From: Nitrosomonas sp.
GTDB lineage: Bacteria > Pseudomonadota > Gammaproteobacteria > Burkholderiales > Nitrosomonadaceae
Assembly (NCBI RefSeq): GCF_019752415.1
Contig: NZ_JAIEME010000025.1
Location: 1 to 64,000 of the forward strand
Direction: 5' to 3'
Length of the DNA stretch: 64,000 bases
Shown: positions 1-64,000 of the stretch, piece by piece
How the letters are laid out: every line of letters begins with the position of its first letter
Position numbering within the stretch: position 1 is the stretch's first letter
Notes under the pieces: generated by a model
What the model saw: the letters and a program-made list of their open reading frames with translations, nothing else
Told to the model about the DNA's origin: nothing
Database searches by the model: none
Program-made: the position numbers and the translations under genes

Positions 1-822
1 GCGGTCTTTCACGTCGCGTTTGTTGACGAACGGCTGAAAGTTGGAGCCGTACTTGATGCCGTAAGGCGGGTCGAGGTAGATCATCTGTACCTGCCCGGCC
101 ATGCCTTCCTTTTGCAGCAACGAGTTCATCACCAGCAGCGAATCCCCGGCAATCAGCCGGTTCGCCCAATCGCGGTCGTGTTTGTAAAAATCGATGGCTT
201 CGCGTAGCGGCAGGTTTTCAAACGGCGCATGGAACAAATCCGGCTGAATTGCGGCGCCGGGTTTTCCTTTGCCGTCTTTCAGCTTTTTCTGCACCGCAGC
301 CAGAATCGTCGCCGGATCAATGCGTTCGTGCACATGCAGTGACACAGTGTCCACTGAAAAACTGGTGCGTTCGGCCTTGCCGCTCCAGTTCAAATACGGC
401 GACTGCATGCGTTTGAGCTGTTCCAGTGCCGCTTGCATCTGCTCTTTGTCTCCCGATGCCAGCGCATCATCGATCAAGGTTTCAATCGTTGAGCGGCTGC
501 TATCAAAATTCAGCGCCGGATCGATATGCGGGTCGTATTGCCAGGCGGTTTTTCCTTCCACGCCGTCGGAATGCGTGTCGACCATGCCGACATGCGGATT
601 GTTGGTGCGTTTATCGTCATGCCGGTAACTGAGCACTTCGGAAGACTGATTTTTGCCTTTCTTATGATCGGGCACAGTCTTTCCGGAGGATGATTTTCTC
701 GGTGTCACGGCTTCTGGCGATGCTTCTTGCAACTCGAGTGAGAATTCATCATCGAGCAGGGTCTCCTGCTGTGGCTTTTGGTTTGAACCGTTCACTGCTG
801 TCTTGTCTTCGTTTGCTGCCAT
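1..822 (-). CDS. DNA methyltransferase, type III Mod-like (5' part, cut by window edge)
   Basis: The gene reads leftwards from ATG at 822 and is open to the window edge, giving 274 visible residues. The first 180 or so residues are hydrophilic, as in the leader of large Mod-type enzymes. Near the edge the protein reads LIAGDSLLVMNSLL and then MIYLDPPYGIKYGSNFQPF. DPPY (about residues 251-254) is motif IV of amino-methyltransferases, which holds the target base, and this arrangement is typical of Mod subunits of type III restriction systems and related adenine methylases. The enzyme would transfer a methyl group from S-adenosylmethionine to adenine in DNA. The AdoMet-binding motif and any Res partner lie outside the window, so whether it is part of a restriction system or an orphan cannot be seen. 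Confidence 0.8.
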   Translation of the reverse strand, partial: MAANEDKTAVNGSNQKPQQETLLDDEFSLELQEASPEAVTPRKSSSGKTVPDHKKGKNQSSEVLSYRHDDKRTNNPHVGMVDTHSDGVEGKTAWQYDPHIDPALNFDSSRSTIETLIDDALASGDKEQMQAALEQLKRMQSPYLNWSGKAERTSFSVDTVSLHVHERIDPATILAAVQKKLKDGKGKPGAAIQPDLFHAPFENLPLREAIDFYKHDRDWANRLIAGDSLLVMNSLLQKEGMAGQVQMIYLDPPYGIKYGSNFQPFVNKRDVKDR

Positions 823-1077
823 GATTGAGTTCAACTTCCTAAGGTGAGATTTTGCCTGGTCGCCACTTTATAACAACAAGTTACTAATGATGGATCAATT
901 CTACCAGTGAATAAACGCATCGCATCAAAGCATTTGGGCATCACATCATTGTTTTCTTTCTTCTGATAGAATCAGGCTGTTGGGTGAAATTCTGTCAAAT
1001 TCTTGATGCTGGCAGTCTGACACGCTATTGGTTGATCCATTAAGTCATACTTTCCACATCAATAAAATCCACTCACT

Positions 1078-1803
1078 ATGAATGCTCCTTGTCCGCTTGA
1101 TAATGTTCGCATCGTTCTCAGCCACACCAGCCATCCCGGCAATATCGGCGCGGCTGCACGGGCGATGAAAACGATGGGATTGGGCGCGCTGTATCTGATC
1201 AATCCCCGGCTTTTCCCGGATCGAGAGGCGGATGCGCGTGCGGTTAGTGCGCGCGATATTCTGGATAAAATTAAGGTTTGCACCGAATTGGATGAAGCGT
1301 TGGAAAACACCGTGATGGTTGCTGCGATGACGGCGCGACCACGCGACCTTTCGCATGATGTGTTCAATGCACGGCAGGGTGCACGAGAATTATTGCGTTA
1401 TGCGCGGCAACAGCCGGTCGCATTGCTGTTTGGCGCAGAAACATCCGGACTGACTACCGCGGAAGTGAATAAGTGCCAGATCATTATTCATATTCCCGCC
1501 AACCCGGAATTCACTTCACTGAACCTGGCAAGCGCAGTGCAAGTGATGGCGTATGAGTTGCGCATGGCGCTGATAGAAAACGAAGAACCTGCATCCCCGA
1601 TTGGATCACCCGTTAGTTTTAATGATCTGGAGTTATTTTATGCGCATCTTGAACAGGCGATGATTGCCAGCGATTTTCTTGATCCGCAAAAACCCAAGCT
1701 GTTGATGCAGCGCATTCGCCGTTTGTTTGCACGGGCGCGGCTGGAGAAAGAGGAAGTGCAGATTTTGCGCGGCATTCTGACGGCTTTGGGCAAGCGCTGG
1801 TAG
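1078..1803 (+). CDS. trmJ: tRNA (cytidine/uridine-2'-O)-methyltransferase TrmJ
   Basis: This 241-residue protein is a SPOUT-class methyltransferase of the TrmH/TrmJ family. Near the N-terminus it has VLSHTSHPGNIGAAARAMKT, the RNA-side motif of the family. Near residue 119 it has LLFGAETSGLT, and near residue 147 SLNLASAVQVMAYEL; these two build the trefoil knot that binds S-adenosylmethionine. TrmJ 2'-O-methylates position 32 in the anticodon loop of several tRNAs. Length and C-terminal helical extension fit TrmJ. The gene stands alone between the divergent methyltransferase gene and the convergent argB, so it probably has its own promoter in the 255 bp upstream. Confidence 0.93.
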   Translation: MNAPCPLDNVRIVLSHTSHPGNIGAAARAMKTMGLGALYLINPRLFPDREADARAVSARDILDKIKVCTELDEALENTVMVAAMTARPRDLSHDVFNARQGARELLRYARQQPVALLFGAETSGLTTAEVNKCQIIIHIPANPEFTSLNLASAVQVMAYELRMALIENEEPASPIGSPVSFNDLELFYAHLEQAMIASDFLDPQKPKLLMQRIRRLFARARLEKEEVQILRGILTALGKRW

Positions 1804-1852
1804 CATCCCAAGGCTTCTTTGCACCTATAGAACTCCTGAAAAACTCACATTG

Positions 1853-1908
1853 GTCATTCCGAACGCAGAGAGGAATCTTTGTAGATTTCTCGCGGTGCTC
1901 GAAATGAC
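1853..1908. repeat. 56-bp imperfect palindrome
   Basis: The left arm begins GTCATTCCGAACGCAGAGAG and the right arm, read on the other strand, begins GTCATTTCGAGCACCGCGAG. The arms match with a few changes and close over a short AT-rich centre. It sits between the convergent trmJ and argB genes. The GTCATTCC...GGAATCT pattern looks like a dispersed intergenic palindrome of the REP/MITE kind; a role as a bidirectional terminator is also possible. Copy number cannot be judged from one window. Confidence 0.6.
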
Positions 1909-1926
1909 AGTCAGTCAAAGATTTTT

Positions 1927-2829
<903 letters not shown>

Positions 2830-2880
2830 TTATCAAATAATTTGTAATAAAAACGTATCGGCATATCTTCAAACGGCAAT

Positions 2881-3387
2881 TCATTCACGCGCAATCTGCA
2901 AGAATTTTTCATCACGGATCAATTCATATAGGCTTAATTCTCGCCATAGCCGTCCTTCTGTATCCTTATAATTTGCGGTAACACCCTTAGGCAGTTTCTT
3001 TTTGGCCGATTTAACCGGTGTAAATTCAGACAAATTTCTAATACCCAGCATACTGTTGACTATGAAACCACCGAACATCTTATTCCCTGGAGAAGCAAGT
3101 AAGATTCGTGATTTTAGGTTGAATTGCGTTGGATTTCCGCCTAGATAGACACCTATATCTGTGATTCCGTAGAGATTCCCGCGCACATTGGCCAAACCAA
3201 GAAACCAGGGCTGCGTTAACGGAACGTGCGCTAATTTGGGTATCTGTATGACTTCACTGACTTCAGTCATTGGGATCAAATAGCGATCCTCTCCCACTGC
3301 CACACCCAGCACCGTAGATGAAGCATCACCTTTACCCGCGCTTTGGATCTGTTCAGTTAAAGTATGTTGGTATTCTTCTATGCTCAT
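2881..3387 (-). CDS. CheW-like domain protein (possibly PilI-type)
   Basis: The 168-residue protein consists almost entirely of one CheW domain. Visible parts are RYLIPMTEVSEVIQIPKLAH, PWFLGLANVRGNLYGITDIG and LASPGNKMFGGFIVN, which correspond to the two beta-barrels of CheW. Such proteins couple receptors to a CheA-type kinase in the cytoplasm. The NVRGNLYGI motif and the lack of a methyl-accepting receptor or kinase gene nearby are also compatible with PilI, the CheW homologue of twitching-motility systems. No partner gene is visible on either side; the gene is divergent from the BON lipoprotein gene. Confidence 0.8.
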   Translation of the reverse strand: MSIEEYQHTLTEQIQSAGKGDASSTVLGVAVGEDRYLIPMTEVSEVIQIPKLAHVPLTQPWFLGLANVRGNLYGITDIGVYLGGNPTQFNLKSRILLASPGNKMFGGFIVNSMLGIRNLSEFTPVKSAKKKLPKGVTANYKDTEGRLWRELSLYELIRDEKFLQIARE

Positions 3388-3500
3388 AATGCCTGTTAAG
3401 TCACTTTGTAATGCTGTGTTTTAGGCTATTGATTATTCGTGATCCGGCTATTTTACTGTATTATCAGGCATGCAATTTTGAATTCTGTGGAGTAAATTAA

Positions 3501-4079
3501 ATGAAATATCTCAATCAAACTTGGCTGGCTCTTTTTTTAATCTTCCCATTTCTGGTAGGTTGTGTTCCGATGTTTGCAGTTGGTACAGCAGCAGGAACTG
3601 GCGCATATATCTCCGAGGATCGTAGAACCAGTGGCATGTTCATTGAAGATGAGGGCATTGAATTAAAAGGGTCGCGGCGTATTTATCAACAATTTGGCGA
3701 TAAAGTACACATTAATATCACCAGTTATAATCGCATGGTTCTGTTAACGGGAGAAGCGCCGACAGAAACCATCAAGGGGGATATTGAGAAACTGATTATG
3801 GGTGTTGATAATGTGCGCAAAATCTTCAATGAAATCGCTGTTGCCGGAAACACTTCACTGGCTTCCCGCAGCAATGATACATTGATTACTTCCAAGGTAA
3901 AGACTCGCTTTTTAACCGAACGCAAGTTTCAGATTAATCATGTCAAGATTGTGACAGAGAATGAAGTAGTGTATCTGCTCGGTGTGGTTACCCGACAAGA
4001 AGCCGATAATGCAGCTCAAATTGCCAGTGCTACATCTGGCGTGAAGAAAGTCGTCAAAGTATTCGAATATCTGAATTAA
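3501..4079 (+). CDS. BON-domain lipoprotein (DolP/OsmY-like)
   Basis: The 192-residue protein starts with a lipoprotein signal peptide ending at a lipobox (PFLVGC), so it should be attached to a membrane on the periplasmic side. Two BON domains follow, at about residues 47-115 (VHINITSYNRMVLLTGEAP) and 125-192 (QINHVKIVTENEVVYLLGVV). BON domains bind phospholipid; the arrangement resembles DolP (YraP), which acts in outer-membrane integrity. The start is supported by GGAG ten bases upstream. The glycolate-oxidase-like gene begins four bases after the stop, so the two are probably cotranscribed although their functions seem unrelated. Confidence 0.88.
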   Translation: MKYLNQTWLALFLIFPFLVGCVPMFAVGTAAGTGAYISEDRRTSGMFIEDEGIELKGSRRIYQQFGDKVHINITSYNRMVLLTGEAPTETIKGDIEKLIMGVDNVRKIFNEIAVAGNTSLASRSNDTLITSKVKTRFLTERKFQINHVKIVTENEVVYLLGVVTRQEADNAAQIASATSGVKKVVKVFEYLN

Positions 4080-4083
4080 TTTC

Positions 4084-5466
4084 ATGATACCAGCTAATTT
4101 GATAGCTGATTTGCAGGGAGCATTTCCTCCCGATCGCTTTTATACCGATCCGGTAGATTGCTATTCTTATGCTTATGATAACAGTCGCAAAATATTTCCG
4201 CCTGATGCCGTACTGTTTCCGCTAACCGGAGAGGAAGTGCAACACATCGTAGCGCTTTGCAACCAATATCAGATCCCGCTTATTCCCCGCGGGCGTGGTA
4301 CCGGTACTGCGGGCGGTAGCTTGCCAGAATTTGGCGGCATTGCTTTATCGATGGAACGCATGACCAATATCATTTCTATCGACCCTGCGAATCGTGTTGT
4401 CGTGGTTGAGCCTGGTGTATTGAATCAATCCGTACAAGATGCTGCCAAGCCATTTGGTTTTTTCTGGCCGCCCGATCCTTCCAGTGCCATGTTCTCAAGT
4501 GTTGGTGGAAATATCGCCACCAGTGCAGGTGGCCCTCATGCGGTTAAGTATGGCACGACCCGTGAACATGTTCTGGGTTTGAAAGCTGTGACCGGCGCGG
4601 GAGACTTCATTACAACCGGCTGTTACACCACCAAAGGTGTCGTTGGATATGATCTTACGCGTCTTCTAATTGGTTCCGAAGGAACACTCGCTGTGATTAC
4701 CGAGGCAACACTTAAACTAACTGCTTTACCCAGTGTCGTCGCTGGCATTACAGCACATTTCCACGATCTTTCAAGTTGCGCAGAAGCTATAGTTAATATT
4801 ATGTCACTACCACAACTGCCAAGCGCTCTTGAATTTCTCGATTCCGGCTCGCTAAACCTGATACGTGGCCGCTATCCTGACATGCTACCAACGAATACAA
4901 CCGCCATGCTGATGATAGAAGTCGATGGTTCCAAGAATGACATTCCTGATGCGTTATCCGCAATACTTGCGGCATGCAGAACCGGCGGATTGATTCATGC
5001 CAACCAGGTGAATGATACTGCGGCACTATGGAAAGCCCGCAAGGCTTTATCCCCTCTATTACGTGAAATTGCGCCTAAGAAGATTAATGAAGATGTTGTA
5101 GTACCGGTTAGTACCCTGCCCCAATTTTTACACGGATTGACACAACTAAGTACGCAACATCACCTGCACAATGTAAATTTTGGCCATGCTGGGAATGGTA
5201 ATATTCATGTCAATTTGTTGATAAACCCTGATGATGCTGAAGAAGTTGCACGAGCCGAATGCTGTTTGGATGAAATATTTGACTTGGTTATCACGCTTCG
5301 AGGCACTTTATCGGGAGAACATGGTATTGGTAGCGAGAAACGTGCTTTTGTAACAAAAGAGATAGACCGTGCAACACTGGATTTAATGAAGAGCATCAAA
5401 CATTTGTTCGATCCCAACAATATTCTTAATCCTGGAAAATTGTTTCCTAAGACTGAGTCAATCTGA
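4084..5466 (+). CDS. glcD: FAD-linked oxidase, GlcD / D-lactate dehydrogenase type
   Basis: This 460-residue protein belongs to the FAD-binding PCMH oxidoreductases (GlcD, D-lactate dehydrogenase). The FAD domain is seen in IPRGRGTGTAGGSLPEFGG and FSSVGGNIATSAGGPHAVKY. The C-terminal substrate domain carries VNFGHAGNGNIHVNLL and SGEHGIGSEKR, whose histidines are conserved in 2-hydroxy-acid dehydrogenases. It would oxidise glycolate or D-lactate to the 2-oxo acid. The partners GlcE and GlcF are not adjacent, so glycolate as substrate is uncertain. It follows the BON lipoprotein gene by four bases and ends at a strong hairpin shared with convergent ctaB. Confidence 0.88.
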   Translation: MIPANLIADLQGAFPPDRFYTDPVDCYSYAYDNSRKIFPPDAVLFPLTGEEVQHIVALCNQYQIPLIPRGRGTGTAGGSLPEFGGIALSMERMTNIISIDPANRVVVVEPGVLNQSVQDAAKPFGFFWPPDPSSAMFSSVGGNIATSAGGPHAVKYGTTREHVLGLKAVTGAGDFITTGCYTTKGVVGYDLTRLLIGSEGTLAVITEATLKLTALPSVVAGITAHFHDLSSCAEAIVNIMSLPQLPSALEFLDSGSLNLIRGRYPDMLPTNTTAMLMIEVDGSKNDIPDALSAILAACRTGGLIHANQVNDTAALWKARKALSPLLREIAPKKINEDVVVPVSTLPQFLHGLTQLSTQHHLHNVNFGHAGNGNIHVNLLINPDDAEEVARAECCLDEIFDLVITLRGTLSGEHGIGSEKRAFVTKEIDRATLDLMKSIKHLFDPNNILNPGKLFPKTESI

Positions 5467-5483
5467 GAACTATATTTAATTTT

Positions 5484-5529
5484 CGCTTGTAATATGTGAC
5501 AACCACATAATAACCACATATTACAAGCG
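5484..5529. terminator. 15-bp perfect inverted repeat between convergent genes
   Basis: CGCTTGTAATATGTG at 5484-5498 is repeated in exact reverse complement at 5515-5529, with a 16-base loop. It lies between the stops of glcD and ctaB, which converge here. There is no long T-run on either side, so it is either a weak bidirectional terminator or an RNA 3'-end stabilising hairpin. Confidence 0.55.
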
Positions 5530-5558
5530 CAATATTTCTGATACTTAAAGCTTAAATT

Positions 5559-6452
5559 CTAAAAAAAGAAATAGTGATCTACTAACAGTGCCACGAATAG
5601 CAACGCTAAATAGAGTATCGAATAACGGAACGCTTCCCGTGCCAATTGGTCACTATAGTTTCTGTAAATTTCTACTGCGTAGTACATAAAAATTCCATTT
5701 AACACAATAGAACTTCCCAAATAAATTAGTCCACTCATTTGAGTTATATAAGGCAGAGTTGTCACAACACACAAAATGATTGTGTACAACAATACTTGCA
5801 ATTTTGTAAATTGATCACCATGTGTCACTGGAAGCATAGGCATACCAATTGAGGCATATTCATTTTTTCTGTATAGCGCAAGTGCCCAAAAATGTGGTGG
5901 TGTCCAGGCAAAGATAATCAAAAATAACAACAGCGCATCTGCGGTTACATCACCCGTCACTGCAGCCCAGCCCAATACTGGCGGCATAGCGCCTGAAGCG
6001 CCGCCTATTACGATATTCTGCGGCGTCAGCGGTTTCAGAATCACGGTATAAATTATGGCATAGCCTACAAAAGTGCCAAGCGTCAGCCACATAGTGAGCT
6101 CATTGATCCAGTGATACAGCATAAAAAGACCCAATCCTCCGACAATCAGCAGAAAGAACAGAGTTTCTGGAACACTCACTTTGCCTTGTGGAAGGGGCCT
6201 TCCTTTCGTTCGCGCCATCACGGCATCCATTTTTTGTTCTACCAGGCAATTTAATGCTGCGGCAGCCCCAGCCACTAACGCAATACCTATCGTTCCAAAG
6301 ATTAGGATATCCAAAGGTACCGCCCCGGGGACTGCCAGAAACATTCCAATCACTGCAGTAAATACAATCAACGATACAACGCGCGGTTTCGTTAAGCGGT
6401 AAAACTGATTAATACGGGTTGCTGTTTCATGCCAAGTCATACTAGTAGACAT
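5559..6452 (-). CDS. ctaB: Protoheme IX farnesyltransferase (heme O synthase)
   Basis: The 297-residue membrane protein is a UbiA-family prenyltransferase that joins farnesyl diphosphate to heme B to make heme O, the first step towards heme A of the aa3 oxidase. The motifs [19 protein letters not shown] (Mg-diphosphate binding) and [19 protein letters not shown] (family signature) are present, with about nine hydrophobic segments. A good AAGGAG site precedes ATG at 6452. It is the last gene of the cytochrome oxidase cluster. Heme A synthase (ctaA), which often lies just upstream in betaproteobacteria, is absent here. Confidence 0.95.
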
Positions 6453-6536
6453 GTCTTTGATCTCCTTTATCCATCTTCATTGAATATTTTTATATTTGAT
6501 TCAAGCGAATCCTGTCTGCTGAGACACAATCAAATC

Positions 6537-7118
6537 TTAATGCTCTATTTGCGAAACATGTAACAATCTTTTTATGTCATGACCCATTTTTGTCCCATCT
6601 ACGTTTTCTGGGAAACGCATCATCAAATTACCTATTGGATCAATTAAGTAGATGTGTTTTGTTTGAATTTCTTTGGTTTCAATAAAACTAAGAATCTCGC
6701 TATCCTGAGCTTTAACAAAGAATGTGCCATCATATTCTTTAACTAATTCCGCATCTGGAATGACATCGTCATTAATTAGCCAAAGCCGTTCAATTCGATG
6801 TTTTTGTTTTCCCTGCACTAACCGTACTTGTCGCATAAAATATAATTTTTTCTGACAAGCTTCGTCACAGTGCCCAGAATCTACTGTCACCAGAACCCAC
6901 TTTCCATGCAGATCCTTCATACGCAGGATCGTATTATCAGCTTGGTTGGTTGCTTTTCCTGTCACCTTAACGATCGGTATTAAATCACCATAGTGCTTAC
7001 TTTCTGGTTTATATTCCAGAAAATATAAGGCATAAGAAATTACAACCGGAGCACACATTAATGCCAGAAGTAGTAAAAATTTACGCCTATTAGACTTTTG
7101 TATTTTTTCGTTTAACAT
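6537..7118 (-). CDS. SCO-like cytochrome oxidase assembly protein
   Basis: The 193-residue protein has one N-terminal membrane segment (FLLLLALMCAPVVISYALYF) and a periplasmic thioredoxin-like domain. The sequence HGKWVLVTVDSGHCDEACQK places the pair C-x3-C (CDEAC) where SCO proteins hold the CuA copper-binding cysteines, and IYLIDPIGNLMMRFP matches the later strand of the fold. I do not see the third SCO ligand, a His in a clear motif, so copper delivery is an inference; a thiol-reductase role for CuA is the alternative. It overlaps the 3' end of the SURF1 gene by 29 bases, which supports coupled translation within the oxidase operon. Confidence 0.75.
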   Translation of the reverse strand: MLNEKIQKSNRRKFLLLLALMCAPVVISYALYFLEYKPESKHYGDLIPIVKVTGKATNQADNTILRMKDLHGKWVLVTVDSGHCDEACQKKLYFMRQVRLVQGKQKHRIERLWLINDDVIPDAELVKEYDGTFFVKAQDSEILSFIETKEIQTKHIYLIDPIGNLMMRFPENVDGTKMGHDIKRLLHVSQIEH

Positions 7119-7809
7119 TCAACACTAAGAAAATAATTATTGCTGTAGTTGCTAGTAAAAACCATTGAACTGCATAGCCTAAATTCTTGGCAGCACCTGA
7201 GTCTGGCCTATCCCAATCACGCATCAGTCCATCTTCTACATTATTCTTTTGCAATACCATCAGAGGTTGAATTTCTTGCCCTGTCTCCTCCTGATAGCGC
7301 TGCAGATTAAAGTCATTCCAGACCTTACCTGTTGTTACCATTTCAGACAGCTTGAATGTCCTCAATTCTGGTGCTACCACTAACCCAGTTACATTAATAA
7401 CACCATTAATTTCATTGACATGCGGCAATACTGATCTGTCATATCCTGTCGCGACCCACCCTCTGTTGATCGCAACAAGTAACGCGCTATTCACAATCTT
7501 AAGTGGTGTAATAACGTGATAGCCCGCATGACCCTGATGAGTTTTATTATCCAGAAATATTGTGTGTTCAGAAAGAAATTCACCCTGCACTTCAACTTCT
7601 CGATACTGAAAATCTTCTAGCTTGACCAAAGTATTTGGCAATGTCACTGCGGGTTGCTTTGCATATTGTTCAAGAAGCTCATGCCGTGCATTTTTTTCAT
7701 CAGCGCGAGATAACTGCCACTTACCCAATTCAATGAAAATGATAACAGACACTGCGGTAACTAAAACCACCCACAGCTTTGGTTCAAAGCGGTATCCCAA
7801 TACAATCAT
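7090..7809 (-). CDS. SURF1 family cytochrome oxidase biogenesis protein
   Basis: The 239-residue protein has the SURF1 layout: an N-terminal helix ending in ELGKWQLSRADEKNAR (family motif GxWQxxR near the first membrane segment), a periplasmic domain containing LDNKTHQGHAGYHVITPL and INRGWVATG, and a C-terminal helix starting YAVQWFLLATTAIIIFLV. SURF1 helps insert heme A into subunit I of cytochrome c oxidase. Its place between ctaE and the SCO-like gene is standard for betaproteobacteria. A 225-bp gap separates it from ctaE, in which I see no further gene. Confidence 0.92.
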   Translation of the reverse strand: MIVLGYRFEPKLWVVLVTAVSVIIFIELGKWQLSRADEKNARHELLEQYAKQPAVTLPNTLVKLEDFQYREVEVQGEFLSEHTIFLDNKTHQGHAGYHVITPLKIVNSALLVAINRGWVATGYDRSVLPHVNEINGVINVTGLVVAPELRTFKLSEMVTTGKVWNDFNLQRYQEETGQEIQPLMVLQKNNVEDGLMRDWDRPDSGAAKNLGYAVQWFLLATTAIIIFLVLNVKRKNTKV

Positions 7810-8034
7810 TTTCTGTCTGTATAAATTTTGATACTCGATTGACTGTTATTTTTAGGAAATGTATGTCCTATATTTTTAGTCAGTTTTAGAAGAAATACTA
7901 ACTGAATTTCTTATCTTTTATCTCGCAAATAAAAAATTCCAGACTTTTACACCTCACAAGAAATCTTTTCTTCTAACTAAACTCTTAGTGTCTGTGTGCA
8001 AAAGCTGGAATCTTCTCTACCACCTCTGTTTCTT

Positions 8035-8892
8035 TTACATCAAATAAACAAAAATAAACAGCCCTAACCATACCACGTCAACAAAGTGCCAGTACCAAGC
8101 CACTCCTTCAAAACCGAAGTGATTCTCAGGAGTAAAGTGCCCGGCTAAACTACGGAAGTAGATTACTGTCAGCATGATTGCACCCACAGTTACATGGAAT
8201 CCGTGAAATCCAGTCAACATGAAGAAGGTTGAACCATAAGCACCTGTTGTCAATTTTAGATTCAAATCATTGTAAGCGTGAATATACTCATAAGCTTGGC
8301 AGCCTATGAATAATGCGCCTAAAAATATGGTAGCGAGCAACCATTTTTTGAGTCCATCGCGTCTGTTTTCTTTCAGTGCGTGATGTGCCAGGGTACAGGT
8401 TACACCCGACAATAACAGTAACAGTGTATTGAAAGCAGGCAACCCCCATGCTCCCATCGGGGTGAATTGTTCGTGTACGCCAGGTCCCGCGGTTGGCCAT
8501 GCACCATTATATGAGGACCAGAAGCTATTTCCCAATACTGAGCTTTCTGCTTCTAGCCAAGGAATCGAAAGGTTACGCATATAAAACAATGCACCAAAAA
8601 ATGCACAGAAGAACATTACTTCTGTCAAAATGAACCAGCTCATTCCCCAACGAAATGAACGATCTACCTGCTGATTAAATTTACCACTTTCACTTTCCCT
8701 TGCTACAGTTCCAAACCAACCAAATAACATATAAATCAGTATGGCAAAACCTACTGCTAACAGACCATATCCAAGCTCCATCTTATTCATGGTCAGGGCT
8801 GCGCCTGACCCTAAAAATAACAGCGCGGTCGATCCTATTATTGGATATGCCGATGGTGCTGGGACATAATAGTGTCCGGATTCTTGACTCAT
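8035..8892 (-). CDS. ctaE: Cytochrome c oxidase subunit III
   Basis: The 285-residue protein has seven hydrophobic segments and family motifs: SWFILTEVMFFCAFFGALFY containing the conserved membrane Glu, TGFHGFHVTVGAIML with the HGFHV motif, and GVAWYWHFVDVVWLGLFIFV at the C-terminus. Subunit III stabilises the oxidase core and its proton uptake. An AGGAGG site precedes ATG at 8892. It follows the DUF2970 gene by 27 bases. Confidence 0.97.
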   Translation of the reverse strand: MSQESGHYYVPAPSAYPIIGSTALLFLGSGAALTMNKMELGYGLLAVGFAILIYMLFGWFGTVARESESGKFNQQVDRSFRWGMSWFILTEVMFFCAFFGALFYMRNLSIPWLEAESSVLGNSFWSSYNGAWPTAGPGVHEQFTPMGAWGLPAFNTLLLLLSGVTCTLAHHALKENRRDGLKKWLLATIFLGALFIGCQAYEYIHAYNDLNLKLTTGAYGSTFFMLTGFHGFHVTVGAIMLTVIYFRSLAGHFTPENHFGFEGVAWYWHFVDVVWLGLFIFVYLM

Positions 8893-8919
8893 TCTTATCT
8901 CCTCCTACTTATGATTTAT

Positions 8920-9132
8920 TTAATTTCTAACTACCAATTGAACTAATAACAACACACAGATTACAAATACCAAGCCTCCAATAATCCCGCCTATGACAAC
9001 ATGAACTGGCTTCAAAGTTGCAGCATCATTCTCAAGATCACTCTTTGTGCGGATTCCCATAAATGCGGCCATGACAGCTTTAGCAATCTGCAAAATACTA
9101 ACGCTACTTTGTTTTTCAGTAATCTTATTCAC
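8920..9132 (-). CDS. DUF2970 family small membrane protein
   Basis: A small protein of about 70 residues with the DUF2970 core KAVMAAFMGIRTKSDLE followed by one membrane helix (HVVIGGIIGGLVFVICVLLL). Proteins of this family recur between ctaG and ctaE in betaproteobacterial oxidase clusters; their function is unknown. The start is uncertain: the frame has no ATG. GTG at 9132, 11 bases after the ctaG stop, is given here; a TTG at 9180 would add 16 residues and overlap ctaG. Confidence 0.75.
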   Translation of the reverse strand: MNKITEKQSSVSILQIAKAVMAAFMGIRTKSDLENDAATLKPVHVVIGGIIGGLVFVICVLLLVQLVVRN

Positions 9133-9142
9133 TTCCTCTGCC

Positions 9143-9688
9143 TTATTTTGTAGCCACGCTTCCACTACCGGGTAATTCAAAGAAAGTATATGAAATAGTC
9201 ACCGTATTTATCTCTGGCGGCAATCCAGGTTCAATTACAAATTGCACTGGCATTTGTCTAGTCTCATATGGCTTAAGAACTTGTTTTGTAAAGCAAAAAC
9301 ATTCAAACTTCTTCAAATGTTTATCCAGAAAACGCGGGCTGTAACTGGGTATCGCTTGCCCGTTTATTTCACGATCTGAGTCATTTGTAATTTCGTACAT
9401 CACACTGATTGCTTCACCAGGATGAATACGAGCGCTGGTTTGCAGTGGTTTAAATTGCCAAGGCAATCCTCTTGTATTCGCATCAAATTCCACTGTAATC
9501 CAGCGCTTTTCATCCACCCAATTCTCTTTAACCAGTACGTCTGGTTTTAGCAGATTATTAATTCCAGTTACTTCACAGAATTTTTCATAAAATGGTACAA
9601 GAGCATATCCAAAAACAAACATTATTAATGTGAAAACCAACAACTTTTTCATCATTACTACATTAGCTTTCGATAAGTTAGTTACCAT
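9143..9688 (-). CDS. ctaG: Cytochrome c oxidase assembly protein CtaG/Cox11
   Basis: The 181-residue protein has one N-terminal membrane helix (MKKLLVFTLIMFVFGYALVP) and a periplasmic immunoglobulin-like domain. It contains KKFECFCFTKQVLKPYETRQ, in which the CFCF pair is the copper-binding motif of Cox11, and MPVQFVIEPGLPPEINTVT. Cox11 delivers copper to the CuB site of subunit I. It overlaps the preceding 36-residue assembly gene by 11 bases and lies directly downstream of ctaD, as usual. Confidence 0.95.
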   Translation of the reverse strand: MVTNLSKANVVMMKKLLVFTLIMFVFGYALVPFYEKFCEVTGINNLLKPDVLVKENWVDEKRWITVEFDANTRGLPWQFKPLQTSARIHPGEAISVMYEITNDSDREINGQAIPSYSPRFLDKHLKKFECFCFTKQVLKPYETRQMPVQFVIEPGLPPEINTVTISYTFFELPGSGSVATK

Positions 9689-9788
9689 ATTGTTTGTAAA
9701 TAACCGTTAAATAAAGTGCTACCACCGTAAATAACAGAAACAATCCAGTTCTTAGCTTTTTACGCTTTAATTCTGTATCTTGTGACAT
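9678..9788 (-). CDS. Small cytochrome oxidase assembly protein (36 aa)
   Basis: An open frame from ATG at 9788 encodes 36 residues: a basic start (MSQDTELKRKKLR), one membrane helix (TGLFLLFTVVALYLTVIY) and a short tail KQYGN. It occupies the gap between ctaD and ctaG and overlaps the ctaG start by 11 bases. Betaproteobacterial oxidase clusters regularly have such a single-helix protein at this position, annotated as a small assembly protein. Function beyond that is unknown. Confidence 0.75.
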   Translation of the reverse strand: MSQDTELKRKKLRTGLFLLFTVVALYLTVIYKQYGN

Positions 9789-9808
9789 ACGCTTTTCTCT
9801 GACTGTCT

Positions 9809-11395
9809 TTACTTAACAATCGGTGGTGTTTCAAAACTGTGGTATGGCGCCGGTGATGGCAAATGCGTCCACTCCAGAGTTGTTGCTCCATCCCATGGCG
9901 ACTGAGGTGCTTTTTCCCCATTACGTATACAATCAATCACGAGGTAGAGGAATAGAAGCTGCGTCAGTCCAAACCCAAACGCGCCAAGGCTAGAAATCAT
10001 ATTAAAATCCGCGAATTGCAAATTGTAATCAGGAATTCTACGCGGCATACCAGCTAATCCCAAGAAATGCTGAACAAAGAATGTCGCATTAAAGAAAAAC
10101 ATCGATAACCAGAAATGCCATTTACCAAGCGTTTCACTGTACATATGACCGGTCCACTTTGGAATCCAGTAATATACGCCAGCAAATAAGGCAAATAAGG
10201 CACCTGACACGAGAACATAATGGAAATGGGCAATTACATAGTAAGTATCCTGTACTTGGATATCAATAGGTACAATTGCACAAATCACACCGCTAAAACC
10301 ACCAATCACAAACAGGAATATGAAACCTATTGCGAATAACATAGGAGTTTCGAAAGTCATCGAACCACGCCACATTGTTGCTGTCCAGTTAAACACTTTT
10401 ACACCAGTTGGAACTGCGATCAGCATCGTTGCATACATGAAAAATAGTTGCCCAACCGTTGGCATCCCTGCTGTGAACATGTGATGCGCCCAGACTATAC
10501 AAGATAAAATCGCAATAGATGCTGTTGCATAAACCATTGATGAGTATCCGAATAGTGGCTTTCTTGAGAATGTTGGAATGATTTCAGAAACAATACCAAA
10601 AGCTGGCAAAATCATAATATACACTTCTGGGTGCCCAAAGAACCAGAAAATATGCTGAAACAGAACTGGGTCTCCGCCACCGGCTGCATTGAAGAAACTT
10701 GTGCCAAAATGACGATCTGTCAGCAGCATAGTTACGACACCAGCCAGAACCGGCATCACCAAAACCAGCAAATAGGCAGTGATCAACCATGTCCATACAA
10801 ACATTGGCATCTTCATCATTGTCATACCTGGCGCGCGCATATTTAAAATGGTCGTGATGATATTAATTGAGCCCATAATTGAGGAAGCACCTAAAATATG
10901 AACTGAAAAAATCATTAGATCCACGCCCAGACCACCTTGTGTTGAAAGTGGCGGGTAGAATGTCCAACCACCTGCTGCTGCACCACCTGGTACAAAAAAT
11001 GAACCTACAAGCAGTGTTGCCGCTACAGGTAACAACCAGAAACTCCAGTTATTCATCCGAGCAAAAGCCATATCGGGCGCACCAATCATCATCGGTACTT
11101 GCCAGTTAGCAAAACCCACAAACGCTGGCATGATGGCACCAAACACCATTATTAGCCCGTGTAACGTAGTAAATTGATTAAATAGTTCTGGCTGTAAAAT
11201 TTGAATACCGGGTTGATATAGCTCTGCTCGTATTCCCATAGCCAAAAAACCACCTACCATAAACATAGTAAAACTAAACCAAAGATACATCGTACCTATG
11301 TCTTTATGATTGGTCGTTTTAACCCAGCGCATTATTCCACTGGGATGATGATCATCATGTTCGTGACCATGTACGTCACCGTGTACTGCTGCCAT
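9809..11395 (-). CDS. ctaD: Cytochrome c oxidase subunit I (aa3 type)
   Basis: The 528-residue protein is the catalytic subunit of a heme-copper oxidase of type A. Ligand motifs are visible: [10 protein letters not shown] (heme a His), [15 protein letters not shown] with the His-Tyr pair of the CuB site, [13 protein letters not shown] (two CuB His), and [13 protein letters not shown] (heme a3 and heme a His). Twelve membrane segments fit. The His-rich N-terminus ([13 protein letters not shown]) is unusual but sits outside the conserved core. An AAGGAG site precedes ATG at 11395; ctaC ends 12 bases upstream. Confidence 0.98.
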
Positions 11396-11407
11396 AGTTA
11401 TCTCCTT

Positions 11408-12229
11408 TTACTTATTTTCTATATGCATTGATGTCTTAACAGCGGATGCACCTAACTGTGCAGCCACCCATTTAGAATAATCATCTGCATTCATCACTTC
11501 AACCACAATTGGCATAAATCCATGATCTTTACCACACAATTCAGCACACTGTCCACGATAAATTCCAGGAGCATCTGCTGTAAACCATGAATCACGAATA
11601 AAACCTGGAACAGCATCTTGTTTAACGCCTAATGCTGGCACCCACCATGCATGAAGCACATCATTTGCTGTGATAATTACCCGCACCTTCTTACCTACAG
11701 GTACAACGACACGATTATCTACTTCTAGCAAATAATTTTCGCCCTTAGGTTCTTTATTTTCATATTGAGCTCTTGGTGTCGACAATTTACTATAGAAACT
11801 AATCCCCTCTCCCTCCCCTTGGAGATAGTCATAACCCCACATCCATTGATAACCAGTTGCTTTGATGGTCATATCAGGACTAGATGTGTCCTTCATAGAA
11901 ATAACTGTCTTAGTCGCAGGCAATGCCATAACCACAAGAATAATACAAGGTATTACAGTCCAGATAATTTCTACTGTAGTGCTGTGATGAAAGTTTGCTG
12001 CTTTGTATCCCACAGATTTGCGGTGCTTGAGTATGGAGTAAAACATGACACCAAACACACCAATAAAAATAACCAAACAAATCCACATAATCCAAATATG
12101 CATATCATAGGTTTCTCTCGCGATGATACTTTGCGGCTCTGGAAAATTATATTTAGACCCTACTGCCATACTTGAATACAAAGCGAGAGTGGATACCCCC
12201 GCCAGGGTTGCTACTAATTTACTTCTCAT
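11408..12229 (-). CDS. ctaC: Cytochrome c oxidase subunit II (CuA)
   Basis: With the start at ATG 12229 the protein has 273 residues: a signal sequence (MRSKLVATLAGVSTLALYSS), two membrane helices, and a periplasmic cupredoxin domain. The CuA ligands are in NDVLHAWWVPALGV and in YRGQCAELCGKDHGFMPIVV (C-x3-C then His), and the aromatic electron-entry patch is GYQWMWGYDYL. A longer reading to 12334 is open, but a run of six G bases just before ATG 12229 and the signal peptide decide for the shorter form. No C-terminal heme c domain is present, unlike caa3 oxidases. Confidence 0.96.
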   Translation of the reverse strand: MRSKLVATLAGVSTLALYSSMAVGSKYNFPEPQSIIARETYDMHIWIMWICLVIFIGVFGVMFYSILKHRKSVGYKAANFHHSTTVEIIWTVIPCIILVVMALPATKTVISMKDTSSPDMTIKATGYQWMWGYDYLQGEGEGISFYSKLSTPRAQYENKEPKGENYLLEVDNRVVVPVGKKVRVIITANDVLHAWWVPALGVKQDAVPGFIRDSWFTADAPGIYRGQCAELCGKDHGFMPIVVEVMNADDYSKWVAAQLGASAVKTSMHIENK

Positions 12230-12855
12230 ATTCCCCCCCACATGATTACTAATTTTACAGATTTCAGGTACGACTACAACGCTACAAACCTGAACGCTTA
12301 TCCTGTTCAGCCAGCTACGGAAGTCATACGCCAAAATCCTGTTTTGTTAAAACCACACCATTATTGACGATAGTTACATTTCCTTGGCCGAATTCCCTTA
12401 CTATCCGCAACTTAGATTTTCTTAGTTATAGAATCTTCTACACGCTAATTAATCGAATGGAAATTCTAGCACGGCGCTGCTGCCCAAACAAGGAAAAATC
12501 ATGATTTTTATAGCAATATTCCCCTTCTTTTAAAATGGTATTCTTGTTTGGATACACATAAAGAGCATTGATAGGGCGCAGAATTCACACCTTACTTTTC
12601 TTTAGTGAATATCGATATTCTCAGCTGAGTTATTAGCTTTAACGTTTCAGTTTCAAGTTTGACTTCTTGTTGAAAGTTTACCGCTACAGATATTTAATAT
12701 CTACAAGTACACTTAATACTCAAACAGCAAAGCAACTTAATTAGAGTGTGATGTCCATTGAATATTAAATCTAACTGAGAATGCTCAACCTTAGAAGAAA
12801 TAAGTTTGCCAAAAAAATCTCTCTCTTGAATGCCTGTAGATCCAGAAAATCTGTA
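12230..12855. other. 626-bp intergenic region upstream of the oxidase operon
   Basis: No credible gene is seen in either direction. It must hold the promoter of the ctaC operon on the minus strand. A perfect 16-base palindrome, AAAAATCATGATTTTT, lies at 12494-12509. It is enclosed by CCAAACAAG and, about 50 bases further right, the inverted copy CTTGTTTGG. These could be a regulator site or a long leader structure. I could not identify a convincing promoter by eye. Confidence 0.4.
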
Positions 12856-13035
12856 TCACACTAATTTAACCAAAAGCATAATAAATAAAAAAACCACAAC
12901 GACAGGGAAAACAAAACCCATCCAATCTGCCAATGTGCCCTTTGCGCTATTCTTCATCATATTCCGGGTAGCTGGTAACAGGACAATAATGAACATTAGA
13001 AGCGCCAAAGCAGAAACAATTTCCATCCAGTCCAT
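12856..13035 (-). CDS. Small two-helix membrane protein (59 aa), unknown function
   Basis: An open frame from ATG at 13035 encodes 59 residues. The first helix is MEIVSALALLMFIIVLLPAT, a short polar loop RNMMKNSAKGTLADWMG follows, and a second helix (FVFPVVVVFLFIMLLV) ends the protein. A strong AGGAAGAG site lies eight bases before the ATG, and codon use is normal, so I consider it real. It stands between the terminator after the BI-1 gene and the ctaC leader, so it may be the first gene of the oxidase operon or a separate unit. I do not recognise the family. Confidence 0.65.
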   Translation of the reverse strand: MDWMEIVSALALLMFIIVLLPATRNMMKNSAKGTLADWMGFVFPVVVVFLFIMLLVKLV

Positions 13036-13085
13036 ATATTCGCTCTTCCTGAATGCTTTCTTCTACAAAACTCTTTGTCTAAAAT

Positions 13086-13111
13086 AAAACCCCGGTTCAA
13101 ACCGGGGTTTT
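13086..13111. terminator. Rho-independent terminator, bidirectional
   Basis: AAAACCCCGGTT (13086-13097) and AACCGGGGTTTT (13100-13111) form a perfect 12-bp stem with a two-base loop in the text, in practice a GC stem with A/T flanks. It lies 26 bases past the stop of the BI-1 gene on the minus strand and separates it from the small membrane gene. Confidence 0.9.
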
Positions 13112-13136
13112 AAATGTTCATACCCATCGTTGGGAA

Positions 13137-13808
13137 CTAGTCATCATTTCCCATAATACCCAATATTTGTAGTAAGCTAATAAAAATATTGAAGATTGTC
13201 ATGTACAAGCCAATGGTCGCCAGCACATAGTTAGTTTCACCACCGTGAATAATGCGACTGGTGTCATACAAGATAAAACCGCTCATAATCATGATAACTA
13301 CAGCTGAAATCATCAATGACATGGCTGGTATCTGCAAGAATATATTCGCTAGTGCTGCCAATAGCACCAAAAGAAAACCCACCATCAAGAAGCCACCCAT
13401 AAAACTGAAGTCTTTTCGTGTAGCCAGCGCATATGCTGACAATCCCATGAAAATGGCTCCGGTGCCTCCTAGCGACAACGTAATGATATTTCCACCATTA
13501 GGCAATGATGCATACATACTCAGTATTGGTCCCAATCCAAATCCCAGCATACCAGTAATGAGGAAAACAATTCCTATACCGGCTGATGAGTTAGCAAAAC
13601 GAGGCAGAACAAACATGGCAATCACCATTCCACCAATAACAGATATCATGTATGTCATCGGTGGCATATTCATGAACATTGAAAGTGCAGCAGTAAGCCC
13701 ACTGAACAATAATGTCAGGGATAAAAGCATATATGTACTGCGTAACACTTTGTTTGTCGCAATGGCTGACGATGATCCTTGAGCAGCTGTTGAGTAATTT
13801 TGATTCAT
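13137..13808 (-). CDS. Bax inhibitor-1 / YccA family membrane protein
   Basis: The 223-residue protein has seven hydrophobic segments and matches the BI-1 (YbhL/YccA) family; the segment FILYDTSRIIHGGETNYVLA is the C-terminal family motif, with the Asp conserved in the pH-dependent calcium leak channels. In bacteria YccA binds and restrains the FtsH protease; which role applies here is unknown. The start at ATG 13808 is chosen because a GGAGG site ends six bases before it; an in-frame ATG at 13820 would place that site inside the gene. Confidence 0.92.
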   Translation of the reverse strand: MNQNYSTAAQGSSSAIATNKVLRSTYMLLSLTLLFSGLTAALSMFMNMPPMTYMISVIGGMVIAMFVLPRFANSSAGIGIVFLITGMLGFGLGPILSMYASLPNGGNIITLSLGGTGAIFMGLSAYALATRKDFSFMGGFLMVGFLLVLLAALANIFLQIPAMSLMISAVVIMIMSGFILYDTSRIIHGGETNYVLATIGLYMTIFNIFISLLQILGIMGNDD

Positions 13809-13922
13809 AAAAACCTCCACTATAAAATTAATCCAAGACTATTCTAACGACAAATAAGACTATAATAAGCGAGATATAGTTCAAGGCATAATAGCATGAA
13901 TTATACTGATCTATTAATTACC

Positions 13923-14363
13923 CTATTCTTGTGTAGCTTTTGCTAATGTAAAGTTGTAAACAAGAAAGAATCCTCCTCGCTCTAATAAAGTAATATTCAT
14001 ATTTACGGGCCCGGCATCAAATTTTGCAATGCCTGAATAATTGATGCGCTTCTCACCCACAAGTGAGAATGCACTGACTGTACGCGAAAAATTAAGTTCT
14101 TCAATAGACTGAAATCGACCAAAACCACGATACAGATTCATCAGTTTATCCAATTGTTCGTCACTCACTGTTTGCTTAGCTTCTGGTGCCAAATGCGTCA
14201 ACAGCACGTGCTTTTCCCAGCCAGATATTTCAGTCAGTATCCTGGCAACAGCTGGCTCTGCGCTCTTAGTGTAATAATCTTTTTCTCGATTGGTGTAAAA
14301 ATACAACATAACAACCAATGTAAGCAATAAAGCTACGATGATGCGTAATGTTTGAATTTGCAT
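13923..14363 (-). CDS. Hypothetical membrane-anchored protein (146 aa)
   Basis: I do not recognise this family. The protein has one N-terminal membrane helix (IIVALLLTLVVMLYFYTNRE) and a soluble domain of about 115 residues, probably periplasmic. The middle is helical (QTVSDEQLDKLMNLYRGFG) and the end is rich in alternating hydrophobic residues (VNMNITLLERGGFFLVYNFT), suggesting a beta-sheet fold of the NTF2 or cystatin sort. It follows ruvB by 25 bases on the same strand and may be cotranscribed with it. Confidence 0.6.
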   Translation of the reverse strand: MQIQTLRIIVALLLTLVVMLYFYTNREKDYYTKSAEPAVARILTEISGWEKHVLLTHLAPEAKQTVSDEQLDKLMNLYRGFGRFQSIEELNFSRTVSAFSLVGEKRINYSGIAKFDAGPVNMNITLLERGGFFLVYNFTLAKATQE

Positions 14364-14388
14364 AAGCCGTGAACGATAAAATGATTGA

Positions 14389-15435
14389 TTATAAGTTATT
14401 ATCTTCCCAGAAAGCGCCGCTTAACCCATTTCTTGGCAATGCGATGCCAAAATGTTGATAAGTCGCTGCAGTTGCCATGCGCCCCCTTGGCGTACGCTTC
14501 AGGAATCCTTGCTGAATCAAATAAGGTTCTAGCACATCCTCAATTGTGTCACGCTCTTCACTAATTGCCGCCGCGAGATTATCCACACCGACTGGCCCCC
14601 CACTAAATTTTTCTATTACAGCCAACAACAACTTTCGATCCATGACATCCAACCCGATTGCATCCACATCCAACATACTTAATGCTGCTTCGGCTACTGC
14701 ATATGTCACATGCCCATCGGCTTTAACTTCTGCAAAATCACGCACACGACGCAATAATCGATTAACAATCCGTGGCGTACCGCGCGAGCGACGCGCAATT
14801 TCAAATGCGCCATCGTGCGATATCTCCACTTTTAATAACCCAGCAGATCGGATGACAATTTTGCTAAGCTCTTCCGGTGTGTAAAATTCCAAACGTGAAA
14901 CAATACCGAAACGATCGCGCAATGGATTAGTAAGCATACCTGCACGCGTGGTAGCACCAACTAAGGTAAATGCGGGCAAATCCAATTTCACAGAACGCGC
15001 GGCTGGCCCCTCACCAATCATAATATCAAGTTGATAGTCTTCCAGAGCCGGATAAAGTATCTCCTCGACCATCGGAGACAAGCGATGTATTTCATCAATA
15101 AATAAAACATCGTTAGGTTCCAAGTTTGTCAGCAAAGCTGCCAGGTCGCCCGGACGTTCTAAAACCGGACCAGACGTTTGGCGCAAATTAACGCCCATTT
15201 CTCTGGCGATGATATGTGCAAGTGTAGTTTTACCTAAACCTGGCGGGCCGAATAACAAAACATGATCAAGTGCTTCATGGCGATTTCTGGCTGCTTCAAT
15301 GAATATCTGCAATTGCCCACGAATCTTTTCCTGACCGACATACTCTTCCAACTGTTTTGGGCGTAGCGCTCGTTCAAGAATTTCTTCTTGGGATGACGCA
15401 GGTGCAGCAGCAACAAGTCGATCTGTTTCAATCAT
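14389..15435 (-). CDS. ruvB: Holliday junction branch migration ATPase RuvB
   Basis: The 348-residue AAA+ motor drives Holliday junction branch migration together with RuvA. Walker A is [18 protein letters not shown], Walker B is [10 protein letters not shown], sensor 1 is [20 protein letters not shown] with the arginine finger region, and the C-terminal winged-helix domain ends in [19 protein letters not shown]. Length is typical. It lies 29 bases after ruvA in a yebC-ruvC-ruvA-ruvB cluster. Confidence 0.98.
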
Positions 15436-15464
15436 TCATTAGGTCCGTCCAAGTCACATTCCGA

Positions 15465-16049
15465 TTACTTTTCCTTAGATAGTAGTTGCAACGCTTGCCG
15501 TATGCCATCGGATACGGTCGCATTCGATGCGATTTTCTTAATGGCCCAATCGGCTTCCCGATCATTGTAACCTAATGATAACAATGCATTGAGTATGTCA
15601 TTGTCATTGGTTCGCTTCGACGAACTCTGATTTAAGTCAGTCCCTGTAGTGCCCAGCTTATCCCGCAACTCAAGCAATAAGCGCTCAGCTGTTTTTTTCC
15701 CGATACCGGGCACTCGAATGAGTCGCGTACTATCCTGTTCTTCCACAGCACGATACAAATCAGTCACACTCAAACCTGACAAAAGCGACAGTGCAGTTCT
15801 TGCACCCACACCAGAAATTTTGATCAGTTGACGAAAAGTCTGACGCTCTGATTCTGTTGCGAAACCAAATAACAGATGCACATCTTCACGTATCAGAAGA
15901 TGCGTATACAATGTTGCTTGTACACCTATCACCGGAAGATCATAAAAAGTACTCATTGGCACATCTATTTCATAACCAACCCCCTGAACATCCAACAGTA
16001 CCTGCGGTGGGTGTTTTTCCAGCAAAATTCCGGTTATTCGCCCTATCAT
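15465..16049 (-). CDS. ruvA: Holliday junction DNA helicase subunit RuvA
   Basis: With the start at ATG 16049 the protein has 194 residues. The N-terminal OB domain begins [20 protein letters not shown]; the tandem helix-hairpin-helix motifs are [20 protein letters not shown] and [20 protein letters not shown]; the C-terminal domain that contacts RuvB is [20 protein letters not shown]. The start codon overlaps the ruvC stop as ATGA, so translation is coupled. A longer open frame upstream lies within ruvC and is discarded. Confidence 0.97.
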
Positions 16050-16585
16050 ACTAAACGCCCTCGTTTCATGCGATAGCCCGTTGTCGCAATCTTTCCAAGC
16101 CCCATTCCACCATGGGCGTGACATATCGCACAAGCCAATGCATCTGCAGCATCAGCACTTGGACTGCCAGCTAGATTAAGTAACCGCATAACCATTTCTT
16201 GCACTTGATCTTTTTTGGCATGACCATTACCCACTACTGCTTGTTTTATTTGCAACGCGGTATATTCAGCCACAATCAAATCATTCATCACTGCTGCGCA
16301 AATAGCCGCGCCACGTGCTTGACCTAGTAATAATGTAGACTGAGGATTGATATTTACAAAAACCTGCTCAATAGCAACATGTTCGGGCTTGTATTGCGTA
16401 ATAACTTCACTCAAATTATCCAGAATTAACTTGAGGCGAGAAGGCAATTCACCTTCAAAGGTTTTAACACTGCCACTGCTGACATAGGTTAAGTTACTTC
16501 CAATTTTATCGATCACACCAAAGCCGGTAATACGTAAACCAGGATCTATGCCAAGAATACGGATTTTGTCACCTGCCGATACAAT
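16046..16585 (-). CDS. ruvC: Crossover junction endodeoxyribonuclease RuvC (non-standard start)
   Basis: RuvC cuts Holliday junctions. The frame contains [17 protein letters not shown] with the first catalytic Asp, [14 protein letters not shown] with the Glu, and [18 protein letters not shown] with the last two Asp residues. The first usual start codon, GTG at 16516, comes after the first catalytic Asp and would give a dead enzyme. Between that motif and the upstream in-frame stop there is no ATG, GTG or TTG. The likely start is ATT at 16585 (179 residues) or ATA at 16591, which overlaps the yebC stop as TAATA. A sequence error at the Ile codon before RILG, where many RuvC proteins have Met, is the alternative. 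The gene ends in ATGA overlap with ruvA. Confidence 0.88.
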
Positions 16586-16590
16586 ACTTA

Positions 16591-17316
16591 TTATTCTTCA
16601 AGAATTGCTGTGGTGTATACATTCTGCACGTCATCAAGATTTTCCAGAGCATCCAGTAATTTTTGCATTTTTACAGCATCATCACCAACCAATACAGCCT
16701 CATTGCTTGGTTTCATGGTCACTTCCGCCAACTCAGCCTTAAACCCCGATTTCTCCAGTACCTCTTTAATGTTTATAAATACATAGGGATCAGTAATTAC
16801 TTCAATACTACCATCCTCATTGCTGATCACATCTTCGGCTCCACTCTCCAATGCGACTTCTATGAGCTTATCTTCATTAGTTCCAGGTGCAAAAATTAAT
16901 TGACCGCAGTGTTTGAATAAGAAATTGACGGAACCGTCCGTACCCAGATTGCCACCATACTTAGTAAAGGCATGGCGTACATCAGCCACAGTGCGAACAC
17001 GATTATCTGTCATGCAATCAACCATCACAGCAGCACCCGCTATGCCATAGCCTTCATAACGAATTTCTTCATAATCAGCGCCGTCCAGAGTGCCGCTGCC
17101 ACGCTTAATCGCACGCTCCACATTGTCCTTCGGCATATTCTGATCGTATGCTTTATCCACCGCTAAACGCAAGCGCGGATTACTATCAGAATCCCCGCCA
17201 CCCATGCGGGCAGCCACAGTAATCTCCTTGATGAGCCGAGTAAATACCTTACCGCGTTTAGCATCTTGTGCGGCTTTTTTGTGTTTGATATTAGCCCATT
17301 TGCTATGACCTGCCAT
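16591..17316 (-). CDS. yebC: YebC/PmpR family protein
   Basis: The 241-residue protein is a full-length YebC/TACO1 family member. It starts [20 protein letters not shown], contains [20 protein letters not shown] and [20 protein letters not shown], and ends with the acidic domain [16 protein letters not shown]. The family was annotated as transcriptional regulators and is now linked to relief of ribosome stalling at proline-rich stretches. It is the first gene of the yebC-ruvCAB cluster; its stop touches the proposed ruvC start. Confidence 0.96.
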
Positions 17317-17466
17317 TTATCTGTGCCCTTTATGAAAGTAGACTTCTGTTACCACCCGATAGCTTATGGATAAAGTACTGAACTCTAGTCACTTAAAACG
17401 ATTAATTATTTTATATAACATGCTTCAGAATTAAATATATTTATTCCCATCTTTATCAGATTATTC

Positions 17467-19323
17467 TTATTCTACTGTTACTGCTTTAGCGAGATTCCGT
17501 GGTTTATCCACATCAGTTCCCTTCTCTAAGGCAACATGATAAGCCAATAGCTGAAGCGGTATCGTATGAAGAATTGGACTGAGTAAACCAGCATGCTCTG
17601 CTAATCGGATTACGTGCAGATTCTCTCCTTGCGCTATCTGGGAATCTGCGTCCGCAAACACATAGAGTTCGCCACCTCGCGCATGCACTTCTTGCAGATT
17701 CGATTTTAGTTTACCCAACAGTTGATCATTGGGCGCAATTGCAACAACTGGCATTTCGCTATCTACTAAAGCTAACGGACCATGTTTTAATTCCCCAGCC
17801 GCGTAGGCCTCAGCATGTATATAAGAAATCTCTTTGAGCTTAAGTGCGCCTTCCATAGCAACAGGATAATGAACACCTCGTCCAAGAAATAATGCATGGC
17901 GCTTTTGTGCAAAGTTTTTAGCCCAAATCTTTACTTGCGGTTCGACTTGTAGTGCATGCTGCAGAGCTACCGGTAAATGACGTAGCGCCATGATCATCCG
18001 TTGTTCATCTTCATTAGATAATTTATGGCGCATCTTCGCTAGTGTCACCGTTAGCAGTAAGAGTGATGCTAGCTGCGTAGTGAACGCTTTAGTCGAGGCC
18101 ACACCAATTTCCGGACCTGCCCGGGTGAGGAAACGCAGATCAGTTTGCCGTATCAGAGCACTTTCCGGTACGTTGCAAATGGCAAGGCTATAGTGATGGC
18201 CCAGTTTCTTCGCATAACCCATGGCCGCTAGAGTATCTGCGGTTTCACCCGACTGGGAAATACCAACCACTAATGTAGTGGGGTCTGCAATGGGGTCACG
18301 ATAACGGTATTCGCTCGCTATTTCAACATTACATGGCAATCCAGCAACAGTTTCCAGCCAGTAACGAGCAACTAAGCCTGCATGATAGCTGGTTCCGCAT
18401 GCTAGTATCAGAATGCTGCTGGTTTTATTAAATATTTTCTCAGCTTCGCTACCAAATAAATTGGGTGAAATTGATTGCGCACTAAATACCATTTCCAGCG
18501 TATTTGCCACAGCACTTGGTTGTTCAAATATCTCCTTCTGCATGAAATGTGCATACGGCCCCATTTCTATTGCTTCACTCGCCAGATTACTTTCATGAAC
18601 CGTACGTGCCACTTCTTGCACTAAACTGCCATTAAGACAGTTGACAATGCGATATCCGTTGCATGTCAGTTCAGCAACATCGCCTTCTTCCAGATAAATC
18701 ATATTCCTGGTTGCTTTTAATAATGCAGATGCATCAGAAGCCGCATAATTCCCGCTTTCACCTAAACCTAGCAATAATGGCGCTCCGTTACGTGCAACAA
18801 CAAGCTTTTCAGGTCGAGATTCTTCCATTACAGCAATTGCGTAAGCACCTTGTAATTCAGCAATAGATTCACAAACTGCTTTTAATAAATCAGCGGTCCG
18901 CTTAAGATTAAATGCTATGAGATGTGCAATAACTTCGGTATCGGTATCCGATATAAATTCAAACCCTTCCGCCTGTAAGCGCTTGCGCATTATTTCATGG
19001 TTTTCAATTATTCCATTATGCACGATAGCAATTCTAGTATCTTTTCCTACAGTTCCGGAAAAATGGGGATGCGCATTACGTTCTGACGGTGCTCCATGCG
19101 TCGCCCAGCGTGTATGGGCAATGCCCGCAAGCCCCTGTGTCTTCTGCTTAATTGCAAGTTTCTGCAGTTCGGTTACGCGGTCCGTCGTGCGTAATCTTTG
19201 CAGGCCATTACACGTCACCACCAGTCCGGCAGAGTCATACCCTCGGTATTCTAAGCGTAGCAATCCTTCCAACAACATTGGAACGACATTTGCATTAGCT
19301 ACTGCACCAACTATTCCGCACAT
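17467..19323 (-). CDS. glmS: Glutamine-fructose-6-phosphate aminotransferase (isomerizing)
   Basis: The 618-residue enzyme makes glucosamine-6-phosphate from fructose-6-phosphate and glutamine, the entry step to UDP-GlcNAc. Cys2 in [11 protein letters not shown] is the glutaminase nucleophile. Two SIS sugar-isomerase domains follow, with [20 protein letters not shown] and [20 protein letters not shown], and the C-terminal tail [15 protein letters not shown] is the family signature. A GGAGGG site precedes the start. It lies 61 bases after glmU on the same strand. I see no glmS ribozyme, as expected outside Gram-positives. Confidence 0.98.
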
Positions 19324-19384
19324 AGTTCACCCTCCTCACCATTCAAGCTGATAAATCAAAATCTACTGCATAAATAATTCTATT

Positions 19385-20758
19385 TTAAATTTTTAGCTTC
19401 TGCGGTCGCTTCCACCCAGCAATACTCAGTTGCTTCGATCTGGATAAAGTAAGTTGTCCCTCCGGCACATCCTTAGTGATAGTCGATCCAGCTCCGATTG
19501 TGGAACCTTTAGAAATTCTCACTGGCGCAATAAGCTGTGTGTCTGATCCAATAAATACGTCATCTTCTACGATTGTTTGATGCTTATTAGCCCCATCATA
19601 ATTGCAAGTAATTGTTCCAGCACCAATATTGACATTTTTCCCTACTATGGAATCGCCAATATAGCTTAAATGATTTGCTTTACTTCCTAAAGCGATCTGA
19701 CTATTCTTCACCTCGACAAAATTACCGATATGCACTTTGTTAGAAAGTTTGGTTCCAGGACGTATTCGTGCATACGGTCCAATCTTGCAATTTTCACCTA
19801 TCTCTGCATCTTCAATCATGCTATATGGTAGTATAGTAGTGTCTGTATCCACCTTTACATTCTTCAAAATGCAGTGCGCCCCCACTTTTACAGAACCACC
19901 CAGCTTAACCATTCCTTCAAAAATACAGCCAATATCAATTTCAACATCCGATCCGCAGACAAGCTCTCCTCGTATATCAATTCGAGATGGATCTATCAAA
20001 CTAACACCCAGATGCAGAAGCGCATCAGCACAATGTCTTTGATAGACTCGCTCAAGCTCTGCAAGTTGAGACTTGTTATTAATACCCATTACCTCCCAAA
20101 GATTTTTGGCTTGTGACGATTCGACTTGAATGCCTTGTTGAACTGACAAGGCAATGACATCGGTCAAATAATATTCATGCTGCGTGTTTTTGTTTTCAAT
20201 TTTTGGCAACCAGTTATGTAAATAATCATTAGGTACCAGCATTATGCCGGTATTAATTTCATGAATCTCTTGTTCCTCAGTATTGGTGTCTTTTTGCTCT
20301 ACAATAGCTTTAATTGCTCTTGTTTCAGGGTTGCGCACAATTCTGCCATAACCAAAGGGATTCTCGACTTCAGCAGTTAACAACACACAGTGCTTTTCCT
20401 CTGCTTTAACTATTAACTCTCGCAATGTTTGAGTGCTGATTAATGGCACATCTCCATACAGAATAAGCGTCAATCCATCTCTATCAAGATGCGGCAGTGT
20501 TTGCATTAGTGCATGCCCGGTACCCAATTGTTGGGGTTGCAGAACCCAAGTTAAATCATCACCGGCAATTGATTGTTTTACTATTTCCCCCCCATGCCCG
20601 ATGACAATGCAGATTTTATCAGGTGATAACAATCGGGCCGTGTTAGTAACATGCATTAACAATGAACGTCCTGCCAAAGTATGCAATACCTTTGGAAGAG
20701 AAGAGCGCATGCGTTTTCCTTCACCTGCTGCAAGTATTACTATATTAAGTTTAATCAC
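19385..20758 (-). CDS. glmU: Bifunctional N-acetylglucosamine-1-P uridyltransferase / GlcN-1-P acetyltransferase
   Basis: The 457-residue protein has the uridyltransferase domain at the N-terminus (LAAGEGKRMRSSLPKVLHTL, then GTGHALMQTLPH and LYGDVPLI) and a left-handed beta-helix acetyltransferase domain from about residue 250 (GPYARIRPGTKL, HLSYIGDSIVGKNVNIGAGT). It makes UDP-GlcNAc for peptidoglycan and lipopolysaccharide. The start codon is GTG at 20758, with GGGAG eight bases upstream. It lies between the ATP synthase operon and glmS, a common proteobacterial order. Confidence 0.98.
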   Translation of the reverse strand: MIKLNIVILAAGEGKRMRSSLPKVLHTLAGRSLLMHVTNTARLLSPDKICIVIGHGGEIVKQSIAGDDLTWVLQPQQLGTGHALMQTLPHLDRDGLTLILYGDVPLISTQTLRELIVKAEEKHCVLLTAEVENPFGYGRIVRNPETRAIKAIVEQKDTNTEEQEIHEINTGIMLVPNDYLHNWLPKIENKNTQHEYYLTDVIALSVQQGIQVESSQAKNLWEVMGINNKSQLAELERVYQRHCADALLHLGVSLIDPSRIDIRGELVCGSDVEIDIGCIFEGMVKLGGSVKVGAHCILKNVKVDTDTTILPYSMIEDAEIGENCKIGPYARIRPGTKLSNKVHIGNFVEVKNSQIALGSKANHLSYIGDSIVGKNVNIGAGTITCNYDGANKHQTIVEDDVFIGSDTQLIAPVRISKGSTIGAGSTITKDVPEGQLTLSRSKQLSIAGWKRPQKLKI

Positions 20759-20955
20759 AATATTGAACTCCCTTTATTTTTAAGTTTATTCAATTCGATT
20801 CATCATGTATAACGAAATATACACTCTTCATTTATAAGGAGTATAGCGTGAGGATATGATCAGGAGCGTGTTTTGTTTCTCAATACTTTATCATTTATTG
20901 ATCTAACCGGAGATATTTGGTTGAAATAATTAGCTAAAACTCAGACAACATACAC

Positions 20956-20983
20956 AAAAAAGGCGACATAAGTCGCCTTTTTT
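20956..20983. terminator. Rho-independent terminator of the ATP synthase operon
   Basis: AAAAAAGGCGAC (20956-20967) pairs with GTCGCCTTTTTT (20972-20983) over a four-base loop. Read on the minus strand it is a GC stem followed by a T-run, 16 bases after the atpC stop. It separates the atp operon from glmU-glmS. Confidence 0.92.
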
Positions 20984-20998
20984 TCATTCCGTATTTAA

Positions 20999-21421
20999 TT
21001 AGTGTCCACGTTTTCTTAGTTTATCAATTGCGGCCAATTGCGCCATGGCTTCGATTAATTCTGCCTGGGCTCTTGCATAATCTAATTCAGACACTTTATT
21101 CTTCATAGCCTCTTCTGCTGCACGTTTTGCTTCAATAGCCTTGGCTTCATCAAGATCATGACTTCGAACTGCAGTATCTGCCAGTATGGTAACAATATCA
21201 GGCTGAACTTCTAACATTCCTCCTGAAACATATATCAGCTCTTCCTCTTTTAATTGTGCTTTTATCCGAACCATCCCAGATTTAATTCTTGTCAACATCG
21301 GAGTATGCCGCGGATAAATACCTACTTCACCCATTTGTGCTGGTGCAACTAAAAATTCCACTGGACCGGAATAGATAGATTCTTCAGCACTAACGATATC
21401 AAGATGAAAAATAGTACCCAT
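20999..21421 (-). CDS. atpC: ATP synthase F1 epsilon subunit
   Basis: The 140-residue subunit of the central stalk of F1 has the N-terminal beta-sandwich ([59 protein letters not shown]) and a C-terminal helical hairpin with two coiled helices. It links rotation of the c-ring to catalysis and can inhibit ATP hydrolysis. It is the last gene of the atpIBEFHAGDC operon, directly before a terminator. Confidence 0.97.
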
Positions 21422-21438
21422 TGATATTTTCTCTCAAT

Positions 21439-22827
<1,389 letters not shown>

Positions 22828-22849
22828 CTAACTAGATACTAAAAATGTT

Positions 22850-23734
22850 TTAAACAGCCGCCGCACCGCCGACAATTTCCGACAATTCCTTGGTAATTGC
22901 CGCTTGACGAGATTTGTTATAAATCAATGTCAATTCATCAATGACACTTCCTGCATTATCAGATGCAGCCTTCATCGCCACCATCCTTGCAGACTGCTCA
23001 GACGCCATATTTTCAGTGACTGCCTGATATATTAACGCTTCGACATAACGTACCATAATATCGTCTATAACAGGCTTTGCTTCGGGCTCATAAATATAAT
23101 CCCATGTAGCTTTTGGTTTATCGTTAGTTTGATCTCCCTTCTGCATACGCTCATCTGTCAATGGCAGCAACTGTTCCATCACGGGCTCTTGCTTCATAGT
23201 ATTGATAAAGCGATTATAAAAAACATACACTCGATCGAATTGGTCCTGCGTATAGCCATCCAATACCACTTTAACCGCACCTATGAGTTTCTCCATATCA
23301 GGAGTATCGCCTAACCCTATAACCTGCGACGTAACACTTGCACCGATCCGGCTCATGAAACCCAGGCCTTTATTGCCTATGCAACAAACTTCAATTTGTT
23401 CACCATCCGCCTGCCAAGCCTTCATTTGATTAATAGCTTTACGTAGAACATTAGTGTTCAAACCACCACAAAGCCCTTTATCTGAAGTCACAATAATAAT
23501 GCCAATACGTTTTACCGTATCCCGCTCTATCAAAAATGGATGTCGATATTCTGTATTTGCCCGACTCATATGTGCTGCGACATTACGTATTTTTTCACCA
23601 TAAGGCCGCGCTTTTTTCATACGATCTTGCGCTTTACGCATTTTAGAAGCCGCCACCATTTCCATGGCGCGCGTTATCTTTTGCGTATTCTTTACACTTT
23701 TTATCTTATTTCGTACTTCTCTGCTGCCAGCCAT
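22850..23734 (-). CDS. atpG: ATP synthase F1 gamma subunit
   Basis: The 294-residue rotor-shaft subunit has two long terminal helices that form the coiled coil inside the alpha-beta ring: [20 protein letters not shown] at the start and [20 protein letters not shown] at the end. The middle Rossmann-like domain includes [17 protein letters not shown]. It lies between atpA (two bases upstream) and atpD. Confidence 0.98.
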
Positions 23735-23736
23735 TA

Positions 23737-25278
23737 TTAATATGTTCCATTTTGCTTGAATTCTTTGATTGCAGCGGTTAAATCCTTTTCAGTTTCCGCA
23801 TCTAGCTCTTTAGTATTTTCAATCTTATCAAGTATTGCTCCATGCTGATTACGTATATAGCTCTTCAGCGCAGATTCGAATGCCAATGCCCGCCTCACTT
23901 CAATATCATCAAAATAACCATTATTAATGGCAAACAAAGTAAGTGCCATTTCTGAAACACTAAGTGTTGCATATTGCGATTGCTTCATCAATTCAGTTGC
24001 CATTTTTCCACGCTCAAGCTGCTTACGTGTCGCCTCGTCTAAATCAGACGCAAACTGAGCAAATGCAGCCAATTCACGATATTGCGCTAATGCCAGGCGT
24101 ATGCCACCGCCTAATTTCTTAATAACTTTAGTTTGTGCCGCACCACCAACCCGAGAAACGGACACGCCTGCATTAATTGCCGGTCGAATACCCGCATTAA
24201 ACAAGTCTGTTTCCAAAAATATTTGCCCATCCGTGATTGAGATCACATTGGTTGGCACAAAAGCAGTTACGTCACCGGCCTGCGTTTCAATGATTGGTAG
24301 AGCAGTCAGTGATCCGGTCTTACCCTTTACTGCCCCTGAAGTCGCCTTTTCGACATATGCGACACTTACTCTTGCTGCTCTTTCAAGCAAACGTGAATGA
24401 AGATAAAACACATCGCCTGGATACGCTTCACGGCCTGGTGGACGTCTTAATAACAATGAGATTTGTCTATATGCCCATGCTTGTTTCGTTAAGTCGTCAT
24501 AAACAATCAACGCATCCTGACCCTTGTCTCGGAAATATTCACCCATCGTGCATCCAGAATAAGGTGCTATAAATTGCATTGCTGCGGATTCTGACGCGGT
24601 TGCTGCCACTACAATGGTATATTCCATTGCTCCATGTTCTTCCAATTTACGTACCACGTTTGCTATCGAAGAAGCCTTCTGTCCGATCGCGACATAGATA
24701 CAGAACATGTTTTGACCTTTCTGATTTATGATCGCATCAATAGCCACAGCAGTTTTTCCTGTCTGACGATCGCCGATAATCAATTCACGCTGCCCACGTC
24801 CAACTGGCACCATCGAATCTACCGACTTCAAACCTGTTTGAACTGGTTGATCGACAGACTGACGCCAAATCACACCCGGCGCTATCTTTTCGATAGGCTC
24901 AGACCTTACTGCAGTAATTGGTCCTTTCCCATCAATAGGCTGCCCTAGAGAATTCACAACACGGCCCAACAAGCCTTCTCCAACAGGCACTTCGAGTATA
25001 CGTCCAGTACATTTAACTGTATCGCCCTCACAGATATGTTCATATGCGCCCATAATAACTGCGCCTACTGAATCTCGCTCAAGATTCAGCGCCAAACCGA
25101 AGGTATTACCGGGAAATTCCAACATTTCACCTTGCATCACATCTGACAAACCGTGAATACGCACAATACCGTCCGTTACAGAAACAATAGTTCCTTGTGT
25201 ACGGACTTCTGCTGTATCAACAAGTCCTTCAATCCTTTTTTTAATCAGTTCACTGATTTCGGATGGATTTAACTGCAT
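23737..25278 (-). CDS. atpA: ATP synthase F1 alpha subunit
   Basis: The 513-residue regulatory subunit of F1 binds nucleotide without catalysing. Walker A is [20 protein letters not shown]; Walker B is [20 protein letters not shown]; the arginine-finger region is [14 protein letters not shown]. The N-terminal sequence [17 protein letters not shown] contacts delta. Position after atpH and before atpG is standard. Confidence 0.99.
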
Positions 25279-25290
25279 TTCATTTAACTC

Positions 25291-25827
25291 CTAGCTTTTA
25301 AGGGCAACGGCCATGGCTTCAAGTTTACCGCGAACTGAGGCATCAAGAATCTCATCACCAATTTCAACTTTAATTCCACCTATTAATTCTGGATCCACAC
25401 TTACTTGTGCCTCTATCTTGCGCTTAAATTTTTTCTCGAGATCATCGATCAATTTTTTCAGTTGCTTACTTTCCATTGTAAATGCACTTACGATATTCGC
25501 GTCCAACACACCTTCGTGCTGCGCTTTTAGTTGCTCAAACAATTGATTAATCTGCGATAGTACTGTTATCCGTTTATTTTCCGCCAATAGCATCATCAGA
25601 TTACGAGCATCAGAATTAAATTTATTTCGCCCAATCTCCAGAAACAATTCTCCGATCTGCTTTGCAGAAACCACCGGATTGCCAATGAGTGGCTTTACAT
25701 GCTCATCTTCTGCAATCTCTACCGCAAGCTGTAACATTTTTGACCATTGATCCAAACTATCACTAGCAACTGCCAGCTTATAAACAGCCTCTGCATAAGG
25801 TCTTGCAACTGTAATCGCTTCAGCCAT
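25291..25827 (-). CDS. atpH: ATP synthase F1 delta subunit
   Basis: The 178-residue subunit ties the F1 head to the b-subunit stator. It starts ITVARPYAEAVYKLAVASD, has the helical N-terminal domain, and ends with VDPELIGGIKVEIGDEILDA, the family signature, followed by SVRGKLEAMAVAL. Its first base overlaps the last base of atpF. Confidence 0.97.
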   Translation of the reverse strand: MAEAITVARPYAEAVYKLAVASDSLDQWSKMLQLAVEIAEDEHVKPLIGNPVVSAKQIGELFLEIGRNKFNSDARNLMMLLAENKRITVLSQINQLFEQLKAQHEGVLDANIVSAFTMESKQLKKLIDDLEKKFKRKIEAQVSVDPELIGGIKVEIGDEILDASVRGKLEAMAVALKS

Positions 25828-26300
25828 TATTTCAAATCTTCCCCAATAGAAACGAGCATATCGGCATGCGCTTTGGCATCGACTTCACGTCGCAGTATTT
25901 TTGCTGCGCCGGCAACAGCTAGTTCAGCAACATGTTGACGTAGCGCTTCCTTTGCACTAAATACCTCATGCTCTATATCTGCCTTTGCGCCAAGAATTAT
26001 ACGATCGCCTTCTTCTTTTGCTGTTCTTTTAGACTCTTCAACAATCTCTGAGGCTCGTTTCTCAGCTTGTAAAATTATTTCTGAGGCACGCTGTTTGGCT
26101 TCTTTCAATACATCAGAAGAGCGTTGACTTGCCAACTCTAATTCATGACGTCCGCGTTCTCCAGCCGCCAATCCATCGGCAATAGTTTTTTGACGCTCTT
26201 CAATTGCACGCAATAACGGCGGCCATACAAATTTAACAGTAAACCAAATAAATACTGAAAAGGCTACCGCCTGAGAGATTAAAGTAAAGTTAATATTCAT
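25827..26300 (-). CDS. atpF: ATP synthase Fo b subunit
   Basis: The 157-residue stator subunit has an N-terminal membrane helix (ISQAVAFSVFIWFTVKFVWP) and then a long charged helix rich in Ala, Glu and Arg that dimerises as a right-handed coiled coil. One copy only is present, so the stalk is a b2 homodimer. It lies 40 bases after atpE and overlaps atpH by one base. Confidence 0.97.
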   Translation of the reverse strand: MNINFTLISQAVAFSVFIWFTVKFVWPPLLRAIEERQKTIADGLAAGERGRHELELASQRSSDVLKEAKQRASEIILQAEKRASEIVEESKRTAKEEGDRIILGAKADIEHEVFSAKEALRQHVAELAVAGAAKILRREVDAKAHADMLVSIGEDLK

Positions 26301-26340
26301 GACAAGCCTGTAAAATCTGATCTATCCAGCAATAACATTA

Positions 26341-26628
<288 letters not shown>

Positions 26629-26669
26629 TTAAAGATTAAAAATATACTACAAAAATAAAGCTTATAAAT

Positions 26670-27491
<822 letters not shown>

Positions 27492-27508
27492 CTACCATTA
27501 AATTTATC

Positions 27509-27883
27509 TTATTTTGTATCGTCTGATACAAATAACGCCATGCTATAGACTAAAACATTGAGGATAAACGTTCCAATAAACGCGAATGCATTTACATTCT
27601 CATAATTATTAAACACCATCCATAACATGCTCACAGTCAATATTATTTTTACTGCTTCAGCCCTTAATGCCGTTCTAATTGTTCCTTCCGCAGTATATCC
27701 TTTATGCCGAGATACAATTATCGCAAATGCTGCCGAGGATATCACGCTTACTGCCCCACCTAGTACCGCCGATACTGCGCCATGAATACTTAGGAAAAAC
27801 CAAATAACAATTGCTGCTATCAATGTAACAAACAATTGCAGACGCAGAACAATATTGAGCGGCCTATTTTTTATCCAAGACAT
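27509..27883 (-). CDS. atpI: ATP synthase protein I
   Basis: The 124-residue protein has four hydrophobic segments in the AtpI arrangement, with VVMLWMVF-like spacing and the small-residue segment AVSAVLGGAVSVISSAAFAI. AtpI assists assembly of the c-ring. It is the first gene of the atp operon; the promoter should lie in the 150 bp between it and the thiolase gene. Confidence 0.85.
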   Translation of the reverse strand: MSWIKNRPLNIVLRLQLFVTLIAAIVIWFFLSIHGAVSAVLGGAVSVISSAAFAIIVSRHKGYTAEGTIRTALRAEAVKIILTVSMLWMVFNNYENVNAFAFIGTFILNVLVYSMALFVSDDTK

Positions 27884-28033
27884 GCTATCTACCTACCCTT
27901 GGAACAGACAGCGTTATCTACGCTTAAAAAAGGCGTCACTATAGCTGAACCATTCACCTCAGTCAATGAAAATTCGGATCCATCAATCTATAACAGACCG
28001 TTAAAATATTCTCCGAAGTGTAAAGTCAAGCTT

Positions 28034-29212
28034 TTATAGTCTTTCAAATACTGCGGCCACTCCTTGACCGCCACCTATGCACATGGTCACCAGGGCATAT
28101 CTGCCGCCACAACGATGCAGCTCATAAATAGCCTTAATCGTCAAGATACTGCCAGTCGCTCCGATGGGGTGGCCTAACGCAACAGCGCCACCATTCGGAT
28201 TGGTCTTTTCCGGATCAAATTGCAGCTCTTTTGCTACAGCACACGCCTGTACAGCAAAGGCTTCATTGGATTCAATGACATCAAGATCCGCTATTTCAAG
28301 ATTCGCGCGCCGCAATGCACTCTGAACAGCCGGTATGGGTCCGATGCCCATATATTTTGGATCAACACCGGCATGACCATAAGAAACCAGCCGTGCTAAT
28401 GGTTTCAAGTCGCATTTCTGAGCAGCTTTACTCTCCATAAGCACCAGTGCAGCGGCGCTATCATTAATACCGGAGGCATTGCCTGCTGTTACGGTACCGT
28501 CTTTTTGAAAAACAGGACGCAGCTTAGCCAAAGTTTCCATATTTGTGTTTTCACGGGGATGCTCGTCAGTATCAAAAAGGATTTTTTCTTTATGTATTGT
28601 TATTTCAATAGGCAATATTTGCTCTTTAAAATAACCGTTTGTTATCGCATGAAGGGCGCGGCGATGACTTTCTACCGCAAATTCATCCTGTACTTCACGG
28701 CTGATTCGCCATTTAGTGGCAATATTCTCGGCAGTAATGCCCATATGCACGTTATCGAATGGATCGGTCAATGCCCCGATCATCATATCCACCGTACCAC
28801 CGTCATTCATGCGTTGCCCCCACCGCAATTCGGGTAACAAATAGCCTCCCCGGCTCATGGATTCAGCACCACCGGCGACCGCCACATCGGTGTCATTCAG
28901 CAGAATATTTTGACTCGCCGATATGATCGCTTGTAGGCCACTTCCACACAGCCGATTCACTGTCAATGCGGAAGTACGCTGCGGTAAGCCGCCGTTGACA
29001 CAAGCAACGCGCGCCAAATACATATCACGAGATTCTCCATGTATCACGTTGCCAAAAACCAAGTGTCCGACTTCATCTGGATCAATCCCCGCTCGCAACA
29101 CCGCTTCTTGCACAACCTTTGCCGCCAAGTCAGCTGGAGCAACCTGTTTAAGTGCGCCACCATAGTCACCGATAGCCGTGCGTACACCACTTAGAATGAC
29201 AACATCCCTCAT
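28034..29212 (-). CDS. Acetyl-CoA acetyltransferase / 3-ketoacyl-CoA thiolase
   Basis: The 392-residue enzyme is a complete thiolase. The acyl-accepting Cys is in NRLCGSGLQAIISA, the catalytic His in GGAVALGHPIGATGS, and the second Cys in LVTMCIGGGQGVAAVFE. It would condense two acetyl-CoA or split 3-ketoacyl-CoA. No polyhydroxybutyrate or beta-oxidation genes lie next to it, so whether it serves polymer synthesis (PhaA) or degradation is open. It is followed on the same strand by the atp operon promoter region. Confidence 0.93.
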   Translation of the reverse strand: MRDVVILSGVRTAIGDYGGALKQVAPADLAAKVVQEAVLRAGIDPDEVGHLVFGNVIHGESRDMYLARVACVNGGLPQRTSALTVNRLCGSGLQAIISASQNILLNDTDVAVAGGAESMSRGGYLLPELRWGQRMNDGGTVDMMIGALTDPFDNVHMGITAENIATKWRISREVQDEFAVESHRRALHAITNGYFKEQILPIEITIHKEKILFDTDEHPRENTNMETLAKLRPVFQKDGTVTAGNASGINDSAAALVLMESKAAQKCDLKPLARLVSYGHAGVDPKYMGIGPIPAVQSALRRANLEIADLDVIESNEAFAVQACAVAKELQFDPEKTNPNGGAVALGHPIGATGSILTIKAIYELHRCGGRYALVTMCIGGGQGVAAVFERL

Positions 29213-29475
29213 GAATTTTCCTTTATTGATCCCTTAGAGTAGCTTCGCAAGAAATACGAATTCCCTTAAAATTATGTTCTTACATCGGATCTAATTGAGA
29301 ATGGATCACGTTTGTTTCGATTAAGTAGAGAATTATTCTTTGAATAATTTTTGTTATCGGAAACGACCAGATTTTATCTAAGATTATGATTTGTTGAATT
29401 ATTAGTAACGGTTTAGGGCTTATGCTACAGATCATTCATCCATATTAATAGCTCAAAAAACATCGCACCATCTGT

Positions 29476-29510
29476 GAGAAGACGATCCGTACCAACAAGA
29501 TTGTCTTCTC
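29476..29510. terminator. Hairpin downstream of the cytochrome P460-family gene
   Basis: GAGAAGACGATC (29476-29487) pairs with GATTGTCTTCTC (29499-29510) with a single G-T exception, over an 11-base loop. It lies 17 bases past the stop of the P460-family gene on the minus strand. There is no T-run, so it may stabilise the mRNA 3' end. The rest of the 314-bp gap 29213-29526 is AT-rich and must include the thiolase promoter; I see no gene in it. Confidence 0.55.
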
Positions 29511-29526
29511 AATTCATTTGGATATA

Positions 29527-30048
29527 TTATTTCTTTACGAAATCAACCAATTTCTGATACGTGAACAAGTAATCCTGTGCTTGTAATGGCGTATGGCATT
29601 GCACGCAATTCAAATCATTACTTTTTGCAGTGCCGTCAGGATTGTAAACAGCAAATCCCCAGTCGCCTGTACGGTTTTCCTTAGGAAAAGCGGCATCCCA
29701 GTTATCCCTCTTTTCCATCACAGCAACTGCTGACAACGAATCGATTTCAAAGGTACCGTCACTACCTGCAATAGGTTTACCATCTGCATCTTTTTTTGGC
29801 GTATATATTTCCATAATCATGACAGCACCAGAGGCGCTCATATTTCCTTGTGTATAACTGGAAATCGCAACCTCGTTGGCATACAACTTAGCAACCTGCG
29901 TTTGATTCGCGCGATTCATAGTTGCATATTTTGTAAAGGTTTTTTCATAACCTTCTGGAAATTTAACGTGTTCAGGATCTCCACCTGCATTGGCGTAAAG
30001 CGGAGCTATGACAAGTACTGCGGCAACTGCTTTCAAAGTAAACTTCAT
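29527..30048 (-). CDS. Cytochrome P460 family monoheme c-type protein
   Basis: The 173-residue protein has a signal peptide (MKFTLKAVAAVLVIAPLYANA) and one heme c motif, Cys148-Val-Gln-Cys151-His152, near the C-terminus. GDWGFAVYNPDGT before the heme site and HTPLQAQDYLFTYQKLVDF after it match the cytochrome P460 / cytochrome c'-beta fold. True P460 oxidises hydroxylamine in the periplasm of ammonia oxidisers and has a Lys cross-linked to heme. At the corresponding position I align Met79 (SGAVMIMEIY), so the cross-link should be absent and a c'-beta-like gas-binding or redox role is more likely. The start at ATG 30048 is set by AAGGAG and the signal peptide. Confidence 0.85.
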   Translation of the reverse strand: MKFTLKAVAAVLVIAPLYANAGGDPEHVKFPEGYEKTFTKYATMNRANQTQVAKLYANEVAISSYTQGNMSASGAVMIMEIYTPKKDADGKPIAGSDGTFEIDSLSAVAVMEKRDNWDAAFPKENRTGDWGFAVYNPDGTAKSNDLNCVQCHTPLQAQDYLFTYQKLVDFVKK

Positions 30049-30141
30049 ATCTTTCTCCTTCTTAGATGTTGTTTCTGGATTTGGGCTACTATCATACCGC
30101 ATTCGATGAATATTGATGACTGGGTTACTATTTTCGTTCTG

Positions 30142-30507
30142 CTATTTTGCAAGATCAAGGACCAGCGTGACAGACAAATAAATGACCAACAACGCAAGTG
30201 CCAAATGGATCATAAAACGCACAGGATTCTGCGCAACAGAATCCACGAAGGTTTTATTCTTTCCTTCTTGTTTTAAGCGATCGTACTCCTCCCGCATTCT
30301 GACCGTTCGTTCATTTTGATAAGCATCGAGTAATGCTTTCGCCTTCTCAAATTGATCGTCATCGCTGAGCCATATTGCCGGCATTGATACTCCCCAGTTG
30401 CCCGGCGATGTTTCATAAAAATCAATCGCATTATTGGTTAACAATTCGCGCACATCATTCGTTTCATCATCGGGTACGCCATTAAGTCGGAACAAAATTT
30501 TTGCCAT
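30142..30507 (-). CDS. DUF6164 family protein
   Basis: The 121-residue protein begins MAKILFRLNGVPDDETNDVR and contains FYETSPGNWGVSMPAIWL, which I recognise as DUF6164. The N-terminal half looks like a small alpha-beta domain that may sense or bind a ligand; a charged helix follows and the C-terminus is one membrane helix (FMIHLALALLVIYLSVTLVL). Function is unknown. It is a single gene, divergent from the SDR gene. Confidence 0.75.
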   Translation of the reverse strand: MAKILFRLNGVPDDETNDVRELLTNNAIDFYETSPGNWGVSMPAIWLSDDDQFEKAKALLDAYQNERTVRMREEYDRLKQEGKNKTFVDSVAQNPVRFMIHLALALLVIYLSVTLVLDLAK

Positions 30508-30646
30508 AGACGGTCTTTTCTTATGTTATTTTCTGCTATAGAAAGTTTTGCATTGCAATTTGATGCTATCTTCACATCAAATCTGTTGTCAAGTTATGAA
30601 AAATAGCCGGTACATAAATTACACACTCACAGGTAAATCTGAGCAA

Positions 30647-31483
30647 ATGAAAAAAACCATACTCATTACAGGATGTTCAAGCGGGATCGGTTACTGTGTG
30701 GCCAAAGCACTGCATGCACGCGGCTATCGCGTGTTCGCCACAGCCAGAAAACGAGACCGTGTTGAAATGCTTCTGGCCGAAGGTTTGGAAAGCTTCCGTC
30801 TGGATTTAACCGACTCAAACTCGATTCACTTCGCATTTGAAGAGGTTATGCGTCGTACGGATGGTGAACTGTACGCCCTATTTAATAATGGCGCATACGG
30901 ATTGCCGGGTGCCGTGGAAGACTTGAATCGCGATGCCCTGCGTGCACAATTCGAGACCAATGTCTTTGGCTGGCAGGAACTCACCAATCTGGCGATACCG
31001 GTCATGCGCCGCCAAGGTTACGGAAGAATTATCCAAAACAGTTCGGTGCTGGGCTTTGTTTCTCTACCTTTCCGGGGTGCGTACAATGCTTCCAAATATG
31101 CCATTGAGGGACTCAGTGACACGCTCAGGCTAGAGCTAAGAGGTACTAACATTTACGTCAGTCTGATTGAGCCGGGGCCGATCGCCAGTCAGTTTCGCAT
31201 GAATGCCGTCAAGGCACTGGCAAAATATATCGACATTGAAAACAGCTTTCACCGCGAAAAATACCAGGGTGTATTAGCACGCTTGAATAAGCCGGGTCCA
31301 GCCGTTCCCTTCACACTGCCGCCTGAAGCTGTACTCAAACGGGTAATCCACGCATTGGAAGCTGCCAAACCACAGCCGCGCTATTATGTAACATTTCCCA
31401 CTTATCTTTTTGGTATTCTCAAGCGCATTTTAAGCGCACGTGCTTTGGATGTGCTGCTGGCCAAATCCGGGAATAACAACTAA
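30647..31483 (+). CDS. Short-chain dehydrogenase/reductase
   Basis: The 278-residue protein is a classical SDR. It has the NAD(P)-binding TGCSSGIG motif at the N-terminus, a NNGAYG variant of the NAG motif, the catalytic Ser in IIQNSSVLGFVSLPFRG and the Y-x3-K pair in AYNASKYAIEG. The substrate is unknown; the C-terminal extension with PQPRYYVTFPTYLFGILKR is common in SDRs annotated as acting on lipids or sterol-like compounds. The start at ATG 30647 (MKKTILITG) is preferred because the Rossmann fold begins right there; a longer frame from 30548 adds no recognisable sequence. Confidence 0.88.
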   Translation: MKKTILITGCSSGIGYCVAKALHARGYRVFATARKRDRVEMLLAEGLESFRLDLTDSNSIHFAFEEVMRRTDGELYALFNNGAYGLPGAVEDLNRDALRAQFETNVFGWQELTNLAIPVMRRQGYGRIIQNSSVLGFVSLPFRGAYNASKYAIEGLSDTLRLELRGTNIYVSLIEPGPIASQFRMNAVKALAKYIDIENSFHREKYQGVLARLNKPGPAVPFTLPPEAVLKRVIHALEAAKPQPRYYVTFPTYLFGILKRILSARALDVLLAKSGNNN

Positions 31484-31495
31484 CAGGTTCTATAG

Positions 31496-31996
31496 TTATG
31501 AAACCAAGGTCTTTGCTGCTGAAGCCGCACACGCTTGCAGGATTTTCCAGGCTATATTACCCATGAATGAATCTCCCTTCAGGGATGCGTTGACTGTTGT
31601 GTCATCAATTTTTTGTAGCAGCAGGGCAAACGCGTAAACAGATTTGTCATTTTCACCGCGTTGTGCAGCTGACAGAATTTCCGGGGCCGGATTGCCATAG
31701 ATGAGAATAGCATCGGGATTCGAGGGGGCGTAAGTCGAATAAGCGTTATGCAGATACCTTGTATCGTACGCATGAATCTCCGACGCTTGCATGTCTGGAT
31801 ATTGCCGATTCCTGAATTGCAGGGCACGCATAAATGACCTGCCATCGGACTGCAGTTTATTCGCCACACAACTTGCAAGCGCGGAATGTTCCCCCACAAA
31901 CTTTTCTTCAAAAAGCTCAGCTTTTTCTTTTGAATCGGATAAGCTCGCACATGCCGTTATGAAGAATACGGTTAACAACATAATCAATATCTTCAA
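31496..31996 (-). CDS. Putative lipoprotein (166 aa), TTG start
   Basis: I do not recognise the family. A lipoprotein signal is visible: KILIMLLTVFFITAC with the lipobox I-T-A-C. The mature part has ASCVANKLQSDGRSFMRALQ and ILIYGNPAPEILSAAQRGEN. The start is taken at TTG 31996 because AGGAG lies seven bases upstream and it gives a normal-length signal; an upstream TTG at 32059 would put 21 extra residues before it. The gene converges with the SDR gene, with only 12 bases between their stops, and follows the DUF3460 gene. Confidence 0.6.
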   Translation of the reverse strand: MKILIMLLTVFFITACASLSDSKEKAELFEEKFVGEHSALASCVANKLQSDGRSFMRALQFRNRQYPDMQASEIHAYDTRYLHNAYSTYAPSNPDAILIYGNPAPEILSAAQRGENDKSVYAFALLLQKIDDTTVNASLKGDSFMGNIAWKILQACAASAAKTLVS

Positions 31997-32061
31997 ACAA
32001 ACACTCCTGAGAAAAATCAGAGCATGATGCCGGATTACAAGAACCGGATCTTTACGCAATG

Positions 32062-32250
32062 CTATCCATTGAAATAAACATAGGGCTTCATGGGAACTGA
32101 AGATTCATTAAATTCCTTGTTTTCTTCTCTATTCTGATTTTTATCCCACCACATACTTCTTGCGGCCAGTCGCTTTTCTTGTATATGCGGATTTTTTTCC
32201 AGAAATTCACGCATAAATTTTGTGTGCTCAGATTCGTAACTGTAATCCAT
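32062..32250 (-). CDS. DUF3460 family protein
   Basis: The 62-residue protein begins MDYSYESEHTKFMREFLEKN and continues PHIQEKRLAARSMWWDKNQN, the pattern of DUF3460, a short family found mainly in betaproteobacteria. It is soluble and helical; its function is unknown. It lies upstream of the lipoprotein gene on the same strand. Confidence 0.75.
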   Translation of the reverse strand: MDYSYESEHTKFMREFLEKNPHIQEKRLAARSMWWDKNQNREENKEFNESSVPMKPYVYFNG

Positions 32251-32493
32251 AATTTCACCCTACGCTTTAATGCAAAAGCAGAACTTTAGCACAGACCCGA
32301 TTTTCTATACAGCTCAGGTTGTTTGATTCATCTTGTAATCACACTGATTGCTTGCAGCAATGCTAGAATAGCAGCAAAACATTTTATAACCTGCCTAGAA
32401 CATACCCAACTTGAATATCTTTCATCACAAAGCTTTTTTCAAAATTATTTCTAGATTGGAAAACACTAACAGGCCATTACGCCACTTTTCCTG

Positions 32494-33525
32494 ATGCTAG
32501 TTTTAGGCATTGAAACTTCTTGCGATGAAACCGGAATCGCACTGTTTGACACAAAACGCGGTCTGCTGAGCCATACACTCTATTCCCAAATTGAAATGCA
32601 TAGTGAATATGGCGGCGTCGTACCTGAACTTGCATCGCGCGACCATATCCGGCGTGTACTGCCCTTGATCAAGGAAACGTTGCTTTCAGCCAAATGCGAA
32701 TTGCACGAAATCAATGCTATCGCTTATACGCAGGGTCCCGGTCTGGCTGGCGCTCTTCTGGTAGGTGCCAGCATCGGCGCTGCACTGAGTTTTGCACTAA
32801 AAATTCCTGTGCTGGGCATCCATCATCTGGAGGGACATCTGTTATCGCCGCTGTTATCCACACCGGCACCGAACTTTCCATTTATCGCGCTGCTGGTATC
32901 GGGAGGTCATACGCAATTAATGCAAGTGGATGCGGTCGGACACTATAAATTGCTGGGTGAAACGGTTGATGATGCAGCAGGCGAGGCTTTTGACAAAACC
33001 GCAAAATTACTCGGACTGGGTTATCCGGGCGGCGCCGCCTTATCAAAACTGGCTCAGCAAGGCCAGTCAGGACGATTCAAACTTCCGCGGCCAATGCTCA
33101 ATAGCGGCGATCTCAATTTCAGTTTTAGCGGGTTAAAAACTGCGGTACTCACCCTGATCAACAAACAAGAAATCACGCAACAAACCAGCGCGGACATTGC
33201 TTTAGCTTTTCAAGAAGCGATTGTGGAAGTATTAACAGAAAAATCACTGACCGCTTTATCACGGACCGATCTTACGCAACTGGTTGTCGCCGGAGGTGTA
33301 GGCGCCAACGATCAGTTACGTCAGAATCTCAGCAGCAAAGCCTCTGCAAAAGGAGCGACCGTTTTTTATCCGGAGCTTGAATTTTGCACCGACAATGGCG
33401 CCATGATTGCTTTTTCTGGTGCAATGCGCTTGCTAGCTTCCCCTGATAAAAATTGGCCACCAGCAAGTAGCTTCACCGTCAATGCGCGCTGGAATCTGGA
33501 AATGCTTGATGAACCGGATGATTGA
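32494..33525 (+). CDS. tsaD: tRNA N6-adenosine threonylcarbamoyltransferase
   Basis: The 343-residue enzyme transfers threonylcarbamoyl to A37 of tRNAs that read ANN codons, together with TsaB, TsaC and TsaE. Motifs are [17 protein letters not shown] at the N-terminus, the metal-binding [25 protein letters not shown], and [17 protein letters not shown] with the late [10 protein letters not shown]. Length is typical. It converges with plsY with no space between the stops. Confidence 0.98.
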
Positions 33526-34140
33526 TCAAGAATCGGGGGATTTTTTCTCGCCGATACGGCCTTCTTTCCCTGCCAGCAAATTGACGATATTCGACCGGTG
33601 ACGCCAGATCAGCAGCAGTGACATCGCCGAAACGGCCAGCGTCCCGGCTTCAAAACCCAGCAGGACGACGCTAAACAGCGGCGCCAATACCGCTGCGATC
33701 AAGGCCGACAGCGACGAAATGCGCCAAGTGAATGCAACCGCCAACCAGGTCGCCATCGCTAACAGCCCCAGCCACACATTCAAACCGAGCAATACGCCGA
33801 CCGCAGTCGCTACCCCTTTGCCGCCCTGGAAACGCAAAAATATCGGGAACACATGCCCGAGGAATACCGCCAACGCCGCCACGGCCACCGCTTCATCGCC
33901 CAGCCCCCACACCGGCGAGTAAGTTTGCGCCAAGAACACCGCCAGCCAGCCTTTGCCAGCGTCGCCGAGCAAGGTCAAAACCGCCGCAGCCTTCTTGCCG
34001 CTGCGCAACACGTTGGTCGCCCCCGGATTCTTTGAACCGTAGGTGCGCGGGTCGGGCAATTTAAAAACCCAACTGGACACCACCGCAAAGGAAACCGACC
34101 CCAGCAAATAAGCCAGCAAAGCAAAAACCAATATCGTCAT
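33526..34140 (-). CDS. plsY: Glycerol-3-phosphate acyltransferase PlsY
   Basis: The 204-residue membrane enzyme transfers an acyl group from acyl-phosphate to glycerol-3-phosphate, the first step of phospholipid synthesis with PlsX. Motifs are LAYLLGSVSFAVV, DPRTYGSKNPGATNVLRSG, LTLLGDAGKGWLAVFLA and FLRFQGGKGVATAVGVLLGL. The start at ATG 34140 is chosen because PlsY proteins begin at this helix; a longer open frame to 34230 adds nothing recognisable. The C-terminal basic tail RIGEKKSPDS is slightly long. Confidence 0.95.
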   Translation of the reverse strand: MTILVFALLAYLLGSVSFAVVSSWVFKLPDPRTYGSKNPGATNVLRSGKKAAAVLTLLGDAGKGWLAVFLAQTYSPVWGLGDEAVAVAALAVFLGHVFPIFLRFQGGKGVATAVGVLLGLNVWLGLLAMATWLAVAFTWRISSLSALIAAVLAPLFSVVLLGFEAGTLAVSAMSLLLIWRHRSNIVNLLAGKEGRIGEKKSPDS

Positions 34141-34248
34141 GAGTATTCGCACCACCCGAACAAAATAGAATAGAATCCCGTATCGCTCACATCCGCAAGA
34201 CTTCCGGAAGCTCCCGAATAACCCGCACATTTTAGCGCTTAATCACCA

Positions 34249-34617
34249 ATGGATATTATTTTTCTGCACGACTTTAAAGCCAAAACCTTGATCGGCATCT
34301 ACCCGTGGGAGCGCATCGTTCCGCAAACGATTCAATTGGACTTGGAAATCGCACTTCCCACCAGCCGCGCATGCCAATCCGACAAAATCGAAGATGCTTT
34401 GGATTATGCATTGATCATTGAAAGAATTAACGAGATTTTAGCCAACAGACACTTTTCTTTATTGGAAGCATTGGCCGAACATATCGCGCAAACCATTCTG
34501 ACAGAATTCCATTCGCCGTGGGTTAAAGTCAGCGTGGCAAAGCTCGGGATTATACGTGGGGTAAAAAAACTGGGCGTTTGCATTGAGCGGAGTGCTGATG
34601 TCGCATCAGCACAGTAA
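34249..34617 (+). CDS. folB: Dihydroneopterin aldolase
   Basis: The 122-residue enzyme of folate synthesis splits 7,8-dihydroneopterin. It starts MDIIFLHDFKAKTLIGIYPW, which includes the conserved IGIYxWE motif, and contains ALDYALIIERINEILANRHF and SLLEALAEHIAQTIL with the conserved active-site Glu. Length is right for the family. It is divergent from plsY, a common neighbour pair together with tsaD in betaproteobacteria. Confidence 0.93.
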   Translation: MDIIFLHDFKAKTLIGIYPWERIVPQTIQLDLEIALPTSRACQSDKIEDALDYALIIERINEILANRHFSLLEALAEHIAQTILTEFHSPWVKVSVAKLGIIRGVKKLGVCIERSADVASAQ

Positions 34618-34674
34618 AAGTATAACCACAAACACGGCGTTTCATTTCTATCGCAATATAATCTTCCATTAAAG

Positions 34675-35290
34675 GTGTTAATTGGAAACAATAATATTAA
34701 AAAGATAGAATTGCATCGCTTCAAACGCTATAGGGATAAAACAATATCAACCCCTGAAGGATTCTGCCTATTAGCAGGTTCAAACAACTCGGGAAAATCT
34801 GCCTTTATTCAGGCATTCGCTTTATGGGAACTTTGCGAATCAGTAATTTCTTCAGAGCATGGTTTAAATGGCTTGCTTAACAAATATATTGTTAAGAAAC
34901 AAGGTTTAGGTGTTAACGGAGAGAATTTTTTGCCTCTAAACATACCTTCCTTTAACACCTTTGGACTAACCTTAAGATTAATCCTGAGCAAGATCAGAAA
35001 GGTGATAGAGAAACACACGGCTATACCTTGTAGTTCGAAGTAAGGTGGCAAAATAGTTCCTATGTTCCTGAGCGTTATCTTAGATTCTCATTATCTTTGG
35101 CTAATGAAAGATTATTTGCAAAAACAACCAAATCAAATATAACTACCACGGAGATATTACCCAAAATTGCATATATCCCTCCATTCGCTGGAATATTGGT
35201 TGGTAAAGTTTTTCTTAGTATCAGATTCACGAGATATCTTTAAGAATCTTCAAAAAAATACGACAGATAACTCTTTATTTGATAATATTA
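34675..35290 (+). pseudogene. Remnant of an AAA-type ATPase (RecF/OLD-like)
   Basis: From GTG at 34675 the frame reads IKKIELHRFKRYRDKTIS and LLAGSNNSGKSAFIQAFALW, the Walker A of RecF/SMC-like AAA ATPases, and stops after 122 residues. Homologous-looking sequence continues in another frame: SSYVPERYLRFSLSLANERL and ILPKIAYIPPFAGILV, typical of the strand after the Walker region. A third frame carries DIFKNLQKNTTDNSLFDNIN. The gene has thus at least two frame changes and lacks its Walker B half. Such ATPases are often parts of defence systems. It lies between folB and a secreted-protein gene, where nothing else explains it. Confidence 0.65.
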
Positions 35291-35320
35291 ATTCACTCAT
35301 CTTTGCTCAGGAGGTGTTCA

Positions 35321-35674
35321 ATGCGTACGTTACAAGCTATTTTGATCTTTTATGCTGTTGCACTAATGCTCTTCATGAATAATGCGGTTGCCGCTCAAGA
35401 TTTAAGCGAGATTCAAAACCGATTTAATGCAGAAACCACCAACAAGCGTTTCAGTGTTCCGACTGATGCTGCATTAACATCAGCTCTCAAAGAAGCAACA
35501 CAAAGAGGCACACCAACCAGAACGCAAAGCTTCGCACCCGGTTGTTTTGGTTTGGGTTGTATTTTGGGACAAAACAACTTTGGCTATGGCAGTTACTTTG
35601 GAGGTTATTCCCGCCCGTATTATGGTGGTTCTTATGCCGCCAATAATTATCTTCCTTATTATTCTGGTTGGTAA
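35321..35674 (+). CDS. Secreted Gly/Tyr-rich protein (117 aa), unknown function
   Basis: The protein has a signal peptide (MRTLQAILIFYAVALMLFMN followed by NAVAAQ) and a short mature part. Its C-terminal third is rich in Gly, Tyr, Phe and Asn (NNFGYGSYFGGYSRPYYGGS) and includes two Cys (CFGLGCILG) that could form a disulfide. An AGGAGG site lies seven bases before ATG at 35321. I do not recognise the family. It may be an extracellular or envelope protein; it lies just before the TraT-like gene but with 138 bp between. Confidence 0.6.
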   Translation: MRTLQAILIFYAVALMLFMNNAVAAQDLSEIQNRFNAETTNKRFSVPTDAALTSALKEATQRGTPTRTQSFAPGCFGLGCILGQNNFGYGSYFGGYSRPYYGGSYAANNYLPYYSGW

Positions 35675-35812
35675 TTTTCTGAACCGTGGTGAATGTAATT
35701 CTGGTATAAGCCATAAATAGTGCATTCGCTAATTGACAATGAACTGATAGATAATTTGCGTTGATCCTAAATAAAAAGTTTTTCATTTAATTACTACAAA
35801 AAGGGAGATGAA

Positions 35813-36586
35813 ATGGGGCGCTTCACCAGCAAGAATACCTGGATACTGACCGGAATCATGATGTTTTCTTTGATTTTAAGTGGGTGTGCGGCAGTTCATA
35901 CGTCCATTGCCAAGAAAGATCTGGATGTTCAAACTAAAATGAGTGACTCCATTTTTCTAGATCCAATTGAACCAAGCCAAAGAGTTATTTACCTGAATAT
36001 CCGCAATACCTCCGACAAAACCAATTTTGATATCACACCTCCGGTTGCCAGAGCGTTGGAAGGCAGAGGTTACCGCATCACCACTAATCCCAAAGAAGCG
36101 CATTATTGGCTGCAGGCTAATATTTTAAGTGTTGACAAGGCCAGCCCTACCGCCGCAGAAGCTGCTTTAAGAGCTGGCTATGGTGGTATGGGGAGCGCCG
36201 CACTGGGTGGGGCAGTGGGTGCAGCCGCTGGCGGTGCAATGGATGGATGGACAGGTGCGGGGATTGGTGGATTGGCCGGCGCGGCTGCGTTTGGCATCGT
36301 CAGTACAATAGCGGATGCCTCGGTAAAAGATGTCACGTTTATGGCGATTACTGATGTTGAAATAGCTGAACGCGCCGAGGAAGGTGTCATCGTCCGTGAA
36401 GACCGGCAACAAGATGCTAAGCAAGGTGTGGGGGGTGCAAGAAGACAGTCTTCCACAAAAGTCAGCGAAATGAATAAATATCGTACTCGCGTAGTCAGTA
36501 CGGCAAACAAGGTGAATCTGCTGTACGAAGAAGCTGCCGTTGAATTGACCAATGGATTGGCACGTTCCATTTCAGGGCTTTTTTAA
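35813..36586 (+). CDS. TraT-like outer-membrane lipoprotein
   Basis: The 257-residue protein resembles TraT, the surface-exclusion and complement-resistance lipoprotein of F-type plasmids, which has many chromosomal homologues. It has a lipobox (FSLILSGC), a TraT-like N-terminal part (KDLDVQTKMSDSIFLDPI, NIRNTSDKTNFDI) and a Gly/Ala-rich membrane-interacting segment (GGMGSAALGGAVGAAAGG). The end contains YRTRVVSTANKVNLLYEEAA, also typical. GGGAG precedes the ATG. No conjugation genes are adjacent, so a role in surface exclusion is not supported here. Confidence 0.85.
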   Translation: MGRFTSKNTWILTGIMMFSLILSGCAAVHTSIAKKDLDVQTKMSDSIFLDPIEPSQRVIYLNIRNTSDKTNFDITPPVARALEGRGYRITTNPKEAHYWLQANILSVDKASPTAAEAALRAGYGGMGSAALGGAVGAAAGGAMDGWTGAGIGGLAGAAAFGIVSTIADASVKDVTFMAITDVEIAERAEEGVIVREDRQQDAKQGVGGARRQSSTKVSEMNKYRTRVVSTANKVNLLYEEAAVELTNGLARSISGLF

Positions 36587-36608
36587 AAGAAATTTCGAGC
36601 CAATTGAT

Positions 36609-36642
36609 TACGTTCATGGTTTGAGAACTCACCATGAACGTA
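36609..36642. terminator. Hairpin after the TraT-like gene
   Basis: TACGTTCATGGT (36609-36620) is repeated as its exact reverse complement at 36631-36642 with a ten-base loop. It lies 22 bases past the TraT-like stop and probably ends or stabilises that transcript. A T-run is not visible. Confidence 0.55.
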
Positions 36643-36703
36643 CTTAATAGCTTTTCGTTCCCCTTGAAATTATCGAAAAATGTAATCGAAACATTCCATT
36701 AAA

Positions 36704-37081
36704 ATGCAGCTTACTAATAAACTTTCGAAGATCATCGTGCAAAAAAAAACAATCAGCATGATTTTGTTTTTCTGTATTCTTGTTTCCCCAATTGTGGCAC
36801 TGGCTCAAAAACAGAACTCAGCTCCAGATAGCAAGGAAGTTATCAATCGAATCAGTAAAGAGCTTGGGTTGAATGACACACAGAAAACCAAAGTCGAAGC
36901 CATACTCGATAATGAGAAAAAGAAAGTTGAAGCTGTATTCAATGAAGAGCGGAAGAAATTACAACAAATCCAAGAGATAACACGTACAAACTTACAGGCT
37001 GTATTAACACCCGAGCAAATGGAAAAACTCGATAAAAAAATGCGCGAACAAAGTAATAAGAATAATCCTCAGAAGAAATAG
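36704..37081 (+). CDS. Spy/CpxP-like periplasmic protein
   Basis: The 125-residue protein has a signal peptide (ISMILFFCILVSPIVALA) and a charged helical mature part. The pair ISKELGLNDTQKTKVEAIL and LQAVLTPEQMEKLDKKMREQ resembles the LTxxQ repeats of Spy and CpxP, ATP-independent chaperones and stress sensors of the periplasm. The long middle helix (EKKKVEAVFNEERKKLQQIQ) fits the cradle structure. It is a single gene, convergent with queC. Confidence 0.65.
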   Translation: MQLTNKLSKIIVQKKTISMILFFCILVSPIVALAQKQNSAPDSKEVINRISKELGLNDTQKTKVEAILDNEKKKVEAVFNEERKKLQQIQEITRTNLQAVLTPEQMEKLDKKMREQSNKNNPQKK

Positions 37082-37123
37082 CAGTTTGATACGCCTAAAT
37101 GACTTCAGATCATTTGTAATAAT

Positions 37124-37804
37124 TTATGGAATAATCAGATATCGTGTTAGATCGGTTACGCCTGCCGCAGTAAATCCAGCACGCCGAATACGACAAGAAT
37201 CACAAACACCACAGGCTCGTCCCAGCTCATCAGCCTGATAACAAGAAACGGTTAAACTGTAATCGACACCTGATGCAATTCCTTCCTGGATAATCTCTTT
37301 CTTGGTCATATGCATCAGCGGTGCATGAATGGTCAGTTTTTTGCCTTCAATGGCTGCCTTGGTTGCTAGATTCGCCATATTTTCAAAAGCCGTAATGTAT
37401 TCCGGGCGGCAATCCGGGTAGCCGGAATAATCGACTGCATTCACACCGACGAAGATATCCTGACTATCCAGCGTTTCAGCCCATGCCAACGCCAGCGACA
37501 GCATAATGGTATTTCTGGCGGGTACATAAGTGACGGGGATATCTGTATTCTCTCCAGAAGTTGGAATTTCAATTGAATGGTCTGTAAGCGCTGATCCACC
37601 GAATGTTGTCAGATCGAGTTTTATAACCTGATGGGATTGAGAACCTAAAGATTGTGCGACTTTTTTTGCTGCTTCTAATTCTGATCGATGCCGCTGGCCA
37701 TAATCGACACTCAAGGTATAACACTCGAATTGTCTGTTCCGGGCTATCGCCAGTATGGTTGCAGAATCTAATCCGCCAGATAGCAATACCACCGCTTTTT
37801 TCAT
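37124..37804 (-). CDS. queC: 7-cyano-7-deazaguanine synthase QueC
   Basis: The 226-residue enzyme converts 7-carboxy-7-deazaguanine to preQ0 with ATP and ammonia, in queuosine synthesis. The PP-loop is [39 protein letters not shown] and [20 protein letters not shown] follow; the four Cys that bind zinc are in [18 protein letters not shown]. It lies 22 bases after queE on the same strand. QueD and QueF are not in the window. Confidence 0.97.
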
Positions 37805-37826
37805 GCGCTGATCAACTTTACGAACT

Positions 37827-38483
37827 TCACCGCCCCGGCCCCTCTCCCCACAGCAGTTTATGCATCTGAATCTGCATCCTTACCGGCAAGCTGTCACGCA
37901 ATATCCAGGCTGCCAGTATCGCTGGATCCAAACTGCCATAAACGGGTGAAAGCAGGATTGGACATATTTGTTGTAACTGCCTGGTATGAATGATTTCGCA
38001 AGCCCATTGATAATCTGCTTCATCGCACAGCACGAATTTGATTTCGTCATGTTGTTTCAGATGAGCAAGATTGGACCAGTTATTTTTAGTTACTTCACCC
38101 GAACCCGGGGTTTTGATATCCATGACTTTGCACACACGCACATCTACTCTGGATAAATCCAATGCGCCGCTGGTTTCAAGTGATACGGAATACTGTGCAT
38201 CGCATAATGCAGTTAACAAATCCAAGCAAGCTTTCTGTGCCAGAGGCTCACCGCCGGTCACGGTTACATAATTCGTTTGATAGCGAGCCACCTGGTTTAG
38301 TATTTCTGCTATCGATAGACTCTCACCGCCGGTAAAAGCATAAGCGGTATCACAGTAGCCGCAGCGCAAAGGGCAGCCCGTCAAACGCACAAAAACCGTC
38401 GGCAAACCAACTCGGCTGGTTTCACCTTGTAACGAAAAGAAAATTTCACTGATACGCAAGGTTGTCGTCTCTAACACTTGCAT
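37827..38483 (-). CDS. queE: 7-carboxy-7-deazaguanine synthase QueE
   Basis: The 218-residue radical-SAM enzyme makes 7-carboxy-7-deazaguanine from 6-carboxytetrahydropterin. It starts with [20 protein letters not shown], the cluster-binding motif is [20 protein letters not shown] (C-x3-C-x2-C), and [19 protein letters not shown] follows. Its operon partner queC supports the assignment. Confidence 0.97.
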
Positions 38484-38581
38484 AATGATTGATCACCTGA
38501 AAGAAAAAAGAAACAGATTATATTACTTTGAAGGTAATGCAGAAAACAACAATTGACCGGCTATTTGTTCAAGCGAGGAGT

Positions 38582-39472
38582 TTATTTGATGTTAGCCAAG
38601 CGTTGCTTGGCTTTTTTTGCGGCGTCACTATTTGGGTATTTTGCCAGCAGATTTTCTAACGTATGCTTACTTGCCTTGCTATCGCCCATTTCCTGCTGGC
38701 TGCTGGCAATATTCAGAAATGCATCCGGCACCTTGCTGCTATCCGGATACGTGCTAATCAATTTTCTCTGTGCGTGAATTGCCAGTTGATAATCCCGCAG
38801 TGCATAGCGTGCATTGCCAATCCAATAAGCAGCACCAGGTGCCAAATTGGATTGCGGATAATTCCCCAGGAAGCTTTCGAATTGCGCAATTGCATTGGCA
38901 TACTCACCATTCTTGAATAAGTCATACGCTTCTTTATAAGCGCTATTTTCTGCTGGCCCCGAAGGCGCTAGTTCATTTGCTGATACCACACTTGAAGCGG
39001 GCGCACCGGAAGCAGCAGCTTCATCCGATGATGAAGTTTCCGGCACCACACCACCAGCTAGTGGTGGTGCAGCTACTTGTTCTTTAACTGAGGTGCTATC
39101 GGAAAAGCTTGCTGGCGCTGCAGGAGCGGAAGAACTCTTCTTACCAGGTTGCTCAATCTGGCGCAACCGATTGTCCAAATCAATATAGAAATCCCGCTGC
39201 CGCTTCTGTAACAAGGCATTGTCATTACTCAGCATTTCTATTTGTCCGTTCAGTTTTCCCAATTCGAGCCCAAGCGTTTCAACTTGTGCATAGAGTTCAA
39301 GTAACGCTTGGCTGTTCAATGCTTGCTCCATCTTAGCAATACGCGCTTCCATTTCACTGACTTGCTTACGTAATGCGGTAATCTGTTCGCGTGCTTCATT
39401 ATCACCAAACAATGAGGCATAACTGACATTACAGCTTAGCAGTAACAACAGTAAGAAAACGCGTATCAACAT
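38582..39472 (-). CDS. cpoB: Cell division coordinator CpoB (YbgF), Tol-Pal accessory
   Basis: The 296-residue periplasmic protein has a signal peptide (VFLLLLLLSCNVSYAS), a coiled-coil trimerisation region (EQITALRKQVSEMEARIAKM), a low-complexity linker rich in Ala, Ser and Pro, and a C-terminal TPR domain (AYKEAYDLFKNGEYANAIAQ, AAYWIGNARYALRDYQLAIH). CpoB links peptidoglycan synthesis with Tol-driven outer-membrane constriction at division. It is the last gene of the tol-pal operon, two bases after pal. Confidence 0.94.
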   Translation of the reverse strand: MLIRVFLLLLLLSCNVSYASLFGDNEAREQITALRKQVSEMEARIAKMEQALNSQALLELYAQVETLGLELGKLNGQIEMLSNDNALLQKRQRDFYIDLDNRLRQIEQPGKKSSSAPAAPASFSDSTSVKEQVAAPPLAGGVVPETSSSDEAAASGAPASSVVSANELAPSGPAENSAYKEAYDLFKNGEYANAIAQFESFLGNYPQSNLAPGAAYWIGNARYALRDYQLAIHAQRKLISTYPDSSKVPDAFLNIASSQQEMGDSKASKHTLENLLAKYPNSDAAKKAKQRLANIK

Positions 39473-39474
39473 CT

Positions 39475-39993
39475 TTATTCACCCCGGTAAAGGATATCTG
39501 TGCGGCGATTCTGACTCCATGCCGATTCACCATGTCCCAATGCACGCGGCTTTTCTTCGCCCAAGCTGACCGATTCAATTTGCTCATCTCGCGCACCTGC
39601 CAAGGTCATCATATTTCTGACGCTATCGGCACGACGCTGTCCTAAAGCCAGATTGTATTCACGGCTGCCACGATCATCGGTATTCCCTTGCAGGATTACG
39701 CTGGCACTTGCATTATCACGCAAGAACCTGGCATGAGACAGTACCAGCTCTCTGTATTCACTTTTAACGGTGTAGCTATCATATTCGTAATAAACACTTC
39801 GCTGGGACAAAATACTGTTAGGATCCTGCAGTTGACTGAAATAGCTGGGCCTGTCTGAACCTGATCCCATCAAATCACTACCTCCTGAACCGGCACCCGC
39901 ACCTGCGTTGAGATCATCAACTTCTGGTTGCGTGGTTTGGCTAGCGCAAGCTGATAACAGAACAATCAATGAAATCCCTAATAATTTCCTCAT
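39475..39993 (-). CDS. pal: Peptidoglycan-associated lipoprotein Pal
   Basis: The 172-residue lipoprotein has a signal ending in the lipobox LLSAC and a C-terminal OmpA-like domain that binds peptidoglycan: SVYYEYDSYTVKSEYRELVL, VILQGNTDDRGSREYNLALG and QRRADSVRNMMTLAGA. The linker is Gly/Ser-rich. GGGAG lies seven bases before the ATG. The gene lies between tolB and cpoB. Confidence 0.97.
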   Translation of the reverse strand: MRKLLGISLIVLLSACASQTTQPEVDDLNAGAGAGSGGSDLMGSGSDRPSYFSQLQDPNSILSQRSVYYEYDSYTVKSEYRELVLSHARFLRDNASASVILQGNTDDRGSREYNLALGQRRADSVRNMMTLAGARDEQIESVSLGEEKPRALGHGESAWSQNRRTDILYRGE

Positions 39994-40018
39994 TTATAAC
40001 TCCCTTAAATTAAAAATT

Positions 40019-41317
40019 TTACTTCCAAGTTGGCAAAGGACCCCATGCCGGTTCCCTAATATCGCCTATTTGTACTGAAAGATGCTGCCTTGTCTGCCCA
40101 TCCCTGGAAACTGCGGATAATATACCATGCCCGTTAATCTCAGTTGCATATAAGATCATCTTACCGTTAGGCGCAAAACTAGGCGATTCATCAAATTTGG
40201 AGTTTGTCAGTATCTGTACCTGCCGTGATCCAATCTCCTGAACAGCTACGTTAAACTGACCATTGTTCCGATGGATAAAAGTAAAACCTTTACCATCTCG
40301 ACTATAATCCGGACTGACATTGTAGCTACCTTCGAAAGTAAGCCGCTCGGCATTACTGGTTTCAGTATTGGTTACCGGCATTCGATAAATCTGCGGGCTG
40401 CCGCCACGATCGGAAGTAAATAAAATGTATCGGCCATCCGGAGAAAAATTTGGCTCCGTATCGATTCCAGAACTTCTGCTTAATCTTTGCAAGCCACTTC
40501 CATCTGCATTCACAAGAAATATTTGCGACCCGCCTTGCCCGGTCAATACAACAGCCAGTTTTTTACCATCCGGAGACCAGGCGGGTGCGCTGTTACTGCC
40601 TTTAAAACTGGCAACCGCTCGACGCTCACGCGTCGCTAATTTTTGTACATACACAATCGGCTTTTTGTTCTCAAATGAAACATAAGCCAATTGATTACCA
40701 TCGGGTGACCAAGCAGGAGAAATAATCGGCTCCGTGTATTCGATGATGGATTGCGCGTTATAACCATCCGCATCAGCGACCTGAAGCGCATACTTATTAC
40801 CGCGTTTCAACACGTAAGCAATACGAGTACTGAATACCCCAACATCACCCGTCAATGCTTCGTAGATAACATCCGCAATCCGATGCGCCGCCATACGCAA
40901 TTGTGCCGTAGGAACCGTGATTGCCAATCCGGTCAACTGTGATTTTTTAGCGACATCCATCAGGCGGAATTGAATTTCCACCTGATCACCGGAAATAGCT
41001 ACTACACGGCCAATTACCAATGCATTAGCGCCACGATTGGCCCAGTCGGAATATACGACTTCCACAGGCGCGTGCGGCGACAAGCCAGCAGGATCTACCA
41101 GTTTAAACAAACCAGTCCGTTGCAAATCAGCACTAATCACTGGCGTAATACTTTGCTGAAGTTTATTTTCATCAGCAAAAGGAACAATAGCAATAGGAAT
41201 GCGTGATGCCCCGCCGCCAAAAATCTCGATATTCAGTTGCGCGTACACGGGCGCACTGATCAGGCATAAAAGCAGAATCAATGCACGATAAATAGATTTG
41301 GACCGATGTATTGACAT
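40019..41317 (-). CDS. tolB: Tol-Pal system translocation protein TolB
   Basis: The 432-residue periplasmic protein has a signal peptide (SIYRALILLLCLISAPVYAQ), an N-terminal alpha-beta domain (GASRIPIAIVPFADENKLQQ) and a six-bladed beta-propeller with WSPDG repeats (SPAWSPDGNQLAYVSFENK, SAPAWSPDGKKLAVVLTG, EPNFSPDGRYILFTSDRGGS). The start at ATG 41317 gives a normal signal peptide; an upstream in-frame ATG at 41353 would add 12 residues. It lies 48 bases after tolA. Confidence 0.96.
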   Translation of the reverse strand: MSIHRSKSIYRALILLLCLISAPVYAQLNIEIFGGGASRIPIAIVPFADENKLQQSITPVISADLQRTGLFKLVDPAGLSPHAPVEVVYSDWANRGANALVIGRVVAISGDQVEIQFRLMDVAKKSQLTGLAITVPTAQLRMAAHRIADVIYEALTGDVGVFSTRIAYVLKRGNKYALQVADADGYNAQSIIEYTEPIISPAWSPDGNQLAYVSFENKKPIVYVQKLATRERRAVASFKGSNSAPAWSPDGKKLAVVLTGQGGSQIFLVNADGSGLQRLSRSSGIDTEPNFSPDGRYILFTSDRGGSPQIYRMPVTNTETSNAERLTFEGSYNVSPDYSRDGKGFTFIHRNNGQFNVAVQEIGSRQVQILTNSKFDESPSFAPNGKMILYATEINGHGILSAVSRDGQTRQHLSVQIGDIREPAWGPLPTWK

Positions 41318-41365
41318 AAGTATTAAATTTTCAAAAAGCAAAAAATTCCCCATTGATTATAACAA

Positions 41366-42382
41366 TCATTCACGATAATGCACTGTAATATTCAAGTTAC
41401 GAAATTCATTAAATAATGCAGGATCAGACGGTAACGGTAATGGCTTTGACAAAAAGATTGCACGTTCGACCGCATTATCAAAAACCGCGTGCCCGCTACT
41501 CTTACTTAACCGGACATCGAGAATATCACCGCCTGGAAGCAGTGTAACGTTGAATTCAGCAACCGGATTACCCGGCAAATCCGGTGGCATCACGATTCTG
41601 CTCTTTATCTTGGCAAGAATCAGCGCTTTATATTTCGATATCTCATTCGTTACCTGATTCCTTGCCGCAGCTTGTTGTGCAGCGCGTTGCGCTTCGGCTT
41701 CCCGCTGTGCTTTTGCTTCCCGCTCACGTTGCTGTTGTGCTGCCAGCTCTTTTTCTTTCTGTTTCTGCAGCTCCTTCTGCTTTTCCAGTTCTTTTTGCTT
41801 CTCTAATTCCTTTTGTTTGTCTAATTCTTTCTTATTTTCAAGCTCTTTCTGTTTTTCTAACTCTTTCTTTTTCTCAAGTTCTTTCTGCTTTTCCAGTTCT
41901 TTTAATCTTTCTTGCTCTTTAGTTTTTTCTTGTTCTTTTTTCTTTTGTTCTTCCAAATCCGGCTTAGTCTCTTTAAGCGGCTCAGGCTTCTGCTTCAACG
42001 CGATATCTGGTTTCTTTATAGGCGATTCCACAAGCGCTTTCTGTGGTGCAGGTTTGACCGGCTCTGACTTAACCGGCTCTGGTTTGGCTGGTTCAGGTTT
42101 GGGTGGCTCCGGTTTAAGTGGTTCCGACTCCGGTTTTGGCTTGACGGGTTCTGGAACTGGTTTAAGTTGCTTTGGAGGCGGTTGAGTTTTGACTGGTTCC
42201 TGGATAGGCTTAGGTAATTCAGTCCATATATCGACAACCATGCCTTCTGGTGGATGATCCTTCCAATCCAAACCAAAAATCATTATCGCAACGAAAATAA
42301 GATGTACCAGTAGCGCCAGTACACCTGCCAATAATATTCTAGGTTCGGAAGGGGATGAATTGCGTAAGACGCTCACACTCAT
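41366..42382 (-). CDS. tolA: Cell envelope integrity protein TolA
   Basis: The 338-residue inner-membrane protein has one N-terminal helix (ILLAGVLALLVHLIFVAIMI), then a Pro/Lys/Glu-rich segment (about residues 55-130), a long helix of Lys/Gln/Glu repeats (about 140-235, units of KQKELE) and a C-terminal globular domain (VMPPDLPGNPVAEFNVTLLP, ILDVRLSKSSGHAVFDNAVE) of the TonB/TolA kind. It spans the periplasm and links TolQR to Pal and TolB. The repeat helix is encoded by near-identical 18-base units, which may vary in number. It lies 11 bases after tolR. Confidence 0.94.
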   Translation of the reverse strand: MSVSVLRNSSPSEPRILLAGVLALLVHLIFVAIMIFGLDWKDHPPEGMVVDIWTELPKPIQEPVKTQPPPKQLKPVPEPVKPKPESEPLKPEPPKPEPAKPEPVKSEPVKPAPQKALVESPIKKPDIALKQKPEPLKETKPDLEEQKKKEQEKTKEQERLKELEKQKELEKKKELEKQKELENKKELDKQKELEKQKELEKQKELQKQKEKELAAQQQREREAKAQREAEAQRAAQQAAARNQVTNEISKYKALILAKIKSRIVMPPDLPGNPVAEFNVTLLPGGDILDVRLSKSSGHAVFDNAVERAIFLSKPLPLPSDPALFNEFRNLNITVHYRE

Positions 42383-42392
42383 TACATATCAT

Positions 42393-42806
42393 TCATTTTT
42401 GTTGAGCCAGCAAACCCACTTTCTGCACTTGATTCTGTTGCAGAATATCCATTACTTTAATCACTTCTTCGTAACGCACATTTTTATCCGCTGCAATCAC
42501 AACCGGTTGCTCAGCATTCTGCGCTTGCTTCTGTTTAATGGCTTCAATCAATTGATTTCTGTCTACTTTCTGTTCTGCCGCTGTTTTGGCACGATCACGC
42601 AAAGTCAGACTGCCATCTGCTTTAATGATCACTTCCAAAGGCGCTACTGGTGTCGCTAAGGATTTACCAATTTGTGGTAACTCGATCTGTCCATGGTTAA
42701 TCATCGGCGCTGTAATCATAAAAATAATTAACAGTACCAGCATCACATCAATGTACGGCACCACATTGATCTCATTCATTAATCGATGTTTGGCACGACG
42801 CGCCAT
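42393..42806 (-). CDS. tolR: Tol-Pal biopolymer transport protein TolR
   Basis: The 137-residue ExbD/TolR protein has one membrane helix with the essential Asp in INVVPYIDVMLVLLIIFMIT, followed by a periplasmic domain (VVIAADKNVRYEEVIKVMDI). TolQ and TolR use the proton gradient to energise TolA. It lies 20 bases after tolQ. Confidence 0.97.
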   Translation of the reverse strand: MARRAKHRLMNEINVVPYIDVMLVLLIIFMITAPMINHGQIELPQIGKSLATPVAPLEVIIKADGSLTLRDRAKTAAEQKVDRNQLIEAIKQKQAQNAEQPVVIAADKNVRYEEVIKVMDILQQNQVQKVGLLAQQK

Positions 42807-42825
42807 AAAATCCCCTCAGTTCTTT

Positions 42826-43506
42826 CTATTCGGCTGCTCGCCGTTGCAACACATTGGACAATTCTTCCATAAAGCTCTCAAACCGCGTTGCCAGTTGATC
42901 CGTTCTGCTGGCGTAACGGTTATAAGCAACTACCGCCGGAATTGCCGCAAACAAACCCATCGCCGTTGCTATTAAGGCTTCCGCAATTCCGGGTGCAACA
43001 TGTGCAATGGTTGCTTGCGTAACGCTGGATAAGCTGCGGAAAGAATTCATAATTCCCCAGACGGTGCCTAACAAACCAATATAGGGACTGACTGATCCAA
43101 CGGTGGCCAAGAATGACAAGTGAGATTCCAAATAATCCATTTCCCGTTGATAGGTAGCGCGCATGGCTCTGCGGGTACTTTCCATCACTGCGTCAAGGTC
43201 AGATCCGACCGGATGCTTGTTAAACTCACCAAAACCGGCAGCAAATATTCGCTCCAAACTGCCTGACTCATAACGTGAACTGATGATGCGTTGATGCAAT
43301 GCATTCAAATCGACACCACGCCAGAAAATATCTTCGAATTCATCTGTTTTCTTTATTTCATAGCGGATGACGAATAATTTACGAAAAATAAACCACCACG
43401 ATGACAGTGAAATCAATACTAAAATCAACATCACCAGTTGCACCAGCAAACTGGCGCTACTGATCAGATGAAGAAATGACATGTCTTGTGTTACTGTTGT
43501 ACTCAT
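42826..43506 (-). CDS. tolQ: Tol-Pal biopolymer transport protein TolQ
   Basis: The 226-residue ExbB/TolQ protein has three membrane helices; the conserved segment is LSFLATVGSVSPYIGLLGTV followed by WGIMNSFRSLSSV and APGIAEALIATAMGLFAAIP. It forms the proton channel with TolR. Its first codon overlaps the ybgC stop by four bases (ATGA), so translation is coupled. Confidence 0.97.
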   Translation of the reverse strand: MSTTVTQDMSFLHLISSASLLVQLVMLILVLISLSSWWFIFRKLFVIRYEIKKTDEFEDIFWRGVDLNALHQRIISSRYESGSLERIFAAGFGEFNKHPVGSDLDAVMESTRRAMRATYQREMDYLESHLSFLATVGSVSPYIGLLGTVWGIMNSFRSLSSVTQATIAHVAPGIAEALIATAMGLFAAIPAVVAYNRYASRTDQLATRFESFMEELSNVLQRRAAE

Positions 43507-43913
43507 GCGAACTTCCCAATTTTCTCACGTAATGGCACAGGGATACTCACTGGCTTGAGCTTTTCTGCGCCGACACACACCACATGAATCGTGGCACTCA
43601 CTAGCTTGACATGGTTGCATAAAATTTCCTGAGATAACGTGATTCGACTTCTGCCTATCTCTGCAACTGCTACCGTCACATTCAATAAATCATCCAGTAC
43701 CGCTGGCTTGAAATACTCGATTTCAAGCGAACGCACCATGAACAAGATCTTATGAATTTCAATCAATGAATTGACATTAAATTCCAACTCCCTGAGCCAT
43801 TCATAGCGTGCCCGCTCCATAAAATTCAGGTATGTTGAATGATATACCACGCCACCCGCATCAGTATCCTGATAATAGACACGAATAGGGAGTGAGAAGT
43901 TATTGTTTAACAT
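43503..43913 (-). CDS. ybgC: Acyl-CoA thioesterase YbgC (Tol-Pal cluster)
   Basis: The 136-residue hot-dog thioesterase has the motif RVYYQDTDAGGVVYHSTYLN with the catalytic Asp (in DTDAGGVVYH) and FMERARYEWLRELEF. It hydrolyses acyl-CoA thioesters and is linked to phospholipid metabolism near the division site. It is the first gene of the tol-pal operon. Confidence 0.94.
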   Translation of the reverse strand: MLNNNFSLPIRVYYQDTDAGGVVYHSTYLNFMERARYEWLRELEFNVNSLIEIHKILFMVRSLEIEYFKPAVLDDLLNVTVAVAEIGRSRITLSQEILCNHVKLVSATIHVVCVGAEKLKPVSIPVPLREKIGKFA

Positions 43914-44214
43914 TCCGAGCTGGGTACCTAAATTGTACTGATACTTTGCGTATCTTATTCAGATGGCTAACAGAATCTGAATCCTGTGCATTATTAACCT
44001 GCTCCAGCGTCATGTTATAACCACAAGTCAGCAGGTCAGTCTGATGTAAAACCTGGATATTTATTCTAATAACAAACTCAGCCAATTCTCTTACGCCTTG
44101 CGTAAGCGATACAAATTATAAATTATAAACGTTGCCTGATTGAACTTTATTGCAAAAAATTCTGTGTCGCACTTACTTAAAATTGAAGATGCACCAATTT
44201 CCGTTCAAATTTCT
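43914..44214. other. 301-bp region between cysM and ybgC
   Basis: I see no convincing gene here. A 61-residue frame on the minus strand (43900-44085) overlaps the ybgC start and has no family resemblance or ribosome site. The tol-pal promoter should be in this stretch. A short inverted motif, TTACGCCTTGCGTAA, is at about 44091-44105 and might be a regulator site. Confidence 0.35.
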
Positions 44215-45102
44215 CTAAGCAGGAAAAACCCCGGTAGACAAATAACGATCGCCGCGGTCACAAACAATCAGCACAATCACCGCATTCTCAACTTGAGCGG
44301 ATATCCTTAACGCAGCCGCCAAGGCCCCTCCTGATGAGATGCCTGCGAAAATTCCTTCTTCTCTGGCCAGCCGTCGCGTCAGGTCTTCAGCTTCGTTTTG
44401 AGAAACGAACAACAGTTCATCAACCCGTTTCGGGTCATATATTTTAGGCAAATAAGCTGGGGACCATTTGCGAATGCCTGGAATTTGCGCTCCCTCTTCC
44501 GGCTGCACACCAATAATTTTAATCGTTGATTGTTGTTCTTTAAAGAATCTCGCACAACCCATGATCGTACCAGTAGTTCCCATACTACTGACAAAATGTG
44601 TAATCTTTCCTTGGGTATCCCGCCAGATTTCTGGTGCCGTACCTTCGTAATGCGCCAAAGGATTATCCGGATTAGCAAATTGATTAAGAATTATTCCTTG
44701 TCCTTCATTCTGCATCTTCTCCGCTAAATCCCGCGCATGCTCCATACTTCCTGCTTTTGGAGTGAGTATAATTTTTGCGCCGTATGCGCTCATGGATTGC
44801 CGCCGTTCTATACTCAAATTCTCTGGCATGATCAATACCATGCGATAACCCATAATTGCGGCAGCCATTGCCAGCGCGATACCGGTATTACCACTGGTCG
44901 CTTCAATCAGCGTATCGCCCGGTTTAATTTCTCCACGTTGCTGTGCATGAGAAATCATCGACAACGCCGGCCGGTCTTTTACCGAGCCGGCCGGATTATT
45001 ACCCTCGAGCTTGGCGAGTATGACATTACTGGTTGCTCCAGGCAGGTGCTTAAGTTTTACTAAGGGCGTATTACCAACAAAATTCTCAATCGTTTTATAC
45101 AT
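44215..45102 (-). CDS. cysM: Cysteine synthase B
   Basis: The 295-residue PLP enzyme makes cysteine from O-acetylserine. PLP-binding Lys is in NNPAGSVKDRPALSMISH, the phosphate/substrate motif is TLIEATSGNTGIALAMAAA, and the cofactor-phosphate loop is GIFAGISSGGALAAALR. The C-terminus LSTGVFPA and the sequence around MEHARDLAEKMQNEGQG are typical of CysM, which can also use thiosulfate, rather than CysK. The start at ATG 45102 (MYKTIENFVGNTPL) fits the family; a longer frame to 45144 is discarded. Confidence 0.94.
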   Translation of the reverse strand: MYKTIENFVGNTPLVKLKHLPGATSNVILAKLEGNNPAGSVKDRPALSMISHAQQRGEIKPGDTLIEATSGNTGIALAMAAAIMGYRMVLIMPENLSIERRQSMSAYGAKIILTPKAGSMEHARDLAEKMQNEGQGIILNQFANPDNPLAHYEGTAPEIWRDTQGKITHFVSSMGTTGTIMGCARFFKEQQSTIKIIGVQPEEGAQIPGIRKWSPAYLPKIYDPKRVDELLFVSQNEAEDLTRRLAREEGIFAGISSGGALAAALRISAQVENAVIVLIVCDRGDRYLSTGVFPA

Positions 45103-45178
45103 GAGCGCTAATCTTATATTAGATCGTTTGAGATTATCACACATGCGGCCTGCAATGAAACACTGCGCTCATCCAAAT

Positions 45179-45215
45179 AAAAACCCCCTCTGAATTTTCT
45201 TCAGAAGGGGTTTTT
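45179..45215. terminator. Rho-independent terminator, bidirectional
   Basis: AAAAACCCCCTCTGAA and TTCAGAAGGGGTTTTT form a long stem with one C-A mismatch over a five-base loop. It has T-runs in both directions and lies 18 bases past the stop of the ComEA-like gene on the minus strand, separating it from cysM. Confidence 0.9.
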
Positions 45216-45233
45216 TAATCTAAAACAAAAACA

Positions 45234-45521
45234 TTACTCCGGTTTAGATGGAGCCTCTGCGCTTTTCTCGCCTTCTACGGTAACCACATCACGCAGCTGT
45301 TTGACAGTTCCAGAGCCAATGCCACTGACCTTCTCCAAATCATCTATCGAAGCAAAGAGACCGACTTTCTCACGATACTCAATGATCGCTTTTGCTTTGG
45401 TAGGGCCAATCCCTTGCAGAGCTTCCAGCTCAGCTTGCGAAGCTGTATTGATATTAACAGCTGCAAATGCAGTGCCGGTAAACAGGAACATCAGAGCCAT
45501 TATAAGAAAAAATTTCTTCAT
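45234..45521 (-). CDS. ComEA-like helix-hairpin-helix DNA-binding protein
   Basis: The 95-residue protein has a signal peptide (MKKFFLIMALMFLFTGTAFA) and a pair of helix-hairpin-helix motifs: INTASQAELEALQGIGPTKA and FASIDDLEKVSGIGSGTVKQ. This is the periplasmic ComEA-type DNA receptor that pulls in DNA during natural transformation. The tail KSAEAPSKPE is short and charged. The start at ATG 45521 has AAGGAG seven bases upstream. No other competence gene is nearby. Confidence 0.88.
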   Translation of the reverse strand: MKKFFLIMALMFLFTGTAFAAVNINTASQAELEALQGIGPTKAKAIIEYREKVGLFASIDDLEKVSGIGSGTVKQLRDVVTVEGEKSAEAPSKPE

Positions 45522-45741
45522 AGAATCTCCTTTATCAAGTACAAACACTGATGCATGAAACAAAAAACGCTTCAGTTTTTGTGGGTTAGAAAATACCCGC
45601 ATACATAACTCGAAACCGCTATGCACACCGGCAAAAGTGATAACGGATTCAGCAGGAATTAATTTAGCCGCACATGAATCATCTATATTTCAGATACTTG
45701 ACTATACAGTCTGTGAAAAAATTGAATAGAGCCGGGGTTAA

Positions 45742-47394
45742 TCAAGCGTTACGAAAGCGTGAGTGTTTAACGATCAGAATCGTAATCAGCGGCAATACAA
45801 ATCCAATAATTGTGACGGTAATCAACAGATGCCCTAACTCGCTATAGTCTGCCGGAATAGTCACTTGACCTGAGGCAATATCTTTCACCTCACGTTTCAC
45901 TTCATAAAACTGATTGAGATACTTGGTTCCCAGTTGCGAGGCGGACAAAGCCAAGTTCGTAAAGGATGCCATCACCGCAAAAAAAGTAGCTTTAAGTTTT
46001 TCCGGTGCAGAATTTGCAATCCAGGCCAACATCGGGATCATAGCAATCTGACCCAGCGGTGATTCCAGTGCGGTATCAATCAGCACAATGAAACGCGCAT
46101 CGACCACTCCCCCCGTTACTGACGCAGTCCACTCATGCAGACCAAAATACATGCCAATAATCGGCGCCGAAAGGAAAGTACCGACGACGGTAAGAAAGCC
46201 GATGATGTAAGCAATCGAGCGCTCGGCCATAAAGCGGCGGAAAATAAACATGCCGAATAGTGTCAATACGGCGCCAACCAAAGACAATACGGCGAGAAAC
46301 TGCTGATCAAAGCCCAATGTATCAATCATCCACCAAGTGGAACCGGCACCCGGTCCGGGAATCGCACGGAAAACGAATATCATCACGGCTGTACCGACCA
46401 GCACATTACGCGCATCCGGTTCAAGCTCTCCAGTCAATCGCCACATCAGAAATATCACGATTGCCATGGAAATAATAAATACGATTTCTTCTCCACCGGA
46501 TATACGGCTCAGACCGACGCCCAATGACAAGATAGTAAAAACTAATCCCCCGCCCAGAATCCACCAGTTAATGGATGGTGGTTCTGAATGAAGACCCATT
46601 AATACACCCGCCTCCTGCCGGCTATGACCTTGCGCAAGAAAACGTTTCATGTCACGCCGCTGCAACCAAGATGCGAAAACCACACCAAAAATTGAAACCA
46701 GCGGAATAATTAATGCCAATTGATAAACAAATAAATAGACAGCTTCTTTCTCAGCTTCTGGCAGCGTTCCAGCATCACGTAACAAAAAAACATTGGCGAT
46801 GGATACCAGCACACCCCCGCCTATGATGGCGACACGCCCTAAGGTTTGCATGGTGACATGCATTAATTTACGTTTATCCGGATCCAGCTTCTGACCATTC
46901 TCATCGACACGCGGCACTGCTTCAACGGTCATAGCATCTGCCACCACATCCTGTAAAACATAACCAATCGGTGCCAGTAAAGCCGATATCACAAACCAAG
47001 TTTCAACCGAAGCCATGTTTGCCATCGCTTCGGTATGTCCAAGTAATCCGATCATGATCAGCAAGCTCAGCATGATCAAGCTGGCTCCTAAATACACCAG
47101 CAAACCTTTCCAACGCCACACCAGATCGACCAAATGACCTAAAGGCATCTTTAACGCCCACGGCAACATCATCCAGAATCCAAGCATGGCTAGAAATTCG
47201 GCGGAGAGTCCAAGCTTTTCCTTCACGTAGAAAGTGCCAACAATACCAGTCAGACCGGAAATGCCTGCAGCAACATATACCATCAGCGGCGGCAAATAAG
47301 ACAGCCGCATTTCACGCCCTAATGCAAGAATATTAGCGCTAAACCATTGGGAAATGACGGATAAAAATCCGTTAGCTGGTAATAGATTCTTCAT
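45742..47394 (-). CDS. MFS transporter, BT1 / folate-biopterin type
   Basis: The 550-residue membrane protein has about 12 hydrophobic segments. Motifs such as MLPWALKMPLGHLVDLVWRW and PIGYVLQDVVADAMTVEAVP match the BT1 (folate-biopterin transporter) and PucC branch of the major facilitator superfamily. A charged cytoplasmic loop (about residues 245-270) is typical. The substrate is not known; distant relatives move pterins. It stands between the ComEA-like and DegS-like genes on the same strand. Confidence 0.75.
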   Translation of the reverse strand: MKNLLPANGFLSVISQWFSANILALGREMRLSYLPPLMVYVAAGISGLTGIVGTFYVKEKLGLSAEFLAMLGFWMMLPWALKMPLGHLVDLVWRWKGLLVYLGASLIMLSLLIMIGLLGHTEAMANMASVETWFVISALLAPIGYVLQDVVADAMTVEAVPRVDENGQKLDPDKRKLMHVTMQTLGRVAIIGGGVLVSIANVFLLRDAGTLPEAEKEAVYLFVYQLALIIPLVSIFGVVFASWLQRRDMKRFLAQGHSRQEAGVLMGLHSEPPSINWWILGGGLVFTILSLGVGLSRISGGEEIVFIISMAIVIFLMWRLTGELEPDARNVLVGTAVMIFVFRAIPGPGAGSTWWMIDTLGFDQQFLAVLSLVGAVLTLFGMFIFRRFMAERSIAYIIGFLTVVGTFLSAPIIGMYFGLHEWTASVTGGVVDARFIVLIDTALESPLGQIAMIPMLAWIANSAPEKLKATFFAVMASFTNLALSASQLGTKYLNQFYEVKREVKDIASGQVTIPADYSELGHLLITVTIIGFVLPLITILIVKHSRFRNA

Positions 47395-47434
47395 AAATTT
47401 TAGTTTGCTTCAGATTTGATTTTCTTGAATACGA

Positions 47435-48577
47435 TTACTGTTGTTTAGGCCGTATACCTACTTTGACTTGGATTGTTTTTTCCTGCTTATTGCGGATCAC
47501 AGTGACCGCAACCGTGTCGTTGGGTGATAACGCCGCAACCCGATTAAGCATGTCTGATGAATTCTTCATCGGCTTACCTTCGACAGCTATGATGATATCG
47601 CCAGGTTTGATGCCCGCCTTGTCTGCCGGACCATCTCTGAGCACACTCGCCACCAAGGCTCCGATTGGATTATCTAGGCCAAAAGATTCTGCCAGGTCTT
47701 GTGTCATATCCTGCATACTGACACCCAACCAGCCTCGAGTCACGCTGCCAGACTGGATAATTTGTTCCATGACCTGTTTAGCCACATGAATAGGAATGGC
47801 GAAACCAATGCCCAGTGAACCACCGCTGCTGGAATAAATCGCCGTATTAATACCGATCAAGTTTCCAGACGTATCGGTCAGCGCCCCTCCCGAATTACCC
47901 GGATTGATCGCCGCGTCGATTTGAATAAAATCTTCAAAAGTATTAATCCCAACTCGGCTCCGGCTCATTGCACTGACTATACCCATGGTAACACTTTGCC
48001 CGACGCCAAAGGGATTTCCTACTGCCAGCACCACATCACCGACCTTAACCTGTTGTGACTGGCCAAAAGTAATGGCAGGTAATTCTTTCAGTTTTATCTT
48101 CAGCACTGCCAGATCTGTTTCAGGATCTGAGCCGATAATGCTCGCTTTGGCTTTTCTACCGTCGACCAAGGCAATTTCAACTTCATCCGCAGCTTCCACC
48201 ACATGATGATTGGTCAATATATAGCCATTAGGACTGACAATCACGCCGGAACCCAGACTTGATGTACGGCGCGCTTTGGTTTCAGATTGTTCACCAAAGA
48301 ATCTGCGAAACATGGGGTCATTCAGCAACGGATGAGAAGGTTCTTCTTTTATTTCTTTACGGGTGAAAATGTTGACAACGGATGGCATAGCTATTTCGGC
48401 CGCCTTGGAATAACTGTCTGATCTTTCCGCATCAACGACAGGTGCGGCCTCTTTGACCGTCACGATTTCTCCCCGGGGTTTCCAGGGAAGCAATTCAGGC
48501 CGGAGCGTGGAGATCACAAAAAAAATAGCCAGCAATACCGCAGCCGTTTGTGCAAAAATCAACCAGAGTCTGTACAT
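47435..48577 (-). CDS. DegS/DegQ-like serine protease with one PDZ domain
   Basis: The 380-residue protein is an HtrA-family protease. A membrane anchor is at the N-terminus (LIFAQTAAVLLAIFFVIST). The catalytic residues are visible: His in GYILTNHHVVEAADEVEIAL, Asp in GSDPETDLAVLKIKL, and Ser in AAINPGNSGGALTDTSGNL. A single PDZ domain follows (VASVLRDGPADKAGIKPGDI). One PDZ plus an anchor is the DegS layout, which starts the sigma-E envelope stress response; without RseA nearby this is an inference. The start is the ATG at 48577. It is divergent from the Nif3 gene. Confidence 0.9.
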   Translation of the reverse strand: MYRLWLIFAQTAAVLLAIFFVISTLRPELLPWKPRGEIVTVKEAAPVVDAERSDSYSKAAEIAMPSVVNIFTRKEIKEEPSHPLLNDPMFRRFFGEQSETKARRTSSLGSGVIVSPNGYILTNHHVVEAADEVEIALVDGRKAKASIIGSDPETDLAVLKIKLKELPAITFGQSQQVKVGDVVLAVGNPFGVGQSVTMGIVSAMSRSRVGINTFEDFIQIDAAINPGNSGGALTDTSGNLIGINTAIYSSSGGSLGIGFAIPIHVAKQVMEQIIQSGSVTRGWLGVSMQDMTQDLAESFGLDNPIGALVASVLRDGPADKAGIKPGDIIIAVEGKPMKNSSDMLNRVAALSPNDTVAVTVIRNKQEKTIQVKVGIRPKQQ

Positions 48578-48650
48578 CAAAGCGTGTCACTCCAAAATTA
48601 AAATTATTGCGGTACTATTGATAGTAGTATATGCGCGAAGGAGAAAATCA

Positions 48651-49397
48651 ATGCATAGAGATGAATTGGAAAATCATCTGAATCAATTACTGGATATACC
48701 CCGCTTCCATGATTATTGCCCAAATGGCTTGCAAGTGGAAGGGCGCAGCAACATTCTTACCATGATTAGCGGCGTTACGGCTTCACTCGATCTTCTGCAA
48801 GCAGCCGCAGCAGCCAAGGCAGATGCCGTTCTCGTTCACCATGGCTATTTCTGGCGCGGAGAGGATACACGCATCACCGGCATGAAAGCCCGTCGCATTG
48901 CGTTGCTTATGCACCAACAAATGAATTTATTTGCCTATCATCTGCCGTTAGACGCGCATCCGCAGTTCGGCAACAATGCGCTATTAGGAAAGAAACTGGG
49001 ATTTATCGAAACGGGTCATTTTGGCGATCAGGATATTGCTGTACAGGGAGAATTGGCCCAAGCTACAACCCTGAGTGCTTTGGGGGAGAAAATATCACGG
49101 ACTTTGTTACGCAAACCGAAGATGATCGGTGATCCGGATAAAACTATCCGGCGCATCGCATGGTGCACCGGTGCCGCGCAAGGCTATTTTGAAGCAGCGA
49201 TTCAGCAAGGTGTTGATGCCTACATCACCGGTGAAATCTCAGAGCAAAATGTTCATGCCGCACGGGAATCCGGTGTCGCATTTATCGTTGCGGGACACCA
49301 TGCAACTGAGCGTTATGGTGTCCAAGCATTGGGCGACCATCTTGCACAAAAATTCGGCATCCAGCATCAGTTTATTGATATTGAGAATCCAGTCTGA
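48651..49397 (+). CDS. Nif3-like dinuclear metal centre protein (YbgI)
   Basis: The 248-residue protein belongs to the Nif3/YbgI family, with two metal ions bound by His and Asp residues: VLVHHGYFWRGEDTRITG near the N-terminus, NLFAYHLPLDAHPQFGNNAL, and VAGHHATERYGVQALGDHLA near the end. The family is annotated as GTP cyclohydrolase I type 2 from similarity, but the cellular function is unclear. The start is ATG 48651, eight bases after GAAGGAG; a longer frame to 48453 lies over the start of the divergent protease gene and is discarded. Confidence 0.92.
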   Translation: MHRDELENHLNQLLDIPRFHDYCPNGLQVEGRSNILTMISGVTASLDLLQAAAAAKADAVLVHHGYFWRGEDTRITGMKARRIALLMHQQMNLFAYHLPLDAHPQFGNNALLGKKLGFIETGHFGDQDIAVQGELAQATTLSALGEKISRTLLRKPKMIGDPDKTIRRIAWCTGAAQGYFEAAIQQGVDAYITGEISEQNVHAARESGVAFIVAGHHATERYGVQALGDHLAQKFGIQHQFIDIENPV

Positions 49398-49460
49398 CAG
49401 GTCATAATCTGGCAATATTTCAATCAGAATATATAATAACGCGTTGAATGGCCGTTGCTA

Positions 49461-49571
49461 TCAATCTTTGTTTTCATCATCTTTCTTTTTTTTACCTGAA
49501 AACATGGTCCACCAGATAATAAAAGCTAATAATACCAATACCACAGCTGCTTCGACTGCAAGTAACCACAT
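49461..49571 (-). CDS. Single-helix small membrane protein (36 aa)
   Basis: A frame on the minus strand from ATG at 49571 encodes one membrane helix (LLAVEAAVVLVLLAFIIWWT) and a charged tail KKKKDDENKD. The hydrophobic-then-charged pattern and the helix end WWTMFSG look like a real protein rather than chance. The ribosome site is weak. It lies between the Nif3 gene and mltA, both on the other strand. Its function is unknown. Confidence 0.45.
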   Translation of the reverse strand: MWLLAVEAAVVLVLLAFIIWWTMFSGKKKKDDENKD

Positions 49572-49625
49572 AATTTAAGTTTGCTATATCATTAAAAATC
49601 AAGCCGTCACTTTAACCAATATTTG

Positions 49626-50825
49626 ATGAAAAACCAATTAAGTTTTATTGTAGCCGCTTCGTTCCTGTTGCTCGCCGCCTGCACGACAGGAACAATCAGT
49701 CCCACCCTGCCACCGAGTCAGCCGACCGAAACTGTAACACCACTGCCGGAGAAACCGCTGACAAAATCCATCCATAAACGCGCTCAATGGTCTGCGTTAA
49801 CTGGTTGGGCGGATGATGATCTGTTCCCTGCATGGCAGGCTTTTTTGAAAAGTTGTACGGTTTTAAGCAAACAACCGGTCTGGAAAGAAAATTGCAAAGC
49901 GGCTATTTCACTGCAGAAACCCAATAACACAACACTGAGAAATTTTTTTGAAAGCTATTTCACGCCCTACCAGATTATCAATACCGATAACAGTGAAGAA
50001 GGATTAGTGACGGGCTACTACGAACCGCTGCTTAAAGGCAGCCGAAAACCCTCCAGCCGTTATCGCTACCCGATTTATGCTACACCCAATGAACTGCTAA
50101 CCATAGATTTAGGCGCAGCATATCCGGAACTTAAAGATCTACGCCTGCGTGGCCGCCTGGATGGGCGCAAAATAGTCCCTTATTACAGCCGGGCAGAAAT
50201 CATGACTAACCCGAAAATATTGAACGGTTATGAACTCTTGTGGGTAGAAGACGAAGTGGAATTGTTTTTTCTGCACATCCAAGGTTCCGGTAGAATCGTT
50301 TTCGATAATGGAGAAATGATGAAAATAGGCTTTGCCGATCAGAACGGCCACCCGTATAACTCCATTGGCAAGCTTCTGGTACAACGCGGCGAACTACCCC
50401 TGGAAAAAGCATCCATGCAAGGCATCAAGCAATGGGGGCAACAAAAACCGAGTAAGTTGCCTGCGTTGTTGCAACAAAACGCACGTTACGTATTTTTTCG
50501 TGAACTACCCGCCGATTTATCCGGCCCAATCGGCGCTCTGGGTGTGCCATTAACAGCTGGGAGGAGCATCGCCATCGATCCGCTCTCAATCCCGCAAGGC
50601 GCACCGGTATTTCTGGCAACCACCTGGCCAAACACCAATAAGCCTTTGAATAGACTCATGGTAGCCCAGGATGTCGGTAGCGCCATCAAAGGCGGAATTC
50701 GCGCGGATTTCTTCTGGGGATTTGGCCATGAAGCTGGCAATCAAGCGGGCAGAATGAAGCAATCTGGGAAAATGTGGGTGTTGATGCCTCGTAGTTATAC
50801 GGCACCTGCATTGACGCGGCAATAG
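49626..50825 (+). CDS. mltA: Membrane-bound lytic murein transglycosylase A
   Basis: The 399-residue lipoprotein has a lipobox (LLAAC) and a Pro/Thr-rich linker. The MltA domain begins about residue 115 with LVTGYYEPLLKGSRKP; the second 3D-like domain ends with RLMVAQDVGSAIKGGIRADF, where the catalytic Asp is the one in QDVGSAIKG, and FFWGFGHEAGNQAGRMKQSG. The enzyme cleaves peptidoglycan to 1,6-anhydromuropeptides. The start is ATG 49626. It ends at a bidirectional terminator shared with dsbC. Confidence 0.95.
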   Translation: MKNQLSFIVAASFLLLAACTTGTISPTLPPSQPTETVTPLPEKPLTKSIHKRAQWSALTGWADDDLFPAWQAFLKSCTVLSKQPVWKENCKAAISLQKPNNTTLRNFFESYFTPYQIINTDNSEEGLVTGYYEPLLKGSRKPSSRYRYPIYATPNELLTIDLGAAYPELKDLRLRGRLDGRKIVPYYSRAEIMTNPKILNGYELLWVEDEVELFFLHIQGSGRIVFDNGEMMKIGFADQNGHPYNSIGKLLVQRGELPLEKASMQGIKQWGQQKPSKLPALLQQNARYVFFRELPADLSGPIGALGVPLTAGRSIAIDPLSIPQGAPVFLATTWPNTNKPLNRLMVAQDVGSAIKGGIRADFFWGFGHEAGNQAGRMKQSGKMWVLMPRSYTAPALTRQ

Positions 50826-50859
50826 AAAAAGCTTGCTGAATTACTCCAGCAAGCTTTTT
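50826..50859. terminator. Rho-independent terminator between mltA and dsbC
   Basis: AAAAAGCTTGCTG (50826-50838) and CAGCAAGCTTTTT (50847-50859) form a perfect 13-bp stem over an eight-base loop, with A and T runs outside. It begins right after the mltA stop and lies 20 bases past the stop of dsbC, so it serves both convergent genes. Confidence 0.92.
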
Positions 50860-50879
50860 AGCGTGATTACCTTGAAACT

Positions 50880-51602
50880 TTATTTGCTCTTACTTGCGCT
50901 TTCCAGTTTTTCCTCAATCGCTGCCGCCGGAATCATGCCGCCCACAATCGAACCATCTGCAAAAACTAATGTTGGCGTGCCGCTTACTTTATTCTCTTGA
51001 CCAGACTTTACCAGTACGTCCAAAGGTGTTTCGCAATCTTTACTCGTCGGCGCAACACCCTTCAGCATAAAATCATCCCAAGCTTTTATTTTATCATCTG
51101 AGCACCAGATCTTTTTGGATAACTCCATCGATCCTTTGAGCACCGGATACAGCAAGGTATAGATCGTAACATTCGTCACATTGAGCAATTCTTTTTCCAA
51201 TTGCTTGCAGTACGGACAATTAGGATCGGTAAAAATCGCCACTCGGCGCTTGCCGTCACCCTTCACGATCTTGATCGCCGATTGCAACGGCAAAGAATCT
51301 AGCGGAACACGTCGAGCTGCCTTGATCTCCTGAATCCGTTCATTGGTCATGCTCGTCCGGGTCTTGGTGTCGATCACATGACCAAAAAAGAAATAATCGG
51401 CTTTAGCATCAGTATAAAACACCTCATCGCCCACAACCACTTCATACAACCCTAAATAAGGCGTTTTCTTCACGCTCTCAATTTTACTATCCTCAAAATG
51501 AGGCTGAATGGCCTTTCTTAAAGCTGCTTCATCAGCCCAGATTGCTTCAGAAAAAAAACCAAATACCAAGATTGAAATGAAAAGCTTCCAGCGCATAGTC
51601 AT
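50880..51602 (-). CDS. dsbC: Thiol:disulfide interchange protein DsbC
   Basis: The 240-residue periplasmic disulfide isomerase has a signal peptide (KLFISILVFGFFSEAIWA), an N-terminal dimerisation domain (LGLYEVVVGDEVFYTDAKAD) and a thioredoxin domain with the active site Cys129-Pro-Tyr-Cys132 in IFTDPNCPYCKQLEKEL. The cis-Pro loop is SGTPTLVFADG. The middle pair is Pro-Tyr, where E. coli DsbC has Gly-Tyr. It follows the UbiH-family gene on the same strand. Confidence 0.93.
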   Translation of the reverse strand: MTMRWKLFISILVFGFFSEAIWADEAALRKAIQPHFEDSKIESVKKTPYLGLYEVVVGDEVFYTDAKADYFFFGHVIDTKTRTSMTNERIQEIKAARRVPLDSLPLQSAIKIVKGDGKRRVAIFTDPNCPYCKQLEKELLNVTNVTIYTLLYPVLKGSMELSKKIWCSDDKIKAWDDFMLKGVAPTSKDCETPLDVLVKSGQENKVSGTPTLVFADGSIVGGMIPAAAIEEKLESASKSK

Positions 51603-51628
51603 GATGACTCCAGTTTTAAAAATGTAAT

Positions 51629-52798
51629 TTAATTCAAAGCGTTCTGCATTAGTTGATTCTTAATCAGCGGCAAGTGATTAGTTATCTCAAGGCCTAGATT
51701 CCGTAACCTGGCCAGTGTCGGATTGGAATTGTTGAATAATTTCTGCAAGCTATCGGTCACTAACTCTAAAGCCAATATGTCTTCCTTGCGCGCCAGCTCG
51801 TAACGCCGTAATAGCATAAAATCACCGCAATCTGTTTGCAATCCCCGTGCGCCGAGTACCGCGGCAAGTTCTCGCGTATCCCGCAAACCCAGGTTAACAC
51901 CCTGACCGGCCAGCGGATGTATGCCATGCGCTGCGTCACCGATCAACACCAGTCTTGGCTTGACCAATTTCTCCACATGCACAAAATTTAACGGGAAACC
52001 CACTGGCGGTGTAATCAGTTGTAATGCCCCCAGCGTATGCGAAGCGGCCGCTTCCACCCGCCGGCAGAGATCTTCCGCCGGTAAATTGCGCAGTATCTCG
52101 GCCTGCTCTTCACTGGTTGACCAAACCATGGATACCCGCTTATCCGGTAATGGCAGCAACGCCAACACGCCATCTCGCCTGAACCATTGATGCGCAATAT
52201 GACGGTGCGACAATTCCGCGCTAAAATTTGCCACCACACCAATCTGGTTGTAGGCGTGTTGTTTCACATCGATTTCAGCTTGCCTGCGCACCCAGGAATT
52301 TACGCCATCCGCACCTACCACCAATGCAGCCTGAAGCTGACTGCCGTCTGCCAATTGCACATCGACATGCGACTCCTGCCAGACAATTGCAGTACATTTT
52401 GCTGGGCAAAATATTTGCATATTCTCGTTCGGGGATTTAAGCACTTCCCAAACGGCTGTTTGCAGCTGGCGATTTTCCGCGATAAACGCAAGCTCCGATA
52501 TGCCAATCTCATACGCGCTAAAATTAATGTGCGCGCTATTGTCATCACCAAATACCGCCATCTCATAAACCGGTGCCACACGTTCAGCTTCCAAGCGCTG
52601 CCACACCCCCAATTCTCCCAGAAAAGCCGCACTCCCCGGGCTGATCGCATAGACCCGGCTATCCCAACTCTCATCTCGCGGCAATGGCATAGGTTCATGC
52701 GGCTCTATCAGCGCTATTTTCAATCCGCTATCCTTCAGCGCAGCCACCAGGCTTGCTCCAACGAGTCCGCCACCAATCACTATCATATCGAATTTCAT
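51629..52798 (-). CDS. UbiH/UbiF-family FAD hydroxylase of ubiquinone synthesis
   Basis: The 389-residue flavoprotein has the dinucleotide motif MIVIGGGLVGASLVAAL at the N-terminus, the DG motif VVGADGVNSWVRRQAE, and RLVLIGDAAHGIHPLAGQGV with NLGLRDTRELAAVLGARGL for FAD binding. These are the marks of the aromatic-ring hydroxylases UbiH, UbiF, UbiI and UbiM; which ring position it hydroxylates cannot be told from the sequence. The start is ATG 52798 (MKFDMIVIGGG); a longer frame to 52915 is discarded. The tRNA and the island border lie about 260 bases upstream. Confidence 0.9.
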   Translation of the reverse strand: MKFDMIVIGGGLVGASLVAALKDSGLKIALIEPHEPMPLPRDESWDSRVYAISPGSAAFLGELGVWQRLEAERVAPVYEMAVFGDDNSAHINFSAYEIGISELAFIAENRQLQTAVWEVLKSPNENMQIFCPAKCTAIVWQESHVDVQLADGSQLQAALVVGADGVNSWVRRQAEIDVKQHAYNQIGVVANFSAELSHRHIAHQWFRRDGVLALLPLPDKRVSMVWSTSEEQAEILRNLPAEDLCRRVEAAASHTLGALQLITPPVGFPLNFVHVEKLVKPRLVLIGDAAHGIHPLAGQGVNLGLRDTRELAAVLGARGLQTDCGDFMLLRRYELARKEDILALELVTDSLQKLFNNSNPTLARLRNLGLEITNHLPLIKNQLMQNALN

Positions 52799-53061
52799 AA
52801 AACTGATTATACAACCGCTTTGCAACGGGCGGGTAACACAAACTGCATACTCGCTGCGCACAGGATTTTGTTCATTAACTCGACGAATCCGATGCCCGTG
52901 CAACTTAGTCAACAAACTTTAATCCTAAACACTGAATTAAAGTGCAAACGAACTGGTCTCAATCCCATGAAAACACGCATAAACCCTTGTCAAGTCACAT
53001 TTTTGAGCTTGACAAACTATCCTCTCAAAGGCAGAATGCCGCCTCTTGCGTCTATGCATAT

Positions 53062-53137
53062 GGCGAATTAGCTCAGTGGTTAGAGCAGCGGAATCATAAT
53101 CCGTTGGTCCCCAGTTCGAATCTGGGATTCGCTACCA
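53062..53137 (+). tRNA. tRNA with anticodon CAU (Met elongator, or Ile2)
   Basis: A full cloverleaf is present: acceptor GGCGAAT pairs with ATTCGCT (first pair G-U), D-arm AGCTCAGTGGTTAGAGC, anticodon loop ATCATAA with CAT at the anticodon position, T-arm CCCAGTTCGAATCTGGG, and an encoded CCA end. CAU could be elongator Met or, with lysidine, Ile2 for AUA codons; the anticodon-stem sequence fits elongator Met, while the D-loop also fits Ile2. It is not the initiator, since there are no three G-C pairs in the anticodon stem. The integrase gene lies 382 bp downstream, so its 3' end probably serves as the island attachment site. Confidence 0.95.
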
Positions 53138-53519
53138 AATAAAACAAGGGGTTATCTTAACAGACTAATCCCTTTTTCTTTTCTGTGGGGCACTGTTGGG
53201 GCCATCTCAAAAAACAAACCACAGAAAATTACTCATCCTTATACTTCCATACCCTCATACTTCCGCGTCTTATATGCTAGATAAGACACTGTTCAATCTT
53301 GTTTTTCATATCTTAACAAATCCACCACAAAACCCACAAAAGCACTCTATTTTATTTTTAATAGCCCCATAGTTGCCCCATACAATAATTAATTAATTAT
53401 ATCTAATTGATAATTAATTACTGTACTTATGTTTACACGTGATTATATGTCCGTTGTTGCTATTTATGGTCACTATGTTGTAATCTGCTCAAAGTGATTA
53501 ATCACTTGCAGGAGCAATT
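53138..53519. other. 382-bp region between the tRNA and the integrase: probable island left end
   Basis: No gene is seen. The segment is AT-rich, with inverted TAATTAATTA-like sequences around 53390-53420, the sort of place where an integrase or excision factor could bind. The attachment site is expected at the tRNA 3' end (53110-53137). I could not find a second copy of that sequence to the right in this window, so the far end of the island must be beyond 64000. AGGAGC precedes the integrase ATG. Confidence 0.45.
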
Positions 53520-54599
53520 ATGGCAAATATCGAAAAGCGTGTTTCTAATGATGGAAAAATCAGTTATCGGGTAAAGATAAGATTAAAAGGTTATCCAAGC
53601 CAATCCGCCACATTTGAACGCCTTACTGATGCGAAGAAATGGACGCAGCAAACAGAATCAGCAATTCGTGAGGGTCGCCACTTCAAAACCACAGAAGCGA
53701 AACGCCATACCCTAACCGAATTGATAGACCGCTATTGCCGGGATGTATTAGCTAAAAAAACAAAGAATGCCCGAGACCAAATACGGCAATTTGAATGGTG
53801 GAAAGCTGAAATAGGTAGTCATGCCCTATCAGATGTAACACCGTCTCTGCTTGTTCAGTACCGTGACAAACTAACTAATGGCATGACTTCGCATGGTAAG
53901 CTTCGCTCACCAGCTACCGTGAATCGGTATATGGCCGCCCTATCAGTTGCCTTCACTACAGCCGCAAAAGAATGGGGATGGATTGATGATAACCCCATGC
54001 GCAAAGTAACCAAGCCCAGAGAATCACGCGGGCGCGTTCGTTTCTTGTCCGATGAAGAACGTATATGCTTATTAAAAGTCTGCAAAGAATCCAGCAGCCC
54101 ATATCTATACCCTGTTGTGGTGCTGGCATTGTCTACTGGAATGCGCCGAGGTGAAATTATGGGTCTGACTTGGGACGTGATAGATTTAAACCAAGGCCGT
54201 GCAATACTGCATGAAACTAAAAACGGCGAACGCCGCGCCGTGGCGATTACTGGTCATGCTTTGGAATTATTAAAGGAATTGTCCAAAGTTCGCCGGATTG
54301 ATAGCAATTTAATTTTTCCATCCAAGGAAAACGCACCACAAAAGCCACAGAAGCCTATAGATTTACGCACACCATGGGAAACAGCCGTAAAAAAAGCCGA
54401 GCTACAAGATTTTAAATTTCATGACCTACGTCATAGTGCTGCAAGCTACTTGGCTATGAATGGCGCAAGCCTAGCCGAAATTGCCGAAGTATTAGGACAT
54501 AAAACCTTGCAGATGGTTAGGCGATACGCTCATCTATCGGAAGGCCATACCGCCCGCGTAGTGGCTTCCATGAACGACAAGATTTTTGGAAACGTGTAG
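53520..54599 (+). CDS. Tyrosine-type site-specific recombinase (island integrase)
   Basis: The 359-residue protein has an Arm-binding N-terminal domain (MANIEKRVSNDGKISYRVKI), a core-binding domain (about residues 65-165) and a catalytic domain. The catalytic residues are visible: Arg in LALSTGMRRGEIMGLTWDVI, His-x-x-Arg in KFHDLRHSAASYLAMNGAS, His in EVLGHKTLQMVRRYAHLSEG and the Tyr nucleophile in RRYAHLS. It would move the island by strand exchange at the tRNA. All catalytic residues are intact, so the enzyme may be active. Confidence 0.95.
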   Translation: MANIEKRVSNDGKISYRVKIRLKGYPSQSATFERLTDAKKWTQQTESAIREGRHFKTTEAKRHTLTELIDRYCRDVLAKKTKNARDQIRQFEWWKAEIGSHALSDVTPSLLVQYRDKLTNGMTSHGKLRSPATVNRYMAALSVAFTTAAKEWGWIDDNPMRKVTKPRESRGRVRFLSDEERICLLKVCKESSSPYLYPVVVLALSTGMRRGEIMGLTWDVIDLNQGRAILHETKNGERRAVAITGHALELLKELSKVRRIDSNLIFPSKENAPQKPQKPIDLRTPWETAVKKAELQDFKFHDLRHSAASYLAMNGASLAEIAEVLGHKTLQMVRRYAHLSEGHTARVVASMNDKIFGNV

Positions 54600-54604
54600 T
54601 TGCC

Positions 54605-55174
54605 ATGTCTGAAAATATAACTCAAAGCAATCTCGAACTATGGGATGTAGTCGAAGCAATTAAACAAATAACACATGACGGTCTGCTAGATACAATTGAA
54701 ATTATGAATCAACCTAATTTTTTCGTAGATCGATATGTTCGAGGTGGCATGCTGAGAGCTGAGGCTGAAATCAGAATTAGCGGAATGATTAATATTGCAA
54801 TAAGGACAGGTCAAATTAAAGACCTTGACACACCAGCAAATTGGATTGCATGGGCAAAGCGCAATGGTTTCGCTACTGATCATCTTAAATCTTCAAACCA
54901 AGAAGAAAAAACTGATTCAAAATCAGATAATAAAAAGGAAAATGAGTTACATAGTTTGATAGAAGATATCTATAAAAGCCTTGGTTGCCCAAAAAACAAT
55001 GGAATTATTTGGAAAACACTGAAATCAGATCAAAAAGATAAGGCATATGATAAAAATGAGATTGTGCAGGAAATTACAGGAGATATTATTTATTGGACTT
55101 CCCGCCGTGGAATAGAGCAAACGATGAAACGAAAAACTTTTGATAATTTTCTTTCAACATTACGAAAAAAATAA
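54605..55174 (+). CDS. Hypothetical protein (189 aa) of the integrative element
   Basis: I do not recognise the family. The protein is soluble and charged: an N-terminal helical part (VEAIKQITHDGLLDTIEIMN), a segment NWIAWAKRNGFATDH that appears in several phage and element proteins, a Ser/Lys/Glu linker, and a C-terminal region TSRRGIEQTMKRKTFDNFLS. It follows the integrase stop by five bases, so both are probably cotranscribed. It may assist integration or act as a regulator. Confidence 0.6.
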   Translation: MSENITQSNLELWDVVEAIKQITHDGLLDTIEIMNQPNFFVDRYVRGGMLRAEAEIRISGMINIAIRTGQIKDLDTPANWIAWAKRNGFATDHLKSSNQEEKTDSKSDNKKENELHSLIEDIYKSLGCPKNNGIIWKTLKSDQKDKAYDKNEIVQEITGDIIYWTSRRGIEQTMKRKTFDNFLSTLRKK

Positions 55175-55303
55175 TTTATCCCGGCTACCGTCCCGCCTTC
55201 CCGATGTGATGTTAGCTGGGAAATGTGCAGTGTAGAGTCTTAGCCAGAACATCCTGTTACATAGCAATCTTGCGCCGTAACGGGTAACTGAAAAGGATTT
55301 ACG

Positions 55304-55591
55304 ATGCATAATAATATTACCGTAACGCAAGCTATTAAATCAGCTTATCCCGATTTACCTTCACAACCCCGCACACTGTTGACTGTTCGCCAGTTCAGCG
55401 ACAAACATTCGGCTTTCACGCAAGGCGCAATCCGCAATCTAATTTTTTTAGCTGAAAGTAGAAAAACATCAAGAGGCATTATCACAGGCAATGGTCTGAA
55501 TATTGCCCTGGTAAGAATAGGCCGAAAAGTGCTTATTGATGAAGCCAAGTTTTTTCAGTGGATTGATGAACAGCAAGAAATCAGCAAATGA
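55304..55591 (+). CDS. Small HTH-like protein of a replication module (95 aa)
   Basis: The 95-residue protein contains LLTVRQFSDKHSAFTQGAIR followed by NLIFLAESRK and ends with VRIGRKVLIDEAKFFQWIDE. This is the pattern of small winged-helix or excisionase/AlpA-like DNA-binding proteins found in integrated elements, where they act as excision factors or replication regulators. AAAGG precedes the ATG. Its stop overlaps the start of the zinc-finger gene by four bases, so the three genes 55304-57095 are translationally coupled. Confidence 0.6.
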   Translation: MHNNITVTQAIKSAYPDLPSQPRTLLTVRQFSDKHSAFTQGAIRNLIFLAESRKTSRGIITGNGLNIALVRIGRKVLIDEAKFFQWIDEQQEISK

Positions 55592-55887
55592 AGGCACTTG
55601 CTCAATCACTTCAGAACGTTAAGGCTTATATTCGCCCCGTTGATTTTTACCGCAGCGAATTACCCGCAATGCCGCCGCAGCGTGGCAGTGGATGGCGTGA
55701 TGGCGGATTATGTCCATTTCATCTTGATAAGCACGCCGGAAGCTTTCGAGTAAATCTTGAAACCGGTGCTTTCCTTTGCTTTTCTTGTGGTTCCAAGGGT
55801 GGGGATATTATCGCATTCATTCAACAGCGAGACGGCCTGAGCTTTCCGGAAGCAGTGCAAAAACTATCGAATGAATGGGGGTTATGA
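55588..55887 (+). CDS. CHC2 zinc-finger protein (primase N-terminal type)
   Basis: The 99-residue protein is a stand-alone CHC2 zinc finger, as found at the N-terminus of DnaG-type primases. The metal ligands are in GGLCPFHLDKHAGSFRVN (Cys, His) and ETGAFLCFSCGSKGGDIIAF (two Cys). Zinc-finger and primase functions are split here: the TOPRIM domain is in the next gene, which overlaps by four bases. Together they would make a primase of the integrated element. The same split is known in phage and island genomes. Confidence 0.88.
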   Translation: MKALAQSLQNVKAYIRPVDFYRSELPAMPPQRGSGWRDGGLCPFHLDKHAGSFRVNLETGAFLCFSCGSKGGDIIAFIQQRDGLSFPEAVQKLSNEWGL

Positions 55888-57095
55888 TGCAGGGCATACC
55901 CGAAAAATTCAAAGGCAAACTGCGCCGATTTGTTTGGGAGTATCGAAACCCTCAAAGTGAAACACTTGGTTATGTTGCCCGCTTTGATGATGATGGCAAG
56001 AAGAAAGAGATTGTGCCCTATTTTAAACGCAGCAACGGGCGCGACTGGCAGCATGGCAGCGCAATCGAACCGCGCCCATTGTTTGGATTGGATGTATTAA
56101 ATCAAGCTGAACTTAAGCGTGCTGTATTCATTGTTGAAGGCGAAAAAGCCGCCACAGCCTTGCAATCTTTGGGATTGGTGGCGATTACTTCGCAAGGCGG
56201 TAGCAAAGCAGCCCTTAAAACAGACTGGAAACCATTAAATGGGCGTGAATTCGTTTATATGCTTCCTGACAATGATGAGGCTGGGGAAAGCTATATTAAG
56301 GTCGTGGCTGCAATCCTGATGAACCTTGATAAACCGCCTACGATAACCATAGTACGTTTACCCAATCTTCCGCCTGCTGGTGATGTTGTTGACTGGATAA
56401 CATCTAAAATTGTTGAAGTTTTACTGGATTGGGATGGTTATGAGCCAATACCAAAAAGTGTGATTGATAATGGCACTTTGCTGAATGATTTTAAAGAAGC
56501 AGTAAAACAGCATAGCGAACCAGTGCCCGATGAATGTAAAGCTGATTCAGAGCAGCTAAATATGAACAACTGGCCAGCGCCTATCAGCTTGGAATCCGTC
56601 AGGCTTCCGCCATGGCCGGATGATGTCTTTCCTGGCAGCATTCAGGACTTTGTAACTGCTTTAAGTAAATCCACAGAAACCCCGCCTGAATTATCTGCAA
56701 TGATGGTGCTGGCAGCAATCAGCGCCGCCGCTCAAGGCAAATACCGGGTGCGTGTTAAAGCTGATTATTTTGAGCCTGTAAATATTTGGACATGTGCAGC
56801 GCTTCCACCGGGTAGCCGGAAAACAGCCGTACAAATGGCAGCAACTGCGCCGTTGACCAAATGGGAAAAACTGCAACGTGAAGAATTAGAGCCTGCAATT
56901 CAGAAAGCACAAGCCGATGATGCAACCATACGCGAACAAATAAACTTCTTACGCAAACAGGCAAGTAAAGCCAAGGGCGCAGAGTTTGAACAGCTAAAAA
57001 AAGAGATTGCCGATATTGAATGTTGTAGGGCGGGTTATTTGGTATGGGCGAAGAATATGAAAAATATTAAATCATGCATTTATTGTTTATGTTAG
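55884..57095 (+). CDS. TOPRIM/DUF3987 primase-helicase, truncated at the C-terminus
   Basis: From ATG 55884 the protein has 403 residues. The first part is a TOPRIM fold: AVFIVEGEKAATALQSLGLV with the metal-binding Glu, and FVYMLPDNDEAGESYIKV with the DxD. From about residue 255 a DUF3987 domain starts (TPPELSAMMVLAAISAAAQG, IWTCAALPPGSRKTAVQMAA, where GSRKTAV is a Walker A-like loop). Proteins of this kind are usually much longer; here the coiled part EQLKKEIADIE runs into unrelated codons (about 57018 onwards) and stops. The gene is probably cut by an insertion or deletion and so non-functional or a truncated form. Confidence 0.82.
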   Translation: MMQGIPEKFKGKLRRFVWEYRNPQSETLGYVARFDDDGKKKEIVPYFKRSNGRDWQHGSAIEPRPLFGLDVLNQAELKRAVFIVEGEKAATALQSLGLVAITSQGGSKAALKTDWKPLNGREFVYMLPDNDEAGESYIKVVAAILMNLDKPPTITIVRLPNLPPAGDVVDWITSKIVEVLLDWDGYEPIPKSVIDNGTLLNDFKEAVKQHSEPVPDECKADSEQLNMNNWPAPISLESVRLPPWPDDVFPGSIQDFVTALSKSTETPPELSAMMVLAAISAAAQGKYRVRVKADYFEPVNIWTCAALPPGSRKTAVQMAATAPLTKWEKLQREELEPAIQKAQADDATIREQINFLRKQASKAKGAEFEQLKKEIADIECCRAGYLVWAKNMKNIKSCIYCLC

Positions 57096-57131
57096 AGCAA
57101 AACTAATCTCATTTATTTCTAATTTGAACAA

Positions 57132-58487
57132 ATGGAAGAATTCGATAACCAATCAGAAGCTCTAATTACTGCAGCCAAAAATGAATTGGCGCGTCGAGGA
57201 ATGCCGTTTTCAGAAAAAAATTTTATACGCTACGTAAAAAGTGGTAATGCTAATGCGGTGCAACTGTATTTACGTGCGGGTATATCACCAAATGCAAGAC
57301 TTGATACGGAAAGTGCCTTAGCCGCCTCAGCGAATCATGGCCACAGGCAGATAACAGAACTACTTCTTAACGCTGGCGCTAATCCCGTTTCTTTGCTGGA
57401 TGGTCTTAAAATCAGCAAATCTTCACGAGACGTTTGGGATCGACTATCGAGTCTTACAGGGGTATTTACCTTTCTTTCTAGCTTGTTCATTGCAGCTATT
57501 GGGTGGCATTTTACTAGCTCCTATAACGAGCGGCAACTAGCACTGACAAGTTCACAAGTGCGTCAAGAACAAGCGAATAAGCAATATCAAAATCGATTAT
57601 TAGAAATGCAAACCGTAGAAAAGATGATTCCCCACCTTATTAAAGATGAACCGAGCAAGCAAGCAGCTGTAATAGCTATTAGTGCTTTAGCATCACCCGA
57701 AGTCGCCGCACGAGTAGCAGAAACATATGGAGGACAAGGATCTATTAATGCATTAGCGCAGTTGGCAAGAACTGACTCGGCAAATTCATCAGCTCCCGCC
57801 ATCACGGCTCTGACTAACATTGCGTCACGTGAGTCGGAATCTTATAAACCGGCTCATGAGGCACTTGGCAGCGTGCTTGAAGGGAGAGATAGAGCAATCG
57901 TAAAGCTTTTGGAAAATGAAGTAGCCATTTGCAATGGTTTCGTAATTGGAGGGAAGCAAGGTTGGGTTGTAATACCAAGATACTGCATTGATCGAACTAA
58001 ATCGACAAAGTCCTTAATGTCGATCCAATTTGGGGATGGAAAGAAAGCTCAGGTCACTTCTCGAAGAAATAGTCCAGAAGGTTTGCTCGTTTTTCTGAAG
58101 CTAGATGCTGAATCGCCTACTTTTTTACATCTATCTAGAAAACAATTGCCAGTTGGAAGTGCTGTTTCTCACATCTCCTACCATCTAAACTCTTTAAACA
58201 CTAACGACCGTAGTCTACTTAGTATAGTTCTGGGGGTAGTAGTTGAGTCTGGAAAAATGTCATTTCTAGATGTAGTTTCCCGCGATAAGGATATTTCTGC
58301 ATATGGCTTAAAAGTAAAATTGAATATCAACAATCAAGACTATCTTTTAGGTACAGGAGGGGGTCCACTTCTAGATGACGAGGGAAATGTTGCATGTATG
58401 ACGTTTATGCGTGATGCAAAAGGCAATGAGCAATGCGTTTCTGCAGAAGTGATTTCAACTGCTCTCAGCTCATTAAAGGCTGAATAA
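57132..58487 (+). CDS. Ankyrin-repeat membrane protein with an inactive trypsin-like domain
   Basis: The 451-residue protein has a layout I do not recognise as a named family. Residues 31-87 form two ankyrin repeats (GNANAVQLYLRAGISPNA, GHRQITELLLNAGANP). Residues 109-127 are one membrane helix. Residues 165-250 look like HEAT-type helical repeats. Residues about 265-450 resemble a trypsin-fold domain: GFVIGGKQGWVVIPRYCI, then EGLLVFLKLDAES and LLGTGGGPLLDDEGNVACM. In active enzymes these are TAAHC, DLALLKLD and GNSGGP or GDSGGP. Here the His is Tyr284, the Asp is Gly317 or Leu318, and the Ser is Gly409, so all triad positions are lost. It would be a membrane-bound binding or scaffold protein. 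It is cargo next to a truncated element gene. Confidence 0.7.
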   Translation: MEEFDNQSEALITAAKNELARRGMPFSEKNFIRYVKSGNANAVQLYLRAGISPNARLDTESALAASANHGHRQITELLLNAGANPVSLLDGLKISKSSRDVWDRLSSLTGVFTFLSSLFIAAIGWHFTSSYNERQLALTSSQVRQEQANKQYQNRLLEMQTVEKMIPHLIKDEPSKQAAVIAISALASPEVAARVAETYGGQGSINALAQLARTDSANSSAPAITALTNIASRESESYKPAHEALGSVLEGRDRAIVKLLENEVAICNGFVIGGKQGWVVIPRYCIDRTKSTKSLMSIQFGDGKKAQVTSRRNSPEGLLVFLKLDAESPTFLHLSRKQLPVGSAVSHISYHLNSLNTNDRSLLSIVLGVVVESGKMSFLDVVSRDKDISAYGLKVKLNINNQDYLLGTGGGPLLDDEGNVACMTFMRDAKGNEQCVSAEVISTALSSLKAE

Positions 58488-58632
58488 TATAATACTTTAG
58501 TTTGAAATAAATCAAATTTTTAACTACAGCATACAAATGCAAGTAAGTTATATGCGGAAACTGATGTTGAAACAAATTCAACAATTTACCCAAAAAGTTA
58601 TTGCAATTAGTATTTATTCTATTTATGAATCG

Positions 58633-58820
58633 AATAGGACGCAAATTATTATACTTTTGTCCTAATAAGTGCCAAATAAGACGCAAAAAAATTCTATTTT
58701 CGTCCTATTTTTTGATATTTTGTACCAAATTAGTTTTTGCTTGATATTTTTTCTAACACATTGGTTCATGCTCTTTTCGCGCTTTTTTTCTTTCTATTTA
58801 TTTAGTACCAAATAGGACGC
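58633..58820. repeat. Five AATAGGACG-like motifs in both directions
   Basis: Within the 466-bp gene-free stretch 58488-58953 there are AATAGGACGCAAA at 58633, the reverse form TTTTGTCCTAATAA at 58655-58668, CCAAATAAGACGCAAA at 58672-58687, the reverse form TTTTCGTCCTATTT at 58697-58710, and TACCAAATAGGACGCC from 58807. The sequence GTACCAAAT also occurs twice. Such direct and inverted iterated sites are typical of replication origins (iterons) or regulator binding sites. No gene is seen in the stretch. Confidence 0.5.
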
Positions 58821-58953
58821 CCCCTCACAGATTGCAAGCTGTGGCAAGGTATTTTCTCGGTTACTTTCAATAAAAAACCGCCCTATCTGTCCATATACAG
58901 ACTAAAATAAAAAAAGTAGCAGAAAATTTAATTATCAATGGATTATTTTCTCA

Positions 58954-59319
58954 ATGAAGAAAAAATTATCACTTACATTAATAGCAGCAATCCTCCTGCT
59001 TAATGGATGCGGATCAGTCAGAGAAAATAGAATCAGACAAGATGTATTATCTGACAACAGCATGCCGGAAGAAATACGCAGGGCGATCGATCTTAAGGAG
59101 CTGGTCGTTGGCATGACACAAGAACAAGTGATAGCTTCCTGGGGGCTTCCTTGTAAATGGTGTTATGGAACGCGCAAAAGCGCAAGTGGAGACACATGGG
59201 AATACCATCTTCCCGGCGCTGATTTTTTAGTGGTTGGCGCTGATTTTTTGGGTGTTGGAACCGGAACTTATGTGTACTTTGATAGCAGCCAAAAACTTAA
59301 GCACTGGTCCCAAAAATAG
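58954..59319 (+). CDS. Small SmpA/OmlA (BamE-like) lipoprotein
   Basis: The 121-residue protein has a lipobox (LLNGC) and a compact C-terminal domain with LKELVVGMTQEQVIASWGLP, the BamE/SmpA motif (xGMTxxQVxxxxGxP), and DTWEYHLPGADF. In the core Bam complex BamE is elsewhere on the chromosome, so this one is an extra or unrelated envelope lipoprotein. A seven-residue unit, GADFLVV-GADFLGV, is duplicated by an in-frame 21-base tandem copy. It lies inside the island. Confidence 0.75.
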   Translation: MKKKLSLTLIAAILLLNGCGSVRENRIRQDVLSDNSMPEEIRRAIDLKELVVGMTQEQVIASWGLPCKWCYGTRKSASGDTWEYHLPGADFLVVGADFLGVGTGTYVYFDSSQKLKHWSQK

Positions 59320-59372
59320 AACTGGTATTCCGTGCTAGAACCCTTTCTTTAGCGCAATCCCCTGAATTGACT

Positions 59373-60877
59373 TTAATCTGACAGCGCCGCTGCAATTTCT
59401 CTGAAGCTGTTCAGCCCGGCCTCAAGATTCTCGATGATTTCACCCGCCAGCACATCCGGCTCGGGCAGATTGTCCAAATCGGCCAAACTCTTATCCTTTA
59501 GCCAAAAAATATCCAGACTGGTTTTGTCGCGTGCGATGATTTGCTCATAACTGAATTTGCGCCAGCGGCCCTCCGGATTGCTTTGCTCGTTCCATGTCTC
59601 CTTGCGCTCGTGGCGGTTCAGCGGGTTATAGCAAGTGATGAATTCCTGCAAATCCTCAAAGCGCAGCGGTTTCTTTTTTAACGTGTGATGGATATTGGTG
59701 CGGTAATCGTAATACCAGACTGCTTTTGTCCACGGTTCTTTGCTGGCTTCCCGGTTATCAAAAAACAGCACGTTTGCTTTCACGCCGTTGGCGTAGAAAA
59801 TGCCGGTAGGCAATCGCAAGATCGTGTGCAAATCGGTGGTTTCCAGTAGTTTCTTGCGTACTGTTTCCCCCGCCCCGCCTTCAAACAGCACATTATCCGG
59901 CACCACCACCGCAGCCCGCCCGGTTGTTTTCAGCATGGTGCGGATATGCTGCACGAAGTTGAGTTGTTTGTTGGAAGTCGTTGCCCAGAAATCCTGCCGG
60001 TTATAAGTCAGATCGTCTTTTTCCTGTTCCCCTTCATCATTGGTGAAACTCATCGCGCTCTTCTTGCCGAACGGCGGATTCGCCAGCACGTAATCGAAGC
60101 GGCGCCCGGAATCAGCCACTAGCGCATCATTGGGCGAAATCATGCTATCGCCGTCGATCTCGCCAATGTTATGCAAAAACATATTCATCAAAGCGAGTCG
60201 GCGTGTACTCGCGACAATTCATTGCCGAAAAACGTTTCGTATTTGAGAAATGCTTTTTGTGTTTTATCCATCGCATGCTCGGCGACCAGAAAATCATACG
60301 CCGCCAGAAAGAATCCGCTTGTGCCGCACGCCGGATCGGCAATGGTCTTGCCGGGTTCCGGGCGCACGCATTGCACCATTGCCCGGATCAATGCGCGCGG
60401 CGTGAAGTATTGCCCTGCACCGGACTTGGTATCTTCCGCGTTGCGTTCCAACAGTCCCTCGTAGATGTCGCCCTTCACATCAGCGCCCATCGTCACCCAC
60501 TGGGTTTCGTTCACCATATCGATCAGGCGGTACAGTTTGGCCGGGTCCTGGATTTTGTTTTGCGCCTTGGTAAAAATCGTCCCCAGCATTCCCGGCTTTT
60601 TGCCCAGCTCCATCAGCAGCGTCACATAATGCACCTCCAGTTCCGCGCCACGCTTGAGCTTAAGGCTTTGCCAGTTGTACTCGGCAGGAATATCCACGGT
60701 GCGGTTATACGGCGGCTGGCTGTATTCATCCGCCATCTTCAGGAAAATCAAATACGTGAGTTGCTCCAGATAATCGCCATAACCCACCCCGTCATCGCGC
60801 AACGTGGTGCAGAAACTCCAGACTTTTGAAACGATGGAGCAGTTGCGTTCATGTCTTTGCCCCGAATACTTCGTCAT
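59373..60877 (-). pseudogene. hsdM: Type I restriction-modification methyltransferase subunit, frameshifted
   Basis: Two open parts, 60188-60877 and 59373-60191, together make one HsdM. The first part has SKVWSFCTTLRDDGVGYGDY, AEDTKSGAGQYFTPRALIRA and TIADPACGTSGFFLAAYDFL (AdoMet motif I). It ends after FFGNELSRVHADSL. The second part, one frame over, continues with RRLALMNMFLHNIGEIDGDS and FDYVLANPPFGKKSAMSF (motif IV, NPPF). The natural reading FFGNE..ASTRRLALMNMF shows that a base is missing (or two are extra) near 60210-60217. A second frame change may lie near the start, since MNATA at 60852 is in another frame than IVSKVW. The gene should be inactive, unless this is a sequencing error. 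Confidence 0.85.
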
Positions 60878-60900
60878 TCCCGCGTAGGCGGGAATCCAGC
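60873..60900. repeat. REP-like palindrome, left of the GIY-YIG gene
   Basis: GTCATTCCCGCGTAGGCGGG followed by AATCCAGC: stem ATTCCCGC with GCGGGAAT and a four-base loop. The same element in the other direction is at 61159-61186 and another pair lies inside hsdS. It overlaps the first codons of the hsdM remnant. Confidence 0.85.
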
Positions 60901-60901
60901 C

Positions 60902-61105
60902 TTACACCAAGTCCGGCCATAAATCTTTCCATGTCGGATTCATCTTTTCGATCAAATTTATTTTCCATTGTCTATTCCAGCTTTTTAAGCTGCTTCTCGC
61001 GTTGAATCGCTGCCAGACTCGTTGAATCAGATTACTGGTTACTCCGATATACAAAGTGCCGTTATATTGGCTCGCCAGAATATAAACCGCAGCTTGTTTT
61101 TCCAT
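60902..61105 (-). pseudogene. GIY-YIG endonuclease, internally deleted
   Basis: The 67-residue frame begins MEKQAAVYILASQYNGTLYI and GVTSNLIQRVWQ, the GIY-YIG motif of small nucleases with this start. A normal member of this type has about 95 residues; here the middle with the catalytic Glu is missing. After RVWQ the letters RFNARSSLKSW are an out-of-frame reading of a piece that in the next frame gives AIQREKQLK, the usual sequence just before SWNRQWKINLIEKMNPTWKD. A deletion plus an added A in the A-run restored the frame by chance. The protein cannot cut DNA. It is flanked by two REP-like palindromes in opposite orientation. Confidence 0.8.
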
Positions 61106-61158
61106 TATGCAACCGTCCTCGTTTTTTTCACAGGCAAGGAATCAGCCCTTAATCAACA

Positions 61159-61186
61159 TGGATTCCCGCCTGCGCGGGAATGACGG
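61159..61186. repeat. REP-like palindrome, right of the GIY-YIG gene
   Basis: TGGATTCCCGCCTGCGCGGG followed by AATGACGG: stem ATTCCCGC with GCGGGAAT. It is the reverse-complement partner of the element at 60873-60900, so the two flank the decayed nuclease gene as inverted copies. Confidence 0.85.
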
Positions 61187-61230
61187 CAAGGGCGCCCTTG
61201 CTACTTTCGACAGTTATTACCCTCTCTATT

Positions 61231-61270
61231 ACCCTTACTAAAGGGTAATTACCCTTACTAAAGGGTAATT
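61231..61270. repeat. Tandem 20-bp palindromic repeat at the 3' end of fic
   Basis: ACCCTTACTAAAGGGTAATT occurs twice in a row without change (61231-61250, 61251-61270), followed by the partial copy ACCCTTTCTT; TACCCTTACTAAAGGGTA is itself a palindrome. It begins at the fic stop, so it may act as a terminator on the minus strand. Confidence 0.7.
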
Positions 61271-62315
61271 ACCCTTTCTTTTTCCATCGAGCCGCTGGAC
61301 CTCTGCCCTGGCATTCGACTGCGTTTGCATTTTGCTGCTCGCGCAAAACACGACGCACCATGTCTTTGCTCACACCGGGACAAGACTGCTCCACCTGAGC
61401 CACAGTAAATTCGCCCACAAAGCGGTCGATAGCTGCCAACACCAGATTGGTTTTCGAGCCGCGTGGCGCTTTCACTTCACCCACACACTCAGAAAATTCG
61501 CGGTAAGCCATCTTGAGAATGGACAACACGTAGTTGATGTAAGGCCACGGATCATGCTTGCCATCATGCCAACCCTGCGAGCTGTGCTCCAGCGTCTCGT
61601 AATAGCGATTCTTGTTTTCTTCGATCAAACGCTCAAGGCTGATATAGCGCCCCACCTCATAGCCCGATTGATAACACTGAAGCAAAAGCGCCAACCGCGA
61701 CACGCGCCCGTTGCCATCGCGGAAAGGATGAATGCACAGAAAATCCAGATTGAATGCCGCCATCGCAATCAGCGGATGCGCCCAACGATCATCCAGGCAA
61801 TGCTGCCAATCAGTAACCAGCTCCATCATTGCGGCAGGGGTGCCCGCCGCAGACACCGGGCGGAAACGCACCCGTTCACGACCATTCGCATAACGCTCGA
61901 TGATGTCGCCGTCTTTTTCCTTGTATTGGCCCGCATCCCAGATTTGCCCGCGTGCCAGCCGGTGCAGCTCGCATATCGCCGCCTCGCTCACCGGCATGTG
62001 CGCAGCCCCTTCATGAATGAGCTTCAACGCATCGCGATAGCCGCGCACCTCTTCCTCGTCGCGATCCCGGAACAAAGGATTGGCCGCAACCAGCACCTCG
62101 CGCACCCGCGACGGATCAACCGACACGCCTTCGATACGGTTGGAAGAAACCGCGCTCTCGATCAGCGCATGCTCGCGCAGGGTTCTCAGCCGCTGCGGCG
62201 ACTGCTGCGTATAAAGCGCCTGCTTGCCGCGGAATTCGCCGAGATCGGCGAGATACCAGGATGTGCTTGCGGGAATGGAAAAATCTTTTAAAGCAAAAAG
62301 GTGCAGCGTGTTCAT
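61269..62315 (-). CDS. fic: Fic-family AMP-transferase (class II) within the type I RM locus
   Basis: The 348-residue protein has the Fic motif LDFLCIHPFRDGNGRVSRLA (HPFxDGNGRxxR, with all key residues). Upstream it has the inhibitory helix ALIESAVSSNRIEGVSVD, with the S-x-x-x-E-G motif that marks class II Fic proteins and keeps them self-inhibited. The C-terminus is a helix-turn-helix-like domain (VEQSCPGVSKDMVRRVLREQ), so it may bind DNA. Fic enzymes attach AMP to Ser, Thr or Tyr of target proteins. Its ATG overlaps the hsdS stop by four bases (ATGA), so it is translated with hsdS. Confidence 0.92.
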   Translation of the reverse strand: MNTLHLFALKDFSIPASTSWYLADLGEFRGKQALYTQQSPQRLRTLREHALIESAVSSNRIEGVSVDPSRVREVLVAANPLFRDRDEEEVRGYRDALKLIHEGAAHMPVSEAAICELHRLARGQIWDAGQYKEKDGDIIERYANGRERVRFRPVSAAGTPAAMMELVTDWQHCLDDRWAHPLIAMAAFNLDFLCIHPFRDGNGRVSRLALLLQCYQSGYEVGRYISLERLIEENKNRYYETLEHSSQGWHDGKHDPWPYINYVLSILKMAYREFSECVGEVKAPRGSKTNLVLAAIDRFVGEFTVAQVEQSCPGVSKDMVRRVLREQQNANAVECQGRGPAARWKKKG

Positions 62316-63967
62316 GTCGTTTTCCTTTTTGTCTTGAGCGCAGTATCAGCCCGCTCCGCCTTGATGCGCGTCAGCAGCGCCGAAGCAGGTTCGTCATTCG
62401 GGTCTTGCGGCACCAGTTGGCCGGAAAAAGCTTTTTTCAGGATGGATTGGCGCAGGGCTTCGGCTTGTTGTAGGGAGGTGGTGATGGTTTGGTCGAGTTG
62501 GTCGGTTTCGGATAATTGTGTGTCCAAAAGCTCCACGATTACTTCTTGTTCTTCTGCGCCACAAATAGCGACAAGCACTGAGCCCAGCATCTCTTGATTA
62601 ACTGTATTCTGCCCGGCACTTGAAACCTTGTTTAGTTCAACATACCGCCTAACGCTCAGAGTGTTAAAAAAGTGTTGTAAATAGATAGGAGAAATAATTT
62701 TGTTAAGTAACCTATAGCGAATAAAGTGATCGCAGTATGCAACTTCCATGTCTTCTTTTATCGAAATTATCCTCCCAACCAAATCTGCGCTCCCATTAAC
62801 ACGAATGCAAATTAAGTCATTTTTGAAAAGTCTGTAATTATTAATCTCATTTTCAGTAAGCAATATTTTTCGTGGGTTATCGAGAGATATTTTCTGGTCA
62901 GTGATGTCCGCCAGTCTTAAGACAACAAGTTCTCTTCCTGTTTCGCCACTTCTTTTAGAAATGCCATTTTGTGAGCCTACGGTTAATTCACCATATTTAA
63001 CCCACCCCCATCCCTCCGGCAATTCAGGTAATCCGGCCAGTTCTTCAGCAGTGAGTGGCGGCAAGGATTTAGGGGGTTTGGGTTTTGAAATCCCCCCTCG
63101 CCCCCCTTTTTCTAAGGGGGGAATGTGCGCGGTGCTGGCTGGCTTCCCCCTTTGTAAAAGGGGGATAGAGGGGGATTTTTCCCAGTCGGCGAGTTGTTGC
63201 TGGTAGCGTTGCGCGCGCTCTTGCTGGATGCGTTTCAGCAAGGCTTCGGCGGTTTCGAGGGGTTTGTCATTCCCGCGAAGGCGGGAATCCATGTCGTTCA
63301 AAGGCTGGGCCCCCGCCTTCGCGGGGGTGACGTTCCGCTCCGCGCGCCACTGTGCAGTGAGCTTGCCTTCGAACGCGTGCTTCAGCAGCGCTTGGCGATA
63401 CACTTTGAGCTGTGATTGGGCGGTTTTCAGGTTCTCGATGCCCTTGTCCAGCTCGGAAAATAGTTCTTCGATTTTGGCGACGATGCGGTATTGTTCTCTA
63501 AGTGGAGGAAGCGGGAAATCCAAATCCTTTAGTTGCTTCTTCGTTATCCCTGAAATGGTTGTTCCACGCCCATCAAATTTTAAGAATTGAAGTTTATAGC
63601 TAAGAAGATAGAGTGTGTATTCAGGAAATATCAGCTTTGGATTCTGGATTAATCCTTGCAAGTCTTGACTGAAACAAATTGGTTCTTCAGCGATTGCTAT
63701 TTTTCCAAGTCCAACACGAGTTACAACTAGAAGAGTTTTGGCTGGAACTCTGTTGGTTGTACTTCCAGAGATACCTTTTTCAGTAACGTACTTCCGAATA
63801 TTTATCTGACGCACACCTTCAATATCAGCACTCGTAATCCAAGGGATGTCGCCGTCCCAGTAACCAGGAATTTCGGTTGAAGGGGTGCCGCCGCCAATTA
63901 CCTGATATACCTCACCTAAAGTGGTTAGCTCCCAAGTCTTGTGCAAATCCTTTGTAAAGCTACTCAT
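62312..63967 (-). CDS. hsdS: Type I restriction-modification specificity subunit
   Basis: The 551-residue HsdS has two target-recognition domains. The first begins WELTTLGEVYQVIGGGTPST and YWDGDIPWITSADIEG; the second begins EGWGWVKYGELTVGSQNGIS and REL VVLRLADI, each followed by a conserved helix (LREQYRIVAKIEELFSELDK, and LLDTQLSETDQLDQTITTSL). HsdS sets the DNA sequence recognised by HsdM and HsdR. Between the domains there is a linker of about 100 residues that contains translated repeats (residues about 212-234 and 262-292), so it is longer than usual. The start is the ATG at 63967, sharing one base with the upstream stop (TGATG). Confidence 0.92.
   Translation of the reverse strand: MSSFTKDLHKTWELTTLGEVYQVIGGGTPSTEIPGYWDGDIPWITSADIEGVRQINIRKYVTEKGISGSTTNRVPAKTLLVVTRVGLGKIAIAEEPICFSQDLQGLIQNPKLIFPEYTLYLLSYKLQFLKFDGRGTTISGITKKQLKDLDFPLPPLREQYRIVAKIEELFSELDKGIENLKTAQSQLKVYRQALLKHAFEGKLTAQWRAERNVTPAKAGAQPLNDMDSRLRGNDKPLETAEALLKRIQQERAQRYQQQLADWEKSPSIPLLQRGKPASTAHIPPLEKGGRGGISKPKPPKSLPPLTAEELAGLPELPEGWGWVKYGELTVGSQNGISKRSGETGRELVVLRLADITDQKISLDNPRKILLTENEINNYRLFKNDLICIRVNGSADLVGRIISIKEDMEVAYCDHFIRYRLLNKIISPIYLQHFFNTLSVRRYVELNKVSSAGQNTVNQEMLGSVLVAICGAEEQEVIVELLDTQLSETDQLDQTITTSLQQAEALRQSILKKAFSGQLVPQDPNDEPASALLTRIKAERADTALKTKRKTT
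63091..63183. repeat. G/C-run palindromic repeat inside the hsdS linker
   Basis: TCCCCCCTCGCCCCCCTTTT with AAGGGGGGAA, then CCCCCTTTGTAAAAGGGGG and ATAGAGGGGGATTT: a pair of long C- and G-runs that pair with each other. It is read as SPSIPLLQRGKPAS and HIPPLEKGGRGGISK in the frame of hsdS. It looks like a dispersed repeat that inserted in frame. Confidence 0.75.
63266..63332. repeat. Pair of REP-like palindromes inside the hsdS linker
   Basis: GTCATTCCCGCGAAGGCGGG with AATCCATG, then GCCCCCGCCTTCGCGGGGGT with GACG: two palindromes of the same kind as those at 60873 and 61159, in opposite directions. They are read in frame as NVTPAKAGAQPLNDMDSRLR and GNDK. Confidence 0.8.
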
Positions 63968-64000
63968 CAACCCACCAGCACTTCATTCAATTCATCCAAC
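63967..64000 (-). CDS. C-terminal end of the gene upstream of hsdS
   Basis: The last ten codons are LDELNEVLVG and a stop (TGA at 63969-63967), whose last base is the first base of the hsdS ATG (TGATG). The gene lies outside the window; the coupling with hsdS suggests another subunit of the type I system, HsdM or HsdR, but the fragment is too short to tell. Confidence 0.5.
   Translation of the reverse strand, partial: LDELNEVLVG

Follow-up and report, generated by a model that had tools for sequence, protein, structure and literature searches.

The window analysed here, a 64,000-nucleotide stretch of a Nitrosomonas sp. contig, carries at 57132..58487 on the plus strand an open frame with an ATG start and no internal stop which encodes a protein of 451 amino acids. 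The gene and its surroundings comprise the following features (strand given where recorded):

53062-53137: tRNA-Met
53520-54599: phage-type integrase gene, after the tRNA-Met
between the integrase gene and the DUF3987 gene: three small genes, one of them encoding a CHC2 zinc finger
55875-57095, plus strand: DUF3987/primase-helicase-like gene (Pfam, about 111 of 364 profile positions, the first third)
57132..58487, plus strand: whole gene for the ankyrin/membrane helix/helical module/pseudo-trypsin protein (open frame; relatives)
58954-59319, plus strand: small lipoprotein gene, weakly BamE-like (E 0.0075, below cut-off)

The DUF3987 gene ends directly before the pseudoprotease gene, across a gap of 36 bases, as if its 3' part had given way to that cargo gene. 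To the right of the lipoprotein gene, on the opposite strand, lies a type I restriction locus that includes a Fic gene. Its hsdM (59373-60877, minus strand) is split into the overlapping frames 60188-60877 and 59373-60191, which match positions 3-214 and 222-478 of one PADLOC model; the frameshift may be genuine or stem from an error in the assembly. The Fic-domain gene (61269-62315, minus strand; SoFic-like in PADLOC) is placed between hsdM and hsdS, and an hsdR-like frame recognised by eye occurs on the minus strand of L019, open at the end adjoining the window. A search for a further copy of the 3' end of the tRNA (att repeat) found none.

Among 85 genomes of the genus the window protein occurs in one, its own, and the gene is therefore regarded as accessory. 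This status, the integrase gene at a tRNA gene 2.5 kb away and the restriction locus close by would suit a function in anti-phage defence, in which a membrane-bound sensor would arrest growth via the membrane once a phage product is detected by its ankyrin part or sets that part free. Such a function is nevertheless unlikely, as PADLOC gave weak matches over the ankyrin stretch only (E 1.4e-3 and 5.7e-3) and none over the full length, relatives were not found in phage, plasmid and viral collections, and the Pfam scan of the window protein matched no toxic or nuclease domain.

The protein combines ankyrin repeats, one membrane helix, a helical part and a trypsin fold, an arrangement which the original prediction had described and which is confirmed here with the folds being predicted. 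Its parts and the positions discussed below, all on the plus strand, are:

57204..57389: ankyrin repeats, about residues 25-86 (Pfam Ank/Ank_2 below cut-off; PDB ankyrin matches; model helices)
57444..57500: single hydrophobic membrane helix, residues 105-123 (hydrophobicity scan)
57603..57881: conserved helical module, about residues 158-250, including QTVEKMIPHL (conservation; model)
57897..58484: pseudo-trypsin (HtrA-type) domain, residues 256-451 (AlphaFold2, Foldseek, VIA)
57930..57932: C267, the first of four invariant cysteines, with C285, C422 and C435 (family alignment)
57981..57986: Y284-C285, a tyrosine at the catalytic His position followed by an invariant cysteine (hhalign; family alignment)
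58083..58085: L318 at the catalytic Asp position (hhalign; family alignment)
58350..58367: GTGGGP (407-412), the retained Ser loop, with G409 for Ser (family alignment; hhalign)

The ankyrin part amounts to only about two repeats. The membrane helix is the start of a 68-residue helix (residues 104-171, secondary structure of the model), and the helical module that follows has, loosely, an ARM/HEAT-like arrangement (pLDDT 90 in its own model), with no confident match on comparison with the PDB and a mean majority fraction of 0.79 over residues 156-213 in 12 rows. At the C-terminal end of the protein lies the trypsin domain, for which Pfam gave Trypsin_2 at E 3.7e-4, below cut-off; its predicted fold is supported by the AlphaFold2 model and by Foldseek and VIA matches. 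No PDZ domain was found in Pfam at E<=1, and NCBIfam at E<=0.1 returned only MzaA, weakly and over the ankyrin stretch, with neither TIGR02037 nor the curated HtrA models matched. The layout had been said to belong to no named family, and none was found in Pfam, NCBIfam, PADLOC, PHROGs or the open-licence literature searched; the portions of that literature available contained no description of an ankyrin/membrane helix/dead trypsin protein.

Fourteen relatives were found, and in none of them do the readable catalytic positions hold His, Asp or Ser. The 11 longer relatives are 34-62% identical to the window protein; together with it they form the 12 longer rows, which exclude the fragments P0011, P0013 and P0015, and two of which (P0007 and P0012) begin inside the ankyrin part. 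A second search with the 15-row alignment as query added one N-terminal clade fragment without the trypsin part (P0095), which is excluded from every count; P0016-P0022 and the other ankyrin proteins of this search match 10-22% of the query only and are not counted as relatives. Both searches report matches among the best 8,000 or so candidates, those sharing most words. The ankyrin rows form a single clade with support 100/100 in a tree built without the catalytic columns (12 of 55 rows) and with support 100/99 in a second tree of 52 rows, from which three long rows (P0052, P0055 and P0059, on long branches) were removed; both trees exclude P0011, P0013 and P0015.

The clade is sparsely distributed. 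At E<=1e-10 the 15-row profile matched in 2 of 399 genomes of the order, 4 of 369 of the class and 4 of 398 of the phylum, its own genome included in each case. The match in the second genome of the order is ankyrin-only, and besides that in the own genome a single match, on L014, extends over both membrane module and trypsin domain; the remaining ones are trypsin domains of other proteins or ankyrin-only. With a profile of the module, the own genome alone was matched (1 of 200 genomes of the order, 1 of 398 of the phylum).

Replacement of all three catalytic residues, as had been predicted, is supported by hhalign, which pairs Y284 with His, L318 with Asp and G409 with Ser (probability 100, E 1.8e-50) when the 15-row family alignment is compared with 20 relatives, 19 of them with His, Asp and Ser and one (P0048) without Asp. 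In the 15 rows, window protein included, the His column reads Tyr in 14 of 14 readable rows, the Asp column Leu in 12, Pro in one and Gly in one of 14, and the Ser column Ala in eight and Gly in five of 13. The Ser loop is conserved all the same: over residues 405-424 the mean majority fraction of the 12 longer rows is 0.817, the highest among the measured stretches of the domain, as compared with 0.524 for the whole trypsin domain and 0.452 for residues 325-402, and G407, G410, P412, L414, D415 and G418 are invariant. Since the triad is missing in all readable rows of the clade, its loss is old and does not reflect the decay of a single copy.

The ankyrin clade thus shows clade-wide loss of the triad in a conserved fold, the mark of a pseudoprotease. 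That the domain is retained for its fold rather than for enzyme activity, also proposed in the original prediction, is well supported at the level of sequence by this loss, by the invariant tyrosine and four cysteines and by the conserved Ser loop. Neither a failure to predict a trypsin fold nor homologues of the same layout with an intact triad, the two outcomes named beforehand as speaking against the proposal, was encountered.

Relatives which do keep the triad carry the same module. The genome-contig scan gave a sole relative, the triad-bearing L005 from a Marinicaulis sp. MAG, and the genome scans gave L014 as a second triad-bearing one; both match TIGR02037 below its cut-off. As queries they led to 72 proteins. 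The first 48 (P0023-P0070) were studied and P0071-P0094 were set aside; most of the latter carry PDZ according to their precomputed Pfam domains. These relatives have in common with the window protein a module composed of KDxWDK, the membrane helix, QTVEKFIPHL and short helices. The 43 trypsin-bearing rows exclude P0024 (identical to L014) and P0061-P0063, P0065, P0067 and P0070, which lack a complete trypsin domain, and represent 42 distinct proteins, P0023 being L005 with a different start.

His, Asp and Ser are all kept in 27 of these 43 relatives; His and Ser are kept in 30, and one or both are missing in 13. On the trees a protein was scored as active when His and Ser are kept, so that P0042, P0048 and P0051 count as active though they lack Asp. 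Scored in this way, the state changes at least eight times on the 55-row tree and six times on the 52-row tree, and the direction is taken to be loss because the triad is general in HtrA proteases. Replacement of His by Tyr recurs, without the four cysteines, in eight of the 43 relatives (P0040, P0043-P0047, P0068 and P0069), at three separate places on the tree. On L014 (8460-10590), the end of a baseplate/PAAR cluster of the contractile-injection type holds a protein kinase gene, its product having a hydrophobic C-terminus by eye, with the triad-bearing relative encoded immediately after it.

Four cysteines set the ankyrin clade apart. Those at 267 and 285 are present in 14 of 14 readable rows and those at 422 and 435 in 13 of 13, while none of the 50 relative rows of the alignment, gapped rows included, has a cysteine at any of the four columns (L005/P0023 has one a column before 267). 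C267 precedes Y284 by 17 residues and C285 directly follows the former His position; with a similar spacing, the two occupy the place of the Cys42-Cys58 pair of chymotrypsin. C422 and C435 lie on two model strands that follow one another (420-427 and 433-437). In the model the cysteine pairs thus appear to be placed for two disulfides, which would point to an oxidising compartment. By analogy with MamO, the dead domain of which binds transition metals, the cysteines and the empty site might instead bind a metal or a small ligand. This is very unlikely, since on the model and the chymotrypsin numbering the pairs would fit two separate disulfides better than one four-cysteine site.

None of the 15 rows of the ankyrin clade, four of which start late, shows a hydrophobic segment ahead of the module; in P0014, the member that diverges most, the membrane helix itself scores under the threshold of the scan. 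Counts of Lys and Arg on either side of the helix do not settle the orientation. Given the missing N-terminal signal and cysteine pairs placed for two disulfides, the simplest reading is that the ankyrins would be cytosolic and the dead protease domain periplasmic. The reverse, a cytosolic pseudo-trypsin domain with a translocated ankyrin tail, draws on the extra N-terminal hydrophobic segment present in 21 of the 43 trypsin-bearing relatives (37 of the 43 reach upstream of the module), which by the usual rules leaves the C-terminus in the cytosol. It may hold for those relatives and is highly improbable for the ankyrin clade, which lacks such a segment and has four cysteines of its own, and in which an ankyrin pair would make an unlikely translocated tail. 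If the trypsin domain of the relatives with the extra segment is cytosolic, the same module would occur on both sides of the membrane, an odd situation for a shared module.

A domain of this kind could also act on active proteases, as a dominant-negative or allosteric regulator which forms mixed oligomers with ordinary periplasmic HtrA proteases or activates them. The own genome does encode HtrA-type proteases, with two matches over the TIGR02037 cut-off and one such protease inside the window (47435-48580), and analogies have been described: MamO, devoid of its own triad, promotes MamE-dependent proteolysis (PMC4794232), and dead trypsin domains of conflict systems have been suggested to be dominant-negative regulators or peptide binders (PMC7159879). 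Such regulation is nonetheless improbable for the window protein. No PDZ domain was matched; identity to the listed HtrA structures is 14-20%, which makes mixed oligomers seem unlikely; and no second module-bearing protein, hence no other member of the family, was found in the own genome at E<=1e-6.

The preferred reading, to which a probability of about 0.5 is assigned, is that the window protein is a non-enzymatic transmembrane receptor or adaptor, with ankyrins in the cytosol and a dead protease domain in the periplasm that binds a ligand and signals inward. A binding role is the best explanation for a fold and a conserved cleft loop that are kept without catalysis. In this scheme the substrate cleft, still present in the dead protease domain, would take up a peptide or the end of an unfolded protein and leave it uncut. 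Two chains would be paired through the long helix, and the bound ligand would alter the grip of the cytosolic ankyrin repeats on a partner protein. A receptor role is plausible, and the protein may sense and signal across the membrane.

The module itself allows a broader and more doubtful proposal. It precedes HEAT repeats in P0063 and pentapeptide repeats in P0067 and P0065 (the latter by precomputed domains), and taken together P0061-P0063, P0065 and P0067 bear HEAT repeats, pentapeptide repeats or no listed domain after it, which suggests that the C-terminal part following the membrane-plus-helical module is exchangeable. Tentatively, bacteria may have a family of membrane receptors, so far undescribed, that is built around this module and has an exchangeable sensing domain (live trypsin, repeatedly arisen dead trypsin, pentapeptide or HEAT repeats). 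In its ankyrin branch the orientation would be flipped, the sensor would be a disulfide-locked periplasmic peptide sensor and the ankyrins would serve as cytosolic readout. The question of topology is easy to test, owing to the four new cysteines and the lack of an N-terminal hydrophobic segment in the clade.

Several known systems resemble the window protein in part. With HtrA, DegP and DegS (S1C) it has in common the double-barrel chymotrypsin/HtrA fold, as predicted, and it differs from them in the replaced triad, the unmatched PDZ, the N-terminal ankyrins, the helical module between membrane and protease domain and the four cysteines. As described in PMC7159879, vWA-MoxR systems contain dead trypsin domains in effector position, fused to vWA components and with suggested dominant-negative or peptide-binding roles, whereas no vWA, MoxR or STAND was matched in nine proteins neighbouring the window protein scanned against Pfam. 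Trypsin domains fused to death-like adaptors are described in PMC8195603. A parallel in function is MamO of magnetotactic bacteria, the sole bacterial trypsin-fold pseudoprotease found described in detail in the available portions of the open-licence literature searched. According to PMC4794232, MamO is likewise a trypsin-fold pseudoprotease in a non-catalytic job, which promotes MamE proteolysis and binds metal, and its authors report that such catalytic losses arose independently in three groups, much as losses recur among the relatives studied here. MamO has in addition a C-terminal TauE-like transporter domain (PMC4794232), whereas the window protein has neither a Pfam match to such a domain nor a further hydrophobic segment.

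The membrane-module serine proteases (P0023-P0060, P0064, P0066, P0068, P0069, L005 and L014) bear the same module and a trypsin domain; unlike the window protein, they show no ankyrin and lack cysteines at the four columns. Live and dead versions of one domain are thus carried on the same membrane module, with six to eight changes between them on the trees, and this makes it possible to ask what a protease fold does without catalysis and whether its use as a receptor came before the loss.
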